Assembly (NCBI RefSeq): GCF_030814015.1
Contig: NZ_JAUSUL010000001.1
Location: 896,001-960,000 of the forward strand
Length of the DNA stretch: 64,000 bases
Source of the DNA: Amorphus orientalis
GTDB lineage: Bacteria; Pseudomonadota; Alphaproteobacteria; Rhizobiales; Amorphaceae
Direction: 5' to 3'
The notes under the pieces are model-generated. The model saw only the letters and a program-made list of their open reading frames with translations. It was not told the DNA's origin and made no database searches. Numbering within the stretch: position 1 is the stretch's first letter; the number at the start of each line of letters is the position of its first letter. Shown here piece by piece: positions 1 to 64,000 of this stretch. The position numbers and the translations under genes were made by a program.

Positions 1-994
1 GATCCAGACCGCGCTCGACCGGCGCCGTCCGGGTCAGTCGCGCTTCACCACCCAGCGCCGCGAGCCGGACGAGGTGCGTATCCTCTCCGGCGTGATGGAG
101 GACGAGGCGGGTGTGACCCGGACCACCGGCACTCCGATCGCGCTTCTGATCGAAAACGTCGACCAGCGCTCCAAGGACTACGGCGCGATCTCCGACCGCT
201 ACCGGCCGGGCCACGCCGACTTCACCTACGACACCAAGTACGGACTGCGCGACCCGCGCGGCGGCGGCCGGTCCTCCGCGCGCGAGACCGCGGCTCGGGT
301 GGCTGCCGGCGCGATCGCGGCCAAGGTGGTGGCCGGCGTCCGGATCCGGGGCGCGCTCGTCCAAATCGGTCCGCACGAGATCGACCGTACCGCCTGGGAC
401 TGGGACCAGGTCGGCGAAAATCCATTCTTCTGCCCCGATCCGGGCACGGTGGAGGTCTGGAGCGACTATCTCGACAGCGTTCGCAAGCGGGGCTCGTCGA
501 CGGGCGCCGTGGTCGAGGTGGTCGCCGAAGGCGTCCCGCCCGGGTGGGGTGCGCCGATCTACGGAAAGCTCGATCAGGATCTGGCATCGGCCATGATGTC
601 GATCAACGCGGTGAAGGGCGTCGAGATCGGGGCGGGGTTCGCCGCCGCGGTCCTCTCGGGCGAAGAGAACGCCGACGAGATGATCCCGGGCAACGACGGA
701 ACCCCGCGGTTCGCTTCCAACCACGCCGGCGGCGTTCTGGGCGGCATATCCACCGGCCAGCCGGTCGTGGTCCGGTTCGCGGTGAAACCGACCTCATCGA
801 TCCTCACACCGCGCCGCTCGATCACGCAGTCGGGCGAGGCGGTGGACGTGTCCACCAAAGGCCGTCACGATCCATGCGTTGGCATCCGCGCCGTTCCGGT
901 CGGCGAAGCGATGCTCGCGCTCGTGCTCGCCGATCATGCGCTGCGCCATCGCGGCCAGGTCGGTGCGCCAATCAGCGAGACAGGAGTATCATGA
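1..994 (+). CDS. aroC: Chorismate synthase, 5' end outside the window
   Basis: Chorismate synthase makes chorismate from 5-enolpyruvylshikimate-3-phosphate, the last step of the shikimate pathway, using reduced FMN. The frame is open from base 2, so roughly the first 30 residues are missing; a GTG at 74 is internal. Family hallmarks are visible: the SRFTTQR stretch, [19 protein letters not shown], the [18 protein letters not shown] loop, and the C-terminal [17 protein letters not shown] segment. The stop codon overlaps the ribB start by four bases (ATGA at 991-994), so the two genes are translationally coupled. Identity is secure. Confidence 0.96.
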
Positions 995-2109
995 CCGAAG
1001 AGGCCAGCCGCGTCGCCGACGCGATCCGTGCGTTCGAGCGCGGCGAGATCGTCGTCGTGACCGACGACAACGACCGCGAGAACGAGGGCGACCTGATCGT
1101 GGCGGCAAACCACGCCACGCCGGAAAAGCTCGCCTTCATCGTCCGGCACACCAGCGGCATTGTCTGCGCGCCGATGACGCGGGCCGACGCCGAGCGTCTC
1201 AACCTCGCGCCGATGGTGTCCGACAACAACGCGCCGCTTTCGACCGCCTTCACGGTGTCCGTCGACGTGCGCCACGGCCTGACCACCGGCATTTCCGCCG
1301 AAGAGCGGTGCAATACCGTCCGGGCGCTCGCCAATCCCAATTCCGGCGGCGGCGATTTCGTGCGTCCGGGTCACGTCTTTCCGCTGATCGCCCGGGACGG
1401 CGGAGTGCTGATGCGCTCCGGCCATACGGAAGCCGCCGTCGATCTGTGCAAGCTCGCCGGACTGCCGCCGGTCGGCGTGATCTGCGAGCTGGTCAACGAC
1501 GACGGGACGGTAAAGCGCGGTGACCAGGTGACGGGCTTTGCCGACGAGCACGGTCTGAAGACCGTTTCGGTCGCGGATCTGATCGCGTGGCGGCAGCGCA
1601 CCGAGCGGCTGGTGGAGCGCGCCGGCGAGGCGATCATCCAGACGCCGATCGGCGAGGCGCAGGCGGTCAGCTATCGCACCCGCTTCGATACCGTCCAGCA
1701 CCTAGCGCTGATCTTCGGCGACATCCGCGACGGTGAATCGATCCCGGCGCGGCTTCAGCGCGAAGCGCTTCCGGAGGACGTGTTCGGCAAGGATCGCCCG
1801 ATCGAGCGCATCCTTGAGCGCATCGACGAGGCCAAGCGCGGCGTGGTCGTCTATCTGCGCGACGGCTCGGCGGGCGTGGCGCCGAGTTCGGAGCGGGCGC
1901 GCAATGCGCTGGGGCTGGACGAGGAACACGACACCGCCCGCCAGCGCGAGGACGAATGGCGGGAGATCGGCCTCGGTGCCCAGATCCTGCGCGATCTCGG
2001 GGTCAGCTCGATCCGGCTCCTGGCGAGCAAGGAACGCCACTATGTGGGGCTCGGCGGGTTCGGGATCTCCATCAATTCGACAGAGATCCTCGATGACAGC
2101 GGCGGATGA
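991..2109 (+). CDS. ribB: 3,4-dihydroxy-2-butanone-4-phosphate synthase with degenerate GTP cyclohydrolase II domain
   Basis: A 372-residue protein. Residues about 1-205 are the DHBP synthase domain, which converts ribulose 5-phosphate to the four-carbon riboflavin precursor: the acidic [11 protein letters not shown] loop (25-35), the [12 protein letters not shown] region and [14 protein letters not shown] (144-157) are intact. Residues about 215-372 resemble GTP cyclohydrolase II, but the zinc-binding segment (254-270) reads [13 protein letters not shown], with the cysteines of the normal HSECLTGD..CDCG motif all gone. The second domain should therefore lack cyclohydrolase activity. Such RibB-RibX proteins are known in alphaproteobacteria. 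The ATG start overlaps the aroC stop. Confidence 0.93.
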
Positions 2110-2647
2110 GGAGAACCTCGACGGGCCGGTCCCGATGCCCAAGGCGTTCGCGGTCGGCTTCGATTCCAATGCCGGGGAAGCACTCGTCTACGGCGGCGCG
2201 ACGCTGATCGTCATCGGGTCGCTGGTCACCGTGGTGCGCGGGCAGCCGGCGGCGCTGGTCCTCTCCCTGATCGGCCTGTGCAGCACGGTCTATTTCCGGC
2301 CGCTGATCGAGGCCAAGCGGCCGCAGCTCGGCGCCAACATGCAGGGCCTCTACGTCGAGCGGATCGGCATCATCGGCTGGTCGGCGATCGCCGAGATCGA
2401 CGTCTTCGAGACCAGCCTGAGGACGATGAACTTCTCGAAGCTGATCGTTCGGCTCGCCGTTCCGCTCGAAAAGGCGATCGTCGTGCCGGAAACCGTGCCC
2501 TGGTGGCGCCGGCTGATGAGCCGGAACTGGTCGCGCAAGGGACCCGACCGGCTGGACATCAAGCTGGATACGCTGTCGGCCGATCCGGCCGTGGTGGTCC
2601 GGCGGGTGAAGGCGTTTCACCGGGTGGCCGGTCAGAACACTCGCTGA
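2093..2647 (+). CDS. Two-TM membrane protein with PH-like/STM3941-type domain
   Basis: A 184-residue protein whose ATG lies 17 bases inside the 3' end of ribB, so it is probably co-transcribed with it. Residues about 30-66 contain two closely spaced hydrophobic segments. The rest is soluble and carries an R-I-G-I-I-G-W-S-A-I-A-E-I-D pattern followed by alternating strands, typical of PH-like membrane proteins (STM3941 family). The function is unknown. The start was chosen because a longer frame from 1733 would run antiparallel to no known family and overlaps ribB entirely. Confidence 0.7.
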   Translation: MTAADEENLDGPVPMPKAFAVGFDSNAGEALVYGGATLIVIGSLVTVVRGQPAALVLSLIGLCSTVYFRPLIEAKRPQLGANMQGLYVERIGIIGWSAIAEIDVFETSLRTMNFSKLIVRLAVPLEKAIVVPETVPWWRRLMSRNWSRKGPDRLDIKLDTLSADPAVVVRRVKAFHRVAGQNTR

Positions 2648-2662
2648 CGATTCGGTCGCGCG

Positions 2663-2998
2663 TCAGAGAGTGCCGGGAGGCTTTTCTCCACCGGATGCCG
2701 GCAAGGGCGTGATCGATCCGATCTTGGCTTTTGCCTTGGCGCGGAACGGGCGGGTCCGCTTGAGGGTCACCGCCATCGACCGGTGGGCCCGCGCCTCGAC
2801 CCATTCGATCCCGCGATCGATCCGCGGATAGCTGGACCGGACCGCCCGCAGCTTCTGCTTCGCCGCCCGGTTGCTGGCGACCAGCAGGAAGAGCCCGACG
2901 GCCAACAGAGGCAGCCCGGTCGGGATCGGCGTCCAAACTGTCAGAAGCCCCAGAATGAGGCAGACATAGGCCAGTGTCTGCAGAGCGATCTTGCGCAT
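2663..2998 (-). CDS. Small PGPGW-like membrane protein
   Basis: A 111-residue protein starting MRKIALQTLAYVC. A hydrophobic stretch at about 7-20, a proline/glycine turn (TPIPTGLP) and a second hydrophobic helix give two membrane spans; a basic tail follows. This layout matches the putative transmembrane PGPGW family (PF09656-like), function unknown. It converges on the upstream membrane protein with a 15-base gap. A longer start at 3031 is possible but the internal ATG fits the family N-terminus better. Confidence 0.65.
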   Translation of the reverse strand: MRKIALQTLAYVCLILGLLTVWTPIPTGLPLLAVGLFLLVASNRAAKQKLRAVRSSYPRIDRGIEWVEARAHRSMAVTLKRTRPFRAKAKAKIGSITPLPASGGEKPPGTL

Positions 2999-3068
2999 GT
3001 CGGCACCATGACGACCAGCCGGTCCGTGCAACTTCCGGCTCCGAATACACGCGACAACTACGCCGGAT

Positions 3069-4163
3069 TTATGACTTTTTAGTCACACGCGAAGACTTTC
3101 TTCTCAGCACGGTGACCTTCGACAGGAACGCCGTGAAGCTGTCCTCCACCGCAAACCCGGCCTCCTCGAAAGTCTCGTTGAGGTCGGCGACGAGATAGCC
3201 GCGATAATAGGGCTCGTGGAAAAGCTGCGGGAAGATCTCCAGCAGACCGTCGAAATCCGGCCGGTCACCGAACTGGAGCGAATCGACGATCACGACCAGG
3301 CCCTTCGGCCGGACGGCTCTGGCAAGTTCGCGGGCGACCGTCGTGCGGACCTCCGGCGGCAGCTCGTGGAACAGATAGATGGCGGTCGCGATGTCGATGC
3401 CACGGTCGGCGAAGGGAAGCGTCTCGCCGGCGGCCACGACGGCGCCGGTGCGCGGCCGGCTGCCGACGGCATCGCGGGTGTGGGCGGCGTAGGCTTCGGA
3501 CAGATCGACACCGACGGTCGCAAGCCGCGGAAACGCCTGGTTCACGGTGCGCAGGAACGAGCCGGTGCCGCAGCCGAGGTCGATATAGCCCATCCGGCGC
3601 TGGTCCCTGCGGGCGAGCTCGCCGGCAATGGGCACCAGGGCCTGCCGGCGCATGGCCGCGGCCGCGCCGAGAAACAGGGTCTCCACCTGGGTGTCGTAGA
3701 GGCGCGCCGAATGCTCGCTCATCCACCCGTCGCTCTGGAAGTGGAAATTCTGGAGATAGTAGTCGGGGCGGGTTGGCTCGGAGGGAAGTTTGCCCACTTC
3801 GCCGTAGGAGTGGGTGTGGCGGCGGCGGACCACTTCAGGTAGATCGTCGAAATAGGCCCGGGACCGGCGCAGCGCCCCGGCAATGCCGCCGCGTTCGTCG
3901 CGGGGCATCGGATAGAGGCCGGCCTCGACGTTCCTCATGTCCCGCAGAAGCAGGTTTCGAACGTCGGCGAACAGCTCCGCCCGGCTCGGCACCGGCCGCT
4001 CGGTGCGCGCCGTCCGTCGCTCCTCCTCCGGAAGCGAGCGGCCGATCCGGTCGACCATGCGGGACGCCAGGATGCTCTGGGTCCCATACCAGCCGACGCG
4101 GGCGCCCTGGGACACCACGAACCGGGCCCGCGTGGAAAAGCGTTCGAACGGCGTCAACGCCAT
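3069..4163 (-). CDS. Class I SAM-dependent methyltransferase
   Basis: A 364-residue protein. The C-terminal half is a Rossmann methyltransferase: motif I DLGCGTGSF, an acidic residue at the end of strand 2 (VGVDLS), and GIDIATAIYLFHELPPE as the motif IV region. The N-terminal 150 residues are a family-specific extension containing a HxxxGEVGKLPSEPTRPDYY segment, seen in uncharacterised alphaproteobacterial methyltransferases. The substrate is unknown. The ATG at 4163 follows a GGGAGG ribosome-binding site, which is why it is preferred over the start at 4220. Confidence 0.82.
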   Translation of the reverse strand: MALTPFERFSTRARFVVSQGARVGWYGTQSILASRMVDRIGRSLPEEERRTARTERPVPSRAELFADVRNLLLRDMRNVEAGLYPMPRDERGGIAGALRRSRAYFDDLPEVVRRRHTHSYGEVGKLPSEPTRPDYYLQNFHFQSDGWMSEHSARLYDTQVETLFLGAAAAMRRQALVPIAGELARRDQRRMGYIDLGCGTGSFLRTVNQAFPRLATVGVDLSEAYAAHTRDAVGSRPRTGAVVAAGETLPFADRGIDIATAIYLFHELPPEVRTTVARELARAVRPKGLVVIVDSLQFGDRPDFDGLLEIFPQLFHEPYYRGYLVADLNETFEEAGFAVEDSFTAFLSKVTVLRRKSSRVTKKS

Positions 4164-4238
4164 AGAGGGACCTCCCGGGCACGTCGCCTGACCGCGCGGA
4201 TCGCGTGCGGCCTTCGACATATCCCCATCCGTTGCCCG

Positions 4239-5525
4239 CTATTTGCCGGGCCGCGACAGGGTGGCGACCACTTCGATATGGGGCGCGTAGAGGAACTGGT
4301 CCACGGGTGCGACACGGTCGACCACGTAGCCGCCGTCGACCAGGATCCGGAGATCGCGCGCCAGCGTGGCCGGATTGCAGGAGACCGCGGCGACCCGCTT
4401 CACGCCGGAAGCGGCGATTTCGGCGGCCTGGGCGGCGGCCCCGGCCCGCGGCGGATCGAAGACCAGGGCGTCGTACCGGGAAAGCTCCTTCGCCGACAGC
4501 GGGAAGGCGAACAGGTCGCGGACCTCGCCGCTCACCGGCTTGAGCCCCTCGGTCCGCTTGCCGGCGGCGACGCCGGCCTCGAGGTGGGACGCTTCGGATT
4601 CCGCCATGTGGACGGGCATCGTTTCGGCCAGACGAAGCGCGAATGTGCCGACGCCGGCGAACAGGTCGACGCAGCGCTTCCCGCCGGCCAGCGCCTGACC
4701 GACCGCCTCGGCAAGGGACGTTTCCGCATCGACGGTCGCCTGCAGGAACCCGCCCGCCGGCAGCGCCACGCGCGCCGTTCCGATCTTGACCATCGGCTCT
4801 GTGAGGTTTGCCACCGTCTCGCCGTCGAGGGTGACCCGGGCGATTCCGGCCCGGTCCATGATGCCGGCCAGCTCCGCGATCGCCTGATGTCCCGGCTCGT
4901 TGCCGCCGGCGAGCGCGAGGTCGAAGCCGGTGGACGTCTCGGTCACGGTGAGCCGCAGTTCGTCCTTCGGCCTGGCGAACATCGGGACGAGCTGTCGAAG
5001 CGTCGGCAGAAGGGCCTGCAGGCCCGGCGTCAGGATCAGGCAGCTTTCGATGTCGGCAAGGTCATGGCTCATGCGGCCGTGATAGCCCAGCCGGACCTGC
5101 CGGCCGGCGCTTCTCGCGGCCACAACGGCCCGCCGCCGCGTGCCGGGGCGGGCCGGAACGACAGGGTCGACGGGCACGTCGAGGCCGCGTGCCGCAAGCG
5201 CGCCCGCCACCAGGGCCTGCTTCCACGCGAGGTAAGCGGTCTGGTCCATATGCTGGACGGAACAGCCGCCACAGACGCCGAAATGCGGGCAGGGCGGGCT
5301 CACCCGGTCCGGCGAAGCCTGGCGAACCGTCTTGACGGTTCCGCGCGCGCCGACCGCCTCGACATCGACGATCTCGCCGGGCAGCGTCAGGGGAACGTAG
5401 AGAGGGGGCTCGGACGCGACGACGCCGTCGCCCTGGTGGCCCAGCTCGGCAATGGTGACCGTAAGCGCGCGGGGAGGCGCGGCCGGTTTTGCGCGGCTCT
5501 TGCGCCTGGACTGCTGACGGCGCAT
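4239..5525 (-). CDS. 23S rRNA (uracil-5-)-methyltransferase family, TrmA/RlmD type
   Basis: A 428-residue RNA m5U methyltransferase. The N-terminus is a basic TRAM-like segment. Cysteines at 79, 85 and 88 (CPHFGVCGGC) plus one further on match the [4Fe-4S] cluster of RlmD/RlmC/TrmA enzymes. The SAM domain has DLFAGVGTFALRLAE and FDPPRAGA, and VSCNPATLARDL holds the catalytic cysteine. Probable target is 23S rRNA uridine; tRNA cannot be excluded. Its ATG overlaps the tlyA stop by one base (TGATG), so it is the second gene of a tlyA operon. Confidence 0.9.
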   Translation of the reverse strand: MRRQQSRRKSRAKPAAPPRALTVTIAELGHQGDGVVASEPPLYVPLTLPGEIVDVEAVGARGTVKTVRQASPDRVSPPCPHFGVCGGCSVQHMDQTAYLAWKQALVAGALAARGLDVPVDPVVPARPGTRRRAVVAARSAGRQVRLGYHGRMSHDLADIESCLILTPGLQALLPTLRQLVPMFARPKDELRLTVTETSTGFDLALAGGNEPGHQAIAELAGIMDRAGIARVTLDGETVANLTEPMVKIGTARVALPAGGFLQATVDAETSLAEAVGQALAGGKRCVDLFAGVGTFALRLAETMPVHMAESEASHLEAGVAAGKRTEGLKPVSGEVRDLFAFPLSAKELSRYDALVFDPPRAGAAAQAAEIAASGVKRVAAVSCNPATLARDLRILVDGGYVVDRVAPVDQFLYAPHIEVVATLSRPGK

Positions 5526-6304
5526 CAGCGGGGCCTCCGCGCATCCAGGAGATATTCCTGATTGCCGTCGCCACCGGTCAGCGGCGCGGGGATCGGTGAT
5601 CCGGCGGTCCACCCGGCGTCTTCCAGAAAGGCCTGAAGGCGTTCGAACATGGCCGCGATCGGAGCGTCCTCGCGGACCAGACCGCCCTTGCCGATCCAGT
5701 CCCGGCCGACCTCGAACTGCGGCTTGACCAGAGTGACCAGGCGGGCCGACGGCGCCGCCAGCGCCAGGGCCGGCTCCAGTGCCTGGGTCAGCGAAATGAA
5801 GCTGAGGTCGGCGACGATTAGGTCGGGAGCCGCCTGAAGATGGGCGGCGCTCAGATCGCGGGCGTTCAGGCCCTCGATCGAGCGAACGCGGGGATCGTCG
5901 GCGATGAGGGGCGCGAGTTGCCCGTGGCCGACGTCGATGGCGGTGACGCTGCCGGCGCCCCGCTCCAGCAGGACCTGGGTGAAGCCGCCGGTGGAGGCGC
6001 CGAGATCGAGCGCGTTGCGCCCGGTGACGTCTATGGCGAAGGCGTCGAGGGCGGCGACCAGCTTCAGCGCGCTGCGCGAGACATAGCCCCCGGCGGGATC
6101 GTCCATTTCAAGGTCTGCGTCGGCAGCGATCCGTTGCGCGGGACGTCGGCATGGACGGCCGTCGACGGTCACGGTTCCACGCAGGATGGCGTCGCGGGCC
6201 GCCGCCCGCGAGCGCGCCAGACCGCGCTCGGCGAGGGCCTGGTCGAGGCGCAGGCGTGACGGATCTGAATGGGCCGGATTGTCGGCGAGGGCACGGTCGG
6301 TCAA
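5525..6304 (-). CDS. tlyA: TlyA family rRNA (cytidine-2'-O)-methyltransferase
   Basis: A 259-residue protein with an N-terminal S4 RNA-binding domain (RLRLDQALAERGLARSR, about 17-33) and an FtsJ-like methyltransferase domain: LDLGASTGGFTQVLL, AIDVGHGQLAP, VADLSFISLTQAL and LVKPQFEVGR. TlyA enzymes 2'-O-methylate cytidines of 16S and/or 23S rRNA and are often mislabelled hemolysins. The start appears to be TTG (6302-6304) preceded by AGGA. It is followed directly by the TrmA-like gene. Confidence 0.92.
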   Translation of the reverse strand: MTDRALADNPAHSDPSRLRLDQALAERGLARSRAAARDAILRGTVTVDGRPCRRPAQRIAADADLEMDDPAGGYVSRSALKLVAALDAFAIDVTGRNALDLGASTGGFTQVLLERGAGSVTAIDVGHGQLAPLIADDPRVRSIEGLNARDLSAAHLQAAPDLIVADLSFISLTQALEPALALAAPSARLVTLVKPQFEVGRDWIGKGGLVREDAPIAAMFERLQAFLEDAGWTAGSPIPAPLTGGDGNQEYLLDARRPR

Positions 6305-6316
6305 AGGGTGTCCTGG

Positions 6317-6451
6317 TCAGAAGCAGCCGGCGAGCGAGGCGAGCATATGCTCGACGAACACACCCTCTCCGTAGCTGAGCCACAGCACGGCCGCCAAGGT
6401 GAAGAGCGCAACAAGGCTCGCCGATATGCCGATGCGGGCCGGCCAGGTCAT
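6317..6451 (-). CDS. Small single-TM protein, 44 residues
   Basis: A 44-codon frame from ATG (6451) to TGA (6317-6319), too short for most gene callers. It begins MTWPARIGIS, has one hydrophobic helix (about residues 9-26, ending AAVLWLSYGEG) and a short C-terminal tail ending LAGCF. It ends 12 bases before the tlyA TTG start, on the same strand, and a GGGAGC lies upstream. Hydrophobic pattern, in-frame continuity and position argue for a real leader gene of the tlyA operon, but I know no family for it. Confidence 0.5.
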   Translation of the reverse strand: MTWPARIGISASLVALFTLAAVLWLSYGEGVFVEHMLASLAGCF

Positions 6452-6656
6452 TCGTCGTCCGCGCTCCCGGAGCGCCCCGCCCATCGGATCTGCGGCGGAG
6501 CTTTTCAGCAGTTTACGTCCGCCGGGCGGGCAGGCACAAGGTCCGGCTCCGGCCCCCGTCGGGCGAAACCGGTCAGAACGATCGAGTCATGGTCACGCTG
6601 GTGAAGCAACGGCCGCTGCTTCCCGCCCGGACGGTTCCATCCGAGCGGTAACGGCT

Positions 6657-7253
6657 TCAGCTGCCGACCAGACGTTCCAGCTTGGCCACCGCGTTCTGCG
6701 TCGATTCCTTGTAGTCGATGGTGCCCTTGAAGGTGCCGTCCTCGTCGAACAGCATGACCGATGCCGTGTGGTCCATCGTGTAGCCGCCGTCGTCCAGCTC
6801 CACCTTGCGGGCATAGACTCGGTAGTTCCGGATCGCTTCGTCCACCTGCTCCTGGGAACCGGTCAGTCCGACGATGCGCGGGTCGAAGGAGGAGAGGTAG
6901 TTCTTCATCTGCTCCGGCGTGTCGCGCTCCGGGTCGACGGTGACGTAGATCATGGTGAGATCGTCCGCCTTGTCGCCCAGGGCATTGAGCCAGCCGCCGG
7001 CCTCGTAGAGGGTGGTCGGGCAGACGTCGGGGCAGAAGGTGAAGCCGAAGAACATCGCCCGCGGCTTGTCGTCGAAATCGGCCAGCGTGACCGTCTCTCC
7101 GTCCGTGTTGACCAGGGTGAACGGGCCGCCGATGGACGCGACTCCCGCGGGCTTGTCGCCGATCTGGCCGGTGTACCAGCCGAGCGAGGCGACGATCGCG
7201 GCTGCGGCGACGATCACGACCAGACCCCAGGCGATGTAGCGAACTGCCTTCAT
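6657..7253 (-). CDS. SCO1/SenC family copper-binding thioredoxin-like protein
   Basis: A 198-residue protein with an N-terminal membrane anchor (residues about 8-27) and a periplasmic thioredoxin fold. The copper site is visible: CPDVC (C74, C78) and the distal histidine H162 in TMDHTA. SCO proteins deliver copper to the CuA centre of cytochrome c oxidase or act in redox sensing (PrrC). It is monocistronic here. Confidence 0.92.
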   Translation of the reverse strand: MKAVRYIAWGLVVIVAAAAIVASLGWYTGQIGDKPAGVASIGGPFTLVNTDGETVTLADFDDKPRAMFFGFTFCPDVCPTTLYEAGGWLNALGDKADDLTMIYVTVDPERDTPEQMKNYLSSFDPRIVGLTGSQEQVDEAIRNYRVYARKVELDDGGYTMDHTASVMLFDEDGTFKGTIDYKESTQNAVAKLERLVGS

Positions 7254-7421
7254 GCTCGGTTATTTGCCTTTGTGCTTGTTTGGCCGAGTGCTTCGGCGTG
7301 AGCGGAATTTAGGTGCTCGACAGGGCGCTGAAAACCGATCTGCGGGCGGCGGTGGGTCGCAGGTCCCTGGCGGCGGTGCAGCCTGACTTGAGAAGCTCCG
7401 AGGCGTCCACCGGCGAGGGCG

Positions 7422-8855
7422 TCAGTGTCGTCCCTTGTCCGGTGCGCTACGGCCCGACTGGTTGACCTCGTCGCCGAAGGCGTCGATCGGGTCTTCGTCG
7501 GTGGCCGGAACGAGGATGTCGTCGTAGTCGGTCTCCGCGTCCGGAACCGGAAATCCTGCCGTCTCGACGAGGTGATCGAACTCCGACTCCACGGTCTCGG
7601 CGGGTTCCGGCGTCTCCATCTGGGGATGGCTTTCGTCGACGGCTTCCGGGGTGATGGCGCCGCCGACGGTGGCGGTGGAGTAGATGTCGAAGTCGGATTT
7701 CTCTTCGGTCTTCAAGGCCGCCCTGAGGCTGATGCGCAGGGCGATGAAGGCGGCGAGCAGGAGTTGGATTGCGGCGCAGTAGATGAACAGGCCGCCGGTT
7801 CCGGCTATCTGCATGACAACGGCGGCGATCAGCGGCCCGATGATGGAACCGACGCCGTACAGAAGCAGGATGGTCGCCGAGGTCTCGACCATGTCCTCCT
7901 GCTGGGTGAGGTCGAAAGCGTGGGCGGCGGCCAGCGAATAGCCGGGAAACGCCATCGCGCCGAATGCGAAGCCGAGCCCGCCGAGCACGTACCAGTTCGG
8001 CGACGCGGTCTGGCCGAGAATGACCGCGAAGATCGTTGAGGCCACCATCGCTCCGACCATGACCAGGCGCCGGTCGTAGAAGTCGGACAGCCGGCCCAGC
8101 GGATACTGGCCGAGCGCACCGCCGACGAAACAGAGGCTCATGAAGATCGCGCCTTCGTTCGGGGAGAAGCCGCGCGAGGTGACGAAGACGGGACCGAAGC
8201 CCCAGATCGCACCCAGGATGAGGCCGCTTCCGGTGGCGCCGACGAAGGCCGCGGGCGTGCTGCGGTAGAGCTGAAAGGGCCGGAAGCGAACGACGGCGAT
8301 CGGAGCCGGCTGGCCAGAGGTGGTCAGCGCGATCGGCACAGCCGCCAGCGACAGCAGGATCGAGGCGAGCGCGAACTGGGCGAAGTCCTGGATCGGGTAG
8401 AGCGTGACGGCCAGCTGGCCGAGCATGATCGTCCCGAAGCTCACCAGCACGTAAGCGGACATCACCTGACCGCGCGTCTTGTTGGTGGCCTTCTCGTTCA
8501 GCCAGCTCTCGACGATGATGTAGAGGCAGGCGATGCAGAAGCCGAACAGGAGCCGGAACAGGCTCCAGCTGGTCGGGGCCACCAGTAGCGGAAACGCCAG
8601 CGCGGCCGCCGAACCGATCGCGACCATGGCGGCGAAGGCCCGGATGTGGCCGGACCGCAGGATGACGAACGGGCCGAACAGGCAGCCCGCGACGAAACCG
8701 ATATAGTAGGCCGATCCGAGCATGCCCAGGGACAGGGCCGAGAAGCCTTCGACCTCACCGCGCAGGGGCAGCAGGGTCGACTGAAGGCCGTAACCGGCGA
8801 GCATGAAACCGGTACCGATCAGGACGGCGACAACGGGCGTCAGTGCTTGGACCAT
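7422..8855 (-). CDS. MFS transporter, YcaD-like, with acidic C-terminal tail
   Basis: A 477-residue major facilitator protein with about twelve hydrophobic segments up to residue about 395, followed by an acidic hydrophilic tail of about 80 residues rich in D/E/P. The conserved loop between helices 2 and 3 is degenerate (FGPFVILRSGHIRAFA), while GRLSDFYDRR in the second half fits the matching MFS motif. Substrate unknown. The ATG at 8855 starts directly at the first helix; longer frames read into the divergent pirin promoter. Confidence 0.84.
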   Translation of the reverse strand: MVQALTPVVAVLIGTGFMLAGYGLQSTLLPLRGEVEGFSALSLGMLGSAYYIGFVAGCLFGPFVILRSGHIRAFAAMVAIGSAAALAFPLLVAPTSWSLFRLLFGFCIACLYIIVESWLNEKATNKTRGQVMSAYVLVSFGTIMLGQLAVTLYPIQDFAQFALASILLSLAAVPIALTTSGQPAPIAVVRFRPFQLYRSTPAAFVGATGSGLILGAIWGFGPVFVTSRGFSPNEGAIFMSLCFVGGALGQYPLGRLSDFYDRRLVMVGAMVASTIFAVILGQTASPNWYVLGGLGFAFGAMAFPGYSLAAAHAFDLTQQEDMVETSATILLLYGVGSIIGPLIAAVVMQIAGTGGLFIYCAAIQLLLAAFIALRISLRAALKTEEKSDFDIYSTATVGGAITPEAVDESHPQMETPEPAETVESEFDHLVETAGFPVPDAETDYDDILVPATDEDPIDAFGDEVNQSGRSAPDKGRH

Positions 8856-9043
8856 TGGCCACACCTGAATGACTGGGCAGGACGAATGTTTCGATCTCCC
8901 GAAAGACCGCTTACCCTCAGACAAAGGGGCAAGGCAATGCACGAAATATGCAAGCCGCGCCGAACTGGTCCGGGTTGACGGAAAACCTAAATAAGGGTGG
9001 TGACGGTCGTAAGGACGGACCGGTGTCGAAGGTGGAAAAACGC

Positions 9044-9958
9044 ATGAGCTGGCAGCCCGCTGACAATCCCGAATGCACCGAGGACGGCGGGTCGCCGATC
9101 GAAACGGTGATCGTGCCGCGTGCGCGCGACATCGGCAGCTTCGAGGTGCGCCGCGCCCTGCCGTCGGCAAAGCGGCAAATGGTCGGCCCGTTCATCTTCT
9201 TCGACCAGATGGGGCCGGCTGACATGCCGGTCGGCGAGGGGCTCGACGTCCGCCCGCATCCCCATATCGGGCTGGCGACGGTCACCTATCTCTTCGACGG
9301 AGAGATCATGCACCGCGACAGCCTCGGCACGGTGCAGGCGATCCGCCCGGGCGAAGTCAACTGGATGACCGCCGGCAAGGGGATCGCCCACTCCGAGCGG
9401 TCGCCGGGCGAAGAGCGGCTGAAGGGTCCGCACATGCTCGGCCTGCAGCTGTGGGTCGCGCTGCCGAAGGACGCGGAGGAGACCGATCCCGCGTTTTTCC
9501 ATCACACCGGCGACGACCTGCCGACGCTGGATGCGGACGGGAAGCGCGTAAGGGTGATGATCGGGTCGCTCTACGGTCTCTCGGCTTCGGTGAAGACCTA
9601 TTCCGACACGATCTACGCCGATGTGGCGCTCGACGCAGGGGCGCAACTGCCGCTGGATACCGGCGCCGAAGAGCGGGCGATCTACGTGATGTCCGGGGAC
9701 ATCGAGATCGGGGGAGAGCGCTACGAGCCCGGCCGCCTGATCGTGTTCCATCCGCGCCATGCCGCGACGATCCTGGCCCGGACGGCCACCCGTCTGGTCA
9801 TTGTCGGCGGCGAGAGCATGGACGGACCGCGTCACATCTGGTGGAATTTCGTGTCTTCGTCTAAGGAACGCATCGAAGACGCCAAGGCGGACTGGAAGGC
9901 GGGCCGCTTCGCTCCGGTACCGGGCGAGCACGAACTGATCCCGCTGCCCGAGCGCTGA
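9044..9958 (+). CDS. Pirin family protein
   Basis: A 304-residue bicupin. The N-terminal cupin carries the metal site: [24 protein letters not shown] (H, H, H) and a later glutamate ([10 protein letters not shown]). The C-terminal cupin (about 200-270) is typical of pirins. Bacterial pirins include quercetin 2,3-dioxygenases and regulators of central metabolism; the exact role here is unknown. A GTG start at 9023 with AAGGACGG upstream is an alternative to the ATG at 9044. It is divergent from the MFS gene. Confidence 0.88.
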
Positions 9959-10095
9959 ACCGCACGGACCACCGATCCGAGGAGGCAGTCGACGTCTCCG
10001 TCAACCGACGGTCGACGGAACGATCCCCGATTTGCCACAATGGCACGATCTTGCTCGCTCGGCTTTCGGGCAACCCGTTCGCATTAAGGGACAGT

Positions 10096-12033
10096 ATGAC
10101 CGACGCGACCGAACCGACCTCCCGCACCCCGCTCCTGGATCAGGTGCGCGATCCGTCCGATCTCCGTCACTTCGCCGACCACGATCTGCGGCAGCTGGCG
10201 GACGAACTGCGGCAGGAGACCATCGACGCCGTCTCGGTCACCGGGGGACATCTCGGCGCGGGTCTGGGTGTCGTCGAGCTCACGGTGGCGCTTCACTACG
10301 TGTTCGACACGCCGCGCGACAAGGTGATCTGGGACGTCGGCCATCAGTGCTATCCGCACAAGATCCTGACCGGACGCCGCGACCGGATCCGCACGCTGCG
10401 CCAGGGCGGCGGCCTGTCCGGCTTCACCAAGCGGAGCGAATCGGAGTTCGACCCGTTCGGCGCGGCCCACTCCTCGACCTCCATTTCCGCCGGCCTCGGC
10501 TTTGCCGTGGCGCGGGATCTCGCCGGCGAGAAGCACAACGTGGTCTCGGTGATCGGCGACGGCGCCATGTCGGCGGGCATGGCCTACGAGGCGATGAACA
10601 ACGCCGGCGCGATGGACGAGCGTCTGATCGTCATCCTCAACGACAACGACATGTCGATCGCGCCGCCGGTCGGCGCCATGAGCGCCTATCTCGCCCGGCT
10701 GACCTCCGGCGACGCCTATGTCTCCATGCGCGAAGCGGTGAAGGGGCTGGTGAGCCACCTGCCGCGCTTCGTGGAACGCGGTGCGGCGCGCGCGGAGGAG
10801 TTCGCCCGCGGACTGGCCATGGGCGGCACGCTGTTCGAGGAAATGGGCTTCTATTATGTCGGCCCGATCGACGGTCACAACCTGCAGCATCTTCTGCCGG
10901 TGCTCAGGAACGTGCGCGACGCCAAGCGCGGCCCGATCCTGGTTCACGCCATCACCCAGAAGGGCAAGGGCTATGCGCCGGCGGAAGGCTCGTCGGACAA
11001 GTATCACGGCGTGTCCAAGTTCGACGTGGTCACCGGCAAGCAGGCCAAGGCCGTGTCGAACGCACCGAGCTACACCAAGGTGTTCGGCCAGAGCCTCATC
11101 AACGAAGCGCGCAAGGACGACCGCATCGTTGCCATCACCGCGGCCATGCCGTCCGGTACCGGGATCGACCTGTTCGAGGAGGTGTTTCCGAGCCGCACCT
11201 TCGACGTGGGGATCGCCGAGCAGCACGGCGTGACGTTCGCGGCAGGCCTGGCCGCCGCCGGCATGAAACCGTTCGCCGCCATCTATTCGACCTTCCTGCA
11301 GCGCGCCTACGACCAGATCGTCCACGACGTAGCCATCCAGGAACTGCCGGTGCGCTTCGCGATCGACCGCGCTGGATATGTCGGCGCCGACGGGTCGACC
11401 CATGCCGGCTCCTTCGACGTCGCCTATCTGTCCTGTTTGCCCGGCTTCACCGTGATGGCGGCGGCGGACGAAGCGGAGCTGCGCCACATGGTGGCGACGG
11501 CGGCGGCCCACGACAGCGGGCCGATCGCCTTCCGCTATCCCCGCGGCGAAGGTGTCGGGGTCGAGATGCCGGAAGCGGGCGTACCGCTTGCGATCGGCAA
11601 GGGGCGCGTCCTGCGCGAAGGCACCACCGTCGCGATCCTCTCGCTGGGGACGCGCCTGTCCTCCGCGCTGAAGGCGGCGGAGGAACTGGAGGCCCAGGGC
11701 GTTTCCACGACGGTTGCCGACGCGCGCTTCGCCAAGCCGATCGACACGGACCTGATCGGCCGGCTCGCGCGGGAGCATCAGATCCTGATCACCGTCGAGG
11801 AAGGCTCCGTGGGCGGGTTCTCCAGCCAGGTGCTGCACTATCTCGCCGGCGCCGGGCTTCTGGAAAACGGGCTTCGGGTGCGTCCGCTGGTGATGCCGGA
11901 CGTGTTCGTCGATCAGGACAAGCCGGAGCAGATGTATGCTGCGGCCGGCCTCGACGCCCAGGGTATCGTCCGCACGGTGTTCGAGGCGCTGGGGCGCGAT
12001 CAGGTCACCGTCGCCAGCGCGCGTCGCGCCTAG
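10096..12033 (+). CDS. dxs: 1-deoxy-D-xylulose-5-phosphate synthase
   Basis: A 645-residue thiamine diphosphate enzyme that joins pyruvate and glyceraldehyde 3-phosphate, the first step of the MEP isoprenoid pathway. The ThDP-binding region [20 protein letters not shown], the N-terminal [20 protein letters not shown], the [15 protein letters not shown] motif and the catalytic [14 protein letters not shown] are all intact. The ATG at 10096 follows AAGGGACAG; a TTG at 10051 is less likely. It converges on xseB. Confidence 0.97.
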
Positions 12034-12040
12034 CTTCGCA

Positions 12041-12076
12041 CGGAAAACCGGTTCCCACTTTTCCTGGGATTTGCTC
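12041..12076. repeat. Short intergenic element of Hyphomicrobiales type
   Basis: Between the convergent dxs and xseB stops is a CGGAAAACCGGTTCCCACTT segment followed by TTCCTGGGATTTGCTC. From memory, near-identical short elements (AACCGGTTCCCACTTTTCC...TGCTC) are scattered in many copies in intergenic regions of Bradyrhizobium-like and related genomes. It contains a small ACCGGT palindrome. Only one copy is visible here. Confidence 0.45.
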
Positions 12077-12337
12077 TCAGCTCGGGTCGAACGCTTCCGT
12101 TGAGGCCGCGGTACCGTCGGCGCGGGCCTGGATCTTCTCCACGCGCAGCTCGGCCCGCTTGAGGAGCGTCTCGCAGTGATTCTTCAGGGCCTCGCCGCGC
12201 TCGTAGATCGCGATCGATTCCTCCAGCGGCACTTCGCCCTGTTCCAGCCGCCCGACGATCTTCTCAAGTTCGGCCAGAGCCTGCTCGAAGCTCATGGCGG
12301 CGACATCCTCGGGAATCTGTGGGGGCGTGTCGGTCAC
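12077..12337 (-). CDS. xseB: Exodeoxyribonuclease VII small subunit
   Basis: An 86-residue protein with the family core [36 protein letters not shown], predicted as two helices that bind XseA. Together with XseA it degrades single-stranded DNA. Typical size. It lies next to dxs, tlyA and an HDAC-family gene, a grouping common in Hyphomicrobiales. It is probably co-transcribed with the HDAC-family gene upstream, 49 bases away. Confidence 0.95.
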
Positions 12338-12386
12338 GCGCGGCCTCTTTTGCGTTCGGTGTATGGATTGGCGCCGGGGACCCCGC

Positions 12387-13313
12387 TCAGGAATCCATCA
12401 GGGCGATGACGTGGGCGGCAGTGGAGCGCGCCAGCCCTTCCAGATCGTAGCCGCCTTCCAGCACCGAGACCACCCGGCTGTTGCAGCACTGATCCGCGAT
12501 TTCCATCAGCTTGTAAGTGGCCCAGGCGAAATCCGCCTCCACCAGCCTGAGCTCGGCGAGCGGGTCCCGGGCATGGGCGTCGAAGCCGGCGGAGATGATG
12601 ACCAGATCCGGCTTGAAGTTCTTCATGGCCGGCAGGATGCGGCTGTTCATCGCCTCCTGGAAGGCCTTGCCGTCGGCCCCCGCTGAGAGCGGCGCATTGA
12701 AGATGTTGCCGGCACCGGTTTCGCGCAGGGCGCCCGAGCCGGGATAGAGCGGCATCTGGTGGGTCGAGCCGTAGAACACGGTCGGATCGTCCCAGAAGAT
12801 GTCCTGGGTTCCGTTGCCGTGGTGGACGTCGAAATCCATGATGGCGACCCGCTCAGCGCCGTAGACGGCCTGGGCGTGGCGGGCGGCGATCGCGGCGTTG
12901 TTGAAGAAGCAGAAGCCCATCGCCGAGGCCTTCTCGGCGTGGTGGCCTGGCGGGCGCAGCGCGCAGAAGGCGTTGGTGATCTTGCCGCTCATGACCTCGT
13001 CGACGGCGGTACAGGCGGCGCCGGCGCCCAAAAGGGCGGCCTCGAAGCTGCCCGGCGACATCGCCGTATCCTCATCGATCCGGGCAAGGCCCGTTTCCGG
13101 CACGCTCCGGCGCAGAAGGTCGACGTAGTCGGCAGGGTGGCAGCGCACGATCTGCTCCTCCTCCGCCGGCTTGGCGAGGTCGCGCTCGAGCTGCTGGAAC
13201 CGCTCGTGTTCCAGGATCCGGTCGATGGCGCGCAGTCGGTCCGCGCGTTCGGGATGCCCCTCGGGCGTTTCGTGCTCGAGGAATTTCGGATGATGCAGGA
13301 GGAGGGTGGACAC
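12387..13313 (-). CDS. HDAC-superfamily zinc amidohydrolase (acetylpolyamine/acetoin-type)
   Basis: A 308-residue arginase-fold zinc hydrolase. Signature blocks are RPPGHHAE, the zinc site in [23 protein letters not shown], and the C-terminal [10 protein letters not shown]. Bacterial members deacetylate acetylpolyamines or other small amides and are not true histone deacetylases. The GTG at 13313 after GGAAG gives the usual N-terminus ([22 protein letters not shown]); a TTG at 13373 would overlap the upstream tsaC by four bases and cannot be excluded. Confidence 0.9.
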
Positions 13314-13369
13314 CGGGCACTTCCATTTGTGTGATTGGAAGCGATCTGACGACGCGTCGTCGGGGCTTG

Positions 13370-14401
13370 TCAATCGGGCCGGTCCGGTTTCCCACGCGGA
13401 GCGGCCGCCCGCCTCAGCCGGTCGCGGATCGCTTCGCCCAGCCCGTCCCCGGGGATGGGGGCGACGGCGATGGTTGCCGCGCCGGAGCGGTCGAGACGCC
13501 GCAGGGCCGCAAACAGGGCGGCGGCGGCTTCGTTCAGGTCTCCGCGCGGGCTCAGATTGACCACCGCGACGGCCTGCTCGGCACCGGCGGGCAGGTCCGG
13601 ACCGAACGCGAGCAGCGCCTCGCCCTCGCCGACCTCGGTCGCAGCAAGCCGCACGCGGGCTTCGGGAGCGTAGTGGGACGACAGCAGCCCCGGTGCGGCA
13701 GGAGCGCTCTCAGCGCCGACGGGTGGGGCGGCGAGGGGAGCTCCGAGCACGGCTTCGATGTCCCGGCGGGCGAGGCCGCCGGGGCGCAAGAGGCGCGCTT
13801 CGGGGCCGGAGAGATCGACGATCGTGGATTCCACCCCGACCGGGCTCGGTCCGCTGTCCAGAACCACGGCCACCTCGCCGCCGAGATCCTCGAGCACGGC
13901 TTCGGCAGTGGTGGCGCTGATCCGGCCGGAAAGATTTGCGCTCGGCGCGGCGATGGGACGGCCGAGCTCGCCCGCCAGGGCGCGCATCAGCGGTGCGGCC
14001 GGAAGACGAAGCGCGAGCGTCGACAGGCCAGCGCTGGCCGCTTCGCAGACGCGGCAATCCGGCTGGCGCGGAAGCACGAGGGTGAGGGGGCCGGGCCAGA
14101 ACGCCTCGGCCAGGCGTTCGGCGCGCTGGTCGAAGACGCCCTCCCGGTGGGCTGCGGCAAGGTCGGCCACATGGGCGATGAGCGGATTGATGGACGGCCG
14201 GCCCTTGGCGGCGTAGAGCCGCGCGACCGCTTCGGCGCTGGCGGCATCGCAGGCGAGCCCGTAGACGGTTTCGGTCGGCACCGCGACGAGTGCACCTCTG
14301 CGCAGCGCGTCCGCGGCGGCGGCGATGGCCTGCGGATCGTCCTCGGGCTGCGTCAGTCGCGCCACCAGAGCTTCGGATCGGGGATCTTTGTCGAAGGCCA
14401 T
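13370..14401 (-). CDS. tsaC: L-threonylcarbamoyladenylate synthase, Sua5 type
   Basis: A 343-residue enzyme that condenses threonine, bicarbonate and ATP into threonylcarbamoyl-AMP for tRNA t6A37. The N-terminal YrdC domain has the PTETVYGLACDA motif, AKGRPSINPLI, and APSANLSGRISATTAEAV. After residue about 200 comes a Sua5 C-terminal domain (GLLSSHYAPEA), so it is the long Sua5 form. It is the first gene of the run tsaC-HDAC-xseB on the minus strand and is divergent from the acyl-CoA dehydrogenase. Confidence 0.94.
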   Translation of the reverse strand: MAFDKDPRSEALVARLTQPEDDPQAIAAAADALRRGALVAVPTETVYGLACDAASAEAVARLYAAKGRPSINPLIAHVADLAAAHREGVFDQRAERLAEAFWPGPLTLVLPRQPDCRVCEAASAGLSTLALRLPAAPLMRALAGELGRPIAAPSANLSGRISATTAEAVLEDLGGEVAVVLDSGPSPVGVESTIVDLSGPEARLLRPGGLARRDIEAVLGAPLAAPPVGAESAPAAPGLLSSHYAPEARVRLAATEVGEGEALLAFGPDLPAGAEQAVAVVNLSPRGDLNEAAAALFAALRRLDRSGAATIAVAPIPGDGLGEAIRDRLRRAAAPRGKPDRPD

Positions 14402-14533
14402 TGACGGGTCGCGGCGCCCTTCTAGTGTGTTGCGTGACAGACAAGGTCCGGCGGGACGCGCCCCCGTCGGAGCGCGCCGGACGCGGACCCCAACCGCCCT
14501 CCGGCCCCAAGACGGCGCGGGAGGATTGATCTT

Positions 14534-16330
14534 ATGGCCTATCGTGCGCCCGTAGACGAGATCGCCTTTACGCTCAAGACGGTGGCCGGGCTCGACGGGG
14601 TTCTTTCCGAAGGGCTGTTTCCCGACCTGTCCGAGGATCTCGTGGACGCGATCCTGGAGGAAGCCGGACGTTTCGCGACCGAGGCGCTGGCACCGCTCAA
14701 CGCCGAGGGCGACCGCGCAGGCAGCCGGTTTTCCGACGGGCGCGTGGAGACGCCGCGGGGATGGGCGGATGCCTATCGCCAGTGGCTGGACGGCGGCTGG
14801 TCGACACTTTCCGGGCCGACGGCGTTCGGCGGACAGGACCTGCCCCAGGCGCTTCAGGCGGCGACCGTCGATCTGTGGAACGAGGCCTGTCCGTCCTTCG
14901 CCATCGCGCCCATTCTCAGTTCAGGTGCCATCGAGGCGATCGACGCCCACGCGAGCGATGGCCTGAAACAGCTCTATCTGGAGAACCTCGTCACCGGGAA
15001 ATGGACCGGCACGATGAACCTGACCGAGCCGCAGGCCGGCTCGGATCTGGCGGCGCTGAGGACGAGGGCGGAACGCGCCGAGGACGGCACCTACAGGATT
15101 TTCGGTCAGAAGATCTACATCACCTACGGCGAACACGACCTCACCGACAATATCGTCCATCTGGTGCTGGCCCGGCTGCCCGACGCGCCCGCCGGCACCC
15201 GGGGCATTTCGCTGTTCCTGGTGCCGAAATTCCTGGTCAACGAGGACGGTTCTCTTGGCGCCCGCAACGACGTGACCTGCCGGGGCATCGAGCACAAGCT
15301 GGGCCTGCACGCCTCGCCGACCTGCACGATGGGCTACGGCGACGACGGCGAGGGGGCGGTCGGGTATCTCATCGGTGAAGAGAATCGCGGCCTTGCCTGC
15401 ATGTTCACGATGATGAACAACGCCCGTCTCAACGTCGGTCTGCAGGGCGTCGGCGTGGCCGAGCGCGCGCTGCAGGCGGCGGCCGACTACGCCGCCGAGC
15501 GGACCCAGGGCCGGTCGCCGGACTATGCCGGCGAAGGTATGAGCCCGATCGTCTACCACCCGGACGTCAAGCGCATGCTCCTGTCGATGCGCGCGCTCAC
15601 CGGCGCGGCGCGGTCGATCGCCTATGCCTGCGCCGTGGCCATCGACCGCGCCGAACGGATGAGCGGCGAGGATGCCCGCTTCTGGAAGGCGCGTGCCGAT
15701 CTGCTGACGCCGATCGCCAAGGCGTTCTCGACCGATGTCGGCGTCGAGGTGGCATCGCTCGGTATCCAGGTGCATGGCGGCATGGGCTATGTCGAGGAAA
15801 CCGGCGCGGCCCAGTATCTGCGGGATGCGCGGATCTTCCCGATCTACGAAGGGACCAACGGCATCCAGGCCATCGACCTGGTGATGCGCAAGCTGCCCAT
15901 GGGCGACGGGGCGGCGATGGCCTCCTGGATCGCCGACCTCAGGCGCGACGCGGACCGTGTGCGCGGTGCCAACCGGCCGGAGTTCACCGGCATCGGCGAC
16001 CGGCTGCTGCAGGCGATCGGCCATCTGGAAGACTGCTCCGCCTGGCTCGCGGAGGCTCGCAGCGGCGGGCGCGAGGCGGAAGCCCTTGCCGGCGCGACGC
16101 CGTTCCTGACCCTCGCCGGTCTGACCGGCGGCGCCTGCGGGCTGGCGGTCGGAGCGGTGGCTTCGGCCGGGGAGGACGCGGATCGCGATTCCATGACGGC
16201 CCGACGCAGGGCGCTCGTTGCGCAGGTCTTCGCGGAGACCCATCTGAGCAGGACGGAGAGCCTGGCGCGGGAGATCATGGGTGGAAGTGCGGCCATCTCG
16301 GCCGCGCCGGTGGAGCTTCTCGCGAGCTGA
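14534..16330 (+). CDS. Acyl-CoA dehydrogenase, long DmdC-like form
   Basis: A 598-residue FAD-dependent acyl-CoA dehydrogenase. FAD/substrate motifs include TGTMNLTEPQAGSDLAALRT, and the catalytic glutamate is in FPIYEGTNGIQAIDL. At nearly 600 residues with an extra C-terminal domain it belongs to the long class that contains 3-methylthiopropionyl-CoA dehydrogenase (DmdC). The substrate here is not determined; no other dmd gene is nearby. A GAGG lies before the ATG. Confidence 0.88.
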   Translation: MAYRAPVDEIAFTLKTVAGLDGVLSEGLFPDLSEDLVDAILEEAGRFATEALAPLNAEGDRAGSRFSDGRVETPRGWADAYRQWLDGGWSTLSGPTAFGGQDLPQALQAATVDLWNEACPSFAIAPILSSGAIEAIDAHASDGLKQLYLENLVTGKWTGTMNLTEPQAGSDLAALRTRAERAEDGTYRIFGQKIYITYGEHDLTDNIVHLVLARLPDAPAGTRGISLFLVPKFLVNEDGSLGARNDVTCRGIEHKLGLHASPTCTMGYGDDGEGAVGYLIGEENRGLACMFTMMNNARLNVGLQGVGVAERALQAAADYAAERTQGRSPDYAGEGMSPIVYHPDVKRMLLSMRALTGAARSIAYACAVAIDRAERMSGEDARFWKARADLLTPIAKAFSTDVGVEVASLGIQVHGGMGYVEETGAAQYLRDARIFPIYEGTNGIQAIDLVMRKLPMGDGAAMASWIADLRRDADRVRGANRPEFTGIGDRLLQAIGHLEDCSAWLAEARSGGREAEALAGATPFLTLAGLTGGACGLAVGAVASAGEDADRDSMTARRRALVAQVFAETHLSRTESLAREIMGGSAAISAAPVELLAS

Positions 16331-16456
16331 ATTCGGCTCGTTTTTCGTCAAGGCTTAGCGCGTGCGATGCAACATGGGGCTTGCGTTGCGCCGTCGGCCG
16401 CGTTCTATCTCCGCCTCAATGAAGAAAGCGCACCACGTCGACCGATGGAGGGCAGA

Positions 16457-17305
16457 GTGAGTGCCACTGCAAAGACGAAGGCGATCACCGTTCCGGATAT
16501 CGTCGCCCGCAAGTCCGGCGAGAAGCTGGTCTCGCTGACCGCCTACACGACGCCGGTGGCCAAGCTGGCCGACCGCCACTGCGACATCGTCCTCGTGGGC
16601 GACAGCGTGGGCATGGTCATGCACGGGCTGAAATCGACCCTCGATGTCACCCTCGAGATGATGATCATGCACGGGCAGGCCGTCCGCCGCGGCATGGAGC
16701 GCGCGCTGATGGTGGTCGACCTTCCGTTCGGCTCCTACGAGGAGAGCCCGCAGCAGGCCTTCCGCTCGGCCGCCCGCGTGATGGCCGAAACCGGCTGCGC
16801 GGCGGTGAAGCTGGAGGGCGGCACCAGCATGGCGGAGACGATCCGTTTTCTCACCGACCGTGGCATTCCCGTGATGGCCCACATCGGGCTGACGCCGCAG
16901 GCGGTGAACCTGTTCGGTGGCTACCGGGTCCAGGGACGCGGCGATCAGGCGCTGCGCGTTCTGGCCGACGCGGAAGCGATCGCCGAGGCCGGCGCCTTCT
17001 CGGTCGTCGTGGAGAAGGTGGCCGAACCGCTGGCCCGTACGATCACCGAGCGTCTGTCGATCCCGACGATCGGCATCGGCGCCTCGGCCGCCTGCGACGG
17101 GCAGGTGCTTGTGGTCGATGACGTCCTCGGCATGTTCACCGACTTCCAGCCGAAGTTCGTGAAGCGCTATGCCGAACAGGGGGCCGACGCGGATGCGGCG
17201 ATGGAAGCCTATGCGGCGGACGTGCGCGGCGGCCGCTTCCCCTCGGCCGAACACATCTTCCCGGACAACGGTCCCCGGCTGGCAGGCAGCGGTTCGGCGG
17301 CATGA
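16457..17305 (+). CDS. panB: 3-methyl-2-oxobutanoate hydroxymethyltransferase
   Basis: A 282-residue enzyme that makes ketopantoate from 2-oxoisovalerate with methylenetetrahydrofolate, committed step of pantothenate synthesis. The metal-binding [22 protein letters not shown]-type segment ([15 protein letters not shown]), KLEGG and [15 protein letters not shown] are present. GTG at 16457 after GGAGGGCAGA is preferred over upstream ATGs. Overlaps panC by four bases. Confidence 0.96.
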
Positions 17306-18162
17306 GCGTGACGATCCTGCGCACCGTCGCCGATCTCAGGGTGACGGTGGCGGGTTGGCGCAGGGCAGGGGAAACGGTTGCGGTCGTCCCGACCATGGGC
17401 GCGCTCCATGCCGGGCATCTCAGCCTGGTGGAGGCGGCGCAGGCGGCCGCCGACCGCGTCATCGTCACGCTGTTCGTCAATCCGAAGCAGTTCAACAGCC
17501 CTGAGGATCTGGCGGCCTATCCCCGCACCGAGGAAACCGATGCCCGCAAGCTCGAGGCCGTCGGCGACGCGGTCCTGTATGCGCCGGATGGCGGGGAAAT
17601 CTATCCGCCGGGATTCGCCACCACGGTCTCTGTGACCGGCGTGTCGGAAGGGCTGTGCGGCGCCCACCGGCCCGGCCATTTCGACGGCGTAGCGACCGTC
17701 GTGGCCAAGCTCCTGCTCCAGACCGGGGCCGACCTTGGCTTCTTCGGCGAGAAGGATTTCCAGCAGCTCCACGTGGTGCGGCGCATGGCGCGGGACCTGG
17801 ACATTCCGGTCGAGATCGTCGGTGTCCCGATCGTGCGGGAAGATGACGGTCTGGCGCTGTCGTCGCGCAACGTGCGCCTGTCGCCGGGGGACCGGACAAT
17901 CGCGCCGGCGCTTTATACGGCGTTGTCCGACGCCGCGACGCGGCTGTCGGCGGGGGAGGAGCCCGCGGACGTGCTGGCTCACGCGGCCGAGAGGGTCCGA
18001 GAGGCCGGCTATTCCGATGTGGAGTATCTGGAGCTTCGGGCCGAGGACGACCTGGCGCCGCTGGACCGGCCCGACCGTCCGGCCCGCCTGCTGGTGGCCG
18101 CCTGGCTCGGCGGGGTCCGGTTGATCGACAACGTCAAGGTCGCCCCGGCGTCGACACGATGA
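17302..18162 (+). CDS. panC: Pantothenate synthetase
   Basis: A 286-residue ligase that joins pantoate and beta-alanine with ATP. The HIGH-like motif is in [15 protein letters not shown], the substrate loop in FVNPKQFN, the second catalytic block in [15 protein letters not shown], and the KMSKS-like region in [12 protein letters not shown]. The start ATGA overlaps the panB stop, so panBC is an operon. It converges on the FosA-like gene with a 12-base gap. Confidence 0.96.
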
Positions 18163-18174
18163 ACGCGAGGGCCA

Positions 18175-18582
18175 TCAGCTGAGCGTGACGCCCTTTTCCG
18201 GGTGGTCCCGGTAGTGGGCGAGCCGGCTTTCCAGCGAACCCACGTGGAGTTCCAGCTTGTGGCCGTCGGGATCCAGGAAATAGAGCGAGGCGCCTTCGCT
18301 GCGGTTGTCCTTCCAGAGCGGCGCATGGGCCGCGATCTTTTCCGCCAGCGCCGCGAAATCCGCCTCTGAAACGCCGAAGGCCGCATGGGTGGTGTCGGAT
18401 CGCACCGCTTTTGATGCGTCCGCGTCGCGCGTCAGGCACAGCCAGAGATCGCCCGCTTCCAGATAGGCGCCGTCGGCCCAACGGGCGCGCAGGGTCAGCC
18501 CGAGCAGATCGCGGTAGAACGCGAGCGCGCGGTCCAGGTCGGTCACGGCGAGGGTCAGATGGTTCAGTCCGGTGATGGCCAT
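18175..18582 (-). CDS. fosA: FosA-like glutathione transferase (fosfomycin resistance family)
   Basis: A 135-residue VOC protein that aligns with FosA over its full length. Known FosA (Pseudomonas) active-site residues recur with a constant +1 offset: manganese ligands H8, H66, E111; T10, W47, K91, S95, S99, Y101 and R120 for fosfomycin and potassium binding; motifs NRSEGAS and FLDPDGHKLELHVGSL. FosA enzymes open the fosfomycin epoxide with glutathione. The complete residue set suggests real activity; a chromosomal paralog acting on another epoxide is possible. It follows the GntR gene by 27 bases on the same strand. Confidence 0.86.
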   Translation of the reverse strand: MAITGLNHLTLAVTDLDRALAFYRDLLGLTLRARWADGAYLEAGDLWLCLTRDADASKAVRSDTTHAAFGVSEADFAALAEKIAAHAPLWKDNRSEGASLYFLDPDGHKLELHVGSLESRLAHYRDHPEKGVTLS

Positions 18583-18609
18583 GACCCTCTCCGGTCGGTG
18601 CGGTGCCGC

Positions 18610-19311
18610 TCAGATCTGCCGGGCGACGTTCGTGCGGAACTGCTCGATGTGGAAGCGCATGGCCTCCACGGCCGCGTCGGCGTCGTGGGCTGCGATGCCC
18701 TCGATGATGCTTGCGTGCTGCTCGCAGACGCGGCGGTCGTGGTCGGCGGCACGCAGGGACACGAACCAGAAGCGCTGGGCGCGATCGTGCAGGTTCGACA
18801 GGAAGTCGGCGAGGATGGAATTGCGGCCGGCGGCCGAGATGGTCGCATGGAACTCCCGGTCGAGCTGCATCAGCTCCGCCGTCTCGCGCCGTTCGGCCGC
18901 ATCGTGCATGCGGTCGAGATTGCGCCGCAGGGCGGCGATGTCGGAGCGGTCTGCGTGCTGGGCGGCGAGCCGCACGCAATAGGTCTCGTTGAGCAGCCGG
19001 ACGTCGATGATCTCCACCGCCTCGTGCAGGCTCAGCGGCCGCACGATCACGCCCTTGCGCGGAAGGACCTCGACGAGGCCGTCGATCATCAGCCGGTCGA
19101 GCGCCTGGTGGACCGGCGTGCGGCCGATGTTCAGCGCGGCGCTGACAGCGGCCTCGCTCAGCACCTCGCCCGGATGCAGCTCGCAGGTAATGATCTGCTG
19201 CTTGAGCGTCTCGTACGCGATGTCGCGCAGCGACTTGCGCCGCTCGTGGCCCTTGTGCGCGGGACCCGTGCCGCCGCGCTCGACGGCATTCTCGACACCC
19301 ATATCCTGCAT
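18610..19311 (-). CDS. GntR family regulator, FCD (FadR) subfamily
   Basis: A 233-residue repressor. Residues about 28-95 are the winged helix (SLRDIAYETLKQQIITCELHPG, SEAAVSAALNIGRTPVHQAL) and the rest an FCD ligand domain with the metal-type residues D in DREFHATI and histidines in EQHASIIEGI and FHIEQF. The start at 19311 is preceded by GGGAGGGAG. It lies between a DUF2848 gene and the FosA-like gene and probably controls the divergent ABC importer through the inverted repeats at 20140-20182. Confidence 0.88.
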   Translation of the reverse strand: MQDMGVENAVERGGTGPAHKGHERRKSLRDIAYETLKQQIITCELHPGEVLSEAAVSAALNIGRTPVHQALDRLMIDGLVEVLPRKGVIVRPLSLHEAVEIIDVRLLNETYCVRLAAQHADRSDIAALRRNLDRMHDAAERRETAELMQLDREFHATISAAGRNSILADFLSNLHDRAQRFWFVSLRAADHDRRVCEQHASIIEGIAAHDADAAVEAMRFHIEQFRTNVARQI

Positions 19312-19345
19312 TCCGCTCCCTCCCGGACGCATGCGAGCTACACGC

Positions 19346-20029
19346 TCAGCCGAGGTCAGGCAACGCCTTGATATCGTAGGCGCACGAGATGCCCCGGTTC
19401 AGGACCGGATCCCAGATCTCGCACTCGAATCTCTCCGCCGGCCGCACACCGCCGATTGCCGGCAACGTTCCGCCGAACATCGCGGTTCCGGGCGCAAGCC
19501 GTCCACCGTCGTAGCGCTCCAGCAGCGCATCGGGCGAGAGCATCCCCGCGATCGGACCTTCCTGGTAGAGCACCCGCGCGCCGTCGATCACGGCATGACT
19601 GCGCACCATCAGCTCGTCCCAGTGGTCCTTCACCTCTGTATAGGGCCAGACGGAGACGCCGACCGGCTTGTCGCACATCTGCTTGGAGAGGCTGACGCCC
19701 ACCGCTTCCGCCTTGCGGTCGGTGTGATCGGACCCGACGCCGACATAGAGCGCGTCGCCCGCCGCAATCAGCACGAACTCCGCTTCGCCGCTCGAATCGC
19801 CGCCAAGGACCTCGATCGCGCCGTCCGTGGTCAGCCGGCTGGTCGAGACCCGGTAGAACATCGGCGTCTGCGGCGGCCGCTTCACGCCCAGCGCCTCCAG
19901 CTCCGCGATATGGTGCTCCATGGCCTCCTTGTTGCGCCCGGTCCAGCCGGCAATCACCAGATCGGAGATCGCGACCGTCTCCTCCCGGCTGCCGGACAGG
20001 CTGTCGATGCGGAGGCTGAGCTCAGTCAT
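19346..20029 (-). CDS. DUF2848 family protein
   Basis: A 227-residue protein of the DUF2848 family, distantly related to fumarylacetoacetate hydrolases (segments AGWTGRNKEAMEHHIAEL, VGVGSDHTDRKAE, and GMLSPDALL). No activity is established for the family; it often sits with amino-acid or amide catabolic genes. It is the first gene of a minus-strand run with gntR and fosA, and is divergent from the ABC substrate-binding gene, with the two inverted repeats between them. Confidence 0.75.
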   Translation of the reverse strand: MTELSLRIDSLSGSREETVAISDLVIAGWTGRNKEAMEHHIAELEALGVKRPPQTPMFYRVSTSRLTTDGAIEVLGGDSSGEAEFVLIAAGDALYVGVGSDHTDRKAEAVGVSLSKQMCDKPVGVSVWPYTEVKDHWDELMVRSHAVIDGARVLYQEGPIAGMLSPDALLERYDGGRLAPGTAMFGGTLPAIGGVRPAERFECEIWDPVLNRGISCAYDIKALPDLG

Positions 20030-20139
20030 ATCGCGGCTTTCCCTCTTGTTCGCCGTGGGCGCGCCCGCGGCTGTCATCCGGTGGCAGTCGTTCGCGGGCG
20101 GTTTCGTCGGGGTGCCCTCAAAACGCGCCTGCCTTCAAA

Positions 20140-20156
20140 TCCATCATTTAGATGGA
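20140..20156. promoter_or_regulatory. Inverted repeat, candidate operator
   Basis: TCCATC and GATGGA flank a five-base centre (ATTTA) in the divergent region between the DUF2848 gene and the ABC importer. The position suits control of both promoters. Confidence 0.45.
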
Positions 20157-20164
20157 ATAATGCT

Positions 20165-20182
20165 CTTGTGAAATATCACAAG
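20165..20182. promoter_or_regulatory. Inverted repeat CTTGTGA-N4-TCACAAG, candidate GntR operator
   Basis: A perfect seven-base inverted repeat with a four-base AATA centre, 121 bases before the substrate-binding protein start. Size and symmetry suit a dimeric FCD-GntR regulator such as the one encoded at 18610-19311. Confidence 0.5.
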
Positions 20183-20302
20183 TTCTTTTTAGATGGGTTT
20201 CGGCTTCGGCGCGAGAGGGGAGGCAATGAATTCCTCCGTCTCGTCGACCGGAAATCCGGCCCCGGGTCAGAGGCTCGCGGCGAACAAGAGGGAGAACGGA
20301 AA

Positions 20303-21586
20303 ATGCGCAGATTTGCAGCAACGCTGGCCGCGGCCCTTGTGGCCGGTTCCGTGCCGGCCCTGGCGCAGGACAAGCCGGCGGACATCGGAATGGGCGTGTT
20401 CACCTTCACGTCGGGTCCGGCAGCCGCCTATGGCATGCCCGGGCGCAATGCCGCCGAGCTGATGATCGAGCAGATCAACGCCGACGGCGGCATCGGTGGC
20501 GTGCCGATCAAGCCGACCTATGTGGACGAGGCCCAGGGCGGCGAAGGCGTCGTCTCGGAGTTCCGCCGGCTGGCCGAAGACCCGGAGATGGACGTGATGG
20601 TCGCCGCGCTCTCCAGCGGCAACTGCATGGCGCTCGCCCCGGTGGCCGACCAGCTCCAGATGCCGATGGTCACCTGGAACTGCGACACCCATCAGCTGTT
20701 CCTGAACGAAACCCACGACTACGTCTTCCGCCCGAATTCCTCCACGATCCCGGAATTCGTGGCCTACGCCGCCTATCTCAGCGCGACCGATCCAGAGGCC
20801 ACGCGGATCGCCATCATCAACCCGGACTACGCGTTCGGTCACGATGCCGCGCAGATCTTCACCGGCGCGATGAAGGCCTTCAATCCGGACGTCGAGGTCG
20901 TTGCCGAGCTCTTCCCGAAGCTCGGAACGGCGAGCTTCAACACGGAAATCTCCCGCATCGCGGCAGCGCGTCCGGACGTGATCTTCTCCAACCTCTGGGG
21001 CGGTGACCTGGAGAACTTCATCCGCCAGGCCAGCGCGCGCGGCCTGTTCCGCAACTCCAAGGTGATCCTGGCGCTCGGCGAATCGGTCCTGCAGCGCACC
21101 GACCTGCCGGACGGCGTCATCGTCGGCGTGCTCGGCGACGGCTGGTGGATGTCCCCGGACGCCCAGGCCAACGAGGAGACGAAAGCCTTCGTTGCCGCCT
21201 ACAAGGAGAAGTTCGGCGAATATCCGGTCTTCCCGGCGATGAAGATGGCCAACACCATTCTCGCGGTGAAGGCGGCCTATGAGAAGGCCATCGAGGCGAG
21301 CGACGGCTGGCCGACCCGCGACGATCTGCGCGACGCGCTGGAAGGTCTGCAGGTCGACAACCTCACCGGTTCGGTGACGATCCGCGAAGATCACGACGGT
21401 CTGGTCGACCAGGTTGTCGGCGTGACTGAACCGACGGACGACTACGATTTCCCGATCATTGGGGAAATGGCCCGCTATCCGGCCGAGAAGATCACCCCGC
21501 CGGTCGGCGAGGATCCGATGGCCTGGATCGGCACCCTTTCGCCGGACTTCGTGTCGTCGCTGCCGGCTCCCGGCTCCTACAAGTAA
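20303..21586 (+). CDS. ABC importer substrate-binding protein, branched-chain amino acid type
   Basis: A 427-residue periplasmic protein of the type 1 Leu/Ile/Val-binding fold. Signal peptide: MRRFAATLAAALVAG...ALAQ with cleavage after residue about 22. Family pattern: IGMGVFTFTSGPAAAYG, N-A-A-E-L-M-I-E-Q-I-N-A-D-G-G-I and FRPNSSTIPEFVAYAAY. The ligand is not known; such proteins bind amides, urea, aromatic acids or amino acids. The start at 20303 follows GAGGGAGAACGG. A much longer open frame from 18989 is an artefact of high GC. Confidence 0.9.
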   Translation: MRRFAATLAAALVAGSVPALAQDKPADIGMGVFTFTSGPAAAYGMPGRNAAELMIEQINADGGIGGVPIKPTYVDEAQGGEGVVSEFRRLAEDPEMDVMVAALSSGNCMALAPVADQLQMPMVTWNCDTHQLFLNETHDYVFRPNSSTIPEFVAYAAYLSATDPEATRIAIINPDYAFGHDAAQIFTGAMKAFNPDVEVVAELFPKLGTASFNTEISRIAAARPDVIFSNLWGGDLENFIRQASARGLFRNSKVILALGESVLQRTDLPDGVIVGVLGDGWWMSPDAQANEETKAFVAAYKEKFGEYPVFPAMKMANTILAVKAAYEKAIEASDGWPTRDDLRDALEGLQVDNLTGSVTIREDHDGLVDQVVGVTEPTDDYDFPIIGEMARYPAEKITPPVGEDPMAWIGTLSPDFVSSLPAPGSYK

Positions 21587-21613
21587 GCCGACCGTTCTCG
21601 CGATCGGCACTGG

Positions 21614-21642
21614 CCGGGCGGCGCTCCCTCCGCGCCGCCCGG
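21614..21642 (+). terminator. Strong intercistronic hairpin after the binding-protein gene
   Basis: Perfect 11-base arms (CCGGGCGGCGC and GCGCCGCCCGG) with a seven-base loop, and no T-run. It sits between the binding-protein and permease genes and probably protects the upstream transcript or attenuates read-through. Confidence 0.65.
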
Positions 21643-21676
21643 TCCTCCCGGCACCATCCAACGACCGGAACGCTCC

Positions 21677-22573
21677 ATGGACGTGATCATTCCGATGCTG
21701 GTCGACGGTCTCGCCGCATCGGCCGTCATCTTCTTCATCGCCGTCGGGCTGACGCTGGTCTTCAGCGTTCTGCGCGTCCTGAATGTCGCCCACGGCAGCT
21801 TTTATTCGATCGGCGCCTACGTGGCGGTCTCGATCGGAGGCCTCGCGGCCAGCGCCGGGCTCAATCCCTGGCTCTCCTTCCCGATCCTGCTGCTCTCCGC
21901 CGCGCTGACGGCAGCCGCCCTCGGACCGTTCATCGAGCGCACCTTCATCCGCTGGACCTACGGCAAGCCGGAAGCGGTGCAGATCCTGGTGACGTTCGCG
22001 CTGTTCCTGATCTTCGAGGACCTGCAGAAGCTGGTCTTCGGCGTGCAGTCCTACTACGAGGACTCCGCCATGCAGGTGCTCGGCACCTCCGAGATCGGCG
22101 GCATCATCTATCTCAACTATCAGCTCCTGCTGATCGCGCTCGCCGTCCTGCTCATCGTCGCGCTGCGCGTCATGCTGAGCCACACCCGTCTCGGCAAGCT
22201 GATCGTCGCCGTGGTGGCCGATCCGGAGATCTCCCAGACCCTCGGCATCAACGCCAGCCGCGTCTATTCCGCCGCCTTCACCATCGGCGTGTTCCTGGCC
22301 GCCCTCGGCGGCGCGCTCGCCACCCCGACCTCGGGCGTCGCGCCCGGCCTCGGCGCCGATGCGATCGTGCTCGGCTTCGCAGTCGCCGCCATCGGCGGCC
22401 TCGGCCAGATCGAGGGTGCGGCGATCGCCGCCGTCATCGTCGGCATCACCCGGGTGCTGGCCATCTACTACGCCCCCGCCTTCGAGCCGGTGATGCCCTA
22501 TCTCGTCATGCTCGCCGTCCTGCTGGTCCGCCCCTACGGCCTGTTCGGCGCCGCCCAGGCCCGGAGGATCTGA
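21677..22573 (+). CDS. ABC importer permease, LivH type
   Basis: A 298-residue inner-membrane permease with about eight hydrophobic segments. Typical LivH features are LVFSVLRVLNVAHGSFYSIGAY in the first third and the cytoplasmic loop with LGINASRVYSAAFTIG. It pairs with the LivM-type permease five bases downstream to form the channel for the importer starting at 20303. Confidence 0.9.
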   Translation: MDVIIPMLVDGLAASAVIFFIAVGLTLVFSVLRVLNVAHGSFYSIGAYVAVSIGGLAASAGLNPWLSFPILLLSAALTAAALGPFIERTFIRWTYGKPEAVQILVTFALFLIFEDLQKLVFGVQSYYEDSAMQVLGTSEIGGIIYLNYQLLLIALAVLLIVALRVMLSHTRLGKLIVAVVADPEISQTLGINASRVYSAAFTIGVFLAALGGALATPTSGVAPGLGADAIVLGFAVAAIGGLGQIEGAAIAAVIVGITRVLAIYYAPAFEPVMPYLVMLAVLLVRPYGLFGAAQARRI

Positions 22574-22578
22574 TTCCG

Positions 22579-23508
22579 ATGCGGTTCGCGCTTCATGCCG
22601 CCCTGGTGGCGGCCTTCGCCCTCGTCCCCCTCGCCGCGCCCTGGCTCGGCTTCGTGTTCACGCTGGTGCTGGCAAAGGGGCTCGCCGCCCTCGGCGTCGC
22701 GATCCTGCTGCGCGCCGGCCTGATCTCGATCGGCCATGCCGCCTTCTACGCGCTTGGCGCCTATGCCGTCGCGGCGATGTCGGAAAACGCCGTCAGCGAT
22801 CTGGTGCTCCAGCTGATCGCCGCCACGCTGGTCAGCGCCCTCGCCGGCGCGCTGATCGGGCTCTTTCTGGTGCGCTATCGCGGCATCTTCTTCGCGATGC
22901 TGAACCTGGCCGTCTCCATGGTCTTCTACACGCTGCTGTCGAAGATGTACCACCTGACCGGCGGCACCGACGGCCTGCGCGTCGACACTCCGACGGTGTT
23001 CGGCGCCGTGATCGACCGCGATACCCTGGAGCCGATCCTGCTCTATGGCGGTCTTGCCCTGGTCATCGTTGTCGGCCTCGCGGTGCACCGCTACCTGAAG
23101 AGCCCGATGGGCGAGGCGCTCCCGGCGGTGGAGACCAACGAGATCCGGCTGGAATATCTGGGCATCGCCGTGCCGCGGGTGCTTCTGTCGGCCTATACGC
23201 TGTCGGCCGCGCTCGCGGGACTGGGCGGCGGGGTGCACGCGCTCCTCGTCGGGCACGTCGTGCCGGATCTCGCCTACTGGACCACCTCCGGCCAGCTGGT
23301 TCTGGTTGCCGTTCTCGGCGGCATCGGCGGCGTGGTGGGACCCTTCGTCGGCTCCTTCTTCCTGGAGATCGTGCGCTCCTTCGCCGTCATCTACGTGGCC
23401 GACACCTGGAACCTGATCGTCGGCGCGGGCCTGCTGGTGGTGATCTTCTTCCTGCCGGTCGGCCTTTACGGGCTGCTCGACCGCGCCGTCCGGAGGTCCG
23501 CGAAATGA
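22579..23508 (+). CDS. ABC importer permease, LivM type
   Basis: A 309-residue inner-membrane permease. The LivM pattern is present: GLISIGHAAFYALGAY, RYRGIFFAMLNLAVSM, the coupling segment GEALPAVETNEIRLEYLGI and GGIGGVVGPFVGSF. It overlaps the following ATP-binding gene by four bases. Confidence 0.9.
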   Translation: MRFALHAALVAAFALVPLAAPWLGFVFTLVLAKGLAALGVAILLRAGLISIGHAAFYALGAYAVAAMSENAVSDLVLQLIAATLVSALAGALIGLFLVRYRGIFFAMLNLAVSMVFYTLLSKMYHLTGGTDGLRVDTPTVFGAVIDRDTLEPILLYGGLALVIVVGLAVHRYLKSPMGEALPAVETNEIRLEYLGIAVPRVLLSAYTLSAALAGLGGGVHALLVGHVVPDLAYWTTSGQLVLVAVLGGIGGVVGPFVGSFFLEIVRSFAVIYVADTWNLIVGAGLLVVIFFLPVGLYGLLDRAVRRSAK

Positions 23509-24251
23509 CCGCACCGCTCCTTTCCGTCGAAAAGGTCAATGTCGCGTTCGGCGGCGTGCAGGCAGCCAACGAGGCCGAACTCGACGTGATGAGCGGCGAG
23601 TTCCTCGCCATCATCGGTCCGAACGGCTCCGGCAAGACCACGCTGATCAATCTGTGCACCGGCTACGTGAAGCCGAAGTCCGGCACGATCCGCCTGGATG
23701 GCCGTGACATCACCCGCAAGAAGCCGCGCGAGATCACGAAGCTCGGCATCGCCCGGGCCTTCCAGATTCCGCAGCTCTTCGGTGAGCATACGGTGGTAGA
23801 AAACCTGATGCTTGCCGTTGCAGCCCATCAGGGCTTCTGGGACGGCTGGCGGCCGCTGAACCGCCCGGACTTTCGTGCGGAAGCGATGCGGCTGCTCGAC
23901 ATGGTCGGGCTGGCCGACGTCGCCGAGGCGAATGCTGCGACCCTTCCGGAGGGCCAGCGCAAGCTCACCGACATCGCGCTCGCCCTGGCGCTCAAGCCGC
24001 GGCTGCTGCTGCTCGACGAGCCGACGGCGGGGGTGAGCGGCGATGAGAAGTTTCCGTTGATGGACCGCCTTACGGCTGTTCTGCGGGAGCAGAAGGTCAC
24101 CGCCGTGTTCGTCGAGCACGACATGGACTTGGTGCGCCGCTACGCCGACCGGGTCGCGGTCTGGAACCAGGGACGGGTGGCGGCGAGCGGTCCGCCGGAA
24201 ACCGTGTTCAACGACCCGATGGTGTTACGCGACGTGGTGGGAGTGGTCTGA
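23505..24251 (+). CDS. ABC importer ATP-binding protein, LivG type
   Basis: A 248-residue ATPase. Walker A is GPNGSGKTT, Walker B RLLLLDEPTAG, and the switch histidine lies in FVEHDMDLV. The C-loop is unusual: LPEGQRK replaces the family LSYGQQR/LSGGQ signature, with the key serine position changed to P. That drift is partly shared by LivG relatives. It ends by overlapping the LivF start by one base. Confidence 0.9.
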   Translation: MTAPLLSVEKVNVAFGGVQAANEAELDVMSGEFLAIIGPNGSGKTTLINLCTGYVKPKSGTIRLDGRDITRKKPREITKLGIARAFQIPQLFGEHTVVENLMLAVAAHQGFWDGWRPLNRPDFRAEAMRLLDMVGLADVAEANAATLPEGQRKLTDIALALALKPRLLLLDEPTAGVSGDEKFPLMDRLTAVLREQKVTAVFVEHDMDLVRRYADRVAVWNQGRVAASGPPETVFNDPMVLRDVVGVV

Positions 24252-24928
24252 TGCTGAGCGTGGAGAACATTCGCGTCGCCGTCGCCGGCAACACGGTGCT
24301 CAGGGACATCTCGTTTACTCTGCCCAATGGCGAAACCACCGTGCTGATCGGCCGCAACGGGGCCGGCAAGACGACGACCCTGCGCGCCATCATGGGGCTG
24401 CTGCCGCTGGCGGCGGGCCGGATCCTGGTGAACGACCGGGATCTGGACGGTGTTGCGACCTACGAGCGGCCGGCCCTCGGCCTTGGCTATGCGCCGGAAG
24501 ACCGCCGTATGATCCCGAGCTTCAGCGTCCGCGAAAACCTGCTTTTGCCGACGGTGGCGCTGCGCTTTCCCGAGACGCTGAAGACCGAGCGGCTGAGGGC
24601 CGTCTACGATCTCATGCCGGAGCTGGAGGAGCTTCAGAACCGGTCCGGCGGTACGCTCTCAGGCGGCCAGGGCAAGATGGTCGCGCTCGGCCGCGCGCTG
24701 ATGGTGGCGACCGACGTTCTCCTGCTCGACGAGCCGTTCCAGGGGCTCGCCCCGGTGCTCGCGCAGAGCTATGCGCGCACTCTGAAAAAGGTCCGCGACC
24801 AGCGCCCGGACCTTGCCGTCCTGGTGACGGAATCGAGCCCGCAGCTTCTGGGCGAAGTCACCGACCGGGCGCTGAAGATCGAGCGTGGCGAGATTTCCGA
24901 GACGACGCTCGCGGAGGCCGGGCACTGA
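24251..24928 (+). CDS. ABC importer ATP-binding protein, LivF type
   Basis: A 225-residue ATPase with Walker A GRNGAGKTT, a full C-loop LSGGQGKM and Walker B DVLLLDEPFQGLAP. The usual switch histidine is replaced: the expected VEQ/H position reads VLVTESSPQLL. It is the last gene of the five-gene importer operon and is followed by a hairpin at 24989-25010. Confidence 0.9.
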   Translation: MLSVENIRVAVAGNTVLRDISFTLPNGETTVLIGRNGAGKTTTLRAIMGLLPLAAGRILVNDRDLDGVATYERPALGLGYAPEDRRMIPSFSVRENLLLPTVALRFPETLKTERLRAVYDLMPELEELQNRSGGTLSGGQGKMVALGRALMVATDVLLLDEPFQGLAPVLAQSYARTLKKVRDQRPDLAVLVTESSPQLLGEVTDRALKIERGEISETTLAEAGH

Positions 24929-24988
24929 TCTTATCGCTCGCGCCCCTTTGTTGCGCTCACAGCTTCACTCGCTCTAATTGATGTAGAA

Positions 24989-25010
24989 GGCCGGCGGTGA
25001 TCCGCCGGCC
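24989..25010. terminator. Hairpin between convergent ABC and amidase genes
   Basis: Perfect nine-base arms (GGCCGGCGG and CCGCCGGCC) with a TGAT loop followed by GTCTTTC. It lies between the last importer gene and the convergent amidase, so probably terminates on the plus strand and perhaps both. Confidence 0.6.
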
Positions 25011-25015
25011 GTCTT

Positions 25016-26365
25016 TCATTTGGTGGCCAGGGTCGCTTCGGCTGCCAGCGCGATCGACAGGAGCCGTCGGTCACCCATCGCGGGTCCGACGAGGCTCAGG
25101 CCGACCGGTGCACCGCCGGGCTCTCCGACCGGAAGACTGATCGCGCAGCGATCGAGCATGTTGGCAACGCTCGGATTGCGCAGCATCAGCCGGTTAAGAT
25201 CGGCGAAGGTGTCGGTGTCCGCCATCTCGGCGATGGTCGGCGGCACGATGGGGATCGTCGGCATTGCGAGCACGTCGACCCCGGCCAGGGCTTTTTCGGC
25301 CTCGGCGATCAGCTCTTTCCGCGTGCGGATTGCAGTCAGATAGGCCTCGGCGGTGAGGCTCTTGCCCATCAGGATCCGCGTCCGGACGTTGGGATCGTAC
25401 CGGTTGCCCTCCGCCTCTATCAGGTCGCGATGCCACGCATAGGCTTCCGCCGCGGTGATCCCGCCGTTGAGGGTGAGTTCCGGGAGCCGGTCCAGCAGAT
25501 CGACCCGGATCTCGTCGACCTGTGCACCGGCGCTGGATAGCCGCGTCAACGCACGCTCGAATGTCGCGCCCACCGTCTCGTCCATGCGGTCAAGAACGTA
25601 GTTCGTCGGCACGGCGATGCGCAGACCGCGAAGGCTCACCGGTGCGGGAACCGCCGCCGGTTCTCCGGCAAGGACAGCGTCGAGGAGCGCCACGCACGAC
25701 ACCGTGCGGGCCATCGGGCCGATCGAATCCAGCGAAAAGGAAAGAGGTGTGCAGCCGTCGAGCGGCACCCGCCGCTGGGTCGGCTTGAAGCCGACGATGC
25801 CGCAGCAGGCCGCGGGAATGCGGCAGGAGCCACCCGTATCGGTTCCGAGCGCGGCCACGGCCATGCCGTCTGCCACGGAGACTGCGCCGCCGGAGGTGGA
25901 TCCGCCGGGCACACGGCCGGTGGTGCGGTCCCAGGGGGCGGCCGGGGTGCCGTAGTGGGGGTTCATGCCGACGCCGGAATAGGCGAACTCGGTCATGTTG
26001 GTGCGGCCGACGAACACCGCGCCCGCCGCCCGCAGCCGGGCAACCACCGGCGCATCCGCCGCGGCCGGACCTGGGTCGAGGACCGTGGAGCCGGCGCGTG
26101 TGACCTGGCCGGCGACGTCGAACAGGTCCTTCAGCGACACCGGAATGCCGGCGAGCGGAGAAGGCACGACGCCGCGTGAGCGAAGGAGATCACTCGCATC
26201 GGCCTCGGCGCGGGTGCGCCCAGGGTCGACGAGGGTGAACACCTTCGCGCCTTGTCCCGCCGGGTCCGCGGCTGCGGCAAGGCACCGGTCGGCTTCGGCG
26301 CGGGCGGTCGAGGCGCCGCTCTGCAGCGCCTCGGCGGTCGTCAGGACGGTGGCAGTCCCAGCCAT
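25016..26365 (-). CDS. Amidase signature family enzyme
   Basis: A 449-residue amidase. The Ser-cisSer-Lys triad is visible as K79 (VSLKDLF), S156 (PGGSTSGG) and S180 (GTDTGGSCRIPAA), with the usual 24-residue spacing between the serines. The family hydrolyses diverse amides and also includes Asp/Glu-tRNA amidotransferase subunits; the small size and context argue for a catabolic amidase. It follows the cupin gene by 13 bases in the MarR-headed operon, so the pathway probably produces or uses an amide. Confidence 0.88.
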   Translation of the reverse strand: MAGTATVLTTAEALQSGASTARAEADRCLAAAADPAGQGAKVFTLVDPGRTRAEADASDLLRSRGVVPSPLAGIPVSLKDLFDVAGQVTRAGSTVLDPGPAAADAPVVARLRAAGAVFVGRTNMTEFAYSGVGMNPHYGTPAAPWDRTTGRVPGGSTSGGAVSVADGMAVAALGTDTGGSCRIPAACCGIVGFKPTQRRVPLDGCTPLSFSLDSIGPMARTVSCVALLDAVLAGEPAAVPAPVSLRGLRIAVPTNYVLDRMDETVGATFERALTRLSSAGAQVDEIRVDLLDRLPELTLNGGITAAEAYAWHRDLIEAEGNRYDPNVRTRILMGKSLTAEAYLTAIRTRKELIAEAEKALAGVDVLAMPTIPIVPPTIAEMADTDTFADLNRLMLRNPSVANMLDRCAISLPVGEPGGAPVGLSLVGPAMGDRRLLSIALAAEATLATK

Positions 26366-26378
26366 CGCGGGCCCGTCC

Positions 26379-26759
26379 TCAGCTTTCGGGATAGTAGTGG
26401 ATCTCGAGCAGCAGGCAGCCCTTCTCCGATTTGAAAGGGCCGTGATAGGCGCCCGGCGGGCGGCAGGCATAGGTGTTCGGCGGGAAGGCCTCGCCGCCCT
26501 CTCCGTTCTCGTCGTTGCCGACCGTGAGGTCGCCGGAGACCAGATAGACTTCCTCGTAATAGTCGTGAACGAACGGCTTGGTCGTGTAGACGCCGGGGTC
26601 GAAGCGCAAGAGCCGGGTGCGGTTGCCCTGCTTCTTCTCCTCGTCGAGATGGCCGGCGAGGATCTTCTGCTGGATGCCGGCCGGATAGCCGGGCGGCGGC
26701 GCGAAGCCCGTGGTCATGTCAACGGTCTGGAATTCCAGATGCGGCTTGTCGATCGCCAT
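26379..26759 (-). CDS. Cupin domain protein
   Basis: A 126-residue single cupin. The strand pattern HDYYEEVYLVSGDLTVG and the later CRPPGAYHGPF carry the metal-binding His/Glu positions. Small cupins of this type act as ring- or chain-modifying dioxygenases, isomerases or ligand sensors. It follows AGAGAGG and precedes the amidase; the 112 bases between it and the HpaB-like gene hold nothing recognisable. Confidence 0.72.
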   Translation of the reverse strand: MAIDKPHLEFQTVDMTTGFAPPPGYPAGIQQKILAGHLDEEKKQGNRTRLLRFDPGVYTTKPFVHDYYEEVYLVSGDLTVGNDENGEGGEAFPPNTYACRPPGAYHGPFKSEKGCLLLEIHYYPES

Positions 26760-26871
26760 TTGGTCGACCTCTCTTTCGTGTCTGGGAGCAGCTCCGGTTC
26801 CGATCTGGACGATCGCTGAAACTGGAGCCGCTGAGGTGTTCGAGTTGGCGGAGTGCGGACCGGTGCCGGCC

Positions 26872-28347
26872 TTATTCCGCAGCTTCCTTCGTGCGCTGGA
26901 GCTCCTCGTCGAGGGAGTACTCCGACAGGCAGCGGTTCACCAGCGCGTCGGCGCCCTGCCAGTCGTAGGTGCGGAACGAGTGGCCCTTGGTGACAAAGGT
27001 CGCGCCGGCATAGAACATCTCGTACTGGGTGTGGCGCGAGCCGAACTCCGATCCGATCGCATCCCAGACCAGCTTGAAGAACTTCACCCGCTCGCGCGAC
27101 GAACGCACCGGCGACTGCTGGGTCTTCTCCACGATCGAGGCGATATAGGGATCGGCGAAGTCCTCGATCGAGGACGGCAGCATGATCACGCCGCCGCCGG
27201 CGAGGTCGCGGAGCGTGGTGATGACCTTGCCGTAGAGCTGCTGGGTGAGGACCTGGGCGGTGTAGAGCGTGTGACGGTCGGGAACGAAATACTGACCTTC
27301 CTGCCGGCCCTTCACTTCCATGGAGTTGACCAGCGCGTCGACCATCTGGGCTTCCGCAGCGATCTGGCCGAGCATTTCGCGCACCTGGGGGAAGGCGCCG
27401 GTGCCGTTGGTCTCGGTGATGCCGCGGGCGAGGCCCGCAAGGAAACGCATCTTCACCATCAGCCGGATCTGGCACTGGTAATTCTGGTAGACGTGCGCCG
27501 GGGTCGCGTGGAACTGCTTGGCGACCATCTGCACGTCCTTGTGCACGAAGACCCGGTCCCACGGCACCTTCACGTCCTCGAAATAGAGGACGGCGTCGTT
27601 CTCGTCGAAGCGGCTCGACAGCGGATTGTCGAAGCGCGAGTGCGCGGACGCCTCGTAGGACTTGCGCGACAGGATGCGGAGGCCCTTGGCGTTCATCGGG
27701 ATCGCGAAGGAGAGCGCATAGAGCTCGTCGCCCTCGCGCAGCGGCTGGATGCAGGTGACGAAGACCTCGTTGGCCATGATGCCCGAGGTCGCCAGCATCT
27801 TCGCGCCGCGCACGGTGATGCCTTCGGAATCCTCGTCGACCACGCCGGTGGTCAGGAACGGGTCGGTCTGCTCGTGCGCCGCCTTCGAGCGGTCGGCCTG
27901 CGGATTGATGATGACGTAGGTCAGGAACAGGTCGTTGTCGCGGGCATAGCGGTAGTAGTCGGCGACGGCCTTGGCCCGGTTCGGGTCGTAGGCCTCGAAC
28001 ACAGGCAGCCCCATGTACATGCCGGAGATGCAGGAGGCGACATGGTCCGGCGAACGGCCGAGAAAGCCGAAATGCTGCTCCGACCAGGCTTCAAGGGCCG
28101 CGCGCCGCTGGACCAGCTGTTCGTAGCTCGTCGGCAGCTCCCACTGGCGGTTGACACGGGCGCCGGTCTCCGTCTCGAACGTCATCAGGTCCGGGTTCTG
28201 CGCCTGGAAGTCGTAGAGGCTGGCGTAGGAGCGGACCGCGTTGCGGAAGGCCGGGTCGTCGACCGGCTCCTTCACGAGATGGCCGTCGATATAGACGCTG
28301 CGTCCGTCACGCAGGCTCTCAAGATGATGTTCGCCGGTCTTGATCAT
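26872..28347 (-). CDS. 4-hydroxyphenylacetate 3-monooxygenase-type FADH2-dependent oxygenase
   Basis: A 491-residue HpaB/PvcC family oxygenase. Typical blocks: AYDPNRAKAVADYYRYARDN, the HEQTDPFLTTGVV flavin/loop region, MLATSGIMANEVFVTC and VPWDRVFVHKDV. Members use FADH2 from a separate reductase to ortho-hydroxylate phenols. The reductase is the next gene upstream, 37 bases away. The substrate is unknown; residues for 4-hydroxyphenylacetate cannot be judged from sequence alone. A close relative acting on another phenol or on an N-heterocycle is as likely as HpaB itself. Confidence 0.88.
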   Translation of the reverse strand: MIKTGEHHLESLRDGRSVYIDGHLVKEPVDDPAFRNAVRSYASLYDFQAQNPDLMTFETETGARVNRQWELPTSYEQLVQRRAALEAWSEQHFGFLGRSPDHVASCISGMYMGLPVFEAYDPNRAKAVADYYRYARDNDLFLTYVIINPQADRSKAAHEQTDPFLTTGVVDEDSEGITVRGAKMLATSGIMANEVFVTCIQPLREGDELYALSFAIPMNAKGLRILSRKSYEASAHSRFDNPLSSRFDENDAVLYFEDVKVPWDRVFVHKDVQMVAKQFHATPAHVYQNYQCQIRLMVKMRFLAGLARGITETNGTGAFPQVREMLGQIAAEAQMVDALVNSMEVKGRQEGQYFVPDRHTLYTAQVLTQQLYGKVITTLRDLAGGGVIMLPSSIEDFADPYIASIVEKTQQSPVRSSRERVKFFKLVWDAIGSEFGSRHTQYEMFYAGATFVTKGHSFRTYDWQGADALVNRCLSEYSLDEELQRTKEAAE

Positions 28348-28384
28348 GTCGTGTCTCCAGTCGTCCGGAAGATGAAAAGGTCGC

Positions 28385-28939
28385 CTACCAGCCGTGCAGC
28401 CAGAGCGCGTCGGCGGGGACGGTTATGTCGTGTTCGTGGGTCAGCTCGCGGTAGCGGCCGCCATGGAAGACGAGGGGTTCGGCGCCGGGACGCGGGGTGT
28501 CGAAGGCGACGACCCGGCCGACGAAGATGATGTGGTCGCCGCCGGCATACTGGTGCTCTGCGCGGCATTCGAAGCGCGCCAGCGCGTCGGGAATGAGCGG
28601 GGCGCCGGTGACGCCGGTGTCGATCTGGAGGCCGCTCCATTTATCGGTCAGCGGGCGCGCGAAACGGTTGGAGATGTCCTGCTGGTTCCAGGCGAGCACG
28701 TTGACCGCGTAGTGCTCCGCGGCGCGCCAGCCCTCGATGCCCCGCGCGGCGGTCGCCACGGAGAACAGGACGAGCGGCGGATCGAGCGAGACGGATGAGA
28801 AGGAGTTGACGGTCATGCCGTAGCGTTCGCCGTCGTCGGCCTCGGCGGTGACCACGCACACGCCGGTCGCGAAGCCGCCCAGCGCGTTGCGGAAGGCCCG
28901 CGGATCGAGGTCCCGGCTTTCGGTCGTCTGCGCGGTCAT
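28385..28939 (-). CDS. Flavin reductase, HpaC-like
   Basis: A 184-residue flavin reductase domain protein: RNALGGFATGVCVVTAE, GMTVNSFSSVSLDPPLVLFSV and the late HEHDITVP. It supplies reduced flavin to the adjoining HpaB-type oxygenase. Its ATG overlaps the marR-like stop by four bases (28936-28939), so translation of the two is coupled. Confidence 0.9.
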   Translation of the reverse strand: MTAQTTESRDLDPRAFRNALGGFATGVCVVTAEADDGERYGMTVNSFSSVSLDPPLVLFSVATAARGIEGWRAAEHYAVNVLAWNQQDISNRFARPLTDKWSGLQIDTGVTGAPLIPDALARFECRAEHQYAGGDHIIFVGRVVAFDTPRPGAEPLVFHGGRYRELTHEHDITVPADALWLHGW

Positions 28940-29535
28940 GGCCTGGCGTCTCCGCCGCGTGCGGTCAGTTCGTAGCTGATCAGCGCGGTCGCCGCGTCGC
29001 CGCCTTCGATCAGGGCGGGCAGCAGCTTCAGGATGCGGTCGAGGTCGCTCGCCTCCAGGGCCGAAAACAGCGTGTCGTTCACCCGTGACTGTGTCGGGGC
29101 GAGGCCGGCGAGCAGCTCATGCCCTTCGGCGGTGACCAGAAGGCGGACACGCCGGCCGTCGTGGGGGCTCGGCTGTTTGGAAACCAGGCCCTTCTTCACG
29201 AGCCGACCGACCTCCAGGGTGACGAAGGCGCCGCTGTAATGGAGGTGCTCGGCGACCGTGGAAACGTTCACGTCGCCCGTCGCTTCGAGCTGCGCGATCG
29301 AGATCAGGATCGTGTATTGCGGCCCGCTCAGACCGACGAGAGCGCCGAAGCCGTTGCGGGTCGCTTCGAGCCGCGCCGTAAAGGCCAGCAAGCCGTGCAC
29401 GAAGCGGCGAAAATCGACGTCGCTCCCCTCGCGCAGGAGGTTCGCGTCGGTGACCGTCAACGGACGGGTCGGCGCGGTCGCCAGCTCTCCCGTGTCGGGA
29501 TCTGCTTTGGCCTGAGTGCTCGTTCGTATTGCCAT
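28936..29535 (-). CDS. MarR family regulator with long N-terminal extension
   Basis: A 199-residue MarR-type winged-helix protein; the core (about 45-150) has LSGPQYTILISIAQL, SGAFVTLEVGRLVKKGLVSKQPSPHDGRRVRLLVT. The first 40 residues are a low-complexity extension. The start codon abuts two direct TTAGCTAATTT repeats, so it very likely represses its own operon (flavin reductase, HpaB-like oxygenase, cupin, amidase) until a phenolic or amide ligand binds. Confidence 0.9.
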   Translation of the reverse strand: MAIRTSTQAKADPDTGELATAPTRPLTVTDANLLREGSDVDFRRFVHGLLAFTARLEATRNGFGALVGLSGPQYTILISIAQLEATGDVNVSTVAEHLHYSGAFVTLEVGRLVKKGLVSKQPSPHDGRRVRLLVTAEGHELLAGLAPTQSRVNDTLFSALEASDLDRILKLLPALIEGGDAATALISYELTARGGDARP

Positions 29536-29559
29536 TTAGCTAATTTACTTAGCTAATTT
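29536..29559. promoter_or_regulatory. Tandem TTAGCTAA sites, candidate MarR operator
   Basis: Two copies of TTAGCTAATTT start at 29536 and 29549, 13 bases apart. Each TTAGCTAA is itself palindromic. They end directly at the marR-like start codon, so a bound dimer would block translation-proximal transcription. Confidence 0.65.
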
Positions 29560-29627
29560 TATTGTGTCAATGCGGCGCGCCGGACGCAACTCAGGTTTGC
29601 AAGGCTGTGTTTTCATGGTGCACGCAT

Positions 29628-29659
29628 AAAAACCCCCGTCGCCGGCTGGCGCCGAGGGT
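29628..29659 (-). terminator. Rho-independent terminator after the copper chaperone gene
   Basis: On the minus strand, ACCCTCGGCGCC pairs with GGCGACGGGGGT (one mismatch and one wobble) around AGCC, followed by five T. It lies 61 bases after the stop of the PCuAC gene. Confidence 0.7.
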
Positions 29660-29720
29660 CGTTTGCTCTGTCGGCCGGGTCGTGACGTCCCTATGCGCGG
29701 GAGTTTGCTGCGCGGCTCGT

Positions 29721-30203
29721 CTAGTGGCTGCCGTGGCCCGCGTCCGGACCCGGAGCACCCGGGGCCTCGACGGCAAACTCCACCTGGACCTCGCCGGCCT
29801 TGTCGAAGGCGAGATCGGCGGTGACCGGTTCGCCCTGGGCGATCGGCTCCGACAGGCCGAGGAACATCAGGTGTTCACCTCCGGGCTTCAGGGTGACGGT
29901 GGCGCCGGCCGGGATCTCGATCCCGTCTGGCAGTTGCCGCATTTTCATGACGCCGCGGTCCATCGTCATGGTGTGGATCTGGACGTCCTGGGCGATGTCG
30001 GAATCGGCCGCGACCAGGCGGTCCGGCGTGTCGCCGGTGTTGGTGATGGTCAGAAAGCCGGCTCCGGTCTTGGCGCCGGGCGGCGTCGCCCGGGTCCAGG
30101 GATGGCCGATCTCCAGCGCGCCGATTTTGTAGTCGTGGGCAAGCGCGGGGAGGGCGGAGGCGAGCGAAAGAGCAGCCGCAAGGGCGAGCGGGAGGGTCCG
30201 CAT
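29721..30203 (-). CDS. Periplasmic copper chaperone PCu(A)C
   Basis: A 160-residue protein with a signal peptide (MRTLPLALAAALSLASALPALA) and the copper motif HxM...M...HxM: H77/M79 in IHTMTM, M in GVMKM, and GEHLMFLGL. PCuAC proteins carry copper to cytochrome oxidase CuA. A histidine-rich end (GHGSH) may bind copper too. It precedes its own terminator; the DUF2946 gene lies just upstream on the same strand. Confidence 0.9.
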   Translation of the reverse strand: MRTLPLALAAALSLASALPALAHDYKIGALEIGHPWTRATPPGAKTGAGFLTITNTGDTPDRLVAADSDIAQDVQIHTMTMDRGVMKMRQLPDGIEIPAGATVTLKPGGEHLMFLGLSEPIAQGEPVTADLAFDKAGEVQVEFAVEAPGAPGPDAGHGSH

Positions 30204-30268
30204 GAAGTTCTCCTGAGGTTCAAAGAAAAAAGACAGTCCGGCCGTTCAGGCCGTTGATCGACGTCCGG

Positions 30269-30679
30269 TCAGGTCCGGCGCGGCGGCGCTCTGGCTTCGG
30301 CAAGACGGCGGTCGCCGGAAACACGGGCGACGGCTGCCGACCGATCCGGCGCCAGACTGGCCGCCTCGATCAAGGGGGCGGGAAGGGCGGTGTCCGTGCC
30401 TGCAATGGCAGCACCCGAGGCGCAGACCATGCCGCAGACGACCGAACAACAGGTCGGCACCGATGGTGCATCGTCCGGGGCCGGCACGGAGCGATTGTCC
30501 GTTTCGACGAACGGAAGGCAGCGGACCGAATGGGGGCCCAGCGGGTCGGCAAGCGCGCCGGCCATCGCCGCAGCCGAGAGCGACCCAAGCAGCGCCTGCA
30601 TGAGGACGACCGTGATCGCGAGGACCGCGAGCGGTTCCCTTACGGCACGCAGGACCTGGGTCGACACGGACGGGCGCAT
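30269..30679 (-). CDS. DUF2946-like secreted/membrane protein
   Basis: A 136-residue protein with one N-terminal hydrophobic segment (about 17-40) and a cysteine cluster TCCSVVCGMVC (residues about 76-86). This layout resembles DUF2946 proteins, which commonly accompany copper-handling genes. Function unknown. It is 65 bases from the PCuAC gene on the same strand, probably in one transcript. Confidence 0.55.
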   Translation of the reverse strand: MRPSVSTQVLRAVREPLAVLAITVVLMQALLGSLSAAAMAGALADPLGPHSVRCLPFVETDNRSVPAPDDAPSVPTCCSVVCGMVCASGAAIAGTDTALPAPLIEAASLAPDRSAAVARVSGDRRLAEARAPPRRT

Positions 30680-30697
30680 TTCGGCGTTTTAGCCGAA
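30680..30697. promoter_or_regulatory. Inverted repeat TTCGGC-N6-GCCGAA
   Basis: Six-base arms touch the start codon of the DUF2946-like gene. It could be an operator for a metal-responsive regulator or the end of the GbcB transcript; there is no T-run. Confidence 0.35.
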
Positions 30698-30751
30698 GCG
30701 AACAGCCGCGTCAGGTTCGAAAGATGCGCCCATTGGCAGCAGGTGGCCCCG

Positions 30752-31873
30752 TCAGGCTTCGACGCTGACCGGACCGCGCGGGGTGGAGCAGCAGGCAAGC
30801 ACATAGCCATCGGCGATGTCGTCGTCGAGGATGCCGCCGTTGTGGTTCATCTCGATCGGGCCGGAGGCCTTCACCTTGCAGGTGCCGCACAGTCCGAGTT
30901 CGCAGGCGGCCGGAATGCGCACGCCCGATGCCCGGGCGGTCTGCAGGATGGACTGGCCGGAATAGGCTTCCGCCTCCACCCCCGACAGGGTGAAGGTGAC
31001 CGGTGTGGTCGCCACTTCCGGGGCCTCGGACGGCAGGAGCCCGTCGGAGGCCTCGGCGATCTCGGCCGGCACGGGCTCGATCGGTCCGGTGCCGAAGCTC
31101 TCCTGATGGTACTGCTGCATGTCGAAGCCGGAGGCTTCCAGCAGCACGCGCACCGCGCGCATGAACGGCTCAGGACCGCAGCAGAAGACTTCCCGGTCGG
31201 CGAAGTCGGGCACCAGGAGGGCGAGGCGGGTCAGGTCCAGCCGCCCGGTCGGTCCGAACCAGCTCTGGGTGCGCGGCCGTTCCTCCACGAGAAAGCCGAG
31301 CGAAAGGCCGGGCATCCGGCTTGCGAGCAGCTCCAGCTCGGAGCGGAAGATGATCTCGTCCGGACGGCGCGCGCAGTTGACGAAGGAGACGTCGGTCATC
31401 GGCGCGCAGTCGTAGAGCCAGCGCAGCATCGACATCATCGGGGTGATGCCGGAGCCGGCCGACAGGAAGAAATAGCGGCCGGCCGGGTGATCGTAGAGGG
31501 AGAAGCCGCCGGCGGGACCGTAGGCCTTCACCCGCATGCCGGGCACCAGGTTCTCGAACATCCAGCGGGTGCCGATGCTGTCGGCCTGAGCCTTCGCCGT
31601 GATGGAGATGGAAAAAGGCCGAGAGGGGCTCGAGGACAGCGTGTAGGTCCGCATCACCGGTTCCTCACCGACCGGCAGTTCAAGTGTCACGAACTGCCCG
31701 GGCTTGTAGCGGAACCAGGTCTGGTTGTCGGACCGGAACGCGAAGGTCTTGACCCCCGGCGCCTCGTCGGTGACCCAGACGCACTCCAGCGTCTGCAGGT
31801 GATCATTCCAGGGCTGCATCTCGTCGAGATGCAGATAGGGACTTCCCGTCGGGGCGTCGGTGATTTTCAGCAT
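30752..31873 (-). CDS. gbcB: Rieske oxygenase reductase, GbcB-like
   Basis: A 373-residue reductase: FAD-binding domain (MRTYTLSSSP, SISIT), NAD-binding domain (SAGSGITPMMSML, VFCCGPEPFM) and a C-terminal plant-type [2Fe-2S] ferredoxin with CELGLCGTC and a late cysteine pair. The domain order is as in the glycine betaine demethylase reductase GbcB. It starts seven bases after the oxygenase gene. It supplies electrons to that oxygenase; alternative substrates (carnitine, other betaines) remain possible. Confidence 0.85.
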   Translation of the reverse strand: MLKITDAPTGSPYLHLDEMQPWNDHLQTLECVWVTDEAPGVKTFAFRSDNQTWFRYKPGQFVTLELPVGEEPVMRTYTLSSSPSRPFSISITAKAQADSIGTRWMFENLVPGMRVKAYGPAGGFSLYDHPAGRYFFLSAGSGITPMMSMLRWLYDCAPMTDVSFVNCARRPDEIIFRSELELLASRMPGLSLGFLVEERPRTQSWFGPTGRLDLTRLALLVPDFADREVFCCGPEPFMRAVRVLLEASGFDMQQYHQESFGTGPIEPVPAEIAEASDGLLPSEAPEVATTPVTFTLSGVEAEAYSGQSILQTARASGVRIPAACELGLCGTCKVKASGPIEMNHNGGILDDDIADGYVLACCSTPRGPVSVEA

Positions 31874-31880
31874 GCCGGCC

Positions 31881-33125
31881 TCAGGCGACGCGCAGGGTGG
31901 GGGAGTCTTCCTCCGTCAGCCTCAAGGCCATGATCCGGCAGTACCAGTCGACGAACTGGTCGACGCCGCCTTCGTGATCGGAAGAATAGGGGCCCGGTTC
32001 GTAGGCGGGCGAACGGATACCGAACGCGTTCTCCTCGACGATCTGACGGTCCTGGTCGTTGGTCTCCGTCCAGACATGGATGAGCTCGTCGAGATCGTAG
32101 TCGACGCCCTCCACCGCCTCGCGGTTGACCAGCCACTTGGTGGTGACCGCCGTCTCCTGGGGGCCGATCGGCAGCACGCGGAAGGTGATCGCGTGGTCGC
32201 CGAGAATGTGGTTCCAGTTGGTGGGATAGTGGAACAGCAGCATCGCGCCGATATGGTCGGCGGCGATCGCGTCGGTGAGCGGCTTGGAGACCGCCGGGCG
32301 GCCGCTCATGGTGTAGCTGACCGCATCGCGCAGCAGCGGCATCCGGGTGATCCGGCTGTGACCGTCATCTGCCATGCGGAAGGCGCTGGGCAGGCCCAGC
32401 GCTTCGCAATGGGCCCAGTGGGCGGCGATCTCCGGATCGTCCGCGCCGCCCGAAACGCCGGTCACGCCGGGGGCTTCGGGATAGGTCTTACAGAGCTCGG
32501 GATGGTTCCCGGCGCAGTGATAGCACTCGCGGTTGTTTTCCCAGACGAGCTTCCAGTTGCCCTTCTCGATGATGGTGGTCTCGTGGGCGACCTTCGTGTC
32601 GGCGAGGTTGTGGGGGGCGAGATAGGGCTCGATCATGTCGCGGGTCGGCCCGAAATCGGCAGGGGTGTCGGCCAGGGAAATGAACACGTAGCCGCCGACG
32701 CTTTCGCAGGCGACCGACTTCAGGCCGTAGGCGCTGGCGTCGAAGTCGGGGCCCATCTGGCGGGCGAACACGAGGCTTCCGTCGAGGTCGTAGGTCCACT
32801 GGTGATAAGGGCAGACCAGCCGCGCGGAGGTGCCGCGCGCGGCCGAGCAGACGCGGGAGCCCCGATGACGGCAGGAGTTGTGGAACGCGCGGATCTGCCC
32901 TTCACGGTCACGGACGACGATCACCGGATAGTCGCCGACCTGCAGCGTGAAGAACGCGCCGGGACGCGGCACTTCGCAGTCATGGCCGGCAAACAGCCAC
33001 TCCCGGTACCAGACCATCTTCATGTCGACGTCGAAATAGGCCGGGTCGGTATAGAACGGCTGCTCCAGAGTGAAACCCTGCTGCCGCGCTGCCAGCCGCT
33101 GGCGCATCTCGTCTTGTACGTCCAT
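31881..33125 (-). CDS. gbcA: Rieske aromatic-ring-hydroxylating-type oxygenase, GbcA-like
   Basis: A 414-residue alpha subunit. Rieske ligands are C85/H87 and C105/H108; the mononuclear iron ligands are H203 and H208 in ENNRECYHCAGNHPEL. The bridging position is E200 rather than the aspartate of ring dioxygenases, as in quaternary-amine demethylases (GbcA, CntA). This supports N-demethylation of glycine betaine to dimethylglycine. The start follows GAGGTG. It is the first gene of a two-gene unit. Confidence 0.85.
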   Translation of the reverse strand: MDVQDEMRQRLAARQQGFTLEQPFYTDPAYFDVDMKMVWYREWLFAGHDCEVPRPGAFFTLQVGDYPVIVVRDREGQIRAFHNSCRHRGSRVCSAARGTSARLVCPYHQWTYDLDGSLVFARQMGPDFDASAYGLKSVACESVGGYVFISLADTPADFGPTRDMIEPYLAPHNLADTKVAHETTIIEKGNWKLVWENNRECYHCAGNHPELCKTYPEAPGVTGVSGGADDPEIAAHWAHCEALGLPSAFRMADDGHSRITRMPLLRDAVSYTMSGRPAVSKPLTDAIAADHIGAMLLFHYPTNWNHILGDHAITFRVLPIGPQETAVTTKWLVNREAVEGVDYDLDELIHVWTETNDQDRQIVEENAFGIRSPAYEPGPYSSDHEGGVDQFVDWYCRIMALRLTEEDSPTLRVA

Positions 33126-33370
33126 GGCAATCACCTCGATCGGGGGAGCCGCGTCAAACAAGCGACTGGCATCCTGAACATCCGAACTGAAGCCGAGTCG
33201 CGCGGCCTTCGCGCGTGCAAAAACGACACCGCCTGCGACAGCGGCGACACGCGCCAGCTTCGCGACAGCCTTGGGGGCGGAACGGATCGCCTCACGGGCC
33301 GTTCGACCCGACGACGCACCCCGGCTAGTCTGAACGCAACGGCGTGCTGCATTGCGAAGGAGGATCGGCC

Positions 33371-34315
33371 ATGAGCTGTGGCGCGAACCACACCATCCAC
33401 CGCACCCACCGGCACTTCGGCTGGGATCGCGGGATCGAGCCGGTGCTCAGGATCGCGCCGGGCGAGACCGTCGAGCTTGAGTGCATCGACGCCGGCGACG
33501 GGCAGCTCGACCGGTCCAGCACCGCCGCCGACATCGCGCGGATGGATCCGGGCCGGGTCAATCCGGTCACCGGCCCGATCCATGTCGACGGCGCCGAGCC
33601 CGGAGACGCACTCAGGATCACCATCGAGGCGTTTCGGCCCTCGGGCTTCGGCTGGACGGCGAACATTCCGGGCTTCGGGCTTCTTGCCGACCAGTTTCCC
33701 GACCCGGCGCTGCACATCTGGTCCTATGACGCGCAGACGCTGGCGCCGGCGGCGTTCTCGCCGGTGGGTCGTGTGCCGCTCAAGCCCTTCGCCGGGACGA
33801 TCGGCTGCGCGCCGGGCGATCCGGGACCCCACTCCGTTATTCCGCCGAGGCGGGTGGGCGGCAATCTCGATGTGCGGGACCTCGCCGTCGGAACGGTCCT
33901 CTATCTGCCGGTCGAGGCGGAAGGGGCGCTGTTGTCGGTGGGCGACACCCATGCCGCCCAGGGCGACGGGGAGGTCTGCGGCACGGCGATCGAAAGCCCG
34001 ATGGACGTGGCACTCCGGATCGACCTGGAGAAGGACGCGAACCTCGCCATGCCGCGGTTCACGACACCGGGGCCGGTGACCCGCCATCTCGACGCGAAGG
34101 GATACGAGGTCACCACCGGCGTCGGTCCCGACCTCATGGAGAACGCCCGCGCCGCGGTGTCGCAGATGGTCGATCTGATCGCGGCGCGAACCGGGATGAA
34201 CCCGGTCGAGGCCTACATGCTCGCCTCCGTCTGCGGCGACCTCAGGCTCGCGGAAGTCGTCGATGCGCCGAACTGGCTGACGGCGTTCTATTTTCCCCGG
34301 GTTGTGCTGGAGTAG
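33371..34315 (+). CDS. Acetamidase/formamidase family (FmdA/AmdA) hydrolase
   Basis: A 314-residue member of the FmdA/AmdA family, which hydrolyses short-chain amides to carboxylate and ammonia. Family blocks: NPVTGPIHVDGAEPGDAL, FAGTIGCAPGDPGPHSVIPPRRVGGN and GDTHAAQGDGEVCGTAIE. The ATG at 33371 follows AAGGAGG. It is divergent from gbcA; the 245-base gap shows no clear operator. The nitrogen theme continues in the creatininase gene beyond. Confidence 0.88.
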   Translation: MSCGANHTIHRTHRHFGWDRGIEPVLRIAPGETVELECIDAGDGQLDRSSTAADIARMDPGRVNPVTGPIHVDGAEPGDALRITIEAFRPSGFGWTANIPGFGLLADQFPDPALHIWSYDAQTLAPAAFSPVGRVPLKPFAGTIGCAPGDPGPHSVIPPRRVGGNLDVRDLAVGTVLYLPVEAEGALLSVGDTHAAQGDGEVCGTAIESPMDVALRIDLEKDANLAMPRFTTPGPVTRHLDAKGYEVTTGVGPDLMENARAAVSQMVDLIAARTGMNPVEAYMLASVCGDLRLAEVVDAPNWLTAFYFPRVVLE

Positions 34316-34351
34316 GCCGAGCCGCCTGGAATAGGGATGCAGATCTGCCGG

Positions 34352-34810
34352 TCACTCCAGACTGAACATGGCCTTCCAGTTGGCGGTGGTCATGCCGCGC
34401 CGATAATCCGCCTGCATTCCCGGGTCGAGGATTTCGACCAGGAGGCGTCCCTCGATCCAGACCTCGACGCATTCGAACGGGCCGCGATTGCAGATCCGGG
34501 CGAGCCAACCCTCGGATGTCGCCCGCTCGATGACCGCCTGCCGGTCAAGGGGGGAGGCCAGGGCGACGTGAGCAAAGGTCGCGGACGTATCCGTTTCGCC
34601 CACGGCGCAGGCGATCGTTGCCGGCCCTGCCACCAGCCGATGGGTGGTCGGATAGACCTCCACCGCAGTGCCGTCGTCCGTCTCGGCGAAGGCGATCCAG
34701 CATCCGGGAAAGGGTGGGAAAGGCTGGGCCTCGCCCGCAAGAACCTCGGCGAGGAACGCCGCGACCCGGGCGGGGTCGCTGGCGCTGATGGAAACATGGA
34801 GGAGCGTCAT
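34352..34810 (-). CDS. VOC (glyoxalase-like) protein
   Basis: A 152-residue vicinal-oxygen-chelate protein (MTLLHVSISASDPARVAAFLAEVL). The second half of the fold is short and the metal ligands are only partly recognisable (H5, E51 and E125 are candidates). Role unknown. It follows the creatininase gene by 45 bases on the same strand, so it may work on a product of that enzyme. Confidence 0.62.
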   Translation of the reverse strand: MTLLHVSISASDPARVAAFLAEVLAGEAQPFPPFPGCWIAFAETDDGTAVEVYPTTHRLVAGPATIACAVGETDTSATFAHVALASPLDRQAVIERATSEGWLARICNRGPFECVEVWIEGRLLVEILDPGMQADYRRGMTTANWKAMFSLE

Positions 34811-34855
34811 CTGCAGCGTCTCCCGAGCGGGCGTTGTCCGGCCGGTCCGGGCCGC

Positions 34856-35722
34856 CTACCGCTTCCCGGCCATGCGCGCGGCGATCGCCTCGGCGATCGA
34901 GCGGGCGTCGCGGACGATCGAGGCCGCGCCCTTTTCCGCAGTCGCCGACGCCGGATCGCCGAGATAGCCGTCCGGCGTGACGCGACGGGCGTGGTCGTGG
35001 CCCTTACGCCATTCGGCGAGATCGTCGGCCGAGAGGTCGGTCGGAGGCAGGCCGCCGAGATCATCTTTTCGTACAAGGTCCGGTTCAAGGGCCAGCATCA
35101 GCGACGTCTCCCAGTCGCCCGCATGGACGTCGGCGTAGACGGTGCCGTCGTGGGTCGGCTCGGGTTCGGCCGTGGTCGCCAGCGCGTGAGGGCTCGCGGG
35201 ATCCACGCCGATGCGCGCAAACAGCGCCGGATCGGCGACGAAGGCGGCCTGGACACCGTCCGGTTTCGAGGCGGCTTCGGCGGCCTCGAACAGGGTCCGG
35301 TTGTGCAGTGCGTCGCCGTGCCCGGAGACGAGAAACACCTTCGAGAACCCGTCGCCGCCGAGGCTGTCGATCACGTCGCCCATCAGCGCCGCCATCACCT
35401 CCGGCCGGACCTTGATGGAGGCCGGAAAGCTCGCCGAAACGTGATTCACGCCCCAGTAGTAGGGCGGCAGGATGAGCGCCTCGATCCCCGCCTCGGCCAG
35501 GAAGCGCCTGGCGAGCCGCAGCCGGGCGGACGGGATGTAGATGTCGGTTCCCGTCGGCAGGTGCGGGCCGTGCTGTTCCACCACCCCGAAGGCCCACAGG
35601 ATGACGGCCCCGCGAGCCGCGGCGGCGGACACGTCGCCATAGGTCATTTCGGCGATGGTGTCGGCGAGGATCGGGGCGCCCAGGGCCGGATCGGTCCGCG
35701 CGGCGATTGAAGAGGCGGTCAT
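34856..35722 (-). CDS. Creatininase family amidohydrolase
   Basis: A 288-residue metalloenzyme of the creatininase fold. Metal residues fall in VVEQHGPHLPTGTD (E, H, D) and VSGHGDALHNRTL. Members include creatininase and the riboflavin and PQQ-related ArfB/mycofactocin enzymes; here a role in amide-ring opening is plausible. ATG at 35722 follows GGAGG. Divergent from the GntR gene across a 301-base region. Confidence 0.84.
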   Translation of the reverse strand: MTASSIAARTDPALGAPILADTIAEMTYGDVSAAAARGAVILWAFGVVEQHGPHLPTGTDIYIPSARLRLARRFLAEAGIEALILPPYYWGVNHVSASFPASIKVRPEVMAALMGDVIDSLGGDGFSKVFLVSGHGDALHNRTLFEAAEAASKPDGVQAAFVADPALFARIGVDPASPHALATTAEPEPTHDGTVYADVHAGDWETSLMLALEPDLVRKDDLGGLPPTDLSADDLAEWRKGHDHARRVTPDGYLGDPASATAEKGAASIVRDARSIAEAIAARMAGKR

Positions 35723-36023
35723 GGAATCCTCCGGGATGTCCGGGTACGACGGGGGTGGCCGCCGTCGGGACGGGCGGCGCAGGTGCTGCAGTATGATATC
35801 GCTGTTCAGCGAAAAATCGATATTCATTGACGGCGACCGTGTGACGGCGCACGCTCGACCGGTTCGCCGAGGTACCGGGCGAGGCGGGAATCCCGGAACG
35901 GGTCGGAATTTCGAGCGTTTGGTGCGTTGCCGAATCTCCGGTTATCGTTCACCGGAAACGATCGGCATCATTGGATGCGGAACCGGGTGGGACCGGTTGG
36001 CACGAATGTAGGTCTCGGCGCGT
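35723..36023. promoter_or_regulatory. Divergent promoter region with GntR operator-like site
   Basis: About 300 bases without a gene between the creatininase and GntR genes. It is more AT-rich near 35790-35830, where ATATCG (35796) and CGATAT (35818) form an inverted repeat around a small GCTG-TT-CAGC palindrome. The 11-base AAATCGATATT at 35814-35824 recurs in reverse at 36838-36849. Confidence 0.6.
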
Positions 36024-36782
36024 GTGCGACCGCGGACAGGGGAGGCAGATCTGACAGAGGTCCGCAAACTGAAGACGCGTCCGGAAGCAGGTGCCGGCCA
36101 GGACGCTTTCGCCACCCAATCCGAGGCTGCCTACGCGATGATCCGGGAGGACATTCTCTCCGGGAATTTCGAGCCGGGCCGGAAGCTCCTGCTCGACCAT
36201 CTGCGCACCCAGTACGGGTTTGGATCGAGCCCGCTTCGCGAAGCGCTGTCGCGCCTTGCGGCAGACCGTCTGGTGATGGCGAAGGGACAGAAGGGCTACT
36301 GGGTCGCCGCCATTTCCGAGGACGAGTTCAACGACATCACCAGCATGCGGCTGTTTCTGGAGCCCGAGGCGCTGGAGCGGTCGATCGAGCGGGCGACGAT
36401 CGACTGGGAAAGCAGCGTGGTCGCGGCGTTCCACCGCCTCTCGCGCGTGGAGGACTCGCTCGATGTCGCGCCGGTGCGCCTCAGCGGCGAATGGGAGCGG
36501 GAAAACCGGGCATTCCATCTGGCGCTGATCGAGAACTGCGGCTCGCCCTGGCTCCTGCGGTTCGTTCTGGTGCTGGCGGAGCAGTCGGAACGCTATCGGC
36601 GCCAGGCCGTCGCACGCCAGGCGGTGCCGAAGGAGACGCTCCTGCGGGAGCACAGGGCGATCTTCGATGCCGCCATGGACCGCAATGCCGGCCTCGCCTC
36701 GGAACTCCTGAAGGTCCATATCAAGAATTCCGCCGTCGGGCTCGCCAAGACGCTGTTCACCTCCGCCGAAAAAGCCGGCTGA
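36024..36782 (+). CDS. GntR family regulator, FCD subfamily, GlaR/CsiR-like
   Basis: A 252-residue regulator with a winged helix (about 35-100: AYAMIREDILSGNFEPG, GFGSSPLREALSRLAADRL) and an FCD domain (RENRAFHLALI, LREHRAIFDA). It is a paralog of the regulator at 54513. GTG at 36024 is the called start; a CTG at 36051, five bases after a clean GGGGAGG, would give an N-terminus that mirrors the paralog. Flanking AATATCGATTT sites suggest autoregulation and control of the downstream amidohydrolase. Confidence 0.87.
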   Translation: MRPRTGEADLTEVRKLKTRPEAGAGQDAFATQSEAAYAMIREDILSGNFEPGRKLLLDHLRTQYGFGSSPLREALSRLAADRLVMAKGQKGYWVAAISEDEFNDITSMRLFLEPEALERSIERATIDWESSVVAAFHRLSRVEDSLDVAPVRLSGEWERENRAFHLALIENCGSPWLLRFVLVLAEQSERYRRQAVARQAVPKETLLREHRAIFDAAMDRNAGLASELLKVHIKNSAVGLAKTLFTSAEKAG

Positions 36783-36837
36783 TCCGTTTCCGCCGACGCT
36801 GCCGATTTCGGGGGCGTCGGATGATCGTAAATTTTGC

Positions 36838-36849
36838 AAATATCGATTT
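36838..36849. promoter_or_regulatory. AAATATCGATTT site, candidate GntR operator
   Basis: Lies 97 bases before the amidohydrolase start. Eleven bases match, in reverse, the site at 35814-35824 on the other side of the GntR gene; nine bases of the same core occur before the second GntR operon at 54364-54376. Confidence 0.55.
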
Positions 36850-36946
36850 GTCGGTCTAAATTGGTCAAACGGCTGACAGGCCGCCATTTTCCGATGTCAC
36901 CGGCGGGGCGATCGGTCCAGCCGGTCAACCCGACAGATGAGAGCCG

Positions 36947-37939
36947 ATGGGTCCCCACCGCATCGACGTGCAGCATCATCTCCTCCCGCCGGCCTATGTC
37001 GAGGCGGTCGGGGCGGAGCCGATCGCCAGGATGATCGTGTCCGGCAAGTGTCCCGTCTGGTCGCCCGGCGTGTCGGTCGAGGCGATGGACCGGAACGGGA
37101 TCGCCACCGCGGTGATGTCGCTGTCCGCGCCCGGCCTGGCGTTGGCCGACACGGCCGCCGTTATCGCCATGGCGCGCACCTGCAACGACTATGTCGCCGA
37201 CATGCAGCGCGACTATCCGGGCCGCTTCGGCAATTTCGCGACGCTTCCGCTGCCCGATATCGACGCGAGCCTCGATGAAATCGCCTATGCCTTCGACACT
37301 CTCGGCGCCGACGGGGTTTGCCTCCTGAGCAGCTACGGCGCCACCTATCTGGGCGATCCCGCCTTTGCGCCGGTGCTCGACGAGCTGAACCGCCGCAAGG
37401 CGGTGGTGCACGTCCATCCGACCGAGTCGGTCGATGCCAACCTTCTCGGCCTGCCGGCCGCGACCCTGGAGTTTCCCTTCGATACGACGCGCGCCGTGGC
37501 CAGCCTGCTCTTTTCCGGCACCTTCGCGAGGTGCCGCGACATCCGCTTCATCTTTTCCCATGCCGGCGGCACCGTGCCGTTCCTGGCGGCGCGGATGGCC
37601 CGGCTCGAGCGGCGGCCGGACTTCAAGGCGAAGGTGCCGGACGGGGTGATCGCCGAGCTGAAGCGCCACTACTACGACGTCGCGCTGTCGGCGAACCGGT
37701 TCACCTTCTCAGCGCTGACGGAACTCGTGGGCATCGACCATGTGCTCTATGCCAGCGACTTTCCCTTCGCCGGGGAAGACACGATGGCCGGAACCGCCGC
37801 GGGGTTGCAGACCCTGGGCCTCGACCCGGCGGAGATCTCCGCGATCGAACGGGACAACGCGCTGGCGCTGATGCCGGGCCTGCAGCGCGCTGAGGCGGGT
37901 GCGGCAGCGCCGGCGATGGGAACGGGAGGCCGCGCATGA
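36947..37939 (+). CDS. Amidohydrolase 2 family (ACMSD-like) enzyme
   Basis: A 330-residue TIM-barrel metal enzyme of the family holding 2-amino-3-carboxymuconate semialdehyde, 6-methylsalicylate and gamma-resorcylate decarboxylases and LigJ hydratase. Later ligands are in VHVHPTE, FSHAGGTVPF and LYASDFPF. The N-terminal HxH metal motif reads VQHHL, with Q9 in place of the first histidine, which could change metal use. It overlaps the following hydrolase gene by four bases. Confidence 0.8.
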   Translation: MGPHRIDVQHHLLPPAYVEAVGAEPIARMIVSGKCPVWSPGVSVEAMDRNGIATAVMSLSAPGLALADTAAVIAMARTCNDYVADMQRDYPGRFGNFATLPLPDIDASLDEIAYAFDTLGADGVCLLSSYGATYLGDPAFAPVLDELNRRKAVVHVHPTESVDANLLGLPAATLEFPFDTTRAVASLLFSGTFARCRDIRFIFSHAGGTVPFLAARMARLERRPDFKAKVPDGVIAELKRHYYDVALSANRFTFSALTELVGIDHVLYASDFPFAGEDTMAGTAAGLQTLGLDPAEISAIERDNALALMPGLQRAEAGAAAPAMGTGGRA

Positions 37940-38562
37940 CGGGCTATCTGGACAGCATCAGCGGCCGGCTCGACCGGTCGCGCTCGGCGGTCGTCGTCAT
38001 CGACATGCAGAACGATTTCTGCGCCGAGGGCGGCTATGTGGAGACCGTCGTGGGCCGAAGCGCCGAGCCCTGCCGCGCAGTCGCCGAGCCGATCGGCGCT
38101 CTTCTCGCGGACGCACGCGCCGCCGCCGTTCCCGTCATCTGGGTGCGCGCCGACTACGAGCCCGACAAGATCCCGCCGGGCATGCTGGCCAAGCAGCGCG
38201 AGCGCTCGTCGGTCGTCTGCTGCGCGCCGGGGAGTTGGGGCTACGGCTTCTACGGCGTCGAGCCCCGGGAGGGAGAGGCGGTCTTCGACAAGCACTGCTA
38301 CTCCGCCTTCGAGGGCACGGGACTTTCCGAGCATCTGCGGGCGGAAGGGATCGAGACGCTGGTCTTCGCCGGCGTCCAGACCAATGTGTGCGTCGAGACG
38401 AGCTTCCGGGACGCGGTCTGCCGTGGCTTCTATGGGGTCCTGGCCTCCGACTGCGTGGCCTCCCACGCGCCGCCGCTGCACGAGGCGACGCTCGCCAATA
38501 TCGGCTTCCTGTTCGGCGATGTGCTGCCGCGCGAGGAGATCGCAAGCCACTGGCAGGGTTAG
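37936..38562 (+). CDS. Isochorismatase-family cysteine hydrolase
   Basis: A 208-residue hydrolase with the catalytic aspartate in VVVIDMQNDFC and nucleophile cysteine in GVQTNVCVETSFRDA; the catalytic lysine probably falls between. Relatives include N-carbamoylsarcosine, ureidoacrylate and maleamate amidohydrolases. With the GbcAB, amidase and creatininase genes nearby, a C-N bond hydrolysis in the same pathway is a reasonable guess. ATGA overlap with the preceding gene; followed by a bidirectional terminator. Confidence 0.86.
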   Translation: MTGYLDSISGRLDRSRSAVVVIDMQNDFCAEGGYVETVVGRSAEPCRAVAEPIGALLADARAAAVPVIWVRADYEPDKIPPGMLAKQRERSSVVCCAPGSWGYGFYGVEPREGEAVFDKHCYSAFEGTGLSEHLRAEGIETLVFAGVQTNVCVETSFRDAVCRGFYGVLASDCVASHAPPLHEATLANIGFLFGDVLPREEIASHWQG

Positions 38563-38611
38563 GGGGGAGATCCCCTCCGCGGCTCCCGCGACGCTCTCTG
38601 AACAAATACGG

Positions 38612-38644
38612 AAAAAAGCCCGCACCAGTCAGCGCGGGCTTTTT
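38612..38644. terminator. Bidirectional rho-independent terminator
   Basis: AGCCCGC (38617-38623) and GCGGGCT (38634-38640) are perfect arms with A6 before and T-run after, so it can stop transcription in both directions between the isochorismatase-family gene and the extradiol dioxygenase gene. Confidence 0.85.
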
Positions 38645-38709
38645 CGGCGTGACGGTCTGTCATGCGCGAATACAGATGGGAGGTAGCGGCCGCCGTCTGT
38701 CGCCTCGCC

Positions 38710-39549
38710 TCAGGCGAAGCGTTCCCAGACGGTGGCGCCGATGCCGCAGCGCATTTCCGCGCTCGGCACGTAGAAGGTCGGGCGGCCCTTTTCGCCGCCG
38801 GCCGCCGCCATGACGACCATCCATGCCAAAAGCTCGGTCGTGCCGCCGCCACCGGCGGCGTTCATGCGCTCCACGGTGGCTTCCCGACAGATCCGTTCCG
38901 CGTCGCTTTCCGCGATCAGGTCCAGGAACCAGCGGTCGAACTCGTCGTCCATGGTGAAGTAGCGCGGCCCGCCGGGTTCGTGGGAAAGCCCGCCGGTCGC
39001 GATCAGGCCGACCCGCAGGTCTGCGGGCAGTTCCTCGCGGACGATGCGGCGCAGGGTCCGGCCGAAGGCCACACACTCTTCCGGCGTGGGGACCGGCGGG
39101 TTGATGCAGTTCATGTGGATCGGGACGATCGGAACGTCGTAGCCCAGATACCACAGCGGCACCGACCAGTTGTCGTCGAACAGAAGGCCGTGGCCCTTGT
39201 CGATGTTGTGCCCGTCGGCGCTCGCGATCCGGTGGATGGTGTCGGCAACGTCCGGCCGGCCGCGAACGTGATAGCCCGGCTGCTTCAGCCACGCCTTGAA
39301 GAACTCGGCCGGGCCGTGCCAGTCCTCGGCGGCGTCCACGCGCCAGTGGGGCGGCTTTTTCAGGGGCAGGTTCAGGAGATGGTCGTTGGCGACGCCGATG
39401 ATTACGTCCGGCCTGGCCGCCTTCATGATGCGTCCGAGTTCCTCGTAGCCGGCCTGAATCGCGTCCTGCTCCTCCTGCGGGCACGATTCGATCCAGCCGG
39501 TGACGCCCGGTGCGTGGGCCATGCCCATGATCGAGACGAATTCGGCCAT
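38710..39549 (-). CDS. Class III extradiol dioxygenase, LigB-type catalytic subunit
   Basis: A 279-residue LigB-fold enzyme. Iron ligands H12 (GMAHAPG), H57 (ANDHLLN) and E239, and the base H190 (GGLSHEPGG), align with H12, H61, E242 and H195 of protocatechuate 4,5-dioxygenase LigB. It cleaves a catecholic ring next to the diol with O2. Which catechol is unknown: protocatechuate, gallate and methylgallate relatives share this fold. The LigA-type small subunit gene lies 119 bases upstream. Confidence 0.88.
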   Translation of the reverse strand: MAEFVSIMGMAHAPGVTGWIESCPQEEQDAIQAGYEELGRIMKAARPDVIIGVANDHLLNLPLKKPPHWRVDAAEDWHGPAEFFKAWLKQPGYHVRGRPDVADTIHRIASADGHNIDKGHGLLFDDNWSVPLWYLGYDVPIVPIHMNCINPPVPTPEECVAFGRTLRRIVREELPADLRVGLIATGGLSHEPGGPRYFTMDDEFDRWFLDLIAESDAERICREATVERMNAAGGGGTTELLAWMVVMAAAGGEKGRPTFYVPSAEMRCGIGATVWERFA

Positions 39550-39668
39550 GCTGCGTTCTCCTCGCTGCGGACCGGGCCGGAAGCGCTCGTCCCGTCCCTG
39601 ATCGGCGTCCGCGTCGTTTGAAGCGGCGTCCGCTGCGGCCCGGACATCGCCCGGACCCGGCCGCCAGC

Positions 39669-39983
39669 CTATTTCTTCCGGTGTTCGACGATCTGGTCGC
39701 CGAACGACTTGCGATACGCCTCGGCAGCCGCGCTCGTGCTGGTGTTGCGCGCCGCGCCATGAAACAGCCGGGTGATCTGCGGCAGGAAATAGGGATGCAC
39801 GCCCATTTCCCCGAGCCGGCGCACGTCGACGTCGCGGAACGCCTCCTTCTCCGGCTCGCTCAGTCCGTAGGCTTCCATAAGCTCCTCGAGCCGCTCGGGA
39901 AAATGCGGCCAGACCGAATTGTCGCGGCGAACCTCGAACACCATCCGGTTGGAGGGAAGGTCTGGGTCGAACTCGTTGGCCAT
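39669..39983 (-). CDS. LigA-type small subunit of extradiol dioxygenase
   Basis: A 104-residue helical protein of the LigA family (SEPEKEAFRDVDVRRLGEMGVHP, about 42-64). With the adjoining LigB-type protein it should form the alpha2-beta2 dioxygenase. The start is preceded by GGAGG; 5' UTR about 17-25 bases from the promoter at 40008-40035. Confidence 0.82.
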   Translation of the reverse strand: MANEFDPDLPSNRMVFEVRRDNSVWPHFPERLEELMEAYGLSEPEKEAFRDVDVRRLGEMGVHPYFLPQITRLFHGAARNTSTSAAAEAYRKSFGDQIVEHRKK

Positions 39984-40007
39984 GTCGGAACCTCCTCGCC
40001 TGATCGG

Positions 40008-40035
40008 ATCATGGCAACTGAAATTCGATTGTCAA
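40008..40035 (-). promoter_or_regulatory. Candidate sigma-70-type promoter of the LigA/LigB unit
   Basis: On the minus strand, TTGACA (40030-40035) and CATGAT (40008-40013) with a 16-base spacer. Overlaps the 12-base TTTCTTTGACAA block (40029-40040) shared with the ABC importer promoter at 46134-46145. Confidence 0.5.
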
Positions 40036-40131
40036 AGAAAAAAACGATTTTTTACCGCTCTTCGGTTTGCTGCCGAGCGCTTCGAACCGATCTAGTTTGC
40101 TTGCCTTCATTGTGTATCCCGACGAAGGTGG

Positions 40132-41295
40132 ATGTGCAGTCGCAAGGTTCCACAAATGCTTCTAATTCGATGGTTCGGAAGGCTGATGTTGTGGCTGACC
40201 CTCGAATGGGTCGCTGGAATTGTCGGCTTAATGTTCATCTCTTACGGCCTGTTGCCCTCTGATCCAGGTGGGGCAGGAATAATTAAAATCGTAAAAGAGT
40301 TGATCGGTGTTGACGCCTTTCGAGTTTTATTCGTGAGCTGCGGACTCCTCTTGATTGGGGGGAGCGTTTACCGAAACTTCTATTCTCATTCGGCGCTAAA
40401 GGCGGAACTACGTACGGCGCTAGACGACCTGAACAGCGACAATGTGCACGTTCGCCTCTATGCAATTGAAGAAATTCTCAGTATTTCGAGAAAATCTCGC
40501 CGGCTTCATCCACGAGCTATGCAGGCACTAGCTAGTTACGTTCGCAGCCGTTTTCCTGTGCAGCAAATATCGGGACGAGTAGTCTCGGTTAGTCGTCGTC
40601 GTTTCGGTCGACCGCAGGCAGATACACGGCACGAGCGCGAACCGGATAAGCATAAATTCGCGCAAGAATTGCATAATCGTCCCAGGTCGGAGGCGGCTAT
40701 CGATGCCAAGGAAGCTGTATGTGCAATCGCAAAAAGGCGGCGCTTCTTTGATGATCCTAGAGTATGGATCGATTTGTCTGAAACGTTTCTGCCATCTATT
40801 AGTTTGAAGGGTTTTAAAATTGGCCAAGTATCTTTCGCGGGGGCTTTTCTGAGCTATGCGCGATTTGACAAATCAGACTTAAGGAGCGCGGGCTTCGACG
40901 GAGCTACATTGAACGACGCCAGCTTTGAATCTGCGGACCTTCGCAATGCCTCCTTTTTTGGTTGCCTTGCGCACCGCATTTATCTTGATGGCGCTGATCT
41001 CCGGGACGCGTCTTTCTTTGGAGCGGACCTCTACGATGCGTGCATTCAGAAAGCGGACGCTCGTAGAGCATCGTTTTTTGCAGCTAATCTTTGGCGGCTC
41101 GATGGCGGAACGACAAACTTCGCTGGCGCCGACTTTGATAGTTCGAACTTGGAAGGCGCTAACCTTCTTCACGCAAAAGGGCTTAAGAAAGCACAGATCT
41201 TTCGTGAGCACGGTTTCGGGGCTAAAGTTGACAAAAATACTCGGCTACCATGGTCTACTGATAAAGAATTGCGTGCCTCAGGTTTAATTCACTAA
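40132..41295 (+). CDS. Pentapeptide-repeat membrane protein, likely acquired
   Basis: A 387-residue protein. Two hydrophobic segments (about 20-42 and 64-80) precede a helical domain (about 90-215) and a right-handed beta-helix of pentapeptide repeats (A(D/N)LxX type, about 223-355). Codons are much more AT-rich than the rest of the window (A/T-ended codons frequent, eg. AAT, GAT, TTT), in contrast to all neighbours, and there is no functional link to the surrounding catabolic genes. This suggests acquisition. Other proteins of this architecture are of unknown function. A later ATG at 40156 is possible. Confidence 0.78.
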   Translation: MCSRKVPQMLLIRWFGRLMLWLTLEWVAGIVGLMFISYGLLPSDPGGAGIIKIVKELIGVDAFRVLFVSCGLLLIGGSVYRNFYSHSALKAELRTALDDLNSDNVHVRLYAIEEILSISRKSRRLHPRAMQALASYVRSRFPVQQISGRVVSVSRRRFGRPQADTRHEREPDKHKFAQELHNRPRSEAAIDAKEAVCAIAKRRRFFDDPRVWIDLSETFLPSISLKGFKIGQVSFAGAFLSYARFDKSDLRSAGFDGATLNDASFESADLRNASFFGCLAHRIYLDGADLRDASFFGADLYDACIQKADARRASFFAANLWRLDGGTTNFAGADFDSSNLEGANLLHAKGLKKAQIFREHGFGAKVDKNTRLPWSTDKELRASGLIH

Positions 41296-41343
41296 GGGCA
41301 GCATCGTGTGCAGGCCAATGCGACGTGCCGCGTGCAAACTTAT

Positions 41344-41375
41344 AAAAACCCGCGCAAGCGGTGCCAGCGGCGGGT
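41344..41375 (-). terminator. Terminator after the second ABC importer
   Basis: On the minus strand, ACCCGC and GCGGGT pair over a 20-base interior that has further pairing, followed by five T. It is two bases from the LivF-type stop codon. Confidence 0.7.
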
Positions 41376-41376
41376 C

Positions 41377-42087
41377 TCACTCCGCCCGTACGCCCATGAT
41401 CCGGTCGAGGGTCGCTTCGTCGTCGACCAGGGCCTTCGAGGGACCGTCATAAACGATGGTGCCGTTGCGCAGGCCGATGGCCCGGCCGGCGAAGGAGAGC
41501 GCGCGGTGGACGTTCTGTTCCACCAGCAGCAGGGTGACGCCTTCCTCTGCCGCGATCCTCTCGAGAGCGGCGTAGAGTTCGTCGACGATGACCGGGGCCA
41601 GGCCTTCCGAGGGTTCGTCCATCAGAAGCAGGGTCGGGTTGCACATCAGCGCCCGGGCGATCGACAGCATCTGCTGCTCGCCGCCGGACAGCCGCGCGCC
41701 GAGATTGGAGCGGCGTTCCTTCAGCCGGGGAAAGAGGGCGTAGGCCCTGTCGAGCGTGAAGCCTTCGGTCCGGGCCGCGACCTTGAGGTTCTCCTCCACG
41801 GTCAGCGTCGGGAAAACCTCCCGCTCCTGGGGCACCAGCCCGATGCCGCGCTTGCTCCGGCTCACGCGGCTGTCGCGGGTGATCGGCGTGCCCGACATCG
41901 CGACTTCGCCGCCGTGGATACGGGTGCGGCCGGCGATGGTCGCCAGAAGCGTGGTCTTGCCCATGCCGTTGCGGCCGATGATGCCGACCGTTTCGCCGGC
42001 GCCCACGTCCAGAGACACCTCGTCGAGGATGACGAGTTCCCCGTAGCCGGCGGTCACGCCGGTCAGGGTCAGCGAAGCCGCGGTCAT
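41377..42087 (-). CDS. ABC importer ATP-binding protein, LivF type
   Basis: A 236-residue ATPase with Walker A GRNGMGKTT, C-loop LSGGEQQM, Walker B LLLMDEPSEGLAP and the VEQN switch. It is the last gene of the five-gene importer 41377-46065 and overlaps the LivG-type gene by four bases (its start 42087 reaches into the next stop). Confidence 0.9.
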   Translation of the reverse strand: MTAASLTLTGVTAGYGELVILDEVSLDVGAGETVGIIGRNGMGKTTLLATIAGRTRIHGGEVAMSGTPITRDSRVSRSKRGIGLVPQEREVFPTLTVEENLKVAARTEGFTLDRAYALFPRLKERRSNLGARLSGGEQQMLSIARALMCNPTLLLMDEPSEGLAPVIVDELYAALERIAAEEGVTLLLVEQNVHRALSFAGRAIGLRNGTIVYDGPSKALVDDEATLDRIMGVRAE

Positions 42088-42851
42088 GCCGCACTCCCCA
42101 GATAGATGCGCTTGACCTCGGGGTCGGCGGCGATTTCGTCCGGCGTCCCCTGGCGCAGCACCGCGCCTTCCACGAGCACCAGGATCTCGCGGGCGAACCG
42201 GAACACAAGGTCCATGTCGTGCTCGACCAGAATGACGGCGATGTCGGGCGGCAACTGGTCAACCGCCTGCTGGACGACTTCCGCCTCGCGGTGGGGGATG
42301 CCGGCGGCCGGTTCGTCCAGAAGCAGCACCTTGGGCCGAAGCGCGAGCGCGAGCCCGAGTTCCACCAGGCGCTGCCGGCCATAGGGCAGGTCCGACACCC
42401 GCTCGCCGCCCACGTCCGAGAGGGACACGGTCTCCAGGATCCGCTCGACCTCCGCGCAGACCTCGCCGCGCGACCAGGCCGGCCGCCAGAAATTCCGCGC
42501 GGTGCCCAGCCTCTCGGAGACCGCGATGAAGAGGTTCTCGAAGACGGTCATCGCGCGGAACAGAGACGTGATCTGGTAGGTCCGGCCGAGCCCGGCCCGG
42601 ACCCGCTCGTGGGGTTTGAGCGCCAGGAGATTGCGGCCGGCGAGCCGGGCCGATCCGCTGGAGGGCTTCAGCGCGCCGGTCAGCATGTTGATGAGGGTCG
42701 TCTTGCCGGCGCCGTTCGGGCCGATCAGCGCCAGACGGTCGCCGCTCGACAGATCGAAGCTGATGTTGCGGGCGACCTGGATCGCGCCGAAGGACAGGCA
42801 GAGATCGCGCACCTCCAGAACGGGTGCGGCTTCGGAGCCGGTTCTGGTCAT
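42084..42851 (-). CDS. ABC importer ATP-binding protein, LivG type
   Basis: A 255-residue ATPase: Walker A GPNGAGKTT, C-loop LPYGRQRL, Walker B KVLLLDEPAAGI and switch histidine in LVEHDMDLV. Starts at ATG 42851, four bases inside the LivM-type gene. Longer frames from 43349 are antisense-like artefacts. Confidence 0.9.
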   Translation of the reverse strand: MTRTGSEAAPVLEVRDLCLSFGAIQVARNISFDLSSGDRLALIGPNGAGKTTLINMLTGALKPSSGSARLAGRNLLALKPHERVRAGLGRTYQITSLFRAMTVFENLFIAVSERLGTARNFWRPAWSRGEVCAEVERILETVSLSDVGGERVSDLPYGRQRLVELGLALALRPKVLLLDEPAAGIPHREAEVVQQAVDQLPPDIAVILVEHDMDLVFRFAREILVLVEGAVLRQGTPDEIAADPEVKRIYLGSAA

Positions 42852-43843
42852 CGTGCGCGCCCCTTCGTCAGGCCGATCCGCCTGGCGCCGGCTTCCACGA
42901 GACTGATCAGGCCGCCATGGGCGAACAGCGCGACCAGCACGAACAGGAGCCCGAGCCAGAAATACCAGTATTGCGGGGCGAGCTTGGCGAACACGTCCTG
43001 GAACACGACGTAGATGACCGCGCCGAGGAAGGCGCCGTAGAGCCGGCCGAGGCCGCCGATGATGACGACGGTCAGCGCGGTCGCGGAAATGTGGAAGGCG
43101 AACACCTCCATCGAGACGAACTCGCTGGTCTGGGTCTGCAGGCCGCCGGCGATCCCGGCGACGAAGCCGCCGATCGCGTAAACCGCCAGGAGCCGGTGAA
43201 AGACCGGCGTGCCGAGCGCGCGCATGCGCACCGGGTTTTCGCGCAAGCCGCGCATCATCACGCCGAACGGGGAGGTCACGATCACCCGGAGCAGGAGGTG
43301 GACGACGAACAGCACGCAGACGGAGTAGACGAACCCGGTGCGGCCCCACAGGTCGAACTTGAAGGCGCCGAGCACGGGATCCATGTCGATGCCGCGCAGC
43401 CCGTCGAAGCCGCCCGTCACGCTCTGGAACGTATTGGCGAGTTCGTAGAGGATCGCCGCGATCACGATCGTCATGGCGAGCACGGTGAGTTCGCCGCCGC
43501 GCAGCGCGATGATGCCGGTGAGGTATGCCATTCCCGCACCGACGAGGCCGGCGATGACGAGGCCGGTGATCGGCTCCGCCCAGCCGAAATAGACGGGCAG
43601 GAACCCGGCCATGTAGGCGCCGGAGCCGGACAGGGCCGCCTGGCCGAGCGAGTTGATCCCCGCGAAGCCGAGAATGAAGTCGATCGACAGGGCCAGGATG
43701 ATCATGTTGACCACCGCCATGCCGAGATGGAGCTGGTTGCCCATCAGAAGGTAGAAGGCAACCGCCGCCAGATAGACTGGCACCAGCACCCAGAGCGGGC
43801 CCTCGACTTCGGTGAATTTTGCGCGCATCGGATCGGTCGCCAT
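42848..43843 (-). CDS. ABC importer permease, LivM type
   Basis: A 331-residue inner-membrane permease: FILGFAGINSLGQAALSGSGAYMAG in the first third, the coupling loop GLRENPVRMRALGTP, and GGLGRLYGAFLGAVIYV. Start at 43843 is just two bases after the LivH-type stop. Confidence 0.9.
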   Translation of the reverse strand: MATDPMRAKFTEVEGPLWVLVPVYLAAVAFYLLMGNQLHLGMAVVNMIILALSIDFILGFAGINSLGQAALSGSGAYMAGFLPVYFGWAEPITGLVIAGLVGAGMAYLTGIIALRGGELTVLAMTIVIAAILYELANTFQSVTGGFDGLRGIDMDPVLGAFKFDLWGRTGFVYSVCVLFVVHLLLRVIVTSPFGVMMRGLRENPVRMRALGTPVFHRLLAVYAIGGFVAGIAGGLQTQTSEFVSMEVFAFHISATALTVVIIGGLGRLYGAFLGAVIYVVFQDVFAKLAPQYWYFWLGLLFVLVALFAHGGLISLVEAGARRIGLTKGRAR

Positions 43844-43845
43844 CG

Positions 43846-44715
43846 TCAATGCTCCACCGTGGAGAACAGCCCGGACGGGCGCCAAAACAGGACGGCGAAA
43901 GCGACCAGATAGATCAGGAACGCGCCGGAATGGGGCAGCAGGAACTTGCCGGCGTTGTCGATGACGCCGATCAGGAGCGAGGCGGCGAAGGCGCCGCGGA
44001 TCGACCCCATGCCGCCGACGATGACCACCAGCAGAACCAGAACGAGATAGTCGAGCGCGTAGGTGGGCGAGAGCCCGAAGATCTCGATGGAGAGCGCGCC
44101 GCCGACGGCGGCAAGGGCCGCACCCACGCCGAACAGGACAGAAAACAGGACCGGCACGTTGATGCCGATGTTCTCGGCCATCGCCCGGTTGGAGACGGCG
44201 GCGCGGACCTTCGCGCCGATGAGGGTGCGGTCGAGCACGAACCACAGGACAAGCGCCAGCCCTAGGCCGAACCCGATCACCATCGTGCGGTAGATGGGAA
44301 AGCTCATGTCGCCGAGCGTGAAGCGGCCCTGGAGATAGGCCGGCGTGTCGATCGCCGCACTGAGCGGGCCGAAGGCGTAGGTGGCGGCGGAGATCGAGAT
44401 GAACACGATACCGATCGTCAGGAGGACCTGCAGCAGGGGGCTCGCGCCGTAGAAGCGCCGGAACAGGACGATCTCGAGAAACGCGCCGATGACCAGAAAG
44501 GTCAGCGCGATCAGCGCGAGGCTGAGGGGGAACGGAATGCCGAGATCGTTGGACAGCGTAACGAGGAGGTAGCCGCCCCCCATGGCGAAGGCGCCGTGGG
44601 CGAGATTGACGAAGTTCATCACCCCCATCGTGATCGATAGGCCGATGGTGATCGTGAACAGGAGCATCCCGTAGGCGATGCCGTCGAAGGCGATCGAGAA
44701 GAAAAGGTTCGTCAT
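43846..44715 (-). CDS. ABC importer permease, LivH type
   Basis: A 289-residue permease with the LivH pattern MGVMNFVNLAHGAFAMGGGY and GGMGSIRGAFAASLLIG. Follows GGAACC at the ATG 44715. Works with the LivM-type subunit. Confidence 0.9.
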   Translation of the reverse strand: MTNLFFSIAFDGIAYGMLLFTITIGLSITMGVMNFVNLAHGAFAMGGGYLLVTLSNDLGIPFPLSLALIALTFLVIGAFLEIVLFRRFYGASPLLQVLLTIGIVFISISAATYAFGPLSAAIDTPAYLQGRFTLGDMSFPIYRTMVIGFGLGLALVLWFVLDRTLIGAKVRAAVSNRAMAENIGINVPVLFSVLFGVGAALAAVGGALSIEIFGLSPTYALDYLVLVLLVVIVGGMGSIRGAFAASLLIGVIDNAGKFLLPHSGAFLIYLVAFAVLFWRPSGLFSTVEH

Positions 44716-44808
44716 GTCAGGTTCCGACCGACCCTCGCCGAAGGCATGAACGGACCGTGACGCCAAGTTCTTGCAGGACGGCGTCGTCGGTTTGTGAAGC
44801 AAAACGAT

Positions 44809-44845
44809 CCCGGAAGGGCCGGCCGAAGACGGTGGCCCTTCCGGG
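44809..44845 (-). terminator. Strong intercistronic hairpin after the binding-protein gene
   Basis: Perfect 12-base arms (CCCGGAAGGGCC and GGCCCTTCCGGG) with a 13-base loop, followed on the minus strand by ATCGTTTT. It lies between the binding protein and LivH genes and should raise the ratio of binding protein to permease. Confidence 0.75.
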
Positions 44846-44883
44846 TACAGGAGGGCGGGCCGTCTCGACCCGCCCGAACCAGC

Positions 44884-46065
44884 CTACTTGGAGGAGTGGA
44901 GTTCTTTCCAGGGGTCCTTCACGTCCGGGATGGTGTCGATCAGCTTTTCGACCAGCTTGCCGTCCTCGTTCTCGACGATGGTGAGCACATACTGGTTGCC
45001 GACGACGTCGCGGGTTTCCGGGTCGATCCGGATGGGGCCGCGGGCGCTCTCGTACTCCCAGCCCTTGAGGGAGTCGACGAACTCTTCGGCCGTGAAGTCG
45101 CCACCGGTCTTGCGGATCGCTTCGGCAAGCGCCGCCATGCCGTCATAGGCCTGGACGCCGAAGGCATCGACCGGGGTGTCCGGATAGGCCTCGTTCCAGG
45201 CCTTCGTGAACGCCTCGTTGGCTTCGCTCGGAACCGCGGAGGAGTAGTGGAAGGTGATGATGGCGTCCTTGATGCCTTCGCCCATGTTGTCGAGTTCGGC
45301 CGGCGGAGAGATGTCGCCGGGACCGACGAGCTTCACGGAATCCTTCAGACCGAGATTGAGATAGGTCTTCACGAAGGCCGTGGAGTAGGGGCCGGAGGGC
45401 ATGAAGGCGAAGACGCCGTCGGCGCCGGACGCCTTGATGCGCTGCAGGAACGGGGTGAAGTCGGGCGTCTGCGGGAACGGCAGCGGAATCTGGTCGACGA
45501 TTTCACCGCCGGCCTTCTCAAAGCCCTCGGTGAACGCCTGGCTGGCGTCCTTGCCCGGCGCGTAGTCGGCGTAGAACGTCGCGACCTTGGTCAGCCCGAG
45601 TTCGTCGTGAGCATAGGAGCCGAGCGGATAGGAGGCCTGCCACATGGTGCGGCTGACGCGCACGACATAGGGCGAGGCTTCGGTGATGGAGGACGTCGCG
45701 GCGTTGAAGATGATGACCGGGACTTCCGCCTCGTTGGCCACGTCCAGGATTGCGAAGGCGTTGTTGGAGAACTGGATGCCCATGATGACGTCGACGTCGT
45801 CCTGAACGATCAGTTCCTGGGCGAGGCGCTTGGCGACTTCCGGATTGGGGCCGGTGGAGTCGCGCTCGATGATCTCGACCTCATGCTCGCCGAAAGCGTC
45901 CGGGTTCTGCTTCAGAAACAGTTCCACGCCCTTCTTGGCGTAGTCGCCGGAAAAAGCGGCGGGGCCCGAAAATGTCGAGATGAAACCGACCTTGATCGTT
46001 TCGGCCTGGGCGGCGCCGGCGATCAAGACGGCGCCGAGCGCGGCCGCGACTGCGGATAGCTTCAT
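44884..46065 (-). CDS. ABC importer substrate-binding protein, branched-chain amino acid type
   Basis: A 393-residue periplasmic protein with a signal peptide (MKLSAVAAALGAVLIAGAAQA, cleavage after about 21) and the type 1 binding fold: VGFISTFSGPAAFSG, YVVRVSRTMWQASYPLG, and FYADYAPGKDASQAF. The ligand is unknown; importers of this type beside ring-cleavage genes often take up aromatic acids or their precursors. Start 46065 follows GGAGGAC. Confidence 0.9.
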   Translation of the reverse strand: MKLSAVAAALGAVLIAGAAQAETIKVGFISTFSGPAAFSGDYAKKGVELFLKQNPDAFGEHEVEIIERDSTGPNPEVAKRLAQELIVQDDVDVIMGIQFSNNAFAILDVANEAEVPVIIFNAATSSITEASPYVVRVSRTMWQASYPLGSYAHDELGLTKVATFYADYAPGKDASQAFTEGFEKAGGEIVDQIPLPFPQTPDFTPFLQRIKASGADGVFAFMPSGPYSTAFVKTYLNLGLKDSVKLVGPGDISPPAELDNMGEGIKDAIITFHYSSAVPSEANEAFTKAWNEAYPDTPVDAFGVQAYDGMAALAEAIRKTGGDFTAEEFVDSLKGWEYESARGPIRIDPETRDVVGNQYVLTIVENEDGKLVEKLIDTIPDVKDPWKELHSSK

Positions 46066-46111
46066 GATGTCCTCCGGATTGCGGCATTTCGCCTGCTTAG
46101 GTGCGATCGAA

Positions 46112-46158
46112 AGCAAAGATCAAAAAAACGAATTTGTCAAAGAAATATATTTTTTGAT
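46112..46158 (-). promoter_or_regulatory. AT-rich promoter/operator of the second ABC importer
   Basis: ATCAAAAAA (46119-46127) and TTTTTTGAT (46150-46158) form a nine-base inverted repeat. Between its arms is TTTCTTTGACAA (46134-46145), identical over 12 bases to the block before the LigA/LigB unit, with a TTGACA -35 element on the minus strand and a poor -10 (TTTGCT). Confidence 0.5.
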
Positions 46159-46222
46159 GCCGCGCCGGTTTGGTTGCCGCGAGAGGTGAGAAACGGAAGA
46201 CTGCAAGCAGTCATACAGATAC

Positions 46223-46251
46223 AAAAAAGGGAGGAGCGCGCGGCTCCTCCC
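46223..46251 (-). terminator. Rho-independent terminator after the catabolic operon
   Basis: GGGAGGAGC and GCTCCTCCC are perfect nine-base arms with a five-base loop; on the minus strand six T follow. It ends the 46337-54246 operon. Confidence 0.88.
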
Positions 46252-46336
46252 TCGATTGGTTCCGACAGCGGTCGCCCTGCCGGCCCGGCCAGCGTTGTGC
46301 CCGGATTCCCTGACGGCAAGGCGGCCCGTCCGGTCC

Positions 46337-47830
46337 CTACAGCTTGACGCAGACGTTCCTGAGTTCGGTGTAGAACTCCAGCGAGTGGACTCCGCCCTCC
46401 CGGCCGACACCGGAGCTCTTGGAGCCGCCGAAGGGGGTGCGCAGGTCGCGCAGGAACCAGCAGTTCACCCAGGTGATGCCGACCTCGATCTGCTTCGCCA
46501 CGCGGTGCGCCTGGGACAGGTCCTGGGTCCAGATCGAGGTGGCGAGGCCGTAGGGGCTGTCGTTGGCGAGCGCGACGCCCTCCTCCTCGCTGTCGAACGG
46601 GGTGAGATGGGCGCACGGTCCGAAGATCTCGTCGGTGATCACCGCGGAGGATTCCGGCAATCCGGTCCAAACGGTCGGCTGCACCCAGTAGCCCTTCTCG
46701 AAGCCGTCCACCTCGGGCGCCCCGCCGCCGGCGAGCACCGTGGCGCCTTCGGCCCGGGCCTTCTCGTAGTAGGACAGCACCTTTTTCTGATGCACCCGGG
46801 AGATGGTCGGGCCCATGGAGGTCGCCTTGGAGAAAGGATCGCCGAAGGCATAGGCTCTGGCCTTCTCGGCTAGCGCCTCGGCGACCCGGTCGAAGATGCC
46901 GCGCTGGACATACACCCGCTCGGTGCCGAGGCAGACCTGGCCTGTGTTGGCAAAGCAGGAGCGTCCTAGCCCCTCGATGGTCTTGTCCAGGTCGGCGGTG
47001 TCGAAGACGATCGCCGGGTTCTTGCCGCCGAGCTCCAGGGACACCGGCCGCACGCCCTTCGCGGCCGCTCCCATGATCGCTTCGCCGGTCACCGTTTCGC
47101 CGGTGAAGGTGATGGCGTCCACGTCGGGATGTCGAGTGAGGAACTCGCCGGTGCTGCCCGGTCCGAAACCGTGCACCACGTTGTAGACGCCTTCGGGAAT
47201 GCCGACCTCGTTCATGACCTCGCCGAGGAGCGTGGCGGTGGACGGAGTCTCTTCGGAGGGCTTCACGACAACCGTGTTGCCGCAGGCCAGCGCCGGCGCG
47301 ACCTTCCAGGTCATCAGGAGAAGCGGCAGGTTCCATGGGCAGATCACGCCGATGACGCCGCGCGGCAGGCGCAGCGCATAGTTCAGCGCGCCGGCGCCGT
47401 CGGGGGTGGGCATCTCGAAGGTCTCGGTCGAGACCGTCAGGATCTGGTCGGCGAACACGTTGAAGTTCGCCGCCCCGCGCGGGATGTCGATATGGCTGGC
47501 CAGCGAGACCGGCTTGCCGGTGTCGCGGATCTCCGCTTTCAGGAACTCGTCGAAGCGCGCGTTGATCCCGTCCGCGAGCTTGCGCAGAAGGGCGACCCGC
47601 TCGGGAATGCTCATGCGGCCCCAGGGGCCCTTGAGGGCCTTCCTGGCAGCCGAGACGGCGCGATCGACATCGTCGGAGGAGGCTTCGGTGACCACCGACA
47701 CCACCTCGTCGGTCGCGGGAAAGCGGTTTTCGAATGTCGTGCCGCCGCCTTCGACGAAGGCACCGCCGATGAAGTTCGGTACCCGGGTGAGATCAACGGT
47801 CTTGGTGGCGGGGCGGGCGGATTCGTTCAT
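46337..47830 (-). CDS. Aldehyde dehydrogenase, 2-hydroxymuconic semialdehyde dehydrogenase-like
   Basis: A 497-residue NAD(P)-dependent aldehyde dehydrogenase. The NAD region PWNLPLLLMTWKVAPALACGNTVVVKPSE, the base glutamate in SLELGGKNP and the nucleophile in FANTGQVCLGTERV are intact, with a PFGGSKSSGVGREGG end. Relatives act on 2-hydroxymuconic and 5-carboxymethyl-2-hydroxymuconic semialdehydes, ring-cleavage products. It overlaps the preceding gene by four bases. Confidence 0.88.
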   Translation of the reverse strand: MNESARPATKTVDLTRVPNFIGGAFVEGGGTTFENRFPATDEVVSVVTEASSDDVDRAVSAARKALKGPWGRMSIPERVALLRKLADGINARFDEFLKAEIRDTGKPVSLASHIDIPRGAANFNVFADQILTVSTETFEMPTPDGAGALNYALRLPRGVIGVICPWNLPLLLMTWKVAPALACGNTVVVKPSEETPSTATLLGEVMNEVGIPEGVYNVVHGFGPGSTGEFLTRHPDVDAITFTGETVTGEAIMGAAAKGVRPVSLELGGKNPAIVFDTADLDKTIEGLGRSCFANTGQVCLGTERVYVQRGIFDRVAEALAEKARAYAFGDPFSKATSMGPTISRVHQKKVLSYYEKARAEGATVLAGGGAPEVDGFEKGYWVQPTVWTGLPESSAVITDEIFGPCAHLTPFDSEEEGVALANDSPYGLATSIWTQDLSQAHRVAKQIEVGITWVNCWFLRDLRTPFGGSKSSGVGREGGVHSLEFYTELRNVCVKL

Positions 47831-48510
47831 TTCGGCAACTCCGGGTCTCCGGCTGTCAGGTGGTCCCACATGCGCTCGAAGATCATGCCGGCTTTCGTCG
47901 CGCGGGCGGCGGCGGCATCGGGCGCGATGGTGGGGGCGATATCGGCAAGCCCGGCCTTGAGGGCTTCAAGTTCGACGCGGCAGACGTCTTCCAGGTACCA
48001 GGCAAGCACCACGGCCTCGATCAGGCTTTCGCCGGCGGTGACGGCACCGTTGCCGCGCATGAGCACACCGGCGTTGGCACCCATCGTCGCCACGACGCCC
48101 TTAGCCTTTTCGTCGTCGCGGATCAGCTGAATGTCGTCCCACACCGGCACTTCGGGCGCGAAATAGGTGCCGAAGCCGTGGCGGGGCTTCGGCGAGCGGG
48201 CGAGTGCGGCCAGCGCCATGGCGTTGGGGCCCATGTAGCGCACCACGCCGCCGGCTTCGGGCCGGGTGCGGTAGATGTGCTGGTGGATGCGGACCTCGCC
48301 GAGGACCCCGTCCGGCAGTGGGCCGTCGACGGGAACCGGGGTGCAGGATTCGCCCGGCTCGACCAGTCCCATCGGCCGTGCCGGGCAGACGAGAAAGGTG
48401 TCCGCGTCCAGCCTGGCGGAACAGTGGCCGTAGGCATGCACCAGTCCGTGCTTGCCGAGGGCACGCGCGGCAATGCGGACGGTCCGCGCAAGGTCCGGTT
48501 CGCTGCTCAT
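47827..48510 (-). CDS. Class II aldolase/adducin family protein, probable decarboxylase
   Basis: A 227-residue protein of the class II aldolase/adducin fold. Zinc ligands H76 and H78 are in GEVRIHQHIYRTRP; the position of the third histidine is N154 (MRGNGAVTAG). Relatives in ring-cleavage operons include decarboxylases for carboxylated ring-cleavage products (p-cumate CmtD, 3,4-dihydroxyphthalate). In this context a decarboxylase is more likely than an aldolase. Overlaps the aldehyde dehydrogenase gene. Confidence 0.75.
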   Translation of the reverse strand: MSSEPDLARTVRIAARALGKHGLVHAYGHCSARLDADTFLVCPARPMGLVEPGESCTPVPVDGPLPDGVLGEVRIHQHIYRTRPEAGGVVRYMGPNAMALAALARSPKPRHGFGTYFAPEVPVWDDIQLIRDDEKAKGVVATMGANAGVLMRGNGAVTAGESLIEAVVLAWYLEDVCRVELEALKAGLADIAPTIAPDAAAARATKAGMIFERMWDHLTAGDPELPK

Positions 48511-48537
48511 GTCGATCTCCTAGCCTCGCAGGCAGGT

Positions 48538-48561
48538 GCCGCCGGGGGCGTGCCCGGCGGC
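48538..48561 (-). terminator. Intercistronic hairpin before the aldolase-family gene
   Basis: Nine-base perfect arms (GCCGCCGGG and CCCGGCGGC) with a six-base loop in the 91-base gap between the extradiol dioxygenase and aldolase-family genes. No T-run; probably an mRNA-processing element. Confidence 0.5.
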
Positions 48562-48601
48562 TGGTGTCAGGATTGGGTCGGGTGCGTGCGGCCGGGCCGT
48601 C

Positions 48602-49459
48602 CTAGTCCTGGAAGGCCGGAATGTTCGGCTTGGAGCCCCACTGGCAGAAACCGGTCGGTTCGAACGGGAACTGTCTGTCTCGCCACAGCGGCTCGTCGTG
48701 GATCTCGCAGACGCCGGTCGAATATTCGTAGGTGAGCCCGTCCGGTCCGGAGAAGTAGAGGAACTGGGCGGACGAGGTCGGGTGCCGGCCGGGTCCGAAG
48801 GTGATGTTCACCTGCTGCTCCCGCAGCATGTTGAGGGAGCGCTGGATGTCGTCGGTGGCGGCCACCTGGTGATTGATGTGCTGGATGCCGGATCGGTTGG
48901 ACGGGAAAAGCGCGATCGAATGGTGGATCGCGCCCAGGCGCATCAAGGGGGCCTCTCCGATCCGGTCGGAGACGCGCGCGTTGCAGACGGTGGTCCAGAA
49001 TTTCTCGTCCCGGGCCGGGTCGGTCGTATAGAGCCCGACATGGCTGAACCCGGTGATGCCGGCGTCGCGGGTGCCATGATAGCGGCGGCCGGAATGCTCC
49101 GGACGGACGACCAGCTCGATGGCGTTGCCGGTGGGGTCGGAAAAGCGGATGAAATCGCGCACGTGACGGGAGGTGCATTCCTCGGGCGTCCCGGCGTGGA
49201 CCCGGTGGCCGAGGTCTTCCAGCGTCGCGGCGGCCGCCTGAAGCTCGGACGCGCCGGCGACTTCGAATGCGGTCACCTGGTCGTCGGGGTCGCCTTCGAA
49301 ATAGCAGAGGGTGTGGTAGCGGTCGTCCGATTTGAAGTGCACCGCGCCGCGCTGACGCTCCGCCACTTCGAGGCCGAGAATGTTGACGGCAAACCATTCG
49401 GCCCCGTCGAGATCCCGGGTGCCGAGACGGCAGTAAACCACGTCTTTCAAGTCGATCAT
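48602..49459 (-). CDS. Type I extradiol ring-cleavage dioxygenase (VOC fold)
   Basis: A 285-residue two-domain VOC dioxygenase. Iron ligands H140 (GFSHVGL), H194 (IQHINHQ) and E245 (TYEYSTG), with active-site H179/H180, H226 and Y235, align with those of 2,3-dihydroxybiphenyl dioxygenases, so it should be active. The class II aldolase next to it hints that the substrate carries a carboxyl group (as in 2,3-dihydroxy-p-cumate). It is about 40% like its neighbour at 49498 by eye. Confidence 0.86.
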   Translation of the reverse strand: MIDLKDVVYCRLGTRDLDGAEWFAVNILGLEVAERQRGAVHFKSDDRYHTLCYFEGDPDDQVTAFEVAGASELQAAAATLEDLGHRVHAGTPEECTSRHVRDFIRFSDPTGNAIELVVRPEHSGRRYHGTRDAGITGFSHVGLYTTDPARDEKFWTTVCNARVSDRIGEAPLMRLGAIHHSIALFPSNRSGIQHINHQVAATDDIQRSLNMLREQQVNITFGPGRHPTSSAQFLYFSGPDGLTYEYSTGVCEIHDEPLWRDRQFPFEPTGFCQWGSKPNIPAFQD

Positions 49460-49497
49460 TGCGGGACAAACCTCCCTGTTGAGCCGGGCGGGGCGCC

Positions 49498-50370
49498 CTA
49501 GAGCGTGTTCCCGAGAAACTCGGGCTGGGTGGTCGGGGACCCCCAGGCGCAATGGGATCCCGCCTCGGCCGGAAACTGCCGCGGAACACGGCCGTCGAGA
49601 TCCGGACCGCGGTCCATTCCGGTGCTGAACGTGTAAAGAAGGTCGCGGGGCCCGCGGGTGGTCACGAAGGCCTTGCCCGACGTCGGCTGCCGGCCCGGAC
49701 CGTGCACGACCGGCAACTGCTGTCCCTGGAAGAAATAGAAATTCTGCATGACGTTGTTGATGCCTTCCACGGCGAAGTCGATCCCGAGTAATCCGTTCTG
49801 CTGCGAGGGATAGAGAGCAATCCGGTGGTGGGCGTCGTCGAGCCTCAGAAAGACGGCGTCGCCGGCCCAGTCGGAGACGGAAAGCCCCACGATACGGGTC
49901 CAGAAATCCTCGTCGGCCGCGACGTCTGTGGTGGCAAGCGCGACGGAGGAAAACTCCACGATGCCGGCATCGCGCGGGCCGTGATAGCGCCAGCCGGAGG
50001 CGAGGGGCCGCCAGACGAACTCGACCGCGATCCCGTTGGGCGCGCGGCAGGCAATGCCCTTCTTGATGCTGCGCGCGGCGCAGTCGGCGTCGTCGAGCGC
50101 CTTCACCGCGATGCCGAACGAAGTCAGCCGCTCGCTCATGGAGGCGAGGTCGTCGTCGGTGGCCACGGTGAGCGCGACAGCGTCGGTCTCGTCGGCGGTG
50201 GAGAAGCACACCGAATAGGCCCGTGCGTCGGAGCGGAAGAATGCACGGCCATCGGTGGCACCGGACGGCTGAAGGCCGAGCGTTTCGGCCGCGAATCCGG
50301 ACGGTTCCGCGAGATCGTCGGTCGCGATCCGAACGTAGCGCAGATCTCGGAACGGTACGGCCGCTGGCAT
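49498..50370 (-). CDS. Catalytically dead type I extradiol dioxygenase paralog
   Basis: A 290-residue homologue of the adjacent dioxygenase, with the same fold and conserved blocks (RYHGPRDAGI, GPGRQPTS, TFSTG). All three iron ligands are replaced: S142 for H140, G196 for H194, T247 for E245; the tyrosine and second histidine of the active site are also lost (T and Q228). H181/H182 remain. There is no frameshift, and the gene is within the operon, so it is kept by selection perhaps as a partner subunit, ligand sensor or a non-oxidative enzyme. Confidence 0.82.
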   Translation of the reverse strand: MPAAVPFRDLRYVRIATDDLAEPSGFAAETLGLQPSGATDGRAFFRSDARAYSVCFSTADETDAVALTVATDDDLASMSERLTSFGIAVKALDDADCAARSIKKGIACRAPNGIAVEFVWRPLASGWRYHGPRDAGIVEFSSVALATTDVAADEDFWTRIVGLSVSDWAGDAVFLRLDDAHHRIALYPSQQNGLLGIDFAVEGINNVMQNFYFFQGQQLPVVHGPGRQPTSGKAFVTTRGPRDLLYTFSTGMDRGPDLDGRVPRQFPAEAGSHCAWGSPTTQPEFLGNTL

Positions 50371-50400
50371 CAGTTTGCTCCACTTCCCGTCATGTGGGGT

Positions 50401-50429
50401 CGGCGGACGGCCGAGAAGGCCGTCCGCCG
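50401..50429 (-). terminator. Strong intercistronic hairpin after the TRAP binding-protein gene
   Basis: Perfect 12-base arms (CGGCGGACGGCC and GGCCGTCCGCCG) with a five-base loop; no T-run. Lies between the TRAP binding-protein gene and the dioxygenase pair. Confidence 0.65.
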
Positions 50430-50439
50430 CTTGCCCGGT

Positions 50440-51420
50440 TCAGTTCCTGATCTTCTCGGCTTCCGCCTCGAGATCGGTGAGCATCGGGGCCTCTTCGCGC
50501 CAGGTGACGTACCACTCGTCGATGGCGTCGCCGAAGAACGGCCGGCCGACGGTGATGACCGGAACATCCGTGGTCTTCAGCTGCGCGAGATAGTCGGCAT
50601 CGATGGAGGCGTAGGAGCCGATCAGTTCGTCGAGGAAGCTGTCGAACGCGGCCTCGACCTTCTCACGATCGCCCTCGGGGATCTGCTGCCAGCTGCGTCC
50701 GGACGCGACCGCGATCATCGGGAACATCATGTGGTTCGATTCGATGATGGTGTCGGCGTGCTCGTAGTATTTGGAGTTCCAGGTGCCCTCGAAGTCGATC
50801 TGCATGCCGTCGACCTGGCCGTTGGCGAAGGCGTCGTAGAGGGCCGGCAGCGGCATCGGGGTCGGGGCAGCGCCCACCTTCTTCCAGAAGTCGAGCTCCG
50901 GAGCGAAGGGGATGGTGCGGATCTTCTTGCCGGAGATGTCGTCGACGGAGTCCACCTCGTTGGCCATGACGATCTGGCGCATGCCGGCCATGCCGTAGCC
51001 GAGTCCGACGAGCCCGAACTGGTCGACCTGATCGAGCAGCTTGTTGGCCGTCTCCCCCTGGAGAAGCTTCCGGGCGCCGGCCACGTCGTCGACGATGTAG
51101 GGCGCCAGGAAGATGCCGTAGTTCGGATCGCGGTTGGAGAACTCGCCGAGCGTCAGGAAGGCGAAGTCGAGGGCGCCGGTCTGAAGCTGCTGCAACATCT
51201 GCGCCTCGTTGCCGAGCTGGCCGCTCGGGAAGATCAGGATGTTGACCGCGCCGTCGGTCTCCTTCTTCAGCTGGTCCGCCATGGCCTGGGCCGTCTTGGT
51301 CCACTGGTGGGGCGGCGGCGTGATCAGGCCGAGCCGGTAGTCCTTGGCCGACGCGGCGCCGGCGGAGACCGCGAGCGCGGCGGCGGCCGCGAGCGCGCCC
51401 AGAGTGCGAAGTCCCTTCAT
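50440..51420 (-). CDS. TRAP importer substrate-binding protein, DctP family
   Basis: A 326-residue periplasmic protein with a signal peptide (MKGLRTLGALAAAAALAVSAGAASA) and the DctP pattern: VNILIFPSGQLGNEAQMLQQLQTGALDFAFL, LGYGMAGMRQIVMAN, the GKKIRT segment with an organic acid-binding arginine, and YDAFANGQVDGM. It binds a carboxylate, probably an aromatic acid, and feeds DctQ/DctM encoded upstream. Gap of 11 bases after the dehydrogenase gene. Confidence 0.9.
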   Translation of the reverse strand: MKGLRTLGALAAAAALAVSAGAASAKDYRLGLITPPPHQWTKTAQAMADQLKKETDGAVNILIFPSGQLGNEAQMLQQLQTGALDFAFLTLGEFSNRDPNYGIFLAPYIVDDVAGARKLLQGETANKLLDQVDQFGLVGLGYGMAGMRQIVMANEVDSVDDISGKKIRTIPFAPELDFWKKVGAAPTPMPLPALYDAFANGQVDGMQIDFEGTWNSKYYEHADTIIESNHMMFPMIAVASGRSWQQIPEGDREKVEAAFDSFLDELIGSYASIDADYLAQLKTTDVPVITVGRPFFGDAIDEWYVTWREEAPMLTDLEAEAEKIRN

Positions 51421-51431
51421 GCGTTTCCTCC

Positions 51432-52382
51432 TCAGTTTTGCGGTTCTGCTTGTTGGGTCGAAAGGTCGTCGAGGCAGTCGAGGACGGCCAGCATGGCGGT
51501 GTCGCGGTGCCGGGCGATCTCTGCCGGCGACCGCCCGGCCGCGGCGTCGCGCATGCCATCGATCAGGATCTTGCGGGTGTGCTCGTCGAGCCGGGGATCA
51601 CCGAGGCTGTCCCACCAGCGCTCGACCTCGCCTCCCAGGTCGTCGAGAAACTTGGGCAGACCGGCCGATCCGCCGGCCAGATGGAAGATCGTGGTCGGAC
51701 CGATCACGGACCAGCGGGCGCCGAGGCCGTCGGTGACCGCGCGCTCGATGTCGGCCACGGAGGCGACGCCCTCGCGGGCCATGTGGACGGCCTCCCGCCA
51801 CAGCGCTGCCTGCAGACGATTGACGAGATGGCCCGGAACCTCGCGTCGGACCCGCAACACCACCTTGCCGAGACCCTCGAACAGGGCCGCGGCCTGATCG
51901 ATCGCCGCCGGATCGGTGCGGTCGCCGCCGCCGATCTCCACGGTCGGCATCAGATAGGGCGGGTTGCACGGGTGCCCCAGCACCAGCCGCTCCGGATGGG
52001 CCATGCCCTCCTGCAACTCGCTGACCGAAAGCCCGGACGAACTCGTCACGATGATCGTCTCGGCGGGAATGGCGGCTTCGAGCTCCGCAAGGGCCGAGCG
52101 CTTGAGCTCGATCCGTTCCGGCAGGGCTTCAACGACGAAGGCGGGTGGCGCGGGAAGCACGCTCGGCGAGGTGACGTGACGAGGTGGAAGGGGTTCGGCT
52201 ACGGACCGCTTCAGCCGCTTCAGGACGGGCAGCGCGCTGCGCCAGGTCTCCGACAGGCGCCCGGCGGCCGCCGGGTCGGGGTCGATGACGGTCGTCGGAT
52301 GACCGGCGGCCGAAAACACCGCCGCCCAGCCGCAGCCGATGGTTCCGCCGCCGAGGACCGCAATGGGTTCGGGCGGGCTCAT
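51432..52382 (-). CDS. 3-hydroxyacyl-CoA dehydrogenase-fold enzyme, carnitine/gulonate-dehydrogenase-like
   Basis: A 316-residue NAD-dependent enzyme: Rossmann motif AVLGGGTIGCGWAAVFSAAGH, catalytic-region VLGHPCNPPYLMPTVEI, and VPGHLVNRLQAALWREAVHM. Length and motifs fit L-carnitine or L-gulonate dehydrogenases as well as hydroxybutyryl-CoA dehydrogenases. It is lodged between the TRAP large permease and the TRAP binding-protein genes, with ATGA overlap to the permease, which is unusual and implies a direct link to the imported compound. Confidence 0.82.
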   Translation of the reverse strand: MSPPEPIAVLGGGTIGCGWAAVFSAAGHPTTVIDPDPAAAGRLSETWRSALPVLKRLKRSVAEPLPPRHVTSPSVLPAPPAFVVEALPERIELKRSALAELEAAIPAETIIVTSSSGLSVSELQEGMAHPERLVLGHPCNPPYLMPTVEIGGGDRTDPAAIDQAAALFEGLGKVVLRVRREVPGHLVNRLQAALWREAVHMAREGVASVADIERAVTDGLGARWSVIGPTTIFHLAGGSAGLPKFLDDLGGEVERWWDSLGDPRLDEHTRKILIDGMRDAAAGRSPAEIARHRDTAMLAVLDCLDDLSTQQAEPQN

Positions 52383-53653
52383 TCCAGAAGGCCCTTCAGG
52401 CCGATGGTGAGCGGCGGGAACAGCGACAGGAGAACGATGACCACGGCCGAGGCGAGGAAGAACGGCACGATCAGCCAGGCGATCCGCTCCGCCCGCACGT
52501 TGCCCATCAGAGCGGCCGTGAACAGGCCGGTGCCGACCGGCGGTGTCAGCAGGCCGAGGGTGAGGTTGAGGCAGACGATGACGCCGAACTGGAACGGGTC
52601 GATGCCATAGGTATCCATGGCGACCGGCAGAAGAACCGGCACCACCAGGATGATGGCGGGGATCGGATCGGTGATCGTGCCCAGGAGCAGAAGCAGGATG
52701 TTGAGGAGCAGCAGGAACACCAGCGGCGAGGAGGTCAGCGACTGCAGCCAGGCCGCCACCGTGGCCGGCACGTTCTCGAAGGTGATGACCCAGGAGAAGA
52801 CCTGGGCGGCGGCGATCAGGAAGAGCACGATGGCCGCGTTGCGCGCTGCCCTCACGAAGGCCGGCGCCAGATCGCGGAAGCTCATGTCGCGATAGACGAA
52901 CAGGCCGATCAGCATGGCGGCGAGGGTTGCGATGGCGGCGGCTTCGGTCGGCGTCGCGATGCCGCCGAGGATGGTGCCGATGATGATGACCGGGATCGAC
53001 AGCGCCGGGAGGGCATCGATCAGCGCCCGTCCGCGCTCCTTCATCGTCATGGCGTCGGTGGTCGGGAAGCCGTGCTTCTGGCCGAGGAAGGCGATGACGC
53101 CGATGAAGGCGACGAACAGGATCAGGCCGGGCACAACGCCGGCGATGAACAGATCGCCGATCGGAATCTGGGCGATCACGCCAAAGATGATGAACATCAT
53201 CGAGGGCGGGATGATCGGCGCGAGCACGCTGCCCGCCGCCGTGATCGCCACCGAGACGTCGCGGGGATAGCCGGCGCGCTCCATTTCCGGCACCGCCATC
53301 TTCGACATGATCGTGATCTGGGCGACGGCGGAGCCGAGGATGGAGGCCATGAACATGTTGGCCACCAGATTGACGTAGGCGAGGCCGCCCTTGATGCGGC
53401 CGAGCAGCGCCAGCGACAGGGCCATGAGCCGCCGGCCGATGCCGCCGGAGTTCATCATTTCGCCGAGCAGGATGAAGAGCGGCAGTGCCAGCAGGCCGTA
53501 GTTCTCCAGCCCGCCGAACATCTGCTGGGCATAGGACTGGAGCAGCACCGTGTTGTCGCTGGCGAAGATGTAGATCAGCGCGGTGGCGGCGAGCGCGAAG
53601 GCGATGGGGAAGCCGATCGCGATCAGGGTGACGAACGAGCCTGCGACCAGCAT
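52379..53653 (-). CDS. TRAP importer large permease, DctM family
   Basis: A 424-residue inner-membrane protein with about twelve membrane segments: FILLGEMMNSGGIGRRL, the SMMFIIFGVIAQIPIG block, TPTEAAAIATLAA and GLLTPPVGTGLFTAA. Works with the DctQ subunit and the DctP-type binding protein in the same operon, driven by an ion gradient. Overlaps the next gene by four bases and the previous by one (TGATG). Confidence 0.92.
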   Translation of the reverse strand: MLVAGSFVTLIAIGFPIAFALAATALIYIFASDNTVLLQSYAQQMFGGLENYGLLALPLFILLGEMMNSGGIGRRLMALSLALLGRIKGGLAYVNLVANMFMASILGSAVAQITIMSKMAVPEMERAGYPRDVSVAITAAGSVLAPIIPPSMMFIIFGVIAQIPIGDLFIAGVVPGLILFVAFIGVIAFLGQKHGFPTTDAMTMKERGRALIDALPALSIPVIIIGTILGGIATPTEAAAIATLAAMLIGLFVYRDMSFRDLAPAFVRAARNAAIVLFLIAAAQVFSWVITFENVPATVAAWLQSLTSSPLVFLLLLNILLLLLGTITDPIPAIILVVPVLLPVAMDTYGIDPFQFGVIVCLNLTLGLLTPPVGTGLFTAALMGNVRAERIAWLIVPFFLASAVVIVLLSLFPPLTIGLKGLLE

Positions 53654-54246
53654 CAGCGGTGCTCCTGCAGTCGGCGGACGCTGCCGGCGAGATTGCGCAG
53701 GGCATGCAGGTTCAGGGTCAGGCAGGCGTACGGCATGATCAGCCAGAACCAGACCTTGCGCATGCCGATCGTCGTCGTCGGCTCGGTGTAGATGAAATTG
53801 AAGGTCGCCCGGGAGAAGTCGCGCAGCGTCTCGGCGCCGAGCACCGTGATCGGGTCGAACCATCGCCAGACGATCAGGCCCAGGCTGATCGTGAACATGA
53901 GAAGGAGCAGATCGACGCCCACCGCAAGCGCAGCACGGATCCTGGGAGTGACCGCTTCGGGCAACAGCGTGACGGCTATGTGCTCGCGGCGGGCCAGTCC
54001 CGCGGAGCTGCCGAGAAAGGCCGCCCAGATCATGGCGTAGATCGCCAACTCGTCGATCCAGATCACCGGGGTGCCGAGCGCCCGCGTCGCGGCGTTGACG
54101 ATCAGGAGCGCGAATATGGCCGCGACCAGAAGGCCCGCCAGCCACGAATCGAAGGTCGCAACGGCGTCGCTCAGCCGGGTGAGGCCGCCCGGGCGCTGCG
54201 GCACGTCGACGGATGTCGGTTCCGCGCTGCTCACCAGGCTCGCCAT
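53653..54246 (-). CDS. TRAP importer small permease, DctQ family
   Basis: A 197-residue protein with four membrane helices (about 25-50, 60-85, 105-130, 150-170), first gene of the eight-gene operon reading leftwards. The region upstream (54364-54376) carries a GntR-operator-like site. A start at 54276 is possible but would place the first helix less well. Confidence 0.88.
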   Translation of the reverse strand: MASLVSSAEPTSVDVPQRPGGLTRLSDAVATFDSWLAGLLVAAIFALLIVNAATRALGTPVIWIDELAIYAMIWAAFLGSSAGLARREHIAVTLLPEAVTPRIRAALAVGVDLLLLMFTISLGLIVWRWFDPITVLGAETLRDFSRATFNFIYTEPTTTIGMRKVWFWLIMPYACLTLNLHALRNLAGSVRRLQEHR

Positions 54247-54363
54247 GCCAACTTTGTCCGGTTCACGTCGGCGCACACGCCGGACCCTCCCTGTTCACCG
54301 GGTCATCTTCGTCTTTGTGCGAAGCCTTTCCGTAAAATATCAAAATTATACCTTCGTCAATCC

Positions 54364-54376
54364 GAATATCGAGATT
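54364..54376. promoter_or_regulatory. GAATATCGAGATT site, candidate operator of the TRAP operon
   Basis: In the 266-base divergent region between the DctQ and GntR genes. Its GAATATCGA matches nine bases of the operator-like site before the other GntR gene (reverse of 35817-35825). The area is AT-rich, with TTGACG on the minus strand at about 54354-54359. Confidence 0.5.
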
Positions 54377-54512
54377 ACGAAATTCCAGTCGATTTTCTAG
54401 ATTTGAGGCCGCATTCTAGGCGGGTCAGCTATGGAGCCGACTCGGGGCGCGTATACGGTGGCATTCGCCAGCGCCCGGCGGGTCGATTCCGGAACCACGA
54501 TCCTGGGGACAG

Positions 54513-55223
54513 ATGACCGACGTGATCCACCATGCCCGCTATGATGGGCCGGAGAAGACCTTCGCCGAGCGCGCTTACCGGCTCATTCGCGAGGATATCG
54601 TGGGTGGCGTGCTGGAGCCGGGCCTGAAGCTGAAGATCCAGATGCTGCAGGAGCGCTACGACATCGGCGCGGGCCCGCTGCGCGAGGCGCTCGCCCGGCT
54701 GTCGAGCGATCAGCTTGTCGAGCTGGAAGGCCAGCGCGGCTGCCGGGTCGCGCTGATGTCGGCGAAGGATGCCCGGGAAATCGGGGATCTGCGCAAGGTG
54801 CTGGAAGCCCAGGCGCTGCAGCAGTCGATCCCGGCCGGCGACGATGCCTGGGAGACCGCGGTCATCACAGCCTATCACCGGCTGGAGCAGATCGAGCGCC
54901 GGCTCAATCAGGGGATCAGCGACCTGCCGGAATGGGAGATGCGCAATCAGCAGTTCCACAAGGCGCTGGTGGCGGCGTGCGATTCCCGCCGCCTGCACTG
55001 GATGCGGCAGCTGATGTTCGACCAGCACGAACGGTACCGGCGCCTGTCACGGGTGAAGACGGTCCGCACCCGCGACATCAACGAGGAGCATCGCGCGCTC
55101 TTCGAGGCGGCCGTGGACCGGGACGTCGACAAGGCCGTGGCCGTCATCGGCGTCCACGTGCAGCGCACGACGGATGCCGTTCTGGCGGCGCTGGCTCAGC
55201 AAGACCCGGTCATCAAGCCGTAG
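54513..55223 (+). CDS. GntR family regulator, FCD subfamily
   Basis: A 236-residue regulator: winged helix AYRLIREDIVGGVLEPG and GAGPLREALARLSSDQL (about 23-72), FCD domain with MRNQQFHKALVAA and EEHRALFEAA. It is a paralog of the regulator at 36024. Divergent from the eight-gene TRAP/ring-cleavage operon, which it very probably controls. Confidence 0.9.
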   Translation: MTDVIHHARYDGPEKTFAERAYRLIREDIVGGVLEPGLKLKIQMLQERYDIGAGPLREALARLSSDQLVELEGQRGCRVALMSAKDAREIGDLRKVLEAQALQQSIPAGDDAWETAVITAYHRLEQIERRLNQGISDLPEWEMRNQQFHKALVAACDSRRLHWMRQLMFDQHERYRRLSRVKTVRTRDINEEHRALFEAAVDRDVDKAVAVIGVHVQRTTDAVLAALAQQDPVIKP

Positions 55224-55232
55224 GGCCGGCGG

Positions 55233-55643
55233 TCATTCGCCGCGCTGGGCGCGCTCCACGAGCGCGATTTTCTCCGCAAGTGCGTCGCGCCATTCCGCCG
55301 CCTTCTTGAGGCTCATGGCGATCTCGACGGTGTTTTCGTCCTTGTCCTTCAGTCCGACCCGGAACGTACCGGCCGGCGTGGCCTCGACGCTGACGTCGCT
55401 CGCCTCGAGCTTGCCTTCCAGCGAGACGGGAACGGTGAAGGAAAGCCGCTGCCCCTGGGCTTCGAGCAGGGCCGCCTGCAGAAGCGTCGCCAGCGCATCG
55501 ACGCGGCTCGGCGCCATCATCAGGCCCTGCTGACTGTCGTCCTGAAGCTTGACCAGGGCCACAAAGCGCCCGTCCGCGGTGTGCCCGCCGCCGAGGATCT
55601 CGCTGATTTCGAACGCCTCGACGCTCACTTCTTCATCGGACAT
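55233..55643 (-). CDS. Hypothetical acidic protein, 136 residues
   Basis: A soluble protein of 136 residues, starting MSDEEVSVEAFE. Strongly patterned strands and no membrane segment or cysteine; no family recognised. It ends ten bases from the convergent GntR stop. The 241 bases before the next gene on the plus strand hold no clear site. The gene is called on length and codon pattern alone. Confidence 0.6.
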   Translation of the reverse strand: MSDEEVSVEAFEISEILGGGHTADGRFVALVKLQDDSQQGLMMAPSRVDALATLLQAALLEAQGQRLSFTVPVSLEGKLEASDVSVEATPAGTFRVGLKDKDENTVEIAMSLKKAAEWRDALAEKIALVERAQRGE

Positions 55644-55884
55644 GCCGTCGCTCCAGGTTCGGCTTTTCGGAGTGGGTGAAGGGGGCCGACCCTGGGCCGA
55701 TTTGATGACAGTGTCGAGTCACCGGCCCGGACCTGGGGTGCGGGGCCCGGGTCGGGTAATGTTTTCCGGTGCGATTCAATCCGGCCGGGAGATGCTCTAG
55801 GATGCCGCCAAAAGGCAGAATGAGAGGATCGGCAGGACAGCGTCCGGTAAGCCGATCCGGCGGGACGGACGCAGGGAGAGGCTG

Positions 55885-57504
55885 GTGCCGGATCTGGGCA
55901 GCTACGACTACATTGTCGCCGGGGGCGGCTCAGCGGGGTGCGTGCTGGCGAACCGGCTCTCGGCCGACCCGAAGACCAAGGTCCTGCTTCTGGAGCGGGG
56001 TGGGCGGGACAACTGGATCTGGTTTCACATCCCCGCCGGCTATCTGTTCGCCATCGGCAATCCGCGCTCCGACTGGCTGTTCCAGACCGAGGCCGAGGAC
56101 GGTCTCAACGGGCGCAGCCTGGCCTATCCGCGCGGCAAGGTGCTGGGTGGCTCCTCGGCGATCAACGCCATGCTCTATGTCCGCGGCCAGGCCGCCGATT
56201 ACGACGGCTGGCGCCAGCTCGGGCTTCAGGGCTGGGGCTGGGACGATGTGCTGCCGGTCTTCAAGAAGCACGAGGACCATATCGACGGCGCGAACGAATT
56301 CCACGGCGCTGGCGGCGAGTGGCGGATCGAGCACCCGCGTACGCGGTTCGAAGTCCTGGAGAAGGTGCGCGAGGCGGCAGCCAGTGCGGGCATTGCGTCG
56401 ATCGACGATTACAACACCGGCGACAACGAGGGGTGCGCCTACTTTCAGGTGAACCAGAAGGCGGGGCGGCGCTGGAGCGCGGCGCGCGGCTTTCTCAAGC
56501 CGGCGCTCGGTCGTCCGAATCTGCGCGTGGAGACCAACGTTCACGTCGATCGGGTGATCGTCGAGGGCGGACGCGCGACCGGGATCGCGTTCAGCCGGGA
56601 GGGCGAGGACTTTTTCGCCCGTGCTTCCGGGGAAGTCGTGCTCTCGGCCGGCGCGGTCGGCTCGCCGGTGATCCTGGAGGCTTCCGGGATCGGCGCGGCG
56701 GATCGGCTGACGGATCAGGGCATTAAGGTCGTCCGCGATCTGCCCGGCGTTGGGGAGAACCTTCAGGACCATCTCCAGATCCGACCGGTCTACAAGGTGA
56801 GCGGCATTGCGACCCTGAACGGGCGGTACAACAATCTGTTCAAGCGGGCGATGATGGGGATCGAGTATGCGTTCAGGCGGACGGGACCGCTGGCCATGGC
56901 GCCGTCCCAGCTCGCCGCCTTCACCCGGACGTCCGACGCCTACGCCACGCCGAACGTGGAGTTTCACTTCCAGCCGCTGTCCCTCGACAAGTGGGGGGAG
57001 GGGCTGCACCCGTTCGAGGCGTTCACGGCCAGCGTGTGCAATCTCCGCCCGACAAGCCGCGGCTCGATCCATCTCGACCGGAACCTGGACGGGACCGTGC
57101 GCCCGGTGATCGCGCCCAACTATCTGTCGACCGAGGCGGACCGTCAGGTGGCGGCCGACTCGCTCCGGCTGGTCCGTCGCGTGGTCGCCCAGCCGCCGCT
57201 TGCGCCCTACCGGCCCGAGGAATACGTGCCCGGTCCGGCGGTTGAAACGGACGAGGATCTCGTCAAGGCTGCCGGCGATCTCGGCACCACGATCTTCCAT
57301 CCCGTCGGCACCGCGAAGATGGGCACCGACGACGACCGGATGGCGGTGCTCGACGAGCGGCTCAGGGTGCGCGGGGTCACGGGCCTGCGTGTGGTCGATG
57401 CCTCGGTGATGCCGCTGATCACGTCCGGCAACACCAACTCTCCGACGATCATGATCGCGGAGAAGGGCGCCGCCATGATCCTGGAGGATGCGAAGGCGGG
57501 TTGA
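55885..57504 (+). CDS. GMC oxidoreductase, choline dehydrogenase-like
   Basis: A 539-residue flavoprotein: FAD motif [39 protein letters not shown], and the catalytic His/Asn pair in [13 protein letters not shown] and [16 protein letters not shown]. The family oxidises alcohols; choline dehydrogenase (BetA) is a close group. Given gbcAB in the window a choline/betaine role is possible, but others are equally likely. GTG start after AGGGAGAGG. Confidence 0.88.
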
Positions 57505-57511
57505 CGAGGCC

Positions 57512-57988
57512 CTATCCTTTCACCGGCACGAGCGGTTTGCGCATGGCGAAACGGATGAGTTCGACACCGCCGCGCTCCACCACCTGCTCTTCGACGACTT
57601 CGTAGCCTTCGCTTTCGAACGCCGGGCGTGCCACCAGGCTGGCCTCCGTGGTGAGCATTGCCGCGCCTGCGGCGGTTGCCCGGGCCTCGGCCGCGCGCAG
57701 GAGAGCACGCGCGATCCCGCGGCGCGCGAAGTCCGACCGGACGAACAGGAAATTGATGTACCCCTGGGCGGTGAATCCGGTGAAACCGGCCACCTGATCC
57801 GCCTCTTCCGCCACCAGGATGTCGAGACCTTCCAGCCTTTCGTGCCAGAGCGCCAGGTCCGGTTCGAGCGGGGCCCAGGCGGTGAGCTGGTCTTTCGTGT
57901 AGCGCTGGGGACCAAGGCCGTGGATCGATTCGGTGAACACCGCCGCCAGGACCGGGGTATCGGCGCGGGTTCCGGGTCGGATCTGCAT
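57512..57988 (-). CDS. GNAT family N-acetyltransferase
   Basis: A 158-residue acetyltransferase with the acetyl-CoA motif [15 protein letters not shown] and later [18 protein letters not shown]. It starts at 57988 ([10 protein letters not shown]). The acceptor is unknown; it converges on the GMC gene seven bases away. Confidence 0.84.
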
Positions 57989-58130
57989 CGGGTCTCTCGT
58001 ACGATGGTCGGCCGGGTGCGGGCCGCGTCGAAGCGGTTGCGGTCCGATGGCGGCTCGTGCTCTGTGGATCTCAAAGGCGCGGTCCCGACAGGGGACGAGA
58101 CCAGGCGCCGATGCTTTGGAGTGACGGAAT

Positions 58131-59189
58131 ATGGCAGAGGCGGGCACGGACACCTATACGGAAAGCGCGGAACTTCGCTTTCCGTGGGCGGAGCCGCCGG
58201 CTCCGGGCGAGCCGGTCGAGGTGGCGCCGGGGATTCTCTGGGTGCGGTTTCCGCTGCCGTTCCGCCTGGATCACGTGAACATCTACCTGATCGAGGACGA
58301 GGGCGGATACGCGGTTCTGGATACCGGCATTTCCAACGACCAGACCCGGGAGCACTGGCGGGCCCTGATGGACGGGCCGCTGGCGGGCAAGAAGCTGACC
58401 CGGCTGATCGTCACCCATTTCCATCCCGATCACATCGGGCTCGCCGGTTGGCTGTGCGAGACTTATGGCCTGCCGCTCCTGACCAGCCAGACGTCCTATC
58501 TGATGTCGATCAACATCTCGCTGACGCCGGGGGCGCTGGCCGCCAAACCCTATCAGGACTTCTATCTCCGCCATGGCATGTCGCCTGAAACCGCAAAGCT
58601 GGTAAGCACCCAGGGGCACGCCTACCTATCCATGGTGGACCAGCTTCCGCCCACCTTCCTCAGGCTGGTTGCGGGCGACACGCTGACCATCGGAAGGCGG
58701 CAGTTCCGGGTCTACACCGGCGACGGCCATGCGCCCGAGCAGATCATGCTCTATCTGGCCGACGAGAGGATCCTGTTCGCGGCCGATCAGGTGATCGCCA
58801 AGATCACGCCGAACATCAGCGTCTGGGCGGTCGACCCGGAAGGCGATCCGCTCGGCCACTACCTCCGCACCGTGCGGCTGATCGAGGCGCATATCCCCGA
58901 TGACGCGCTGGTCCTGCCGGGCCACCAGCTCCCCTTCTACGGACTGCACACGCGCTGCCAGGAACTGGTCATGCACCACGAAGACCGCTGCCAGGCGATC
59001 GGAACCGCCTGCGCAGACGGCCCGAAGACGGTCGCGGATCTGGTGCCGGTCCTCTTTCGGCGCGAGCTCGATCCGCACCAGCTCTCGTTCGCGTTCTCCG
59101 AAACCCACGCGCACGTGAACCGGATGGTCCGGCGCGGCGAACTGGTCTGGATCCACGAGGCGGAGACGTCGCGGGTCGCGAAAGCCTAA
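58131..59189 (+). CDS. Metallo-beta-lactamase-fold hydrolase
   Basis: A 352-residue MBL-fold enzyme: THFHPDHIGLAG binds zinc, GDGHAPEQIML holds the next histidine, ADQVIAKI the aspartate, and LPGHQLPF the last ligand. The C-terminal 90 residues are a winged-helix-like domain typical of a thioesterase/lactonase-like subgroup. No specific substrate inferred. Confidence 0.85.
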   Translation: MAEAGTDTYTESAELRFPWAEPPAPGEPVEVAPGILWVRFPLPFRLDHVNIYLIEDEGGYAVLDTGISNDQTREHWRALMDGPLAGKKLTRLIVTHFHPDHIGLAGWLCETYGLPLLTSQTSYLMSINISLTPGALAAKPYQDFYLRHGMSPETAKLVSTQGHAYLSMVDQLPPTFLRLVAGDTLTIGRRQFRVYTGDGHAPEQIMLYLADERILFAADQVIAKITPNISVWAVDPEGDPLGHYLRTVRLIEAHIPDDALVLPGHQLPFYGLHTRCQELVMHHEDRCQAIGTACADGPKTVADLVPVLFRRELDPHQLSFAFSETHAHVNRMVRRGELVWIHEAETSRVAKA

Positions 59190-59206
59190 AGTGTCACGAA
59201 GCGCAG

Positions 59207-59222
59207 GCCGGAGCGGTCCGGC
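59207..59222. terminator. Weak hairpin after the MBL-fold gene
   Basis: Six-base arms GCCGGA and TCCGGC with a GCGG loop, no T-run. Candidate end of the transcript only. Confidence 0.3.
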
Positions 59223-59352
59223 GGCACGTCGCGCCCTGTCATTGAAGGTTCATGGTCGGCAACCTAGGATAGATGTCCGGGGCAGGATGCCAGCATAGTA
59301 GCGGTTCGGACGGCAGTGCGGATGATCGGCCCATTTCCGTGGGAAGGGGGCC

Positions 59353-60507
59353 GTGGACCATTTCAAGCTGACGAGCTGGAACATCGAGCACGCCGACAAG
59401 CTGATCGATGACCTCGAGGCGGAGAACGAGGACGACCGGCGCAAAGCCGAAGCGCGCCGCGACGCCATTCGCGACGAAATCGCCGCCCTTGAGGCCGACA
59501 TCCTTCTGGTCTCCGAAGGTCCGAATGGCGAGGCGCGGGCGAGCCGGTTCTTCGCCGATGTTGCGCCCGACTACGATCTGGTCGTGCGCGGTTCAGAGGA
59601 CCGCCGCGACTACGGAATGAGGGGGACCGACGCGACCACGGGCCGGCAATGGATCTGGTTCCTGATCCGCAACGGCACGGCGATCGAAGGAAGCCTGCTC
59701 CATCTGGACCGATGGCAGGATCTGACCGAGGCGAATTCTGGCGGGGAGCATGCCAACGGCCGCTGGGACGTCTCGTTTCCGAAATTCGTTACGGACCACG
59801 TCGCCTTCGATATCGACCGGAACCACTCCCACTGGCGGCATCCGCAGGTGTTGCTGGCGTCGGTGAACGGTGAACGGCTGGAAATCATCGGGGCGCATCT
59901 GAAGAGCAAGTTCACACGCCTGCGCCCGCGAGGAGATCCCACAGACGAGGATTTCTTCTCCCAGAACCCCCGTCTGGTCGCGGACCTGATCAAGGCCCGG
60001 ACCAAGATCACGACCGAGTGCGCCGACATCCGCCACTATATCGATCACCGGTTCAACACCGATGCCAACGCCGCGATGATCGTCGCCGGGGATCTCAACG
60101 ACGGTCCCGGCAAGGAGCGGATCGAGCGTCGCTTTCTGTATCACGACCTTCTCAGCACATTGCAGGGAGAGGTCTTCTTCGCCCGGCGCTTTCTCAACCA
60201 CGCGCTCTTCGATGCGCCGGAAGGCGAGCGCTGGTCGGTCTTCTTTCATGACAGGCTCGATCCCGGGCGTGATCCGAAGATCCTCCTGGACCACATCCTG
60301 TTCAGCCAGTCCTTCACCAACAATCCGCAGGTCGAGAATTTCGCCTACAAGGCACGAACGGGGGGCGGGCTGGTCGAGCACGAGGTCCATCACGCGATTA
60401 CCGGGACGCGGCCCAAATACGCCATGACCAGCGACCACAAGCCGGTGTCGATGCACTTTGATCTGCGGGATGCCGCGGAGCGGCCGGCCGGTGACGCCGG
60501 CGGGTAA
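59353..60507 (+). CDS. Endonuclease/exonuclease/phosphatase-family protein
   Basis: A 384-residue metal-dependent phosphodiesterase-like protein: SWNIEHADKL, SEGPNGEARA, IGAHLKSKF, VAGDLNDGPGKERI and SDHKPVSM are the EEP metal and catalytic motifs. The insertion between about 190 and 260 is long. GTG start after GGAAGGGGG. Whether it acts on nucleic acid or phospholipid/sugar phosphate is unknown. Confidence 0.82.
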   Translation: MDHFKLTSWNIEHADKLIDDLEAENEDDRRKAEARRDAIRDEIAALEADILLVSEGPNGEARASRFFADVAPDYDLVVRGSEDRRDYGMRGTDATTGRQWIWFLIRNGTAIEGSLLHLDRWQDLTEANSGGEHANGRWDVSFPKFVTDHVAFDIDRNHSHWRHPQVLLASVNGERLEIIGAHLKSKFTRLRPRGDPTDEDFFSQNPRLVADLIKARTKITTECADIRHYIDHRFNTDANAAMIVAGDLNDGPGKERIERRFLYHDLLSTLQGEVFFARRFLNHALFDAPEGERWSVFFHDRLDPGRDPKILLDHILFSQSFTNNPQVENFAYKARTGGGLVEHEVHHAITGTRPKYAMTSDHKPVSMHFDLRDAAERPAGDAGG

Positions 60508-60584
60508 ACCGGTAGGGCGGCGGAACGATCGGCCGGAAACGCCGTTCCGTTGGCACGCAATCCGCGCCGACGAGGAGGTCCGCA

Positions 60585-60923
60585 ATGTATGATCCGCGAC
60601 GCACGTTCCGCGATGCCCGAGACACGGTGTCCGATGGGGGCCGCTATCTCTGGGACCACACGCCGGAGTTCCCGATGCCGTCCCGCTGGCGCGGCAGAGA
60701 TGGACCGCGTTTCGATCGCTCCGATGCAGGGCTCGCGCTGCTCGGGCTCGGCGTCGCCGCTGTGGTGGCCGGGTGCGCCTGGTACGTGGCGTCTTCGGAG
60801 CCGCGGCGTCAGCGCGTCCGCCGCGCCGCTCTTCGTTCTTTGGAAGGCATCGGCGTCCGCAAATCCGAGGACGACGATGACGAGTCCCAGGTTATCAAGA
60901 AGGGACCGGCGAGCCTGAAATAG
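60585..60923 (+). CDS. Small single-TM hypothetical protein
   Basis: A 112-residue protein: basic N-terminus, one membrane segment (about 48-68) and a charged tail ending EDDDDESQVIKKGPASLK. Start after GAGGAGG. Not assigned to a family. Confidence 0.55.
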   Translation: MYDPRRTFRDARDTVSDGGRYLWDHTPEFPMPSRWRGRDGPRFDRSDAGLALLGLGVAAVVAGCAWYVASSEPRRQRVRRAALRSLEGIGVRKSEDDDDESQVIKKGPASLK

Positions 60924-60952
60924 GGGGCAGGGTCACCTTCAAACCGGCTTTG

Positions 60953-60981
60953 CGCGGGATGGGGTTGTCCCCCGTCCCGCG
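60953..60981. terminator. Hairpin between convergent genes
   Basis: CGCGGGATGGGG and CCCCGTCCCGCG form a 12-base stem with one wobble pair around a five-base loop, between the small membrane protein and the convergent FAH-family gene. Few T follow. Confidence 0.5.
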
Positions 60982-61014
60982 TCCCAATCTCGGGCCGGCC
61001 GACCGATGGCCCCG

Positions 61015-61977
61015 TCAGCCGTCCTGGCGCACGACGGTGTTGCGCAGCACACCGATCCGGTCGAACTCCAGCTCCACCACATCGCCGTCCGACAGGAAGG
61101 TGAAGTGCTCCAGTCCGCAGCCGTTGTTGACGGTACCGGATCCGAACACTTCGCCCGCATGCAGCGTCTCGTCGCGGGACACGAACGCGATCATCTCCTC
61201 GAACGAATGCAGCATGGCCGAGCAGTCGTCCGACATGACGCTCTCGCCGTTGATGCGCACGCTCGCCTTCAGTGTCTTCACGTCCGGGATTTCGTCCTTC
61301 GTCACCAGGAAGGGCCCGAGCGCGTTGCCGGCGTCGAAGCTCTTGCCCTTCGCCGGGCCGAGCATGCCGCCCATCTCGACGATCTGGGCGTCACGGGCAG
61401 AGAAATCGTTGAAGATAGTGTAGCCGAAGATGTGCTCGCCGGCCCGTTCGACCGGGATGTCCTTGCCGCCCTTGGACAGCACCATCGCGAGCTCAATCTC
61501 GTGGTCCATGTAGGACGAGTAGCGCGGCCAGCGCACGGTGGTCTCCGGTCCGACGACGCTGAACCGGTTGGTGATGTAGTAGATCGGCTGGTTGCGGTAG
61601 ACCGCCGGCACGTCGCCGGGCTCGACGTCCGGGATCGGCTTGCCCTCGAGCGCGGCGACGAGCTTCTTCATGCCGACAGGGGCCTGAACGATGTGCGCCG
61701 GGAAAACTGAGAAATCGCGAAACTGGGGCGGCACCGGGATCGGGGCGAGCAGGGTCACGTCCGCGAGCGGGATAAGGTGATCGCCGCTGCGTTCGGCCTC
61801 CGCCAGAAACAAGCGCGCCGTCTCCAGCGCGCCGTCTCCCGCTTCGATCAAGGCGAGCATCGACGCGAAGCGCGGGTCGCCGCCGCTCGCCGCGGTGAAG
61901 TCGACCAGCTTGTCGCCATCACCGGTGACGGCGCCGATCTTGCGGGTTCCGACGATCTCAAAGGTTGCCAGTTTCAT
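61015..61977 (-). CDS. Fumarylacetoacetate hydrolase family protein
   Basis: A 320-residue FAH-fold enzyme. Metal residues lie in YMDHEIELAMVLSKGG (E, E) and NDFSARDAQ (D), with the family segment LGPFLVTKDEIPD. Members hydrolyse or decarboxylate ring-cleavage products. ATG at 61977 follows the cyclase stop by five bases on the same strand; both are downstream of a TRAP permease gene. Confidence 0.85.
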   Translation of the reverse strand: MKLATFEIVGTRKIGAVTGDGDKLVDFTAASGGDPRFASMLALIEAGDGALETARLFLAEAERSGDHLIPLADVTLLAPIPVPPQFRDFSVFPAHIVQAPVGMKKLVAALEGKPIPDVEPGDVPAVYRNQPIYYITNRFSVVGPETTVRWPRYSSYMDHEIELAMVLSKGGKDIPVERAGEHIFGYTIFNDFSARDAQIVEMGGMLGPAKGKSFDAGNALGPFLVTKDEIPDVKTLKASVRINGESVMSDDCSAMLHSFEEMIAFVSRDETLHAGEVFGSGTVNNGCGLEHFTFLSDGDVVELEFDRIGVLRNTVVRQDG

Positions 61978-61982
61978 GCGGA

Positions 61983-62753
61983 TCAATCCTTCAGCACGGC
62001 GACGGGGCGGCACCAGCCGGCGCTTGCCGCTTTGATTTTGACGGGAAAGCAGATCACCTCGAAGCCGGACGAGGGAAGCGTCTCCAGATTGGCGAGCTTC
62101 TCCATGTGGCAATAGCCGTGGACCATCCCGGCGCGATGTCCTTCCCAGATCAGGGAGGCGTCGCCGGTCTCCGCGACCTTCTGGGCGGTGTAGGTGAACG
62201 GCGCGTCCCAGCTCCACGCGTCGGTGCCGGTCACCTTCACGCCGCGGTCGGTCAGATAGAGGGTCGCGTCACGTCCCATCCCGCAGCCGGTCCCGACATA
62301 GTCCGTCTCGCCATAGCGGTCGCCGGCGGCGGTGTTGACCAGCACGATGTCGCGCTCTTTCAGGTCATGGCCGATGCGCTTCAGCTCGGCCTCGACGTCG
62401 GCGGCGGTGGCCACGTAGCCATTCTCGAAATGGCGGAAATCGAGTTTTACGCCGCGGCCCCAGCACCATTCCAGCGGCACCTCGTCGATGGTGATCGCCC
62501 GCTGACCGCCGTCCATGGTGGAGTGGTAGTGATAGGGGGCGTCGATATGGGTCCCGTTGTGGGTGGAAATCGATACCTGCTCCACCGCCCAGCCTTCGCC
62601 GCCGGGAAGCTGGTCGCGGGTCACGCCGGGGAAGAAAGACAGAAGCTGATCGGCGGTCTGCTCGTGGCCGAAATAGTCGATCCGCGGGCCGAGACCCGGC
62701 GGGTCGGCGTACTCGGTGTTCTCCAGCGGGCGGGCGAGGTCGACGAGGCGCAT
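61983..62753 (-). CDS. Cyclase/kynurenine-formamidase-like metal hydrolase
   Basis: A 256-residue cyclase-family protein. Zinc motif HNGTHIDAPYHYH matches the HxGTHxDxPxH of kynurenine formamidase and related amide/cyclic ester hydrolases. Start 62753. The gene sits between a DctM permease and the FAH-family gene, so it probably opens an imported cyclic or formylated compound. Confidence 0.84.
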   Translation of the reverse strand: MRLVDLARPLENTEYADPPGLGPRIDYFGHEQTADQLLSFFPGVTRDQLPGGEGWAVEQVSISTHNGTHIDAPYHYHSTMDGGQRAITIDEVPLEWCWGRGVKLDFRHFENGYVATAADVEAELKRIGHDLKERDIVLVNTAAGDRYGETDYVGTGCGMGRDATLYLTDRGVKVTGTDAWSWDAPFTYTAQKVAETGDASLIWEGHRAGMVHGYCHMEKLANLETLPSSGFEVICFPVKIKAASAGWCRPVAVLKD

Positions 62754-62776
62754 GGGGGGTCTCCGGTTCGGGTCGG

Positions 62777-64000
62777 CTATCCGCCGAGGATGGCCAGGAC
62801 AATCGGCGGAAACAGGATCACGAGCACGAGCACGGCGGCCATGATCAGGGCGAAGGGGGCCGCCCCCTTGAAGACATCGCCGAGTCCGATGCCGCTGTCC
62901 TTGAGCGTGGACTGCACAACGAACACCGACAGGCCGAGCGGGGGCGTCAGCAGGCCGATTTCCACGGCCAGCACGGTGACGAGGCCGAGATGGATCGGGT
63001 CGATGCCGAGCTGCTGGGTGATCGGGAAGGCAAGCGGCACCGTGACCAGCATGATCGACGACGAATCCAGGATGGTGCCGAGAACGATCAGAAGCCCTGC
63101 GAACAGGAACAGGAAGCCGATCGGGCCGACCCCGGATGCGGTCGCGAATTCGGTGAGGGAGGCCGGGACGCCCGAAAAGGAGAGCATCCGGCCGTAGATC
63201 GAGGCGCCGATGATCAGGAACGACACCGCGGCGGTGATGTGTCCGGTCTGTACGGCGATCCGCCAGAAGCCGGTGGCGTTCACGCGCCGCAGCGCGAGGG
63301 TCAACGCCAGCGCGAGCAGGGCACCCACGGCGCCGGCCTCCGTGGGCGTGAAGAAGCCGGTGTAGATGCCACCGAGCACGACGGCCGCGAGCCCCAGGAC
63401 CGGCGCCAGCATGCGGAAATGGCTGCGCCCGGACGGAGCAGATGCGGCGGCGGCCGGTTTTTCGAAGAGGGAGGGGCGGAACCGGCCGAGGATCAGCAGG
63501 AAGGCACAGTAAGCGAGGGCCAGAAGGAGGCCGGGACCGACCCCGCCCAGAAACAGGTCGCCGATGGAGGAATCGGTCAGGACGGCGAACAGGATCAGGA
63601 GCAGGCTCGGCGGGATCAGCATGCCCAGAACCGAGGAGCCGGCCACCACGCCGACGGCAATCGATCTCGCGTAGCCGGCGGCCATCATCTCCGGCACGGC
63701 GACCTTGGCGAAGACGGCCGCGGAGGCGATGGAGATGCCGGTGATCGCCGCGAAGACGGCATTGGAAAGCACCGTCGCGATACCGAGCCCGCCGCGCACG
63801 TTGCGTGTCATCGCGCTGATGGCGGTGAAGGTGTCGCGTCCGAGGCCGCTTTCGGAGACGGCGATCCCCATCAGCACGAAGAGCGGCACCACGCCGAACG
63901 TGTAGCTGGCGATGCTCTCCGTCGCGGCGAGCGCGACGAAGGAGAAGGCGAGCTTGAGCTTGCCGGTAATCGCCCACACGCCGAACAGCGACACCGTGGA
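62777..64000 (-). CDS. TRAP importer large permease, DctM family, start outside the window
   Basis: At least 408 residues of a DctM permease; the frame runs off the right edge, so the start is not visible. Hydrophobic segments throughout with GLLTPPLGLSVFVVQ, SIMLVTVPLAFPI and the early FGVVPLFVLMGIAVSE. The binding protein and DctQ genes should lie beyond the edge. Its stop is 23 bases before the cyclase start, forming an operon. Confidence 0.9.
   Translation of the reverse strand, partial: STVSLFGVWAITGKLKLAFSFVALAATESIASYTFGVVPLFVLMGIAVSESGLGRDTFTAISAMTRNVRGGLGIATVLSNAVFAAITGISIASAAVFAKVAVPEMMAAGYARSIAVGVVAGSSVLGMLIPPSLLLILFAVLTDSSIGDLFLGGVGPGLLLALAYCAFLLILGRFRPSLFEKPAAAASAPSGRSHFRMLAPVLGLAAVVLGGIYTGFFTPTEAGAVGALLALALTLALRRVNATGFWRIAVQTGHITAAVSFLIIGASIYGRMLSFSGVPASLTEFATASGVGPIGFLFLFAGLLIVLGTILDSSSIMLVTVPLAFPITQQLGIDPIHLGLVTVLAVEIGLLTPPLGLSVFVVQSTLKDSGIGLGDVFKGAAPFALIMAAVLVLVILFPPIVLAILGG

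Follow-up and report, generated by a model that had tools for sequence, protein, structure and literature searches.

A ligand-less paralog kept beside an intact type I extradiol dioxygenase in Alphaproteobacteria: a probable non-catalytic partner in ring cleavage

The window studied here, a stretch of 64,000 nucleotides from the genome of Amorphus orientalis (contig NZ_JAUSUL010000001.1, positions 896,001 to 960,000), contains two neighbouring genes of the type I extradiol dioxygenase family, P2 lying directly upstream of P1 in the order of transcription. The operon runs from DctQ through DctM, a 3-hydroxyacyl-CoA/carnitine dehydrogenase-like gene, DctP, P2, P1 and a class II aldolase-fold gene to a 2-hydroxymuconic semialdehyde (HMS) dehydrogenase gene, and is followed by a branched-chain-type ABC transporter. 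Its genes and the adjoining regulator are as follows:

46337..47830, minus strand: 2-hydroxymuconic semialdehyde dehydrogenase, 497 aa, matching TIGR03216 above its cut-off
47827..48510, minus strand: class II aldolase-fold protein, 227 aa, which probably decarboxylates the product of ring cleavage
48602..49459, minus strand: P1, intact type I (VOC) extradiol dioxygenase, 285 aa, proposed catalytic subunit
49498..50370, minus strand: P2, ligand-less type I extradiol dioxygenase paralog, 290 aa, proposed non-catalytic subunit
50440..51420, minus strand: TRAP transporter solute-binding protein DctP
51432..52382, minus strand: 3-hydroxyacyl-CoA / carnitine dehydrogenase-like protein, 316 aa
52379..53653, minus strand: TRAP large permease DctM, 424 aa, assigned through its annotated Tistrella homolog
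53653..54276, minus strand: TRAP small permease DctQ
54513..55223, plus strand: GntR/FCD-family regulator, divergent from the operon

The initial annotation had presented P1 and P2 as two intact paralogous frames, and both ORFs are indeed found at these coordinates on the minus strand, sharing 38% identity over 282 residues with one gap (BLASTP), so that the correspondence of residues between them is clear. Read directly, P1 carries the triad H140, H194 and E245 together with the second-sphere residues H226 and Y235, whose roles we take over by analogy from BphC and HPCD, while the same five positions of P2 hold S142, G196, T247, Q228 and T237, which are the losses that had been claimed for this gene. 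The RYHG and GPGR blocks, also described earlier as shared, are common to both proteins in the BLASTP alignment, and a neighbouring double histidine (H179-H180 in P1, H181-H182 in P2) is likewise kept. With the complete 2-His-1-Glu triad and the second-sphere His and Tyr of active type I extradiol dioxygenases, P1 is predicted to be an active ring-cleaving enzyme; P2 lacks this triad and retains the two-domain fold. Neither frame is interrupted, and third codon positions are 86% G+C in P1 and 83% in P2. The P1 reading frame also stays open across the entire P2 gene (48602-50383, minus strand, 593 codons), probably an effect of the high G+C, and this could mislead gene callers.

AlphaFold2 models, built from 13 (P2) and 17 (P1) aligned sequences, were confident for both proteins, with mean pLDDT values of 89.1 for P2 and 88.0 for P1. 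The P2 model found its best VIA-align match in BphC (1kw3, Z 32.9, rmsd 2.0 over 269 residues), and the P1 model ranked 3b59 first in Foldseek (E 2.7e-25), followed by BphC-type enzymes. As modelled, P2 has the two-domain extradiol fold without the metal site. P2-type proteins match extradiol dioxygenase profiles, though under the curated cut-offs, and their genes are labelled 'VOC family protein'; annotators should not count them as dioxygenases in catabolic surveys. The C-terminal tail, which carries the invariant residues R262, C272, W274 and G275, has low confidence in the P1 monomer model (pLDDT 57-59), as would be expected if the tail orders on assembly.

Relatives were sought with P2 in 297 genomes of the window's order (8 with a match at E<=1e-30), in 385 genomes of its class (17 at E<=1e-45) and in a plasmid collection (97 records matched). 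A profile built from 14 P2-type proteins was applied at E<=1e-40 to the 385 class genomes, returning the same 17, to 398 genomes of the phylum (7 matches) and to 257 genomes of the family of G216 (16 matches), a family chosen since G216 carries the pair, which makes the sample uneven. Matches in the genome sets include intact enzymes. Seven of the 97 plasmid records were fetched, the other 90 being mostly Pseudosulfitobacter copies and weaker matches, and one locus, from Paenochrobactrum gallinarii, was added from a scan of named genomes. Once identical proteins had been collapsed, among them the intact partner of G329, identical to that of Tistrella, the final set comprised 82 rows, 31 P2-type and 51 intact; PburkD15 (31.7% identical) was taken as the outgroup and kept out of the site counts, which therefore cover 50 of the 51 intact rows.

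Loss of the catalytic residues is general among the P2-type proteins. None of the five is present in 28/31, one being kept in the other three, and none of the three iron ligands in 30/31, the last keeping one; all five are found in 50/50 intact relatives, the distant outlier being left out. Since the same loss recurs in 31 homologs, these sequences exclude chance as its cause. The conserved co-occurrence that the initial annotation had proposed to look for is equally general: every one of the 31 P2-type genes has an intact partner downstream on the same strand, directly adjacent in 30, the sole non-adjacent pair (G224) having an aldolase gene and a regulator in between. With starts chosen by rule, the two frames overlap by 4 nt in 11 of the 30 measured pairs. 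All 31 ligand-less paralogs come from Alphaproteobacteria; the 398-genome phylum sample held no P2-type protein outside the window's class, and its sole match beyond that class (G902) is intact and single. A second gene lost or broken in close relatives would have spoken against the pair, and in G017, of the same genus, both genes are intact; neither P1 nor P2 was matched in 8 other genomes of the window's family (E<=1e-30).

Two further kinds of loci were encountered in this survey. Tandem type I genes with all ligands kept in both copies occur at L091 9174-11013, L024 and L026 (G502, G668, G591), and these doubly intact tandems fall outside the paired clade of the tree. On the Leisingera sp. 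NJS204 plasmid L099, positions 6001-6226 give a two-piece match of 226 bases, 50% identical to P2 residues 111-188, without an annotated gene; this fragment, perhaps a relic of a P2-like extradiol enzyme, contributed no row to the 82-row set.

Phylogenetic analysis placed the P2-type proteins in one clade (support 99/96; 100% of the 200 bootstrap trees recovered it) and the paired intact proteins in another (100/96). The latter excludes the intact proteins that occur singly (15) or as doubles (6), and each of its sampled members neighbours a P2-type gene. Distances within the two groups correlate (r=0.826, with 0 of 2000 permutations as high) and their trees have 14 of 27 splits in common, 10 of these at 95 or more in both, with three pairs of well-supported splits in conflict. 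Such mirror trees and linkage can nevertheless arise from operon co-inheritance without contact between the proteins. Rooted on a very long outgroup branch, the tree puts the P2-type proteins outside all intact relatives; a tree joining them with the paired intact proteins is not rejected (p-AU 0.361), so that the duplication may be older or younger than the single enzymes. Two long P2-type branches (Pseudosulfitobacter and G1120) join, a grouping flagged with a warning.

The selection on the second gene that the initial annotation had suggested comparing is purifying. The dN/dS ratio (NG86) of P2-type genes ranges from 0.10 to 0.35 over ten genome pairs and that of the intact partners from 0.03 to 0.18 over nine measurable pairs, falling below the P2-type value in 9/9, with unreliable estimates where dS exceeds 1 (G1076/G1206, G1202/G1122 and, for the P2-type genes, G000/G671) and with no intact-gene value for Tistrella/G329 owing to the collapsed identical partner. 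The evolutionary rate of P2 is also roughly double that of P1 (median distance ratio 1.94). This speed, together with a dN/dS consistently above that of the partner, is what a decaying redundant duplicate would produce, but 31 intact frames, ratios well below 1 and one old origin make that explanation extremely improbable. A pseudogene status for P2 was rejected on the intact frames and on dN/dS below 1. Two hits had been flagged with one stop codon each, TGA in G671 and TAG in G1198; on later reading they gave an open frame of 284 residues and one of 285 residues, respectively. Conserved co-occurrence, a single origin and purifying selection together make it well supported, at the level of sequence, that P2 is a maintained pseudoenzyme beside an active copy, as had been claimed.

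Site conservation indicates where P2 has diverged. Of the 68 positions at which the intact proteins never vary, 35 are preserved in 80% or more of the P2-type proteins and 15 in 20% or less, with 18 in between. The 15 lost positions all fall within residues 138-250, in the C-terminal metal domain (lost positions after residue 137 versus up to 137, Fisher test, p 0.0009); they include all five catalytic positions, and most of them are metal-site residues or their direct neighbours. By comparison, the linker and tail keep 8 of 9 invariant positions and lose none. Within the P2-type proteins, the lost positions have a higher entropy than the rest of the domain (1.84 vs 1.33, p 0.012), which argues against the former metal site having acquired one new chemistry common to these proteins. 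The initial annotation had also asked whether other residues might supply the metal site, and the alignment gave no candidate: wherever 90% or more of the P2-type proteins agree on an H, D, E, C or Y, the intact proteins have that residue as their commonest one too. The HH pair is retained in 31/31 P2-type proteins, hinting at a residual ligand role for P2, and L172 is changed to Y or F in 29/31; both features would be compatible with a ligand-binding role of P2.

These observations bear on two of the alternatives. P2 could be a ligand-binding sensor or allosteric subunit, its pocket binding the substrate, the product or another metabolite and thereby controlling P1 or the operon; the retained histidines and the aromatic substitution suggest a pocket that was remodelled rather than abandoned, whereas the variability of the 15 lost positions is unlike a pocket for one shared ligand and domain analysis found no DNA-binding or signalling domain in P2, so that we regard this role as unlikely. 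Alternatively, P2 could act as a chaperone or as an iron-loading or reactivation partner that binds P1 transiently. The strict pairing with P2 upstream would suit such a helper, a common fold would permit transient heterodimers, and reactivating accessory ferredoxins exist for some extradiol enzymes; however, folding or iron-loading helpers are seldom full-length paralogs and P2 retains no conserved metal-binding residue, making this a rather unlikely explanation.

The genomic context of the pair was scored for nine gene types within 7 kb in the 31 neighbourhoods, with a reference set that misses distant homologs. Class II aldolase-type genes were found in 12/31, HMS dehydrogenase and FAH-type genes in 11/31 each, amidohydrolase-type (OpaD-like) and Rieske genes in 8/31 each, TRAP genes in 7/31 and ABC transporter genes in 4/31; none of the nine types was recognised in 9/31. 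Some contigs end early. G1172, scored without any of the nine, nonetheless has an Amidohydro_2 gene ~3 kb from the pair, and the pair of G1076 is flanked by a ubiD-type gene and pheST. The only constant companion of P2 among the genes tested is P1, any other type reaching at most 12/31, and the pair recurs in unrelated gene contexts. Where pathway neighbours are present, they fit a route in which the ring of a carboxycatechol is opened and the product then decarboxylated, as demonstrated for OpaC and OpaD (PMC6362003). In the window, the 47827..48510 protein appears DhbB/CmtD-like by context and has a weak match to the dihydroxyphthalate decarboxylase PhtC. Across the neighbourhoods the decarboxylases belong to two unrelated families, leaving no constant next step that P2 might serve if it were a metal-free enzyme with a new activity, such as isomerisation of the ring-cleavage product through the retained HH. 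The 31/31 conservation of that pair, including H180, which we take to be the counterpart of the acid-base histidine of extradiol enzymes, is compatible with such an activity; the old site has raised variability and no fixed new residues, and we consider this reading very unlikely. Among the roles proposed in the initial annotation, the non-oxidative enzyme fits poorly, the former metal-site positions of the ligand-less family being more variable than the remainder of that domain, and the heteromeric dioxygenase fits best, with an association that we infer.

Several details of these neighbourhoods deserve mention. A homolog of the carnitine-dehydrogenase-like 3-hydroxyacyl-CoA dehydrogenase (51432-52382) accompanies the pair in 8/31, in TRAP-type clusters. 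In the Tistrella pTM2 cluster (L005 10938-11910), DctP is annotated as two CDS where the G329 locus has one open frame, and the pTM2 gene may be frameshifted. By comparison with the Tistrella cluster, homologs of the lower pathway lie ~65 kb from the P2-P1 pair in the genome of the window; at G000:C1:1010564-1012098 (L143, L144), homologs of an FAH-type hydratase/decarboxylase (86%) and of an HpcH-type aldolase (71%) adjoin each other.

A dead paralog beside a live one is known from other ring-cleaving families and is apparently little explored in the type I family. PcaG and PcaH of protocatechuate 3,4-dioxygenase are two paralogous subunits with iron in one only, in an intradiol enzyme whose fold differs from that of P1 and P2, and the alpha subunit of AmnAB is a ligand-less paralog. 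As in AmnAB and PcaGH, the dead paralog is here conserved as one of a pair (31/31). AmnA and AmnB, the subunits of 2-aminophenol 1,6-dioxygenase, are described as products of adjacent genes with 270 and 304 aa (PMC3790839) and the active site is placed in the beta subunit (PMC4250580); on these accounts they resemble P1 and P2 as two similar-size subunits from adjacent genes, but they have the LigB-type fold and the order amnB-amnA, whereas the fold of P1 and P2 is of the two-domain VOC type and places them outside the AmnAB family proper. The hydroquinone 1,2-dioxygenase HqdA/HqdB is likewise reported as a heterotetramer from two neighbouring genes, with bands of 38 and 19 kDa, unlike same-size paralogs (PMC3222310).

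Among the closest known systems are single type I enzymes. The dhbA gene is reportedly due to Marin et al. and the psb genes to Puskas et al. The 2,3-dihydroxybenzoate 3,4-dioxygenases OpaC and DhbA and the 2,3-dihydroxy-p-cumate 3,4-dioxygenase CmtC are, like P1, described as type I enzymes, of ~285-314 aa, whose genes are followed by a decarboxylase and meta-pathway genes, neighbours that P1 also has in the window (PMC6362003; PMC5224996). Unlike P1, they are given in these sources as single genes, and their likeness to P1 is one of description and context. According to the same report, OpaC converts 2,3-dihydroxybenzoate to CHMS, which OpaD then decarboxylates, and is active in E. coli when expressed without a partner (PMC6362003). 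Its Table 1 also lists PsbC2, from the p-cumate pathway of Rhodopseudomonas palustris no. 7, as 51% identical to OpaC (PMC6362003), and Rieske-type operons carrying the P2-P1 pair (e.g. G1197, G1205, G1202, G1122) resemble this pathway. As given in that source, the name PsbC2 implies a PsbC1, probably a P2-type gene, and points to earlier sequencing of a pair like this one. The earlier statement that no such pair was known should be taken with care: no heteromeric type I extradiol dioxygenase appeared among the matches listed in the open-access literature, without implying its absence from print, while the implied PsbC1 and the dead paralogous subunits of other folds qualify the claim.

Taken together, P1 and P2 probably form one hetero-oligomeric extradiol dioxygenase for carboxylated catechols, of the 2,3-dihydroxybenzoate or p-cumate type, in which P2 is non-catalytic; a pair kept together through a long evolution is probably one two-part enzyme. 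The physical association and its stoichiometry, the substrate and the need of P1 for P2 are points that we infer. P1, with the sole Fe(II) site, would do the chemistry, and P2, a catalytically dead paralog in which fold, linker between the domains and C-terminal tail are preserved, would occupy some of the places in the oligomer with a structural and perhaps a tuning role. An ancestral homo-oligomer may have had some of its P1 subunits replaced by P2, whose iron site was lost once catalysis was no longer required of it. The cleavage product would be decarboxylated by the class II aldolase-fold protein and then oxidised by the hydroxymuconic semialdehyde dehydrogenase. Against this heteromeric enzyme stand the faster evolution of P2, the retained HH pair and related intact enzymes without a partner, such as that of G097, whose cluster resembles that of the window and shares TRAP genes with it at 48-70% identity. 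The activity of OpaC alone and such single enzymes in similar clusters indicate that no partner is needed for the reaction as such; P2 must therefore bring an advantage particular to the paired clade, which could be stability, substrate range, Fe(II) protection or control.

More broadly, we think it more likely than not that P2 represents an obligate pseudo-subunit of single origin in one type I (VOC) clade, evolved independently of the dead paralogs of AmnAB (LigB-type) and PcaGH (intradiol), in a two-gene module that was kept while its neighbourhoods changed, down to a bicistron without recognised pathway genes in some genomes. This module of ~1.8 kb offers a tractable system, with the stand-alone intact relatives as a natural comparison. 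If the complex is real, three unrelated ring-cleavage folds would each have turned one duplicate into a dead partner, a recurrence that would ask for a common reason, whether stability, substrate range, Fe(II) protection or control.
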